Both the position numbers and the translations under genes were made by a program. From assembly GCA_004369045.1 (NCBI GenBank), contig ML213529.1, positions 338,706 to 373,661 on the forward strand: DNA of 34,956 nucleotides. Reading direction: 5' to 3'. The notes under the pieces were generated by a model, which had not been told where the DNA came from, ran no database searches, and worked only from the letters and a program-made list of their open reading frames with translations. Of this stretch, positions 1-34,956 are shown in pieces (the stretch's first letter is position 1; each line of letters opens with the position of its first letter). Source of the DNA: Heliocybe sulcata (lineage: Eukaryota > Basidiomycota > Agaricomycetes > Gloeophyllales > Gloeophyllaceae).

Positions 1-1500
1 TATATGACTTCACCACAGTTGTGGTAAATTATATATAAAGACTAGTGACCACTAGTGGCTAAAGGTAGATTGGCGCAGACCGGTCGCGGTCGTGCGGCAG
101 TCTCAATTCGATATGCACACTTCAGGAGACGCTTGTATCGTACTCTGCTTGACGATGCGATTCTAATGCACCCGGTGCGCTCTTGGTGCGATAACTTCTC
201 GGGCTGTCGTGGAGCGCGTGCTTGTCACACGGTCTCGGAGGGAGCGGGATCGGGATCGCCTACACAATGCGATCGAGGCACGCGTACAATGCCGTCGGTG
301 CAATGTGCGATGCTTCTAAAACTCGAGACAAACTCGAACGCGGTTAATGAGACGGGCGGCGCACGAGGCCGGACTTAAGAGAAAACTTGGAAACGAAAGA
401 GCTCACTTGTCGCGCGCGCTGTCGGAAGGGTTGCGCAAACTCTGGTTGAAGTCGGAAGACCGTCGAAAGCCTTATACTCTGGAGGAAACTCTTGCACCGA
501 GAACGAGATATGAAGGGTGAAGATAACTTGCATTTTCGATACAAAGAGAAAGGGTTTAAGTACAAACGTCGCCGCTACACTACTCGCAGTCGCACATGAA
601 GAGAAAACCGTCTCCCGCATACCATCTCCTGCGTCGCGTGCTCGTCCACAAGGCGCGCACCGCCCCAACCGCCCTGTACCTAACTTTCCTACCAATCCTA
701 TCGTTTCCGTGCGGTGCGGTGCCTGCATGAGTACGCTCGTAGCCTAGCTTGAAACGCGCGACGAGTCTTGTCCTCGCGCCACGCCGTACGAGACCTTGCG
801 TCGACGCTGCGGTGCCACAGTAACTTGAGTGGCGGGTGTAGTTGCCGAAGGGCGGTGCGGCTGTGCCGAAAGGGGTAGTGGGTCGGGCGAGTGATGCGTC
901 GTGCGGAGGGAGCCGAAACCGATGATGGAGGCGGTGAGTTGATGCGTACGGGCGCCCTGAGCATGCGACCCGACGGGCGGCGAAGGCGATGATGGGAATG
1001 ACAGGCGGGACATTGAGTGGGATGGTCGATCTAGAATGACTCGATGGCCTAGACTCCTCGGGACCGACCGGTCTGTGTTGTGCCGAGGTGCCGTTGACTC
1101 GATCGGAAAGATCCGGAGGCCGAGGCTTACGCGTCATTGTGGCCGACTCCAAGAATAGTTCCCGAGACCAGAATAGATCGGTTTGCATTGAGTCCCGCTG
1201 AATAGAGTGAGTGTCGCCGCGCTGCGGGGAATAGAGTCGCGAGCTCGCCGCCAGAGTGAATAGTCGGGGTCGCCAGTATAGTCGTCGCTCGCCTTCCAAG
1301 GAGCTGTCAGCGGCGAGCGAACGTGCAATAGAGTCGCAACGTCGCCGCAATCACGAAACGACCCTAAAACGCGTTTTCGGAGCGCAGAACCCTGATCGGC
1401 CGTATCACCGCCACTGAAGGAACAATGCACTTTATGTCGGCATCATGGATGCGCTGTGCGGGAGCAACCGTGGAGCACATAAAGGCACCATTATGAATTT
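1..1500. other. Gene-poor, CpG-rich stretch; no supported gene
   Basis: No recognisable gene. The stretch is rich in CpG, and open frames occur on both strands, the longest on the minus strand at about 580-1350. Its translation is Arg/Ser/Pro-rich, matches no family I know, and overlaps other open frames, which is what CpG-rich non-coding DNA gives by chance. Around 1200-1340 a short word close to AATAGAGTCGC recurs several times in degenerate form. From about 1480 the composition changes sharply to AT-rich. Confidence 0.5.
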
Positions 1501-1613
1501 TTACAGGAATTTTTTACGAGTCCTGAGTTTACGAAGGTCGAGTCTTTACCGGAGAAAATGGTTCCGACCTTGATAGACGTGGGAATTTGTGCCGAGAAGA
1601 CGTGTGAACTTTG

Positions 1614-1983
1614 TTTGTAGTCTTACTTCAAAATTTGCAAGGAATATTGGAACTCCGCTTGTAGTCTTGACTACAAAATCTGTTTGTAGTCTCAGTTTTC
1701 GGTAATCGGGACGGTGGCTCATCACATCTTCTCCGTTCCTCCTGACGTTTCAAATATATCATCTACACATATATTGGGATGTCTCCCAATATTTCTGTCA
1801 ATTTAGAACCACGCAGTCAGGTCTTGTGGATTTGTTTCTGTCCGGCCGATCAGTAACATGTTCCTTACCGTGTGAATCAATGTGGCGCAGACATTTCCGC
1901 GCCGGCTGGGATTCCTGGCCTCTGATTGGCTGCTGGCATGTCTCTGGAGCGCTGCTTGTTACTGACTACAAAGGTTTGTAGTC
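1614..1983. repeat. Cluster of short palindromes built on TTTGTAGTC / GACTACAAA
   Basis: The word (T)TTGTAGTC occurs at 1614-1622, 1659-1666, 1683-1691 and 1975-1983. Its reverse complement GACTACAAA occurs at 1669-1677 and 1964-1972. Neighbouring copies form near-perfect small hairpins: 1659-1677 has a 2-nt spacer, 1669-1691 a 5-nt spacer and 1964-1983 a 2-nt spacer. Such clusters are typical of ends or internal repeats of decayed non-autonomous transposons, but I could not delimit an element or a target duplication. Confidence 0.6.
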
Positions 1984-2009
1984 GGGCTATAACAGACTCT
2001 TGGGGGCAA

Positions 2010-2066
2010 CTATGATGCACTTGCAGGTCGATAATCGCAACTTTCGACCCTGCAAGTGCGTCATAG
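2010..2066. repeat. Imperfect inverted repeat (foldback)
   Basis: The arm at 2010-2031 (CTATGATGCACTTGCAGGTC onward) is the near-perfect reverse complement of 2044-2066, with one mismatch and one extra base. A loop of about 12 nt separates them. Transcribed in either direction it would form a long stem. No protein-coding gene covers it. Confidence 0.7.
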
Positions 2067-2164
2067 CTATGCTCTGATGTAATCATCATTAGGTAGGCTT
2101 TTTCCACCTGCATTGAGGCATACCAATATCCATAAAATACAGAAAAATTGGCAGAAAAATCGAA

Positions 2165-2460
2165 ATATATTCTCGGAACCAGAGGCAGTGCTATAAGAGC
2201 TCTTAATAGTGCTTCCTCATGTCGGCAATCACTCCTGGCAGACAGATCAAGGCAAACATGGGTAAATATTGGCAAAAAAATCAGGTAAATGGAAGCACTT
2301 AGTCAACCAAGAACTAATGCTTATATAGGCATAGGAGCATGTGGCATGCTCAGACTGCCCTCGGTCATTCATAAATCTAGGAAGAATTACACTAAATCAG
2401 GATATATTTCTGGGACCAGAGACAGTGCTATAAAAGCTACTAATAGCACTATATGATGTC
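2165..2460. repeat. Diverged direct-repeat pair in AT-rich DNA
   Basis: The segment 2165-2223 is repeated at 2402-2460, offset by 237 bp. Both share the order ATATATT, GGRACCAGAG, CAGTGCTATAA and TAATAG.. before a closing ATGTC. By eye they are about three-quarters identical. A further related word, GCTTATATA, appears near 2319 and 2619. This looks like decayed repetitive DNA rather than a gene. Confidence 0.5.
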
Positions 2461-2469
2461 TAGACTACT

Positions 2470-4983
2470 GAACAAGGGCTAATGGCAGCCTGGATAATAA
2501 TGTCTAGAATACCAGTATCCAATACCTCAAGCAACTGGGATAATTACAGATTTGCTTTATTTGGAATAATTTGAAACACATAAAAGTGTGCAATGAAACT
2601 AGGAGCACTCAGGCTTGTGCTTATATAAGCATGAAGTACTAGCATAGTTACAGCTTCTATTGATGCATAGGAGATTCATAATTGCATGCTGGGTGCCACG
2701 ATCCTGATATAATGGCATCTGGTTTTTCTTGTTCATGGAAATCTCATTATATAATTAGACAAGGTTTTTTCCAACATCATTACATAATAAATAAAAGCTT
2801 ATACATTTTAGTCCCAGACATAGAATATATAAATAACACTCAGGACTCGAAAACCATGCCAGGCGTGCAATGGCCCACTACCCGCAAGTCCGTATTTTGT
2901 CTGTCCAATGGACAGTCTACACAGTCGACGTCGGGCGCGAGGTGTGGGTGGCCTAATTAGGCAACAGTGCCTGGCACCGTCGGTGACCGACGTCAATGGG
3001 TAGTCCGTTATAATATATAGTATGTTTACACTATAGTACTCTACAGCTAAGGGAACCCCTGCCCCGGTACCACCGCCGGTGTCAGCCCAGAGCGACTTTG
3101 AGCCTAGCTAGGCCCCAGGGACAGTTGCAACGGTAAGCCTAATAAGGCTCATAGTCTGGGACGTCTAGGTGCTGATTCTTGTTCCACTGAAGGAATCCTT
3201 CGTCGCCTGTGCCCAACCTAACACAGACAACGATAGCACAAAGCCGTGAATAACGCAGCAATGCCTGAAATATAAGCTTGGGCACTTGTTTATTGACGTG
3301 GTGAGTCCCTCAACAATCGCACGACTTTCCTCTCTCTGCTGCGGCATGTTATCTTGAGGCCTGATGCATGAGGTCTTCTCTGTATGGTGGATGGAAAGGG
3401 GCAGATATTACAGAGGGTACATCTGGAAAGGCCGGCATGTTCTGTCTCTTTCCCTCCTCGACGGGTCAAATGCGCGACACTAGAGAGGATTGGAACACGA
3501 TTTCGTTGTCAATCTGCTAACGAATTCCAAGACTCTATGTACACTTGAACACTGGACTGGTGATTATTCTACGAGATCATGGATGCCCAGGTACCCCTCC
3601 AGTCTGCACCCGCCTACCGCTGCTTCCATAACTAACCCTACTTATCAGTGCCATGAACCCGTCAACAAGTAACCATCGTATCACATCCAGCGACCTCGTT
3701 CTCCTTCGGTCGGCATCAACTCCGGGTCCGGAACTCTTCAGCTTGCTTCGGTGCCGGCTCAGTTGTACAGTCTCACAGTCTGCTATGCTGGAGCTCGGCA
3801 AGGCGTTTCTCTCCCATTTTCATTCAATCTTCCTACCACGGTGCCGCTCTCCTTGATGAGCTGATGCACGTCCCGTTGTTGCACATCTCCGAGTGAGTGC
3901 GAGTGCGACACAGGCCCCTTCTTGTTCTTGACGAGAAGAAGATGCCGAGCGGTGCATGGCAACTTCTACTTCTCGAGAACGTCTGCAGGCGTCCTTCGTA
4001 AGGCACTACGCGCCGCCACGCCCAAGTTACCTGCACTCTCTTCTCGCAGCGGTGCGTACGGCGAGTACGCATCTCATACCTCGTGCTCCACGATCCGACT
4101 ATTCCAAGACGTCAGATACGTCCCTGCGTCTGCTCGCATATCCACTGCTCAACTTTGCTTTTCTAGCTACCTTATCGGAAGCCGTTGCCTAAGAAGTATC
4201 GAAACAGTGTGGTACATGGCATTGCCATACCCTCTGCGTCGCATGTCTCAATCATCCCAGAACCCCAGAACGGAGCTCCAGGATACCGATCGTATCTTGG
4301 TGCCTCTTTCTTACCGTGAGATTAGCTACTGCTTATCTTCGTTGCTATTAGGCTCTGCAGGGTGCACTCGACAACATGTGCCGCGACACACGGTCGCGCA
4401 GTAAAGGAACAAGTTCTTGTACAGTTACCCCCTTGTCCTTCTACGCCTCGATCATCCTATAGCGAACATCCTATAGCGATCAAAAGCACGCTCTAGTGCG
4501 TAGACCTCACCCAGAGCGTCCCCACCTCCGCTCACAGATTCATTCTTCTCAGGCCCCGAGCGTGCCTGTGTTGTCTCACAGGCGCCGGTACGCTTTCCTG
4601 TGGGATACGTTCATTTATTGTCTCTGAGATGTCGGGGAAAGACCATCAGACTTATTCTCAGTGTCCCTAGGGGCGACTCATCAAAGATACGCAGGCCAAA
4701 TTCCGAGGCTGTCTCGATGGCTGCGAGGTATCGGTAGTGCTGGATCTGAATATTGCGAGCACCGGTCCGCGAGATGTAGTAGTCATCAGTTGATAGATAA
4801 CATGGGTGCACCAATCCACAGCTCTAAAGATATCGTCAAGGTATTGCGGTTACATGCGACTACAGAGGTCTTAGCGACGCCAGCTACCGCCAAGGCACAG
4901 TATTTGTACGTATTTGTCTCGCTTTCCCTCGAGCGCCTAATTCCTGAATACAGTGCCCAAGACTTGCTCCCAAACACATCCAA
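2470..4983. other. No supported gene; AT-rich to mixed intergenic DNA upstream of SNF8
   Basis: No gene recognised. The AT-rich part runs to about 3050. The part at 3000-3480 has the look of a fungal LTR fragment (short inverted motifs, no coding), but I could not find a matching partner, TG..CA borders or a target duplication. Between about 3490 and 4410 there are open frames of 60-160 codons on the plus strand with Ser/Arg/Leu-rich translations and no family resemblance. They may be remnants of a dead gene or chance frames. Confidence 0.4.
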
Positions 4984-5736
4984 ATGCATCGTTTGGGCGG
5001 AGGCATCGCCGCCCTCGAACGACACCAACAAGCTCAACGCTCCTTCGCGCAGCTCTCCACCGAAATATCCCAGGCGCAAATCACCAACCTCCAATCCCAG
5101 CTCTCCCAGTTCCGCACCGCGCTCGCCCACTTCGCGTCCACGCACCGCGACAAGATCGCCAAGGACCCCTCCTTCCGGTATGCGTTCCAGCAGATGTGCA
5201 CGTCTATCGGCGTCGACCCGCTCGCCGGCCCGCGCAAGGGCGGGTGGTGGGCGGAGCTCACGGGCATTGGGGACTGGCAGTATGAGTTGGGCGTGCAGAT
5301 TGTGGACGTGTGCGTTAGTACGCGGGAGAGAAATGGCGGGCTGATCGAGATGGCAGAGCTGATTAGGCTGGTGAGTAAGTTGAGAGGCGTGAATAGTGGG
5401 GAGATCACGGAGGAGGATGTCGTGCGCAGTATCAGGACGCTCGAGCCGCTGGGCGCGGGGTATCAAGTCGTCGACGTCGGCGCTGGCAGGAAGATGGTGA
5501 GGAGCGTGGTGAAGGAGCTGGATGATGACCAGATGGTCGTTATTGCTATCGCCCAGGATAGCGGTGGCCGGGTGGATGTGGATGGGCTCGTGCAGAAGAG
5601 AGGATGGAGTGTTGAGCGCGCGAGAGCAGCGTTGGAGAACATGCTCTTGCGAGATGGGCTGTGCTGGTTAGATGAACAGGACGAGAGTTGTCCGCAGGTG
5701 TATTGGGTTTTATCGGCGATGCAGTGGGACGAGTGA
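4984..5736 (+). CDS. SNF8: ESCRT-II subunit SNF8/VPS22 (EAP30 family)
   Basis: A single-exon, 250-residue protein, the usual length for Snf8/Vps22. In known systems this subunit joins Vps25 and Vps36 in the ESCRT-II complex on endosomal membranes, sorting ubiquitinated cargo into multivesicular bodies. The start at 4984 gives the family N-terminus (MHR-GGG-AA) followed by an amphipathic, Gln-rich helical stretch at about residues 15-60. The family signature is clear: FRYAFQQMCTSIGVDPLAG near residues 65-85, then GWWAELTGIGDWQYELGVQI, then RNGGLIEMAELIRLV. Two winged-helix domains fill the remainder, with ERARAALENMLLRDGLCWLD near the C-terminus and a closing YWVLSAM. I see no frameshift or intron. 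The 3' neighbour is a 2.5-kb stretch with no recognised gene. Confidence 0.96.
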   Translation: MHRLGGGIAALERHQQAQRSFAQLSTEISQAQITNLQSQLSQFRTALAHFASTHRDKIAKDPSFRYAFQQMCTSIGVDPLAGPRKGGWWAELTGIGDWQYELGVQIVDVCVSTRERNGGLIEMAELIRLVSKLRGVNSGEITEEDVVRSIRTLEPLGAGYQVVDVGAGRKMVRSVVKELDDDQMVVIAIAQDSGGRVDVDGLVQKRGWSVERARAALENMLLRDGLCWLDEQDESCPQVYWVLSAMQWDE

Positions 5737-8260
5737 GGTACGTCGCCTATCTTATGATACTGCAGCAGTCATGTAACTCAGATCCTTCGACATTAGCTAG
5801 GTCAAACTACTCTTATAGCGCCCCCAATTGCGTAGAGATGAAGGCAGTCTCCGTATATGCGCCCACCTGTCCTTTTCCTGGTGTTTGGCTCGACGAACCA
5901 CCATCGAATTTGCCTCCCGAGCTCTCTTCCCAGTTCACGTATAGTTTATGGAGTGCAGTCACCGTCGCGAAGGTCATTCTGCGTCGGTGGCTTCGTCCAA
6001 TCCAAGCCAGCTGATCTGCACTTCACCCTCCCCCGTCTGTCCCGGAACAGGACGACGTCCTGCTTTCCACTATCTTTGCTCTCTATTCGCAGTCAGCTGG
6101 GGTATCCGCCGGTTCTCTGCATCGCCTCTCGAATACGCTGTCGATGTCGCTCCCGATGTCCGCGTGGATGCGGTTGATATCTACTGCATCACACCTGGAG
6201 ACCACGCGGCGCTCTCACCACTGTCTTGTCCTCCTGTCACATCCCTGCCTCTGACGCTGTGGCGAGTGGCAACACTCTTGCGGTGCAGCTGGACATACAA
6301 CCCCCAGCCCGCGCTGTTTTGGATGCAAACCTTGGAATGTGCTGGCAGTAACTGGAGGACATTCCACATTCCCATAATCTCAGCCTGCCCTGCGCGGCAC
6401 GCTTTGCAGCGTGCCTCAAAAACTTTTCCCTTGCGTCCAATGTCGGGCTAAAGTCGGTTCCTCGCTGTGTTCCGCACATTCTCTACGATATCTCTGTCCA
6501 TCCACCAAGACTTCCTGGGCAGAAGCGGCCTCTTACGCGCACTTCGTATCTTCAGTCGAGCGAGGATCACATCGTAACTCTTCCTCGCTGTCATTGGCAG
6601 GTTCTAATTGGATGGCCGCGCCTGCGTCGGAGGCAGCATGTCCGTCCCCCGTCCGTCTGATGCCTGGAAGTGCTGGTCCGCTACTCTCCGAATGGAGACA
6701 CTGCTAGGCAGTTGCGAAGGACATCATATTCGTTGACATTCCGATCTCAAACGCGAGCACCTGCGACTACTCTGCATTGTACTTCAGGCTACTGCGTGTC
6801 TGGCCCAAGTTACCGCATGGCAGTTCGCCCAGACTTCCGTGCGCCTCCATTCCTACGCACCACCACATCCTCGTCCGAGTTCATCGTCGCCTGCACGCTG
6901 GAGTTGATCTTACTGCGGATGGGTATTTACGAGCTCTCCAGAGTACGCTACTGCGTAGACTCTACTCTATCGGCTTGTCTAGTAAAATCGAATCCTCAGT
7001 GCAGTTCGGCAGACTCTAATGCCTCCTTCACAAGTACTCTTCTCCCGGGGATCCGTTCCGGCTGGTCCTACGATTCCTTGGCATCTTATATGCTTACAGC
7101 CTTTCCCGCGACGTCGCACCAAGCGGAGTAAGCATTGAATGTTATTTGCGGTTCCCGTCTCCGTCGAGGTTTTTCTCCCCTTGCTCTCTTCGACTTCCAC
7201 GGGCTCCAGGTGCTCATCGTATGCTGGAGTGTATTGGCAGTCGTCTTGGTATGGAACGAAGTCCGCGCACCCGAGTCGAAGATATATTCTACTCAGACAG
7301 GTAACGGGGCAAGGGCCGCCAATGTACGGTCATCAGACTTTCCGGTTCGGAATACCACGAGACAGCATGGGATTGCCGCTGAATTCACCGTCTTCTTCGC
7401 TTCGATCCGGCTGGTACGTTCCTCAACCTTGTTTGTGAATAATCTAGGCTGACGATCCGGGTGAAGTCTGAATATGCTGCTGGCGGCTCTCCGTCTTCCA
7501 GTCCACACGAACCTGTGATACACTCGTCTCTTTCCCTGCTTCATATGTCACACCGAAATCTGGACTCGTTCGCGTCTATATATGAGGACATCACCGTCTC
7601 ACGCGTTTCAATTGTAGCCATCCTCGTCTGCCATCTGACTGACGAGAGGAGGAGACGATGCACTGCTACTGTCCCTGACTGTGGAGGTGCGCGAAATCCG
7701 TCGCCGCTATTCTCACCAACACCTGAGCAGGTCGTATGCCTTTCCCAGCACTTGACCCTGGGGGTTCGCACTATTTCGCAAGGAAATCTCGGTGATATCG
7801 TGTGCGTCATAACGTCCCGCACAAATTCTGACCCGAGTCGCATGTTCTACCGCGCAAAGGCATTCTTCCTGCTTCGCGTGTGCCTTTTCACGCATACCGT
7901 CGGAATGCCGTGAGCACGGCTTCGTTCGTTCTTTCAGGCGTGGTGGTCCATATCCGAATTCTTCCCGTGTTCGTCGTTCATCTGTGACGTCATCGTCAAC
8001 CATAGTACTCGCAACTATATTCCTCGAAGCTCCAAACGATGCGATCTTGAGGTAGAACGACGGTAATAAAATCCTTCTGGATACCGTTTCTACGGTACAC
8101 TCACACGGAAGCTCAAGTGTCTTAGCGGGCCCCGACTCCCGGACGAGAAGTCAGTCATGAGTCTCGGTATAATTCCGTAATAAATGAGCACGTTGGCTAC
8201 TCAAGAACCGTTCTCGCCCTAACATTAGCAGAGGCTTCCGCACCGATGGTATTCAATCGC
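5737..8260. other. 2.5-kb stretch with no supported gene
   Basis: No gene recognised. Plus-strand open frames of 80-170 codons follow one another (for example around 5948-6451, 6670-7131 and 7461-7913). Each is Ser/Arg/Cys-rich, none resembles a known family, and no chain of splice sites I tried joined them into a sensible protein. The plus strand is pyrimidine-rich. It could be a decayed gene or long 3'/5' non-coding DNA between SNF8 and the royal-jelly family gene. Confidence 0.4.
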
Positions 8261-8265
8261 GGGCA

Positions 8266-8270
8266 TATAA
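8266..8270 (+). promoter_or_regulatory. Putative TATA box of the royal-jelly family gene
   Basis: CATATAAGA lies about 40 bp upstream of the ATG at 8307. If it acts as a TATA element, transcription would begin only about 10 nt before the start codon, giving a very short leader. Confidence 0.45.
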
Positions 8271-8306
8271 GAGTCGCCAACACTTAGGCTTGCGCGTCGA
8301 GCGAAG

Positions 8307-9823
8307 ATGCTGAGCCTAGTATCCGCCACCGTCCTCTCCGTCGCCGCAGGCGTCTTAGCCGAGGGTACCAGCAAGCTAGAGTCTCGATGGGCTACACCCA
8401 ATCCATACGAGCCCTTCCAGGTGTATGACAACTCGTCCTATGGCCCGGCTCTCCAACTTGAGCATCTGTTCTACGACCAGGTGCGTCTTTTTAGTCTCTC
8501 GTAGCTATTGCATGCCAAGCTAATAATTGCGTAGTGGCCGACAGGATTGAGCGTCGCGTCAAACGGAAGGATCTACGTGAACTTCCCTACTGCCGTCAAC
8601 TACACCAACACCCAGTACACCGTCGGCGTCGTCACTAGCTTCACCACCGAGGCTGCCTTCCCCTCCGTCGAGTACAACCAGCCGCCTGGTGGCTTCGTCA
8701 ATCCTGCCAACCCGAACTACGGTTCAGGCGACTCGGAGCATCTCGTCAGCGTACAGAGCGTCGTTGTCGACGCTCTCGACCGTGTTTGGGCTCTCGATAC
8801 TGGACGGCCTCTATGGAACGGGTCCATGCTCTACGCGACGACGGGTGGTCCGAAGCTCGTCGGGTTCTATCAGAACGGGACTCGTTTCGCCAACTACGTC
8901 TTGCCACCTACCACCGCCTACCCCGACACGTATCTGAACGACGTCCGATTTGACCTTCGCCCTTCGACTCTCCCGTCTGGACAGGGTGTTGCATACATCA
9001 CCGACTCTAGGTAAGCACTTCGTGTTACGATCAGACAGTGAACCTAACTTCGCCAATAGCAACGAAGGCCGGAATGGAATTATCGTCATTGATCTGGGTA
9101 CTGGGAACTCCTGGCGACACCTCGACGGCACTCCTTACACCCGCGGAGATGCTGGATTCATCAGCACCTATGACGGAATGGTATTCCAGCCCATCAATCA
9201 GGGGCCACCCGCCGGTACCTACTCGCATTTGACAACGGGCTCGGACGGCATTGCACTTAGTGCTGGTGAGTGTGCCCCATCATTGTCGCAATTCAGGCAT
9301 CTTAGCAATGAATTACGTTAGACGGTGCCTACCTCTACTTCTCCCCCTTGTCTTCGCGTCGCCTCTACCGTGTCCCGACGTCGTATCTCTTGGTCGAGCC
9401 GGGACCTACGAATGTCAATGCCGCTAACGCTGCCATTGCTGCGACTCAGTATCTCGGTGAGATGGGCGGTAGCCACGCTGATGGGATGGAGACCGATGCA
9501 TCCGGCGTGATCTACATCGGCGCTCCCGAGCAGGATGCGGTTAAGATGTACCACCCCGACACGGGTATGTGGATGCCATTCGTCCGAGACCCGAGAATCC
9601 AGTGGCCGGTGAGTCGATGATCTTCGTGTTCAGGAGATCAAGTGAGGCTCAGCCTACCTTACTATCCTAGGACACGCTTTCCGTTGCTACGAACAACCGT
9701 CTATACTTCACCGTGAACCAGTACTGGCGCCAGCCGGCTGTCAACAACGGTACTGAATACCGTATTCCACCTTACGGTATCTTCAGTGCGCCCATTGATG
9801 CTGGGAAGGTCATCTTGACGTGA
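8307..9823 (+). CDS. Secreted major royal jelly / yellow family protein (five exons)
   Basis: Exons 8307-8480, 8535-9010, 9060-9265, 9322-9608 and 9671-9823 join in frame to give 431 residues. All four introns (49-62 nt) have GT..AG borders. The first ~18 residues (MLSLVSATVLSVAAGVLA) are a plausible signal peptide, so the protein is probably secreted. Family features are a WPTGLSVASNGRIYVNFP segment, LVSVQSVVVDALDRVWALDTG, YLNDVRFD, GVAYITDSSNEGRNGIIVIDL, a GDAGF/YDGM stretch, DGAYLYFSPLSSRRLYRV, and GSHADGMETDASGVIYIG, matching the repeated blades of the yellow beta-propeller. In insects the family includes melanin-pathway yellow proteins and royal jelly proteins; its fungal role is not settled. 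An alternative last intron (about 9820-9870, GTGAGA..GGTAG) would replace the final Thr-stop by a short hydrophobic tail ending at 9914. Confidence 0.9.
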
Positions 9824-12200
9824 GACGAGGCTTGCGACGGACTTTACGGACTGCATGATGCTCGGTAGTGTCGGATACGTTGCCCTGTACGAGTGGTTCG
9901 GCTGCATTGTATGAATGTTTTGATATGCGCAATGCGGCTCAGGCGCTGTGATCGACGCTAAACAGAGTCAGAGGCCAATGTTTCAGATTACAGAAGCAAA
10001 CAAAGACATGTCGGCCGCTAAGATCTCAGGTATGGACGCCGGCTATGCTGAGGAAGTCTTCGATATGAGAGAGAATAGCGGCCACTTTGACAGAGACACC
10101 TCGGACCCGTACAAAGAGCTTGAGCACTGCCGTCTAAGAGAGGGCGAGACAACAATTGCCACCGTAGATGTAATTTCATCGGTCCGGTTCGATAGCCTTA
10201 ACGTTAACGACGTCTGTCGTCGTACTAGTACCGTAGTTCAAACGTTCAAGCTTCAAGGAAGAAAGTGCGACCTTCGCCTAATCAGAGCGACGTGCGTCGG
10301 GTCGTCCAGGCACTTGCTTTGAAACCAATGAGATACTCCGAGAGATGCTAGGTACCAGATACAGTGTAGGGCGAAACGTCCTGGAGGTCGTACTGGTATC
10401 GCATAAGGAACAGTGGACTGTCTAGGGCCTGGGCGAAGATGTGGTTTGCGACAGGGACTACCGTATCACTTGGTACAATATACCTGCCTCCGATACGCAT
10501 AGTCAATAACTCTCCTGGTCCAGTAAACACCACCTATTACAAGCTGAGATTCGGAATGGGGGAGCCAATTCGAGAACGACGCAGAGAGCCACAGATCAGT
10601 CACTGAATTTGGGCGGACAAGCGGTTGCCATCGGGCGACCTTAAAAGCAGATCGCCACGAATTTCTCGAGCACGTCGGCATGCTCTGTCAGAGAGCCAAA
10701 AGTTCTGCTCTCGACTACAAGGGTGGTGCTATAGCAAGAGCTTAGCAGCGATACGCACGAGGCATCAGCTAGAGCCTGACCGTTAGAGCCTGACCGAAGG
10801 TAGTCGCAAGTGCACGCGGATGGAGAAGGTATTCTGAGTTAATGGGACGAGCGGCGGGGGAGATGTCCAGAATCGCATGAGTTCCGGGGGACTCCAGGAC
10901 GCCGAGTTGTGAAGGGGAGAATATACTACTAGCGCGGTATATCCCGAGAGCCGTAGCGAGCTTGCACCGAGCTGACATACACTCGCGCATGTCGAGGTGG
11001 CCAAGCTGGTTGCGAGTGACGAACTGAAGTATGCAGGACACTTTCGCCGAATGGTAGCATCGCATACCGCATGGAATGCCGTCGAGGATGAACCACAAAG
11101 GCCTTAACGTAGTGAGACAAGACTTCTGGGTCAGGCACAGAATAATGAGACCTTGCAGATGCAATATGAAGCTAGAGGCATTAGACCTGCAGAATCAGAG
11201 TCTTGGTGGCGGGCGCAAGGCAGGAGAGCTTCGGCTAATGCCGAAAGTCGAAACTCCTCTCTTATCCGCCATCTCATCATACGAGCCTGGGGGACACTCT
11301 AGCTCTTTGGCGATGCTCTGAACGCTCACGGGTCAGTATTCTTAAGTATTGGGCTGCTCTGCGCGCCTAATGCCTCTTTCCCGCGCAGGTCTGGTCATCG
11401 ATGGGGTGCCTGTCAAGAGGGGACCCATGAACGACGGAAATCGGCCATTTTCTGTCATGATACGAAGGCATGCCCTAGCTCGCATTATACAGGCCTAAGG
11501 TACTCGGATAACTGGTGATAGAGACACTGTTGAAGCGGTAGAGTCACTGTTGCAGTGGATGTCCGACTGATTCGATGACAGCATCGTCGGGATGAATCTA
11601 TACTACCAGAGGTAAGCATCGGCATTCTCGAACGGTCGGTTATGCAAGTCTGATGTAATGTCTTCTCAGATGGATGGAGTTATGAGTCCGATGTCGCTAT
11701 CGCCGCTCATCGGACTGTGGTACTCTCGTACGGGTCCGCACGTTTTGAATGTCTCCTCGAGCCGATCTCTTCTGACAGCTGATGGTAGGAAATGTTTTGT
11801 ACGATCACCTCGTCGCTCAAGCCAAACACCACTATGTTACTTTCGGTTCACGGCGTCCCTTTTTGCGATTGAACAAGGGATACCTGCATCCTGCCTTCAT
11901 CGTAGCGATTGATTTTGGTGAGTTGACGCTCGATTTGGGATCTAAGATAATCATTGAAGGAGTAGATAGAAATACTACAGGAACCACATAAACTATACCA
12001 GCATATACGAACAGGCAAGAAGACTGAAACAGAAACATAAACTACATGTTGTGGAGAATGAAGAATATCTGAGCAGAGAAATGTAATAGGTATGCAAATA
12101 GCCGCGGCGAACGTTACTGATTCTAAGCGAAATCATCAGAAAATCGAAACGAAAAGTTGCTACTTGCGCAAACAAAAGCCCGTATCCGACTCAAACGCCC
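9824..12200. other. 2.4-kb stretch with no supported gene
   Basis: No gene recognised on either strand. Open frames are below about 130 codons and unlike any family I know. A small tandem duplication of a 13-bp word (TAGAGCCTGACCG) is at 10770-10796. The DNA is the shared 3' flank of two convergent genes, the royal-jelly family gene (+) and the zinc-finger gene (-). Confidence 0.45.
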
Positions 12201-12275
12201 TTATCCCTCCTCGTCGTCCATCTCGTCGCACTCGCCTACTGCGTCTCTCCTCTCCCCCTCTTCCTTGACGCCCTC

Positions 12276-14058
12276 TTACTCCTCCTGGTCATGGTCGTGT
12301 GTCCCATCGCACTCGTCAGCGCTATGCGTGCCCCCGGGGCACGACGGCCCTATGCAATGCCTCCCCAGTCCGTCCTTGCGCGTGAACGAGCGGCCACACC
12401 GCTTGCAGAACCATTGCCGGTCCATGTGGTCGATGCACTGCAGGTGGCGGTCCATGTCGCCTTTGGACTTCGTGCGTTTGTTGCAGCCCTCGAGCTGGCA
12501 GATCCACTCAGAGATGCCTTTGCGCATGATCTTGAGCGGCTCGGGGATGGGCCTAGAGGTGGATGGCTTTGAGCCCTTGGGAGGAAGGTTGCTCTGCTTC
12601 TTCTTCGGTTCGAGGTCCTGGAGCTGCGTGGTGGACGAAGAGGCGACGGGATTGCCTCTCGACTGCGTCATCCTGGTCGCGAGCCGCTCGACGTCGAACA
12701 AGTCATAGTCCTCGGGGTTGAAGCTCACCGGGAGGACAAGCTGCGGCACCTTGGTCGCCCTCTGCTTCTGCTTTCCATTGCTCTTCGTCTTTTGAGGCGC
12801 GTAGTCCTCATCCCCGTCGTCGTACGCGCGCTTTTTCCCCTTGCCGGTCTTGCCTTTCGTGCCCTTAGTCGGCTTGGTCTTTGGGTACGCCATCTGGCGT
12901 GGTGGCTCGAGGTTCCGCGGGACCTTGCCGCCCGTGTACGCTCGCGGCGTATCGAACAACGTAGATGGGCCAGAGGTAGTCGCCAACATGGAGGGACGAG
13001 GGCCCGGCATCGCGATCCGCTGCGTGACTGAGGGAGGAGCTCGAGGATGCGCGACAGTCGAAGGTCCCGGTCCTGGCGTGGGGCTCCTCTGGGTTGACGC
13101 TAACCTGGAAGGAGGAGACCTGACCCTTCTAGAAGGATGCGAGGTAGGATAAGGAGCAAAGGGGAAGTCCCTTACGTTTCCTGCGCTTGGCAAGTGTGAG
13201 CGCGAGAGTCGCATACGCTGGCTCTTCCCGCCCGCATATGGCTTTGCAAGATCTCCGTCTTCGTCGTCGGAGATCACAATTGTGGTATGTTCTCGTGCAG
13301 AGAGCACGTCGTAATTGTTCTCTCCCTCGTCGGCAGGCAGAGAGGCACCGGTTGGCATTACCGAGCGACGAGGGGTAGAGATGGATGCGTGGAACGTGTA
13401 GGGCGTTGCCTCGCGTGAACGGTAAGTAAGTCCCGCTGGATTATCGGCAAGGCCAGCCTGGAACACGTCCGCGGGGCTGATGGTGTTGAAGTCAAAATAG
13501 GACATGTCGAAGTAGGTCATGTCGATGTTCGTCGACTGGGGCAGCGGCAGATTCTGTGGCACGGGTGGGAAGGAGAGCGTGTCGGCGACAGGCTCAGGCT
13601 GGAGTGCAAGCATGGTAGAGGAAGTGGATGGTGTCGACTGGACCGTAGGGCCCACCATATCGGAAGGGCTGCTGACCGTGGCATCATATGTAGTTGTCCC
13701 CCTCAATCCGGCCTGCGCGGGGTCTGATGGAGGAAGGACCGCATTGCAGAAGTCCATCATCTCGAGCCAGGAGCTGTAGGTATTTGCGTAGCTAGGGTGC
13801 TCGCTGGTAATGGGTGCGTGTGTCGGCAAGTAGGGTGCGGGTGTCGGTAAGTAGGGTACGGCTGGCTCCCATGTCTGCGCGTTAAGTCAGGCTATATTCA
13901 TTGGTCTCATAGTGGACGACGCGTACCTCGTTCTCGCCCAGTTCGAGCCATGACCAAACATCTCCCGTGTCAGTGTTAGGGTGATTGTCCTGTGGCATCA
14001 ACGCGTTGCCTTGGGTTTGCGACGGTGTCGGCGTATCATGCGGAGGTGATTCAGACAT
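12276..14058 (-). CDS. C2H2-type zinc-finger protein, probable transcription factor (two exons)
   Basis: Exon 1 is 14058-13927 and exon 2 is 13874-12276, joined across a 52-nt GT..AG intron in phase 0, giving 576 residues. The ATG at 14058 is the first in frame. Two zinc fingers sit at the C-terminus: C-x4-C..H-x5-H in the segment [20 protein letters not shown], then C-x2-C..H-x5-C in [19 protein letters not shown], so the second finger is C2HC. The middle is Pro/Ser/Thr-rich and probably disordered. [11 protein letters not shown] is a typical SUMO-interacting motif, and [19 protein letters not shown] plus the following Lys-rich part suggests nuclear import signals. The gene most likely encodes a DNA-binding regulator; its targets cannot be told. 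In-frame acidic codons continue for 24 triplets beyond the stop (see findings). Confidence 0.88.
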
Positions 14059-14276
14059 GTTGAAGTCGTGAACTTGTATACGAGGCGTGTAGTACAAGTA
14101 CGCGTTGTGGTGGCGAGCGTGATTGTGGCAAAGTGTTCAGCGGAGTGGCGTCAAAGCGATGATTGAGTGTCGACCGAGTCTTAAGCAGAGCTGTAACGCG
14201 CGAAGGGAGGTATCAGGCCGGGAGAGGGGCAAAGCTGATAGTTGGGGGATACGATCAAAGGAGAAATGAAGGCGGC

Positions 14277-14283
14277 TTTTATA
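14277..14283 (-). promoter_or_regulatory. TATA box of the zinc-finger gene
   Basis: On the minus strand the sequence GGGTATAAAAGCC lies about 220 bp upstream of the ATG at 14058. This is a close match to the TATA consensus in the right orientation and implies a leader of roughly 190 nt. Confidence 0.6.
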
Positions 14284-14327
14284 CCCTGTGGGTTCCACAA
14301 AGGACGGGTTGCGGGCTCGATCTTGAT

Positions 14328-14362
14328 GTCAAAGTGCTAGGAAGGCGTTCCTGCACTTTGAC
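14328..14362. promoter_or_regulatory. 35-bp dyad upstream of the zinc-finger gene
   Basis: GTCAAAGTGC (14328-14337) and AGGAA (14339-14343) face their exact complements TTCCT (14348-14352) and GCACTTTGAC (14353-14362) across a 4-nt centre, with a single unpaired T. The dyad lies about 45 bp upstream of the TATA box, where a dimeric regulator could bind. Confidence 0.6.
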
Positions 14363-14371
14363 CTTTCGCCA

Positions 14372-14387
14372 CGGCACAGCTGTGCCG
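14372..14387. promoter_or_regulatory. Perfect 16-bp palindrome CGGCACAGCTGTGCCG
   Basis: A self-complementary 16-mer only 9 bp from the neighbouring dyad. Its centre is an E-box-like CAGCTG and its ends are inverted CGG triplets, the half-site type used by fungal Zn2Cys6 regulators. It probably forms part of the promoter of the zinc-finger gene. Confidence 0.5.
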
Positions 14388-14730
14388 GTTGATCGCCTTG
14401 CCGTTCTATTTGGCGAGGTATTCTTCCTCCAGTCCATTCAATACCTATAATTTTGCATAATTCCTGCCCGTAGACGAGGACCCTCTCGTATAACATGTTC
14501 AACAGTGCTCGCCACACCTCTATTATTAGCGCCGAACCTATTTAGGGCGCCGATCGTCATTACAAAATGCAGTGCAAGCGGTCACCGGAGGGAACCGAAT
14601 ATACGTGATCGCTGTAAATGCCGACCTAAATTGAGATGTGGGCTTTGATATATAATATTCACGGGAAATGGCAGGTTATTTTATATATATGTTATATTGT
14701 GTATAGGAATTTATATATATGAAATACATA

Positions 14731-15300
14731 NNNNNNNNNNNNNNNNNNNNNNNNNNNNNNNNNNNNNNNNNNNNNNNNNNNNNNNNNNNNNNNNNNNNNN
14801 NNNNNNNNNNNNNNNNNNNNNNNNNNNNNNNNNNNNNNNNNNNNNNNNNNNNNNNNNNNNNNNNNNNNNNNNNNNNNNNNNNNNNNNNNNNNNNNNNNNN
14901 NNNNNNNNNNNNNNNNNNNNNNNNNNNNNNNNNNNNNNNNNNNNNNNNNNNNNNNNNNNNNNNNNNNNNNNNNNNNNNNNNNNNNNNNNNNNNNNNNNNN
15001 NNNNNNNNNNNNNNNNNNNNNNNNNNNNNNNNNNNNNNNNNNNNNNNNNNNNNNNNNNNNNNNNNNNNNNNNNNNNNNNNNNNNNNNNNNNNNNNNNNNN
15101 NNNNNNNNNNNNNNNNNNNNNNNNNNNNNNNNNNNNNNNNNNNNNNNNNNNNNNNNNNNNNNNNNNNNNNNNNNNNNNNNNNNNNNNNNNNNNNNNNNNN
15201 NNNNNNNNNNNNNNNNNNNNNNNNNNNNNNNNNNNNNNNNNNNNNNNNNNNNNNNNNNNNNNNNNNNNNNNNNNNNNNNNNNNNNNNNNNNNNNNNNNNN
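14731..15300. other. Assembly gap (570 N)
   Basis: Undetermined bases. The left edge is a TA-rich microsatellite-like run and the right edge resumes in AT-rich sequence, so the gap probably covers simple or repetitive DNA. Open frames reported across it have no meaning. Confidence 0.98.
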
Positions 15301-16219
15301 AAATAGATAATCATGTATCCAATTGCACGGATATTTCAACCGTGACTTCCCGATATTGGGCCACATTTACAGGGCAGTCATATATTCAGTTACTGGAAGT
15401 GGGTCCCACGGATGCAAGCTGCGAGCCACGATGCAAGCTGCGAGGCTGCCTAGGCCTTCTCTGTGGCAACACGCGGCAGAAACGAGGGCGCGTTGCAAAT
15501 GTCGCCACCTGATGCTGAACCACTAGATGCACGGGCCAGCATTAGGGCGGGCGTTCATTCTTTGCCCTTGAAGGTGCAGACTACTAGTATTACACTAAGA
15601 AACCGCTCAACAATGCGTCTGAATGTTAGGTGCGCAATTGAGATAGCATGTCTTGTATGCGACTAACATGCCCGATGATTTCTACCACGGTCATTTGTCT
15701 ACCGCTGCAGACTATGTTACGTTTTCACCTGAATTTATGGATCCATAGGCACCAACAAGTGGCGTGCATTGCCCCACAGGACACCCTCGCGCGGGCCTGG
15801 GAATCGTGTCACCGCGAGTCTGGCCTCGCACCGTGTTTCCCCTGTAGATACGCCCGCGACGCACCGTTCGGGCTCGCGTCTTTTTGGTATGATGGCGACG
15901 TACCGTAGAAATAGATTGACGTTTTTTCTACATCGAAAATCAACCGGGAGGACACTGAACAAATTCGAAGAATGCTGGACAAGGTCGCAACGTTCTGCAC
16001 CCTCGCGAGGGGTCTCGCGCCGGGTTGTTTGCCACAGAAATTCGACAGGGCATCCGCTAGTTACTCATCAAATATTTCATGTTTTTGTTTCGGCCGAATT
16101 CCGTCCATAGAATAAATCGCGCCTTCGGCAATGCGTGCCAGCCCGCCGCCACATTCCAGTTCCCACGGCCGCCGCAGGCCTCGAAACCGTGCAAGTCCGC
16201 ATCGTCGCTGCTTGTCGTC
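15301..16219. repeat. Left part of a subtelomeric repeat unit interrupted by the transposon
   Basis: From about 15980 the sequence follows the same order of words as 30005-30220: a GTTCTGCACCCTC block, then a GCGCCTTC block, then CCGCCACATTCCAGTTC and GCCGCAGGC. A third copy of the last part is at about 32520-32600. The unit breaks off exactly at the transposon end (16219) and resumes at 22795. No gene is present. Confidence 0.75.
16214..16219. repeat. Target-site duplication, left copy (GTCGTC)
   Basis: GTCGTC directly abuts the left inverted repeat and is repeated at 22795-22800 directly after the right one. Confidence 0.85.
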
Positions 16220-16246
16220 TATGACGCTCCGTTTGTCCTTTTAATG
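16220..16246 (+). repeat. Left terminal inverted repeat
   Basis: 27 bases starting TATGACGCTCCGTTTG, exactly complementary to 22768-22794. Similarity continues weakly inward through the first CGCAGCGC motif. Confidence 0.95.
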
Positions 16247-16251
16247 AGCTG

Positions 16252-16279
16252 CGCAGCGCGCCCTTGTGTTGCGCAGCGC
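16252..16279 (+). repeat. Left subterminal motifs (two CGCAGCGC)
   Basis: CGCAGCGC occurs at 16252-16259 and 16272-16279. The complementary GCGCTGCG occurs four times at the right end, so the motifs mirror each other about the element's centre, as expected of transposase-binding sites. Confidence 0.7.
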
Positions 16280-16285
16280 TCATAG

Positions 16286-16857
16286 TTTTGAAACTCCGCC
16301 AGGCTATTCTATGTTCGGCGTAGAAAGTGCTTTCGGATGTAATTCTAAGGTCTGAGAATGCAATAGATAGCTGTATACAGTACATTAGACCACATCTGCA
16401 AAAGAAAATTGACCGCCAGGCGCCCGCTTCTTATGACATATCTCAAACACTGAATATGGTATGTCGCGCCACAACCGTACTTTTGAAACTCCGACGAGCT
16501 ACCGTATGTTCGGCAGTAAAAGGTGCTTTCGGATGTAATTCTAAGCTCTAGAAATGTAATAGATAAATTTATACACTAGATTAGAGCATATCTGCGAAAG
16601 AAAGATGACCGTCGGGTGTCTGCTTCTTATGACATATCTTAAATACTGAATATGGTATGTCGCACCACAACCGTAGTTTTGAAACTCCGACGGGCTATCG
16701 TATGTTCGGCCGTAAAAAGTGCTTTCGCATGTAATTCTAAGGTCTAAAAATGTGATCAATAGCTGTATGAACTGGATTAGAGCATATCTGCGAAAGAAAA
16801 ATGACCGTCGGGTGTCTGGTTCTTATAATATATCTCAAGTATTGAATATTGTAGTGG
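16286..16857. repeat. Three tandem copies of a ~195-bp repeat inside the transposon
   Basis: Copies begin at 16286, 16481 and 16677, each with TTTTGAAACTCCG. They continue through GTATGTTCGG, GTGCTTTCG, ATGTAATTCTAAG and a closing ACTGAATATGGTATGTCGC (the third copy ends early, near TTGAATATTGTAG). They are diverged from each other by roughly 10-20 percent. No coding potential. They may serve as extra protein-binding sites or spacing for the left end. Confidence 0.9.
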
Positions 16858-16997
16858 CTGTGCCATCCCAATAGGGTATGTCGCGCCGCAACTGTCTCCG
16901 CTACCGTAAACCAGGCAGGGCGGGCCTCACAACGTCGAATCAGAAAAATAAGGTCTATAATTCAGACAGGTCATACAGGTTGGCATAGACAGGTCTA

Positions 16998-18770
16998 CTA
17001 GTCATCATCCCAAGGATTCGGCTCCAGTTCATCCGACATCTGGATGAATGGCATCCTATCCTCCTGAACACGGTCCTGACCACTGCGACTCGAAGTAGCT
17101 AGCGCTGTGGGGTGCTGATGCCACACCGGAAGATCATCATAGGTGGGGTCAAGCCACATGGGCGGTGGCGGAGTGTTGCCTGTCGAACCAGCCGGGAGAG
17201 GCGTAGTAGGGGACCGAGGGACCGGGATTGGCGACTCCGAGACATCATTGGAAGTTATGGCTTCGGTCAGGCCCGGGGATGAATTGCCGTTGTCATCCTG
17301 GCCACTTGGATTGAAGTCAGGGTCACTTTGAGAGTCATCTTCGATGAATATTGGTTCATTTACTAGTAGATGAAAAAAAAAAAATCAGAGCGCCACTTGC
17401 ATATCCGAGAATGAAAACTACGTACCTTTCAATGTCACCTTGCGCGTCTTGCGTACAGGCCGTGATTGCAGGGGTGATAGCGGCAAAGCTGAATCGGGCT
17501 CCTTCGCTGGGACAGGGTTAAGAGACAGCGAAACATTTTCAGATGTGGCGGTGGACCTACCTTTTCCTTTCCCGCGATCGCCTGCAACGGGTTCTTCGGA
17601 TACGGGCATAATCAGCGGGGATGGCAGTGCTCTCGCCTTCCCTATGAATGCATGTTATCATTAGAATACATGGCAACATTAGGGACGTACCTTTGCCTTT
17701 CCTGTCATCCAAGTCAGGCTGTTCGATATGCAGATCTGTATTGATACCCTCCCCAGTTTGCAAGGTGCCTGTAATATCCTCGTTCGGCTGCGGCTTTCGC
17801 TCGACAAACTTGTTCATGTATAGTGAAGGCGGGATTGGTACGTGCAGACCTGTGCCGCTGTTTATTACATTCAGAGTAATTGCAAATATGAACAACGTAC
17901 CTATCCAGACGGTACGATCCTTCCAGACGCGTCCTTTGGCTCCCTTAAGCGATTCAAAGGCTTCCCCATTTGGCTCGTACTTGTATGTGGAGAGTGTCAT
18001 ACCCGTCTTGTCCAGCAGCTCCCATGTTCGGGCAGGGGGATCAGCAAAACTGTCCATCTGCTCATCAACGTACTGGAAGACCTCGGGAAACAGACCACGG
18101 AGCCAGGCCTCGATCTGCTTCACCGTCCACTTCTGTCCGAAAGCGAGCTTGCCATCCTTTGCCTGCCAAGGCACTGACAGCTTCCAGCCTTCGTAGGTCT
18201 TGTACTGCTTCGGTGCGGGTGCGCTGCTGTGTGACAGCTCACCATCCTCATCTTCCTCCTATTGATAGTCATGAGTATAGATGAATATCAGACAGATATA
18301 CTGTACATTACTAACCAAGCCATCTGGAAGTATTGTTACACGGCCGACCTTGATCATGTTGCGTGGAAGCTTCTCGTCCAAGATGGCACCCTAAATAGTT
18401 GTATTAATATTCCTAGTAAATGAATAGTGTGCTGTATGACTCTACGTACCTGTTCCTTCTTTGCCTTCTTGACTAGAGAACCACTGCCGGAACTTTCGGC
18501 ATTGCGCTTGAAGCCCGAGTTAGTTTCTTTGACTGCGTCCTGCGCAGAGGCTTTGAGTGGGAGGTGCATCCGAGCTGGTTCCTTGTAAGCTGCAAAAATG
18601 TCGCCAATAGATGAGGGGGGAGCAGCTGCTGTCTGGTGTGCAGACTCGAAATGGCCACAGTCACGACACAGGTGGGGCTGGTCAGGATCTTGTTTTAGTC
18701 TGGGGATGTAGCGTACACAGGGACAGTCCTCGCCATCAGTGCGTTTGCCCTGACACGATTTTGCTGCCAT
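16998..18770 (-). CDS. Transposon-borne protein of unknown function with N-terminal Cys/His cluster (six exons)
   Basis: I do not recognise the family. Exons 18770-18450, 18390-18316, 18258-17901, 17849-17691, 17641-17426 and 17362-16998 join in frame to 497 residues. The introns are 49-63 nt, and four of the five start GTACGT. Residues 6-45 hold a compact cluster C6, C16, C18, C35, C38 with H40 and H45, suggesting zinc binding. Residues about 150-265 look like a folded domain (GWKLSVPWQAKDG, QKWTVKQIEAWLRGLFPE, RVWKDRTVWIGLHVPIPPS). The C-terminal ~230 residues are Ser/Pro/acid-rich and probably disordered, ending NPWDDD. It has the same orientation as the transposase and starts 456 bp beyond its stop. 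An accessory DNA-binding or regulatory protein of the element is a reasonable inference only. Confidence 0.82.
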
Positions 18771-19226
18771 AACAGATGATGTGAACGGAGGCGATGGGTG
18801 AAGGGGGGGAACATACGAGTTTTTAATGGCAACCGGAGCGGCCGGAGTCCGCCCGTATCGGTCTCGATGGCCCCACCCCTATGCTGACATGGACCAATGT
18901 TGGTGTATCAGGACTCCTGCTCTGGTCAGACGCACGAAAGCTTGCTGTAATAACTATAGGCACAGTGTCAAGATGTGCAGCAGGTCGTAGAAGAGAAGAG
19001 TTGAAAATAACTATTAACTTTTGAAAAAGTGTACAGTTGTCGTGAGATGCAGTAATAAAGATAAAGTCAGACTGGATATAGAAGCAGACGTAAGAGACAG
19101 AGACGAGCTTCAAGGTGATGATGCAGTGGTAGAATGATGCCAACGATGCAGAGTTGGCCTTGTTGACTTCTGTGGGTCCACCAGCATGAATAAACAGTCC
19201 AAACAGGTCACGAACATGAGACCCAC
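18771..19226. other. Intergenic spacer inside the transposon
   Basis: The 456 bp between the stop of the transposase gene and the start of the Cys/His-cluster gene, both on the minus strand. No further gene seen. It must hold the 3' end of the first transcript and the promoter of the second; no convincing TATA element stands out. Confidence 0.5.
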
Positions 19227-21288
19227 CTATTCGTCATCCTTTGCCTCATCATCTAGTAGGATCCGGCTCATTACGTCGAGTGCTTGTGCCCACTGGACTG
19301 CGCGTGGATACCAGATGTCCACCGGCAATGTTATCTTCAGCTGCGTACCTCTCGTCCCAAATTTGATTGTCTCTTCTTCAGGATAGAACTCATCGTCCCA
19401 TTCTGAAGGCAAGATACCATAGTTTGGCGGCTGAATGCCGTGGAAAGCAACATCCTGCAGTATCTTGTGGAGCTTCTGTTCGCCTTCAGCTGTGTCAAAT
19501 GGGTTGTGACTTCGAGCGACCTTGATTGGCTTGTGACGGATGTTACGGGCCTGATCCACCGCAATCTGTTCGGCCAATCCTTCGAGCTCGTCCTCTGGTT
19601 CTGTGTCATCAGATTCGCTGTCCGACTCATCATGCTCATCCTCCCTTTCGTCTACTGGATGCCCAGCACCAGTTGCATTTGGATGCCTCTGCTGCTCCGG
19701 ACCGTGAGTACTGTAATACCGATCAAGGGTGTCTGGATGGATGTCCTCAAGCGTATCTTCAGTGTATATCCCCTGGGTAGTCTGTCCCAGGAAGCGCAGA
19801 TCCTGTTCGGGGCAGACAGTATAAGTGCATGCAATCAGAGGACATCGTCATATGTACGTACCGCAGGTGAGCGATTCTTTGTCTCACGTCCGGCGATCGG
19901 GTGAGCATTCCATTGTGCCTGGAATTCCACACAATCTGCATTGATGTCACTGAGGAACAGTCGATGGAGCAACCACAGATGGTATGGATTCTTGCGGTCC
20001 AAAGAGTGAAGTCGGCCAAGACGGGTGAAGAAAGCCCTCCATCTACGGGCGAACTGTGTACCCACCTCCACCCAGAGGTGCTCAATTCGAGTGTTCCGAG
20101 TAGATCTGTATTGTATTGGTAAGTCATACGGCTGTGATCTCCTAAACCGGCTGCTTACGATCCCCACATAAAGGATGCTCTGTTCGGACCACGATGCATA
20201 ATCATCCAGACAGAGACAAGAACATTCTCTCCCCCACGGTCACCTCGCACACGAGAAGGCACACCGTACTTCTGGATGGCATCAAAAAACACCTCGAGGA
20301 CGGTGCGGGCCCTATTGTTATTGCTGGCTTTCAAACCGGTAACCTGTATGCACCAATACTTGTTTAGCTGATAATACTAAAGAATAGAAGAGCCAGACTC
20401 ACCGTCCGACAATACCCATCAATAAACCCGTGGATTACGATACCCCACCATATCAATTTGTGATGACCATCACAGTGCCAGACGGCATTAGGGCGAGGCA
20501 CCACGTACTTCTTCCTTTGCATCGCAGTCCGGCGCCGCATGTAGCGGCTGAGCGCATCAACCCGCTGCAGCGACTGTGTGACACGTCGCCTCTGTACCTT
20601 TAAACCATGACTACGTAAAAATCCCATCATGTAGCGTAGCCCAGAGCCTGGCTTCCGATGCTTGAAGATCTTGACAAGTTGGTCCAGCTCGGCGTCACTT
20701 AATTGTGTAAATTGGCGGTCAAGTCCATGCATCTGAATCTGCTCTGTCAGAGTGTGCCGATGAACACCGAGGGCCGTCGCGAGTGCTTCCAGGCTGAGAT
20801 TCCTTTGCTTTGACAGCGCTTCTCGAAGATATTCTGGATTGATTATCTTGCGAGGCCGCCCTTTCTTGCCCGATCGCACCTCTTGCACGAGGTCTATGAA
20901 TCCAATCTTGTTGCGTTCACTGACAGCGATATTAGACAGTCAAATGCATTGTCCGGGTAAAATGCAGTAGTTTCTCTTACACTCCCTCTGCTGACAATGC
21001 AGCCATCTCGAGCTCATAGACAAGAGGAGCCATGGCATGGGCACAGTCATGCGTCCACCCGATAGGTATCCCATCTGCCTGCATACCCTCCAATAATGGC
21101 ACAGCATCATTCACAATCTTCTCTGAGAGTAACCGGAGGTGCACTGAATCACCATCCTCCTGACCAAGGACGGTCTTTGAACTTCGAAACAGATCTTGCA
21201 GAATTACATAGGCATTCTGGATATTAGGGGACCATTCCATGGCTTCACTAGTAGGTAATACAGGAAACTCCGAAGCTATCTGAGCCAT
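19227..21288 (-). CDS. Integrase-core (DDE) transposase, IS3EU-like (five exons)
   Basis: Exons 21288-20981, 20919-20403, 20343-20159, 20105-19863 plus base 19862, and 19802-19227 join in frame to 609 residues; introns are 53-61 nt with GT..AG borders. An AT-hook-like KKGRPRK at residues 121-127 precedes a helix-turn-helix (LSLEALATALGVHRHTL). The catalytic core follows: D253 in VWHCDGHHKL, D310 in VRGDRGGEN and E345 in SSTRNTRIEHLWVEVG, with 34 residues between the last two. ARRWRAFFTRLGRLHSLD and NAHPIAGRETKNRSPADLRF are typical of the integrase-core family common in Agaricomycetes. The C-terminal ~190 residues are acidic. No stop or frameshift is seen and the DDE triad is intact. The frame stays open upstream of 21288 into the BTB gene, but without an earlier in-frame ATG. 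It would cut and join DNA ends at the terminal repeats. Confidence 0.92.
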
Positions 21289-21402
21289 AGCTGTGAGACA
21301 GGTAGCGTCGAAGGAGGAGCCAGTATTTGTTTGTACATTGTTTGCTAGGCAAGTTGTCAAACAAGTCTCCGGCTCATCCCCTGCGCCAAATACACTGACA
21401 AC
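21289..21402. promoter_or_regulatory. 114-bp divergent intergenic region (transposase / BTB)
   Basis: The start codons of the transposase (21288, -) and the BTB gene (21403, +) lie only 114 bp apart, head to head. Any promoters must overlap or be shared, or the leaders overlap the opposite gene. No clear TATA element is visible. The spacing suggests the two genes are co-regulated. Confidence 0.55.
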
Positions 21403-22466
21403 ATGGTAGCCGAGGACCCTGCCAATACGCCAGAGCTCATACGGCACCCGCAGTTCTACTTCCCAGATGGGTCCATCATTCTGAAGGTACGAGCTCTTCA
21501 GCAATCAGCACTGGCCCCTGTTGCTGAGAGTACATGTCAGTCGGAGAATATCATCTATTGCGTGTACGCCAGCATCCTGAAGACCCGGTCGGAGTTCTTC
21601 CAGACTCTCCTGTCGAAGCCACCCCCAGTCCAGACTCACAATGCTGAGCATGGAGCAGAGGAAGTGTCCATGGACGCACCGGAGAAGCTCCAGGATGGAA
21701 AAACAGACGATACTGCCATTGAACTGGCTCCGATCCACAGCGCCAGTGAGTTTGATCATGTTTTGTCATTCCTCTTCGAATCGTGAGTCCCTATATGGTA
21801 CCTGTACGCGAGAACACTCAGTTAATGTGAAATAGATGGGAACACGACAATCGCACCCTGGAAGCCCTCGTTGCCATCCTCAAATTGAGCTCTTTCTACC
21901 TCATTGACAAAGGCAGAGCATACTCCATCAGGATGCTCAGCACTCATCCAGGCTTGAGACCCGCCCACCGACTCTATCTCGCACAGCAGTACCGAGTCTG
22001 CGACTGGATCAAGCCGGCGTGGGAGATGCTCTTCTCGCTCCCGCTCACGCTTCTGACGCACGAGGATGTCCACTTCCTAGGACTTGACGCCATGGAGACC
22101 CTCGCTGTGACCAAGGAGAAAATTATCACTCACCGCCGGCGGCTTGCCCTCAATGCTCCCAAAGTCCAACACAGCTATTTCTGTCGTGACAACGATGCCT
22201 GCACTCGAGCCTGGAGCCACGCATGGTGGGGCGAGTATGACCGCGCGGGAGTCGCTCGGCTTCTCTTGCAGAATCGCGGGCTGACCAGAGAGGAGATCGT
22301 CACCAGGCTGAATCAGATGAATGTCGCCGGAATGGACAACCAGTGCCGTCGGTTCACGCTTGATGCCCTCGAAAGGGCTCCGATGGTAGCTAAACTGGAG
22401 TTAGAGGAATGCGAGAAAGCCCAAGTGATTGACGCATATGAGAAGGCGCTGAAAGACTCGTTGTGA
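21403..22466 (+). CDS. BTB/POZ domain protein carried by the transposon (three exons)
   Basis: Exons 21403-21486, 21541-21782 and 21836-22466 give 318 residues. The N-terminus contains the basidiomycete BTB signature RHPQFYFPDGSIILK followed, once the first intron is removed, by SENIIYCVYASILKTRSEFF. The domain continues to about residue 140 (SEFDHVLSFLFESWEHDNRT, then LVAILKLSSFYLIDKGRAYS). The C-terminal part (LRPAHRLYLAQQYRVCDWI, LTREEIVTRLNQMNVAGMDN) resembles the helical region of large Agaricomycete BTB families. BTB proteins usually dimerise and serve as adaptors for CUL3 ubiquitin ligases or for chromatin regulators. The first intron is 54 nt, a multiple of three with no stop, so retention would insert 18 residues into the BTB fold. 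The gene is wholly inside the transposon and has no visible defect. Confidence 0.88.
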
Positions 22467-22767
22467 CAGACTAGCTTGGGCGGATCGCGAGTTCTGATCG
22501 TGACAGAGGGTGTGGGATACGAGCAGATATGTCTAGGGTGATCTGAGAGGTCTATACTTGATATTGCCGATGCCATTTGACTTAAGAAAATGAAGTACAG
22601 CATAAGAGCAACAAGACATGTTGAGTCGGACGAGACTCGAACAAGGGCGCTGCGCTGCTGAAAAGAGAGCGCGGCGTGCGAAACTAAGAATGGGCGCTGC
22701 GCATTTCAACCTATGCGCTGCGTACTTGAGAAAAAGGTGCTGTGCTACTTGGGCATGCGCTGCGAAA
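22467..22767. other. Right subterminal region of the transposon with four GCGCTGCG motifs
   Basis: Non-coding 3' flank of the BTB gene. GCGCTGCG occurs at 22647-22654, 22694-22701, 22715-22722 and 22757-22764, and a few degenerate variants lie between. The complementary word occurs twice at the left end. This mirrored arrangement is typical of subterminal transposase-binding sites. Confidence 0.75.
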
Positions 22768-22794
22768 CATTAAAAGGACAAACGGAGCGTCATA
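22768..22794 (-). repeat. Right terminal inverted repeat
   Basis: Perfect reverse complement of 16220-16246, ending ..GGAGCGTCATA. Confidence 0.95.
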
Positions 22795-22800
22795 GTCGTC
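22795..22800. repeat. Target-site duplication, right copy (GTCGTC)
   Basis: Identical to 16214-16219 and directly adjoining the right inverted repeat. Beyond it the interrupted subtelomeric unit resumes (GCCTCCGGCCCTCGCTGCG), matching the order at about 30216 and 32598. Confidence 0.85.
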
Positions 22801-23368
22801 GCCTCCGGCCCTCGCTGCGCTGACCACAGTGCCGGCCACAAACTGCTTTCTATGTTGTCTGCTACTGCCTGTATTATATTACTGCTTTTTTTGATCGTTC
22901 TGACCTCGTGTCTGTTGCTAGGCCGGCTTGGCTTCCTGTCGACGACTTGCGCATGCTCGACGCCGGGTACCCTTTTCAAGATAGTCGATGGGCCGGAAAA
23001 GCGAGGAGTCAAACCGGAAAGTGGTCTTCATGGCGGAGAGATCATTTTAGGTCCGTAAATCTATCCAATTCCGATGCTGTCCCCCATGATGCTCGGGGTT
23101 GCCGTGCCCGCTGCGGTCATCGACGCTGGCAGGTACAGGCAGCTCCAAATCGCTCTTTCACAGATATATCACCTTTCTGAACGTTCCATACGGTTTACAG
23201 CTATCCTCCTTGTCAAGCTCTCCTCGATTGTGCTATGCCGACGCGTACCACATCACCTGACCCGATTCGACCTCGAGACCGAGTACGCGCGCGCGCACTC
23301 GATCTCGATGGTTGTCTCGGCTCCAGAAATGCGTGGGCTTACGAAGAATGTTGAATTGCGTGAAACGG

Positions 23369-23550
23369 GTACGTTTTCCTGTTCTTATGATTTTATTCGT
23401 ATCTTATTCGTCTTTTCCCTTCCGCTCTCCTCCCCTTCGTTTCCCGGCTCCCATCCTTCGAGAGGAGGCCGTTACCGAGTCCCCTATGACACAGGATGAT
23501 GGAGATACGCGCACATCGCGAACGCGGTGTATCGTCATCGACTTATCATT
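23369..23550 (+). pseudogene. Intron-exon-like module of the subtelomeric array, copy 1
   Basis: A GTACGT donor-like site near 23370 and a ~95-nt T/C-rich stretch precede an acceptor-like AG at 23463-23464. Beyond it an exon-like segment reads EAVTESPMTQDDGDTRTSR and ends in CIVIDL. Related modules with the same signals and similar peptides lie at about 28820-28998 (EVGTEPNTVQDDGETRVLR), 30796-30976 and 33170-33349. They suggest a decayed duplicated gene, but none forms a complete frame. Confidence 0.35.
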
Positions 23551-25189
23551 TCTTTTCTCGTCCCCTTCCGCCCGTACCCGCTGTTCCGAGCGACGGCGCG
23601 GTCCTTGGACCATGTTAGATCCACAACTTGACTAAATAATCCTTACTCAAGCATTAGCAGCTAACCGTTCGATTTCCAGAGCCCTACCGCCATCACCGTC
23701 TCCCCTCCTCTTCCTCGGACACTGAAAGAAGAATGCATACGCCTTCTTCATTTGGGCATTTTGTTGGATTCGGATGACCACCAGGAGCAAGATGCCGTCA
23801 GTTTTGTACAAAACCGCTGGTGCGTCCAGTTCCTACGATTTATTTCGCCTTTTCTTCGATTTTCCACTCCCCTCCCCGTCCTCCCGTTCCGAGCCGCTTC
23901 CCCGCATACACATGGCCGCTTAGAAGTACCATGACGCTGTCAATGATGGCACGATGTGCATCTCCCGAGCGAGCTTCCTGCTTGCCGAGATATGTTTCGG
24001 TTTCTCTCGAGCTTTTCGTCCCCCAGATGGATCACTGGCTCCGCGCGATCAGGCACCTAGAAAACGTCACTGATGCTGTGAACTATTTCAATAGGTGTTA
24101 TCGTTGGCCTAGGGTCATCGATTCCCACTGCCGACGCCTGCCATCGCGGTCGCCGGCACCCCTCCTCCTCCTCCGGCACTCAGATAAGAACATGTACGCA
24201 TGGTCCTTTTGGGCATATAACCGGACTTGAGCGATTAACTGTACTTGAAAGCCGCTGTATTTGTCTCAGGGAGCTGGATCGTTTGTGCTTTAGTCATAAT
24301 TTTGGGTTTTCTTCGATTTACTCCTCTCCTCTGCTCCTTCCCCGTCTGAGCCTCCCGTCTTTCAAGATGAGTATGGCTATAAGTGCTGCGTGGCATAGAA
24401 CGATGGAGAGTCGTGCGTAATGCCAGTGCGCATCGACGTCGTCGTGTCATGAACGGTTTTGTGCCAGTTCAAGACCTCAGCTATACCTCGGGCCCAGAGC
24501 TATCGGGATAGTATCGGGACATTACTGACGTCTTCAATCATCTAGTTATCCTCCTTGAAAGCTTCACCAGCTGCAATCCCGGTCACCACGCGTTGACCAC
24601 CGGCGCCCCTGCTTCTACCCGGGCAAGACTCCAAGACATGTACGCGCACTGGATGGGAGGGTCTCGTTCGATTTGCAGCTGGTACTGGAATACTGTGCCA
24701 CTGGGCTCGTACTACAGCGTCTGCCGCTTCATCTTTTTATGATTTGTCTTCTATTTTCTGCGGTTTTCACCCTCCTTCGCCCGATCTTCTGTCTTGAGTC
24801 TTCATAATTCTGACGGTGGTCACTCCCTAGTTCATATGTAGTCGCAACGGCGATGCAACTTCCGCGCTAGCGCGTTGCCTTGTGGTCTGGCTATTCTGCT
24901 TTTTCGTCTTCCTTCTACCTCTCCTGGCCTCAACCTTCCACCCTTCAGTCCTGGACGATCGCCACCTCCCATCACTCCACCCACACCTCTCCGTACCCCA
25001 CGCACGACATCTACGACATGATTCAGCTTCTCGGACCCCCTTCTGAATCAGATCGTCGCCGTTGCAGCGTCGCCTCCTGCCCATTAGATCGGACAGCCTT
25101 GTACCTTCGTCTGGCTGTAGCGGGTCCCGCGTTGCCCCGTTCGTCTGCGTACATTGTGTGTACTAAGTGCATGTACTATAGCAATATAT

Positions 25190-25890
25190 TCATTTGATTT
25201 TTATCTTATAACGTGAACGGGAACATAGCAAGCGACGTCGAAAAGCTCGCCAGGAGGCCCTAGGGTCCTTACCTTTGCACCTCTGCCACGGGTGCAGTGG
25301 CAGTGCCGCCTGCCTTAACGGGTAACTCAAAAGACGCGAGACGCGAAAGCCCATTTCCAGCGTGCACCCGTCCGCACCTCGGCGACACCGGTGCACTCCT
25401 AAATTCTGAGTAGACAGTTCGATCCAGAATAAAATAAAGCATCCTTCTGCCAAAGGAATAAGCGAAATGTTCAGAAATGCCTTCTCCAGCCCTCGCGCAA
25501 CGAGCGAGACGAGCATTCTGGCGACTGGCCTGCCTGCCAAATCGGGCAACTGGCCAAGTCGCGAGTCGCGAGGCCGTCGCTCTCGACCTTGGAGGGCCTT
25601 GCACCCCTGCAAGACCTGCACGCACCCCTAAACATGTGTAGACAAATTTGTGCGCCTCGTACGGAAGTATATACTGTTGAATTTTCTAAGAAATCGGCGG
25701 AGATGTGAGGCGCGCACCCGTCAGACACTGGTCAAAATCGACCAAGTCTGAGGCTGCAGACGAGGTTCCCGGACTCTGCTGCTCGAAGTGCTGAACCGTT
25801 CTCCACAAAACTTTACAATCCTCAAATAAACGTATGTTTGATCCATCATAAATATTTCTGTGATTTGAAGTTAAACCCTCCACTGTGCAC
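25190..25890. repeat. Satellite-like block A (about three ~220-bp units)
   Basis: Sub-units share a GCACCC-rich segment, then an AT-rich part with AATAAA-like words, then a CCAAAGGAATAAGCGAAATG stretch. Recognisable boundaries are near 25300, 25450 and 25690. The block ends in GTGCACCCCTCTCACATCG. It recurs as block B about 2.26 kb to the right. Confidence 0.6.
25504..25635. repeat. 132-bp near-identical tract (copy 1 of 2)
   Basis: Differs from 27765-27896 by one base by eye, while the sequence on both sides is clearly more diverged. Confidence 0.85.
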
Positions 25891-27369
25891 CCCTCTCACA
25901 TCGTCGTGCAGAGGTGCTGTGGCGGCGTTTCCCACGGGCACCGCAGGCCTTTGCGACGTGCTCGATGCTCCCCTCCTCGTCTCGTCCTGCGCTCTGATGG
26001 GTGTCCGCGTTGTTCGCGGGCGTCCGTTGCTCTCGGTTCGGTTTCCTGGCTATGCTTCCTTCCTTGACTGTCCGTCGCTCCCTGGTTGGACTTCCTTTCG
26101 CGGCGGTTCAGTCAAGTCCCCGGCCTCAACAGACACTTCGACAACGCGCACACCGCGGTCCTTCCGGTGTCCGCTGGATCCTCTGGAGCGCCGGAAGCGA
26201 TGGGTAGATGGCATGGAAGCTGGAATACGTGATTAAAGGTAAGCATCTTTGTTACAACTCGAACATTTACTCCTTGACACACGGGGCTGCCATGTCCGCC
26301 TCGCGCATCGACGCTAGCGCGTTCTGGTGGTCCTAAACTGCTCACTACAGATTAACGACCTTCCAAGAGGTCCACTAAGCCTTGTGAGGATACCAGCCGC
26401 TCTCTCCGCCGCCTCCCTCGCCCCCAGCACTGCCCGCCACGTCACGCCGCCCTCCCCGACTTCGAAATCGAGAACGCATAGGCGAACTCGATTTCGACGC
26501 TGGATATGGCTCGATTAGCGTACGCGAATCAAAGGCCGCCATGGGCGTTTCACAATCTTGAGTCGTTCCTTTTCTATGATTTGTTTTCCGGTTTTCCCTC
26601 CATTTCTCCCTCTTCGCGTCGATCCTTGGGTTTCGGGCATCTGCTTTGGTGCGGGTGGCCGTTCGTGACTCCTGAGGGATGTAGGATGATGGAGGGACAC
26701 ACCTGTTCGGAGCGCGGTTTCTCGTCGTCGGGTGACGAGTCCTTCTCGAGCGCACTAGCGGCTCAACCAGCACTTCCCAGTGACGGCACTGCCCTGGGAC
26801 CCGACTGGCTCCAGATCCTCGCTCAATATTACCATATCAAGCTTTATCACCCCAGTCCATGGTTCCTAGGTCGCTACTGCCGTACCTATCGCCCCTCCTC
26901 CTCGGACACCAAAACAAGGACGTGTACGCCTGGTTGATTTCGTCATCTACCTCCACTTGATCCAAAAGCGGGATTCTGATGCCGTTGTAGTTGTTTCAAC
27001 GCACTGGTACGTTCTTTTCCTATGATTTATTTCGTGTTGTCCTCCATTTTCTGTCCTCCTCCACTTCCCCCGCTTCCTCGCCTCCTGTATGCAAACAGGA
27101 GGCCGCTACTGATTGTCCTTCTCTCTATGATATTGACAAGATACACGTATCGAGGATGCACTTGGTCGACGGTCCACCGTCCGCGGTTTACAGGTTCTGT
27201 CCCCCTCTCAGCCATACCGGCGCTCCCGGACGGCGGGCTACTGCAGCGACCACCTGGATGCCCCCAAACGTATCAGTGGACTTTATATCAGCTGTCAAAA
27301 CTGCTGCTTTTGTTACCAGATGTCACCCGCTGCTGCCGCCGCCCTCGACTTACACTTCCCGCCGAGGTG

Positions 27370-28160
27370 CAGTGGCGGTGCACCTGCCACTTTCGAGAGT
27401 GCACCCGGGTGCACCGTCCCTGAGACCGTGCACCCCTCTGTAAAAATTAGATAGTTGGATTTTCAATAAACTCATGCATCTTTTTGCCAAAGGACTACAG
27501 GAAATGTTTAAAATTGATCTCTCCGCCCGTTGCACAACACTCGAGATGAGCAGTCAGGCGAATTGGCTGCATGCCGAAACGGGTAACTCCGAAGTCGCGA
27601 GACGCGAAACAGCCATTCCAGCATGCACCCGTCTGCATCCTCGCGTATAGTGCGCACTCCTGAGATCTGAGTAGACAGTTCGATCCAAAATAAATTAAAG
27701 TACCTTTCTGCGAAAGGAATAAGCGAAATGTTTTGAATTGACTCCTCCAGCCCTCGCACAACGGGCGAGACGAGCATTCTGGCGGCTGGCCTGCCTGCCA
27801 AATCGGGCAACTGGCCAAGTCGCGAGTCGCGAGGCCGTCGCTCTCGACCTTGGAGGGCCTTGCACCCCTGCAAGACCTGCACGCACCCCTAAACATATAG
27901 AGACAGATTTGTTCGCATCGTCTGGAGATATATACTGGTAAATCCACTAAGTAAACGGGTGTGATGTGCGACGTGCACCCGTCTGACAATGGTCGAGATA
28001 GAGCCAATCTGGGCGTGCAGGCGAGGTCCTCGACCTCTGCTGCTGGACAGGCTGATCCGTTCTCCATAAAAAGTTATATTCTACATTGAAGTATACACAT
28101 CAGCACATGTGAATATTTTCGCGATTTAAGACTGAGGCCTCCGCCGTGCACCCCTCTCAC
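27370..28160. repeat. Satellite-like block B (about four ~220-bp units)
   Basis: Same sub-units as block A, with an extra unit at about 27490-27690. The offset to block A is 2,261 bp both at 25504/27765 and at 25885/28146. Minus-strand open frames here follow the repeat and have no family resemblance. Confidence 0.6.
27765..27896. repeat. 132-bp near-identical tract (copy 2 of 2)
   Basis: Partner of 25504-25635; see that entry. Confidence 0.85.
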
Positions 28161-31100
28161 ATCGTCGGTGCAGAGGTGCTGTGGCGGCGTTTCGCACGGC
28201 GCCTGCAGGCCTTTACGACGTCGTCGACGACCTGCTCCTCGTCTCGTCGTACCTTCTGACGGACGTGCGCGTCTTTCGCGACATCCGTTGCTCTCGGTAC
28301 ATTTCCTTGGCTGTGATTCCTTCTTTGACTCTGCATGGCCATCCGGTTGGGCCTCCTTCGGCGGCGGTTCGGTCAAGTCCTGGGCCTCAGTCTGCAATCG
28401 GAGAATGCGCGCACACCGTGGCCTCCCGGTGTCCGTTGCACAATAATGGTCGTTGGATGCATTGCGAAGAGGGTGTAAAAGTTGAAGTAGGCGTTAGAAG
28501 GTAAGTACCCCCCTCAGAACTTGGACGTTCGTAGCTTGATGCATGGGGGCTGCCATGCCCGCTTCGTCTATCAACGCTGGCGGTCTTGGCGGTTCACAAC
28601 CTCTTTGTTACAGGTTCACAACGTCTAACGACGTTGTATTGACGAATACCCACCGTGCGTTGCCCCAACCTCGCCTCCGTCGCGCCTGCCGAGACTCGCC
28701 ACGTCACCCGAGCCGACCCAACGTCGAGACCGCATACGCACCCGCGTACTCACATTCGATGGTTGCCTCTACCCCAGGGACGTGTGGGATTCTGGAGAAT
28801 TTTAACTGGCACAAATCGGGTGGGTATTCGATTTGTTGTGATTTTATCTTGGTTTTATTCGTCCTCTCCCTTGCCCGTTCCACTCCTTCGCTTCCAGGAC
28901 CTGTATTCGTACAGGAGGTCGGTACTGAACCGAACACTGTTCAGGACGATGGCGAGACACGCGTATTGAGAGAGCGCTGTTTCGTCATCGTGTTATGATC
29001 ATTTTTCTAGCGTCCTCTCGACTGGGCCAGGGGTTTCCAGCGACGGGGCCGCCCACGGACCCGATTAGTTCGAGAAAACCGTCAAGAACATCCCTCGCAA
29101 GCTGTACAGGCTCAGCTCCCGGTCGTCAAGACCTTGCTGCTGTCGTCGTCGCCGTCGCCCCTCCCCTTTCCTCGAACATGGCATTGAGGACGCGTACGCC
29201 TGCTCGAGTTCAACGCTCAGTTTTACCGGCATGATGCACAGCTCTTGAACTCTGTTGGATTTGCGCAAATGCGCTGGTGCGCTCTTTTCTTATGATTTAT
29301 TTCTTCAATTTTCCCTTCCTCTCCCTTACCGCCGCTGATCTTGACGCTGGCAGGTCTTCGCACCGCTTAAGGACTCCTCTGTAGATGTAGGGTCTTTTAG
29401 GTGTCTCTATATCCTCTATCCCGACGCCTGGCTGCTCTCGACGAAGGCCGCCGCCGCCCCCACATCACACCGTGCACCCCGGCATCGAACGCGCTGTCCC
29501 TCCCGCGTATCGGATCCTTCGGAGCGCTCCATTCAACGACGGACATTATCTATTGAACGAGATTAGCAGTAGCCAGGCTTTAATACGCTGCGGGCGCTCA
29601 GCGAGTGGATCCCGGCCCATGGTAAAGTTACACGGCGAGGTGTAGGCGAAGGTGTCCCTGTTGGAGGTTACCTCGCCCAAGCTCGCCGTGCTGCGGCATT
29701 CTCGAGGGCGATATTTTGCTCACCGCAATCAGTAGGACCCAGCAATGTCAATCAGACCGTCGCCATCGCCGCGTCGCCTCCTGCCCATGAAGTCGCGAGA
29801 GAGGGGAGCCATGTATCTTAGTCTGGCTGTGTCGGGTCCTGCGCTGCCTCGTGTGGCTGCGTACATTTCGTGTATGAAGTACCTATATTACAGCAATGCA
29901 CTCACGTGCTTTTTACTTCATGGCATGACCGGGAACGTAGCAAGCATCCTCGAAAAGCTCAGGAGGCCTTGCTCCTGCGGCACAGCCACCAGATGGCTCC
30001 CGACGTTCTGCACCCTCTAGAGGGTCTCGTACCGTGTCCTTCTCCACAAAAATTTGGCAGGCACTGGGTAAGATATTTACAATGTATTCCACGCCTTTTA
30101 TTTGGCGAAAGCCCGTCCATGTCTTAAACTGCGCCTTCCTGAACGCTCATTTGCATGCCGCCACATTCCAGTTCGCACGCCCGCCGCAGGCTGCGAGTCC
30201 GCGCGTCGTCGCTCCTCGTCTCGTCCGGCCCTCACTGCGTCGACCGTGGTGTCTGTGCCGGCCTCTACTTGCGCTCTGCATTCTAATCTGCTGTTCTTAT
30301 TGCATACCTCGCTTTTCGCGTTCATTCTGGCTGGATCGCTGTCACTGGACCGGGCTTCGCTTCCTCTTGACGACCTGGACGAACTCGGCACCAGAAACGC
30401 TGTTCAAACACCGGGATGGCTTTGAAAAGCGAGATATCAGCTGGGATGAAGGTCTGGGAGATGTATTTGGGCATTTAGGTCTGTATCTCTCTCCTATCTT
30501 CACCTGTACGCTTTGATGCTTGGAGTTGCCATGCCCACCGTGGACGTCGATGCTGGCGGCTAGTGGCAGCTCCAAATCATTGTTTCTCAGATATACGTTA
30601 TTCCTGTATGCTGTACCATCCATTATTACCCATGACTTCCCTCCGCTCATCTACAAACGCGCCCGCCGACGCTCGCTGCGTCACCCGAGCCGACCCGACC
30701 TCGAGACCGAGTACGCACGCGCGCACCCGCTCTCGATGGTTGCCTCGGCTCTAGCAACACCTGGGACCATGAAGAATCCTAACTCGCGTAAAACAGGTAC
30801 GTGTTCCTTTTCTTATGATTTTATTTCCATTTGCTCCATCATTTCCGTTCCCCGCTCCTCTCCTTCCTTTCCATACACCTAGCTTTCACCAGGACGGCGT
30901 TCCTGAGACCCTTCCGACACAGGGTGATGATGAGATGAGCGCTTCGCGAATGCGCGGTCTCATCGCCGACTTATGATCTCTTTTCTTCGTCCTCTCCCGG
31001 CTTTACCTGCTGTTCCGAGCGACGGCGCGGTCCTAGGGCCTATTGCCTCCTCCCCTTACTAATACCGTTTACTAAAGCCTTAGCAGCTAACCTTCAGGTC

Positions 31101-34100
31101 TATAGAGCCGTTGCGCCGCCACCGTCGCCCCTCCTCCTCCACAAACACGAAAACAAGAACGCGTACGCTTCGTCAACTTGGACATTCATTTTGGCTAGAT
31201 CAATGAAGAGTATCCCGACGCCGGTGATTTCGCAGAAAATGGCTGGTGCGTTATTTTCCTACGTGTTAATTTTCATTTTTCTCGATTTGTCTCTCCCTTC
31301 CCGTTCCCCCACTCGGAGCCTCTTCTCTGCGTACCGGAGATCGCTTCTGAATGCGACGATGCTCCCGATGACGACGAGATGCGTGGTGTATGTGCGCGTT
31401 TCCTCGCCGTCGGGATATCCATCGATTTCTTTCAGTGTTTTCCCCCTCCCGATGGACTGCCGGTTGCGCACGTCTAGGCACTTTCCAATCGTTACTGACA
31501 CTGTGGCCTCCTACCATAGATGCTATCCTTACTTCCCGGTCATCCGTTGCCACCACAGACGCCTACCGCCGCCGCCCTCCTCCTCTAACACCAAAACAAG
31601 AATCTGTACGCAGGCTATACTTCGACGTTTAGTTTGTCTGGAGCTATGGATGGGATAGCGACGCCGTTTGTAAAGCATACAATTGCCGGTGCGTTCCTTT
31701 CCTATGATTTAGTTTGGCTTTTCTTCGATTTTTCCCTCCACTCCTTGATCTCCCTCTCCGGGCCCCTTTTGTGCGTTCAGAGGGTCCTACCTAGGTGCTG
31801 CAACGTGTATGATGACCGCGAGATGTGTTTCCCACTAGTGCGCCTCTTCGCCGTCGAGATATCCGTTGATTTCTCCCGATGTTTGCTCCTCCCCGATGAG
31901 CCGCTGGCTGCGCGCGAGTAGTCACGTCGCGAACCTTACTGACACTTTATCTTCTAGTAATAGATGTTATCATTACACTAGAGTCATTGATGGCTATCTC
32001 CGGGCTCGCGCTGTTCCTCTCGTCACCCTTCCTCCTCCCCGGCCAGCCACCTATGTCATACTCGAAGTGCCGGTCCCGCCAAGGAAAGGATGCCTAAAAG
32101 CAATCATGAAAGACGCAATCCGTGTTTGCATTGACCCGCCGAAGATGTCGCAACGTCGAGTTCTCGGGTGGCATACCGCCCATATGTACCGGAGTGCTAT
32201 CTTGTCGCGCGCCCCGCCGTTCCGGACTCTTCTTGCTCTGTATTAACGTAGTGTAGACCATTAATGTATCCTACATCTTGCAAGTTGCGCAGAACGGCCG
32301 CTAAGGCAGCGAGCGTTGTCCAAAGCCTCGCGAGGACCGCTCACCCAAGTGGCACAGGCATAGGTCTCCTTCTCGACGTTCCGCGTGCTCCAGAATGCCC
32401 TGCGCAGGCCCCTTCGCCCCGGATATTTGACAGACTGCTGCCTAGGTATATTCCATTATACTCTCGCCCCTTTTCCCTCCAACCACCAGCTAGGACCCGA
32501 TCCATCCATGCCTTCATCGACGTTCGCCAGCCTGCCGCCACATCGGCAGTTCCCACGCTCGCCACGCCCGCACAGTGCAAGTCCGCCTTCGTTGTCTCCC
32601 TCGGCCTTCACTCCGTCGAGTACGGCGCCAGCCCCGATTTGCTCTGCTCATAATCTGTGGCTTTCTTCTGCGCTTCCTCGACTTCTGCTGTGCTCTTTGA
32701 CTCGGTCTATGTTTCGGGCTCGGCTTAGTTTGGCTCGCGAAGACCAGGACGCTCTCTGGTTCGCCGACACTCCTCAAGGCCTCAAACTGTCGTAAAAGCG
32801 AAGGATTAGCTGGGAGGAGGGTTTCTGAGCCGAGGAAAAGGGTTTACAGGTGTGCAAAACACATCACTCCCTGATCTTTATTCTTTGATGCAGAGACTTG
32901 CCATGCCCGCCGCGGACATCAACGCTGCCGGGCACTGGCAGCTCCAAACGCTTGATTTCCAGATGTACGGCATTTGTATATGCTGTAATTGTTGCTCTCA
33001 CCTACCACCATCCTTCCGCTTGTCCACAAACGCGCCCGCCGACGCCCGCCACGTCACCCGACATGACCCGACCTCGAGACCGAGTACGCGACCGCGCACT
33101 CGATCTCGATGGCCGTATCGATTCTAGCAACGCCTATTAGGCATAGGAACCTTGGTTCGCACGAAACGGGTGCGTATTCCCTTCGTTATCACTCCGTTTC
33201 CATTCTCCTCGTTCTGTACCCCTCCCCCTCTCGTTCCACGCATCCGGGCGCTTGTTCTCGTACCGGGCACCGTTCCTGAGTCTTGTACATGTCCGGATGA
33301 TGAGGATATGCGCGCATCGCCAGCGCGCTGTCCCGTCATCGACTCGTGATTTTTTTTCTAGTACCCTCCCGGCTGGACCATCGGTTTGGAGCGACGGCGC
33401 CGTTCCCGGACCCGATTGACACTTCAACCACATTCAACACTCGGTACTGCACCTGTACATGCTGAGTTTCTGCTCCCTGAAGCCCTACCGTCGCCGCCGT
33501 CACTCTTCCTCCTCCTCGGACGCAAAATCAAGAAGATGAACGCCTGGCTCGTATGAGCATCCAAACCGATGCCCGTGCTGTACTGTTACAGCGTCCAGCT
33601 GGAATTACGCGAAAACGCTGGTGCGTTATTTTCCTACGGTTTAATTTGCATTTTTCTTCGATTTTCCCCTCCCCATCCTGTCCTCCCGTTCTGAGCCCGT
33701 TCCGTACGCACAGGAAGCTGCCGCTGGGTGCTCTGATGCTCCTAGTGATGACGCGATATGCGGCGCACGACCGCGCTTCCTCGCCATGGCGATATTCTTT
33801 GATTTCTGTTGATCTTTCGCTCTCCTCGATAGAGCGCTGGTTCCGCGCGATCAGGCGCTTCGAAAATATTATTAACACTGTTCTGTCTTGAAATAAGTGC
33901 CATCAGCACCCTAGGGTCGTCAATTCCGATTCCCGAATCTTCGCATCGCCGTCACCGTCCCTCTCCCTCCTCGAACACGAAAACCAAAAGACTTACGCCA
34001 ACGGCTGATTTGTACCATATAATCAGCGCATATTTACTACGATTGAATCGCCATATGTTTCGTGCTGATCGGACGGTTAGTTCCGTTTCTATGAATTAAT

Positions 34101-34250
34101 TTCTGTTTTTCGCGCTTTTCGCATCCTCCCGTCCGGTTTGCTTCTCGAGGGTCTGCCCACGCTTAAACGGCTGTGACCGACTCTCATGATGTTTAGACGA
34201 GTGACAAGAGAGATGCGCTTCGGCGCTTTGCCTAGTACTCTCACCCTGTC

Positions 34251-34889
34251 ATTGCACCCCCGCAATGATGTTGTGCAAAAATTACCGAACTCGGAAAAAT
34301 ATACATAAATAGAGTAAATAACCAGCTACACCGCGGCCGGAGAGTAAAGTATAGAAATGCGATTAAGCAAATTGTAACGATAAGATGAGCATGGGCTGGT
34401 GAGCACAGAAAATGAAAGTGACATAGGACAGTGCATACCGGGTATGACTATGACATGGAGTTCAAGTCAGGTGAGACTGGGCATGGATAGACAAGTCTGA
34501 TACGGGTGAGTATGAAAGTGGGAGAGTACTGGGGAGTATAGTATGAGAGCGGAGGAATGCCAGAGAGGATTTGCGAGCTTGGAGGAGTGAAGTTTGATGC
34601 TGATTGATGGGATACAAAGTGGCCATGTGCAGATGTAGAACCGTAGAGTGACCCCACGAACCCGGAGAATCCCCGTAGGGTTATGAGACGTCCTAGGGTT
34701 CAGGCCAACCCTAGGCCCCCTGAGGCCTGAGGGGCCAAGCCAACCCTGCCGACATGGAGAGCCAGCACTCACGCACCTCACCACCAGAGAGAGATGCACG
34801 AGGATTCAACAAGGACACATATCTCAAAGATGGTCGTGCAGCTGCCTCCCCAACATGTGGGTCTCCAGGAACATGCACGGGGAAAGTGG
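34251..34889. other. Telomere-adjacent region, no gene
   Basis: Sequence after the repeat array that I could not match to any other part of the window. The part from 34380 to 34640 is purine-rich on the plus strand. Near 34670-34750 there are isolated telomere-like words (TAGGGTT, AACCCTA) in both orientations around a GGCC-rich segment. No gene seen. Confidence 0.5.
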
Positions 34890-34956
34890 TTAGGTTAGGT
34901 TAGGTTAGTTAGGGTTAGGTTAGGGTTAGGGTTAGGTTAGGTTAGGTTAGGTTAGG
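34890..34956 (+). repeat. Telomeric repeat tract, mixed TTAGG / TTAGGG
   Basis: The 67 bases parse without remainder as nine TTAGG, three TTAGGG and one TTAG. The G-rich strand runs 5'->3' toward the window edge, the orientation of a right-hand chromosome end, and the tract reaches the last base. TTAGGG is the usual fungal unit; the predominance of the 5-mer is odd. Confidence 0.85.

Follow-up and report, generated by a model that had tools for sequence, protein, structure and literature searches.

A structurally complete IS3EU-like transposon in Heliocybe sulcata with a BTB-type gene as a candidate accessory of its lineage

The window analysed here, a stretch of 34,956 nucleotides of the Heliocybe sulcata contig ML213529.1, contains an element of 6,575 bp with base-exact borders at 16220-22794 (Table 1). 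Its inverted repeats are identical at 27/27 bases, and the duplications flanking it agree at 6/6 positions, as do those of two related elements in the same genome (C2 and C6). Three genes can be spliced within it, with five, three and seven exons, each having its own stop codon and no internal stop, and two of them are identical to annotated proteins. The BTB gene lies wholly within the element and is transcribed divergently from the DDE transposase gene. The original prediction, made from the sequence alone, had described a 6.6-kb element with perfect repeats and a 6-bp duplication, three spliceable genes and this divergent arrangement, and on all of these points it proved correct.

Table 1. 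Coordinates of the element, its genes and its two BTB-carrying relatives (window positions unless a contig is named).
Feature	Position	Strand	Details
Left target-site duplication	16214..16219	.	GTCGTC; single copy in paralogous empty site on C33
Left terminal inverted repeat	16220..16246	+	27 bp, TATGACGCTCCGTTTGTCCTTTTAATG
Subterminal tandem array	16286..16853	+	196-bp unit, 2.9 copies
Third gene	16998..18770	-	479 aa, 7 exons; identical to annotated OE88DRAFT_1739440
Third-gene exons	18770-18450, 18390-18316, 18258-17901, 17849-17691, 17641-17561, 17506-17426, 17362-16998	-	
Transposase gene	19227..21288	-	609 aa, 5 exons; PF24764 integrase core, D253/D310/E345
Transposase exons	21288-20981, 20919-20403, 20343-20159, 20105-19862, 19802-19227	-	
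Divergent intergenic stretch	21289..21402	.	114 bp between transposase and BTB start codons
BTB gene	21403..22466	+	318 aa, 3 exons (21403-21486, 21541-21782, 21836-22466); identical to annotated OE88DRAFT_1739442
Right terminal inverted repeat	22768..22794	-	27 bp, matches left repeat perfectly
Right target-site duplication	22795..22800	.	GTCGTC; single copy in paralogous empty site on C33
C2 element	C2:2150034-2159884		Target-site duplication GATATT; diverged, broken copy with BTB gene
C6 element	C6:1345566-1355883		Target-site duplication GTTTAT; diverged, broken copy with BTB gene

We scanned 15 kb for TAY..RTA pairs with at least 14/20 matches and a duplication of 5-6/6. The ends of the window element were the sole pair to pass, with a score of 26/26, and 20 first-order Markov resamplings of the scan gave one pair in total, at a score of 19. 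On contig C33, a paralogous host repeat can be aligned with both flanks of the element, at 76% and 74%. It carries a single GTCGTC at the position of the element, and this related empty site shows that 16220-22794 is a single block missing there. The perfect ends, the resampled scan and the single GTCGTC rule out chance inverted repeats. An Rfam scan of the window and a comparison with viral contigs both returned no match.

The transposase matches Pfam family PF24764 at 194.6 bits (cut-off 26), and scores 29.9 bits against PF00665, below the cut-off of 32.6. The residues D253, D310 and E345 were chosen by eye from the motif, with 34 residues separating the last two. Upstream of the core the HHCC zinc motif is absent, as the first 245 residues hold one cysteine and hence no C-x2-C. 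The termini of the window and C2 elements read TATGAC..GTCATA, that is, TAY..RTA, and those of C6 are TATGAC at one end and TATGAT at the other. IS3EU/GingerRoot elements, in the available text of two papers (PMC10045372, PMC12730594), have TA..TA ends, 6-bp duplications and an integrase-type DDE transposase that lacks an upstream HHCC motif; the original prediction had named the ends and the duplications, and the window element shares all of these features. For autonomous IS3EU elements, PMC10045372 counts 17 Repbase entries as of May 2022. It departs from them in adding the BTB gene and a third gene without a Pfam family. From these features we conclude that a structurally complete, IS3EU-like DNA transposon of the cut-and-paste kind occupies 16220-22794.

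The PF24764 transposase domain occurs at five loci in the genome, namely C27 (the window), C2, C6, C10 and C40. At three of the five, the window, C2 and C6, a BTB gene lies divergently beside the transposase, and these full-length elements have a common gene order of BTB gene, transposase and, toward the far end, third gene; in C6 the transposase and BTB ATG positions are 98 bp apart. The ends of the three are related: any two of the six ends (15 pairs) agree at 18-27 of 27 bases. In a blind scan the C6 ends scored 20, and 6/20 resampled sequences also held a pair of at least 19 (one of them 20); we accept these ends because their letters match those of the other elements and not from the scan alone. 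A genome-wide search with the C6 transposase N-terminus, which is independent of the BTB gene, gave matches at the window, C2 and C6 loci only. In a tree of transposase cores the grouping of the three BTB elements apart from C10 and C40 was not firm (support 45/13). Window and C40 are 43.2% identical over 95 residues, a value near the 44.7% over 472 residues for window and C2. Searches of 29 kb at C10 and 24 kb at C40 at E 0.05 found no BTB relative, so the gene is not general to the PF24764 family; within these stretches C10 was rejected as a fourth BTB element, and C40 has a transposase fragment with no BTB relative.

To confirm cargo, the original prediction looked to further copies with the same ends, different 6-bp duplications and the BTB gene inside, and the genome provides these in part. 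C2 and C6 have related ends, different 6-bp duplications and the gene, in broken form, but the only other copy with the window element's own ends, C1:148273-149816, is without it. This derivative is about 90% identical in the left 395 bp and has a duplication of 5/6. It does not speak against cargo, because it lacks the transposase too.

What identifies the protein as a putative BTB protein is its relatives and not a Pfam match of its own. The window protein gave no PF00651 match in Pfam, where its best hit was to another family and fell below threshold. Neolentinus and Gloeophyllum have relatives of it (P0004-P0006). Against a PF00651 cut-off of 20.5 bits, the relatives score 28.7 (P0004, from Neolentinus), 17.4 (P0003) and 14.9 (P0005), with no match for P0006. 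Using hhalign, the five relatives aligned with six host BTB proteins at a probability of 98.9% and an E-value of 1.1e-17 over 116 columns. Five of these six host proteins match PF00651. Nine host loci had been examined, of which L062-L064 gave no BLAST match at E 0.01 and were left out, so that the tree and the profile contain the six more similar host proteins. Neither P0004 nor profile A2 found a match when searched by sequence against solved structures.

BTB genes are common in the host, which has at least 22 PF00651 matches above cut-off, and one of them might happen to be enclosed by two unrelated inverted repeats. However, none of the 22 listed matches falls inside the three elements, and a genome-wide search with the Neolentinus relative gave strong matches (E 5e-52 to 3e-11) solely at the window, C2 and C6 loci; a host locus of this subfamily outside the elements, sought as a refutation, did not appear at strong E-values. 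With the C33 site lacking 16220-22794 as one block, these searches lead us to reject simple enclosure, which we regard as extremely improbable. The comparisons support the earlier reading of an IS3EU-like transposon with predicted BTB cargo.

Recent capture of a host gene is also ruled out, as the best host BTB matches reach 31-37% identity over 55-84 residues on the N-terminal side of the protein; the C2 and C6 copies match its later part as well. In the window and C6 genes the first BTB intron interrupts the coding sequence at an identical position and in the same phase; for the second intron the donor positions agree, and the C6 acceptor side is out of frame. Differences at codon positions 1/2/3 were 0.55/0.43/0.70 between window and C2 (249 codons) and 0.55/0.38/0.69 between window and C6 (238 codons), in codons selected by protein similarity, which biases the comparison in favour of positions 1 and 2. 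Read with that bias, the differences suggest a pattern of constraint like that of the transposase. The C2 and C6 BTB genes carry stops or frameshifts, so this constraint is visible only as past divergence.

Transposons capture genes by chance, and the BTB gene may have been acquired once from the host and then carried without benefit to the element. The broken genes in C2 and C6 and the close copy C1 without the gene are what such passive capture would leave. The transposases of C2 and C6 are, however, broken as well, with five stops each in aligned codons, and decay thus affects whole elements. The gene is moreover found in three elements whose transposases are just 45-53% identical, is intact in the window and shows codon-position constraint against both relatives (with the selection bias given above), and a useless gene would not be expected to stay readable across such divergence. 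We judge passive capture to be quite improbable. The BTB gene is best read as an accessory that this IS3EU-like lineage has conserved, a long-standing part of it rather than a chance passenger. The gene was probably captured from the host BTB repertoire before the three elements diverged, and has probably been kept by selection since. Distant relatives of the third gene are also present in the C2 and C6 elements; its product appears Cys/His-rich at the N-terminus by eye, and matched no family in Pfam.

Cells often use BTB-type proteins to select proteins for destruction. A tentative scheme for the accessory is that, once captured by the ancestor of the window, C2 and C6 elements and retained by selection, the gene would be co-expressed with the transposase from the short divergent intergenic region. 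The BTB domain would then self-associate and dock on CUL3, a ubiquitin ligase of the host. The client, a silencing factor of the host or else the transposase, would be selected by the conserved C-terminal part, which contains Cys and Trp, and the frequency with which the element moves would be tuned in this way. We hold this sequence of steps to be possible, at somewhat less than an even chance. Rather doubtful, in our estimation, is the claim that an old Gloeophyllales IS3EU lineage has made a host BTB protein its ubiquitin-ligase adaptor, co-expressed with the transposase and disabling silencing or setting transposase levels. If true, the transposon would be reprogramming how its host degrades proteins. 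As the structure of the window element is complete and its three genes are intact, the idea is testable in the wood-decay fungus or in laboratory yeast.

A retained accessory may also be viewed as a protein that works directly with the transposase, serving the transposition complex as an oligomerising or nuclear-import factor and not as a ubiquitin adaptor. This concerns mechanism only, the anatomy being common to it and the best explanation. BTB domains are oligomerising domains, as is well established, and the divergent pairing with the transposase suits such a role. A second protein is also present in other DNA transposons: by the available text of PMC12730594, Nuwa has one of Myb/SANT type. 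Pfam recognises no DNA-binding domain in the BTB protein, which counts against it, and as far as sequence goes the partner and adaptor readings would look alike, with no distinguishing feature. Overall, we consider the partner role unlikely.

How DNA transposons cope with their hosts can be read from their accessory genes. A close parallel is found in the TET+ IS3EU elements that rust fungi and Tuber possess (Kojima 2025, PMC12730594), which, in the available text, are likewise fungal IS3EU elements with accessory genes at a constant place relative to the transposase. Their accessories, however, are a TET/JBP dioxygenase and an alpha-kinase (PMC12730594), neither of which Pfam found among the three window-element genes, and the rust-fungus end is TAYGG..CCRTA, unlike that of the window element. 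The main text of that paper, as available, does not contain the word 'BTB' (0 occurrences), and in the literature searched the one paper with both 'IS3EU' and 'BTB' is unrelated by its title. A conserved BTB gene would extend this list of fungal IS3EU accessories by the BTB/ubiquitin system, in a cut-and-paste element. The OTU and VTD deubiquitinases of Helitrons (PMC9741609, available text) are similar in placing part of the host's ubiquitin machinery in a selfish element, but they are ubiquitin-removing proteases of rolling-circle elements, whereas here the protein is of BTB type, sits in a cut-and-paste element and has a putative link to ubiquitin. In the vertebrate gene KCTD1, too, transposon sequence is joined to a BTB domain; according to the available text of PMC3212892, however, this host gene arose when a Crypton landed upstream of a BTB gene, and the Crypton does not itself carry one.

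Several minor features were seen at the other loci. The ends of C10 are uncertain, with three candidate pairs, one of them distant from the transposase, and C40 has an inverted pair at 17396-21337. The C2 and C6 elements contain a candidate TET/JBP-like gene, recognised by its HxD..H pattern; it gave no match against Pfam or solved structures. The C2 end scan also returned a second pair, 2146156-2153265, with 16/20 matches and a 6/6 duplication. Because the left end of the C2 element falls between its two arms, with one arm on either side, a nested insertion is ruled out. The arms remain similar past the supposed ends, and we read the pair as probably two opposed copies of another repeat.

The element in the window, which spans 338706-373661 of contig C27 in a 31.6 Mb assembly of 51 contigs from Heliocybe sulcata, a member of the Gloeophyllales, carries inverted repeats of 27 bp. 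The original prediction of repeats without a mismatch and a 6-bp duplication was correct, the two arms being identical (27/27) and GTCGTC flanking both ends. A scan for inverted pairs over 15 kb returned this pair as its sole match (score 26), whereas a single pair (score 19) turned up in all 20 resampled sequences together. The left flank, through base 16219, aligns with the minus strand of contig C33 (4254-4482, 76%), as does the right flank, starting at 22795 (3874-4259, 74%), and the two matches share six bases. When the flanks are joined, the alignment with C33 shows a single GTCGTC in C33. Therefore, the element inserted into a host repeat in a single piece, duplicating six bases; the empty site on C33 is a paralogous site, not an allele.

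Features of the window element and of its relatives in the genome (window coordinates unless a contig is named)
Feature	Position	Strand	Size or structure	Duplication or annotation
Window element	16220-22794		6,575 bp	
Tandem array, left end of window element	16286-16853		196-bp unit, 2.9 copies	
Transposase gene		minus	five exons, 609 aa	
BTB gene		plus	three exons, 318 aa	
Third gene		minus	seven exons, 479 aa	OE88DRAFT_1739440
C2 element	C2:2150034-2159884		9,851 bp	GATATT
C6 element	C6:1345566-1355883		10,318 bp	GTTTAT
Close copy	C1:148273-149816		1,544 bp	CCGAGC/TCGAGC alongside, 5/6

Three spliceable genes including a DDE transposase had been proposed, and this is borne out by the exon structures, by the identity of two products with annotated proteins and by the integrase core PF24764 in the transposase (194.6 bits, cut-off 26). 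The transposase scored 29.9 for PF00665, below the cut-off of 32.6, and its catalytic triad, chosen by motif, is likely Asp253, Asp310 and Glu345. The start codons of the BTB and transposase genes are 114 bp apart. The BTB gene product is identical to the deposited H. sulcata protein OE88DRAFT_1739442, and the third gene product had no match in Pfam.

PF24764 is found at five loci in the genome, on the window's contig C27 and on C2, C6, C10 and C40. The window BTB protein also has matches at other loci, among them C2:2159082 and C6:1345840-1346360; these two adjoin the local transposases in divergent orientation. Further copies with the same ends, different 6-bp duplications and the BTB gene inside had been named as what would confirm cargo; the C2 and C6 elements do have a BTB gene and their own 6-bp duplications, and their ends resemble those of the window element, any two of the six sharing between 18 and 27 of their 27 bases. 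The C6 end pair taken alone was no better than resampled sequence. Transposase identity was 46.9% between window and C6 (567 residues), 44.7% between window and C2 (472) and 53.4% between C6 and C2 (457), with 39.6% for window and C10 (212) and 43.2% for window and C40 (95); for the BTB proteins the values were 28.1% for window and C6 (285), 29.0% for window and C2 (262) and 37.0% for C2 and C6 (270). Distant relatives of the third gene are situated between the transposase and the far end of both the C2 and C6 elements. A search of C10 and C40 for a BTB relative gave none at E 0.05, and when the C6 transposase was searched with its N-terminal region, only C6, C27 and C2 matched. In a tree of the transposase core, C2 and C6 grouped together (support 97/92), and support for C27, C2 and C6 as a clade against C10 and C40 was 45/13, which gives no decision.

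The stretch C10:443692-450726 has an end pair (16/20) and a duplication (5/6) without a BTB relative, and is possibly a further IS3EU-like element. An inverted pair at C2:2146156-2153265, with a 6/6 'duplication', straddles the C2 element's left boundary; the two arms are alike past the supposed ends, as expected for two opposed copies of another repeat. The close copy on C1 retains the left 395 bp of the window element (90%), together with small inner pieces, including the 3' end of the third gene, and a shortened right end. It has neither transposase nor BTB gene and is an internally deleted derivative.

The window protein has no BTB domain recognised by Pfam, and as a lone query it matched only itself among 2637 candidates. 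A profile built from three element-borne sequences found at least five proteins among 8000 scored candidates, those listed being the window protein, the C6 copy, a Neolentinus lepideus protein and a pair of Gloeophyllum trabeum proteins; the models of this pair lack the portion preceding the second exon. The Neolentinus protein (P0004) exceeds the Pfam BTB cut-off, P0003 and P0005 score below it, and P0006 had no Pfam BTB match. Aligning the five relatives with six host BTB proteins, five of which match PF00651, hhalign gave 98.9% probability over 116 columns, beginning at HPxxxFxDGS, common to both sets. The BTB label appears sound for the window protein as a member of a diverged subfamily.

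Against the whole genome, the Neolentinus relative had strong matches at C2, C6 and C27 only (E 5e-52 to 3e-11), the next being on C8 (E 1.5e-4). At least 22 PF00651 matches in the genome are above the cut-off, and none of those listed falls within the three elements. A tree of six subfamily and six host BTB proteins (three more host loci were dropped as too dissimilar) placed the subfamily on one side with support of 83/83, a separation we regard as moderately supported because the host branches are long. The C6 protein pairs with that of Neolentinus (96/94) and the C2 protein with one from Gloeophyllum (95/94), which suggests that at least two sublineages predate the genera or passed between them.

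Differences at BTB codon positions 1/2/3 were 0.55/0.43/0.70 between window and C2 (249 codons) and 0.55/0.38/0.69 between window and C6 (238 codons); for the transposase they were 0.46/0.32/0.70 and 0.39/0.31/0.62. This pattern supports constraint on the BTB gene but does not prove it, because the codons were chosen by protein similarity, which inflates the pattern. The first BTB intron is identical in position and phase in window and C6, and the second has a common donor position. Stops occur in the aligned BTB codons (4 in C2, 2 in C6) and transposase codons (5 in each), so the C2 and C6 elements are decayed.

The C2 and C6 elements also hold genes related to one another (C2:2155838-2156392, plus strand; C6:1349402-1348877, minus strand; 62% identical in the aligned part) with an HTDH...H pattern known from mushroom TET/JBP-like dioxygenases. 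They had no match in Pfam or PDB, and the window element has 456 bp only (18771-19226) in their place.

The structure, insertion and gene content of the window element and the repeated association with BTB genes are established, and we infer selection for the BTB gene. Its product might bind CUL3 as an adaptor and so affect host silencing or the transposase, a guess with a modest chance of being right; that it is instead a structural partner of the transposase seems rather unlikely. IS3EU elements are described in PMC10045372 as having TA..TA ends, usually 6-bp duplications and no HHCC motif. In the TET+ IS3EU elements of rusts and Tuber, according to PMC12730594, TET/JBP genes lie between transposase and alpha-kinase genes; its author argues that such genes are handed passively from one transposon to another, yet likely aid escape from silencing. 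'BTB' is absent from the main text of both papers, and the literature searched, with most subscription papers and Repbase reports lying outside its coverage, yielded no BTB-carrying IS3EU; the one IS3EU paper in it that also mentions BTB concerns mastitis in buffalo.

The host repeat that holds the window element is represented at 15990-16219, 22795-23200, 30003-30595 and 32526-32952, with diverged pieces elsewhere in the window and on C33, C43 and C22. The 196-bp unit and its adjoining stretch have weak matches (69-83%) at C28, C9, C20, C2 and C10, and the unit may be common to other elements. A run of N at 14731-15300, 0.9 kb left of the element, is an assembly gap or masked stretch, and a 536-aa open frame on the minus strand (12276-13886) terminates in what looks like a C2H2 zinc finger pair.
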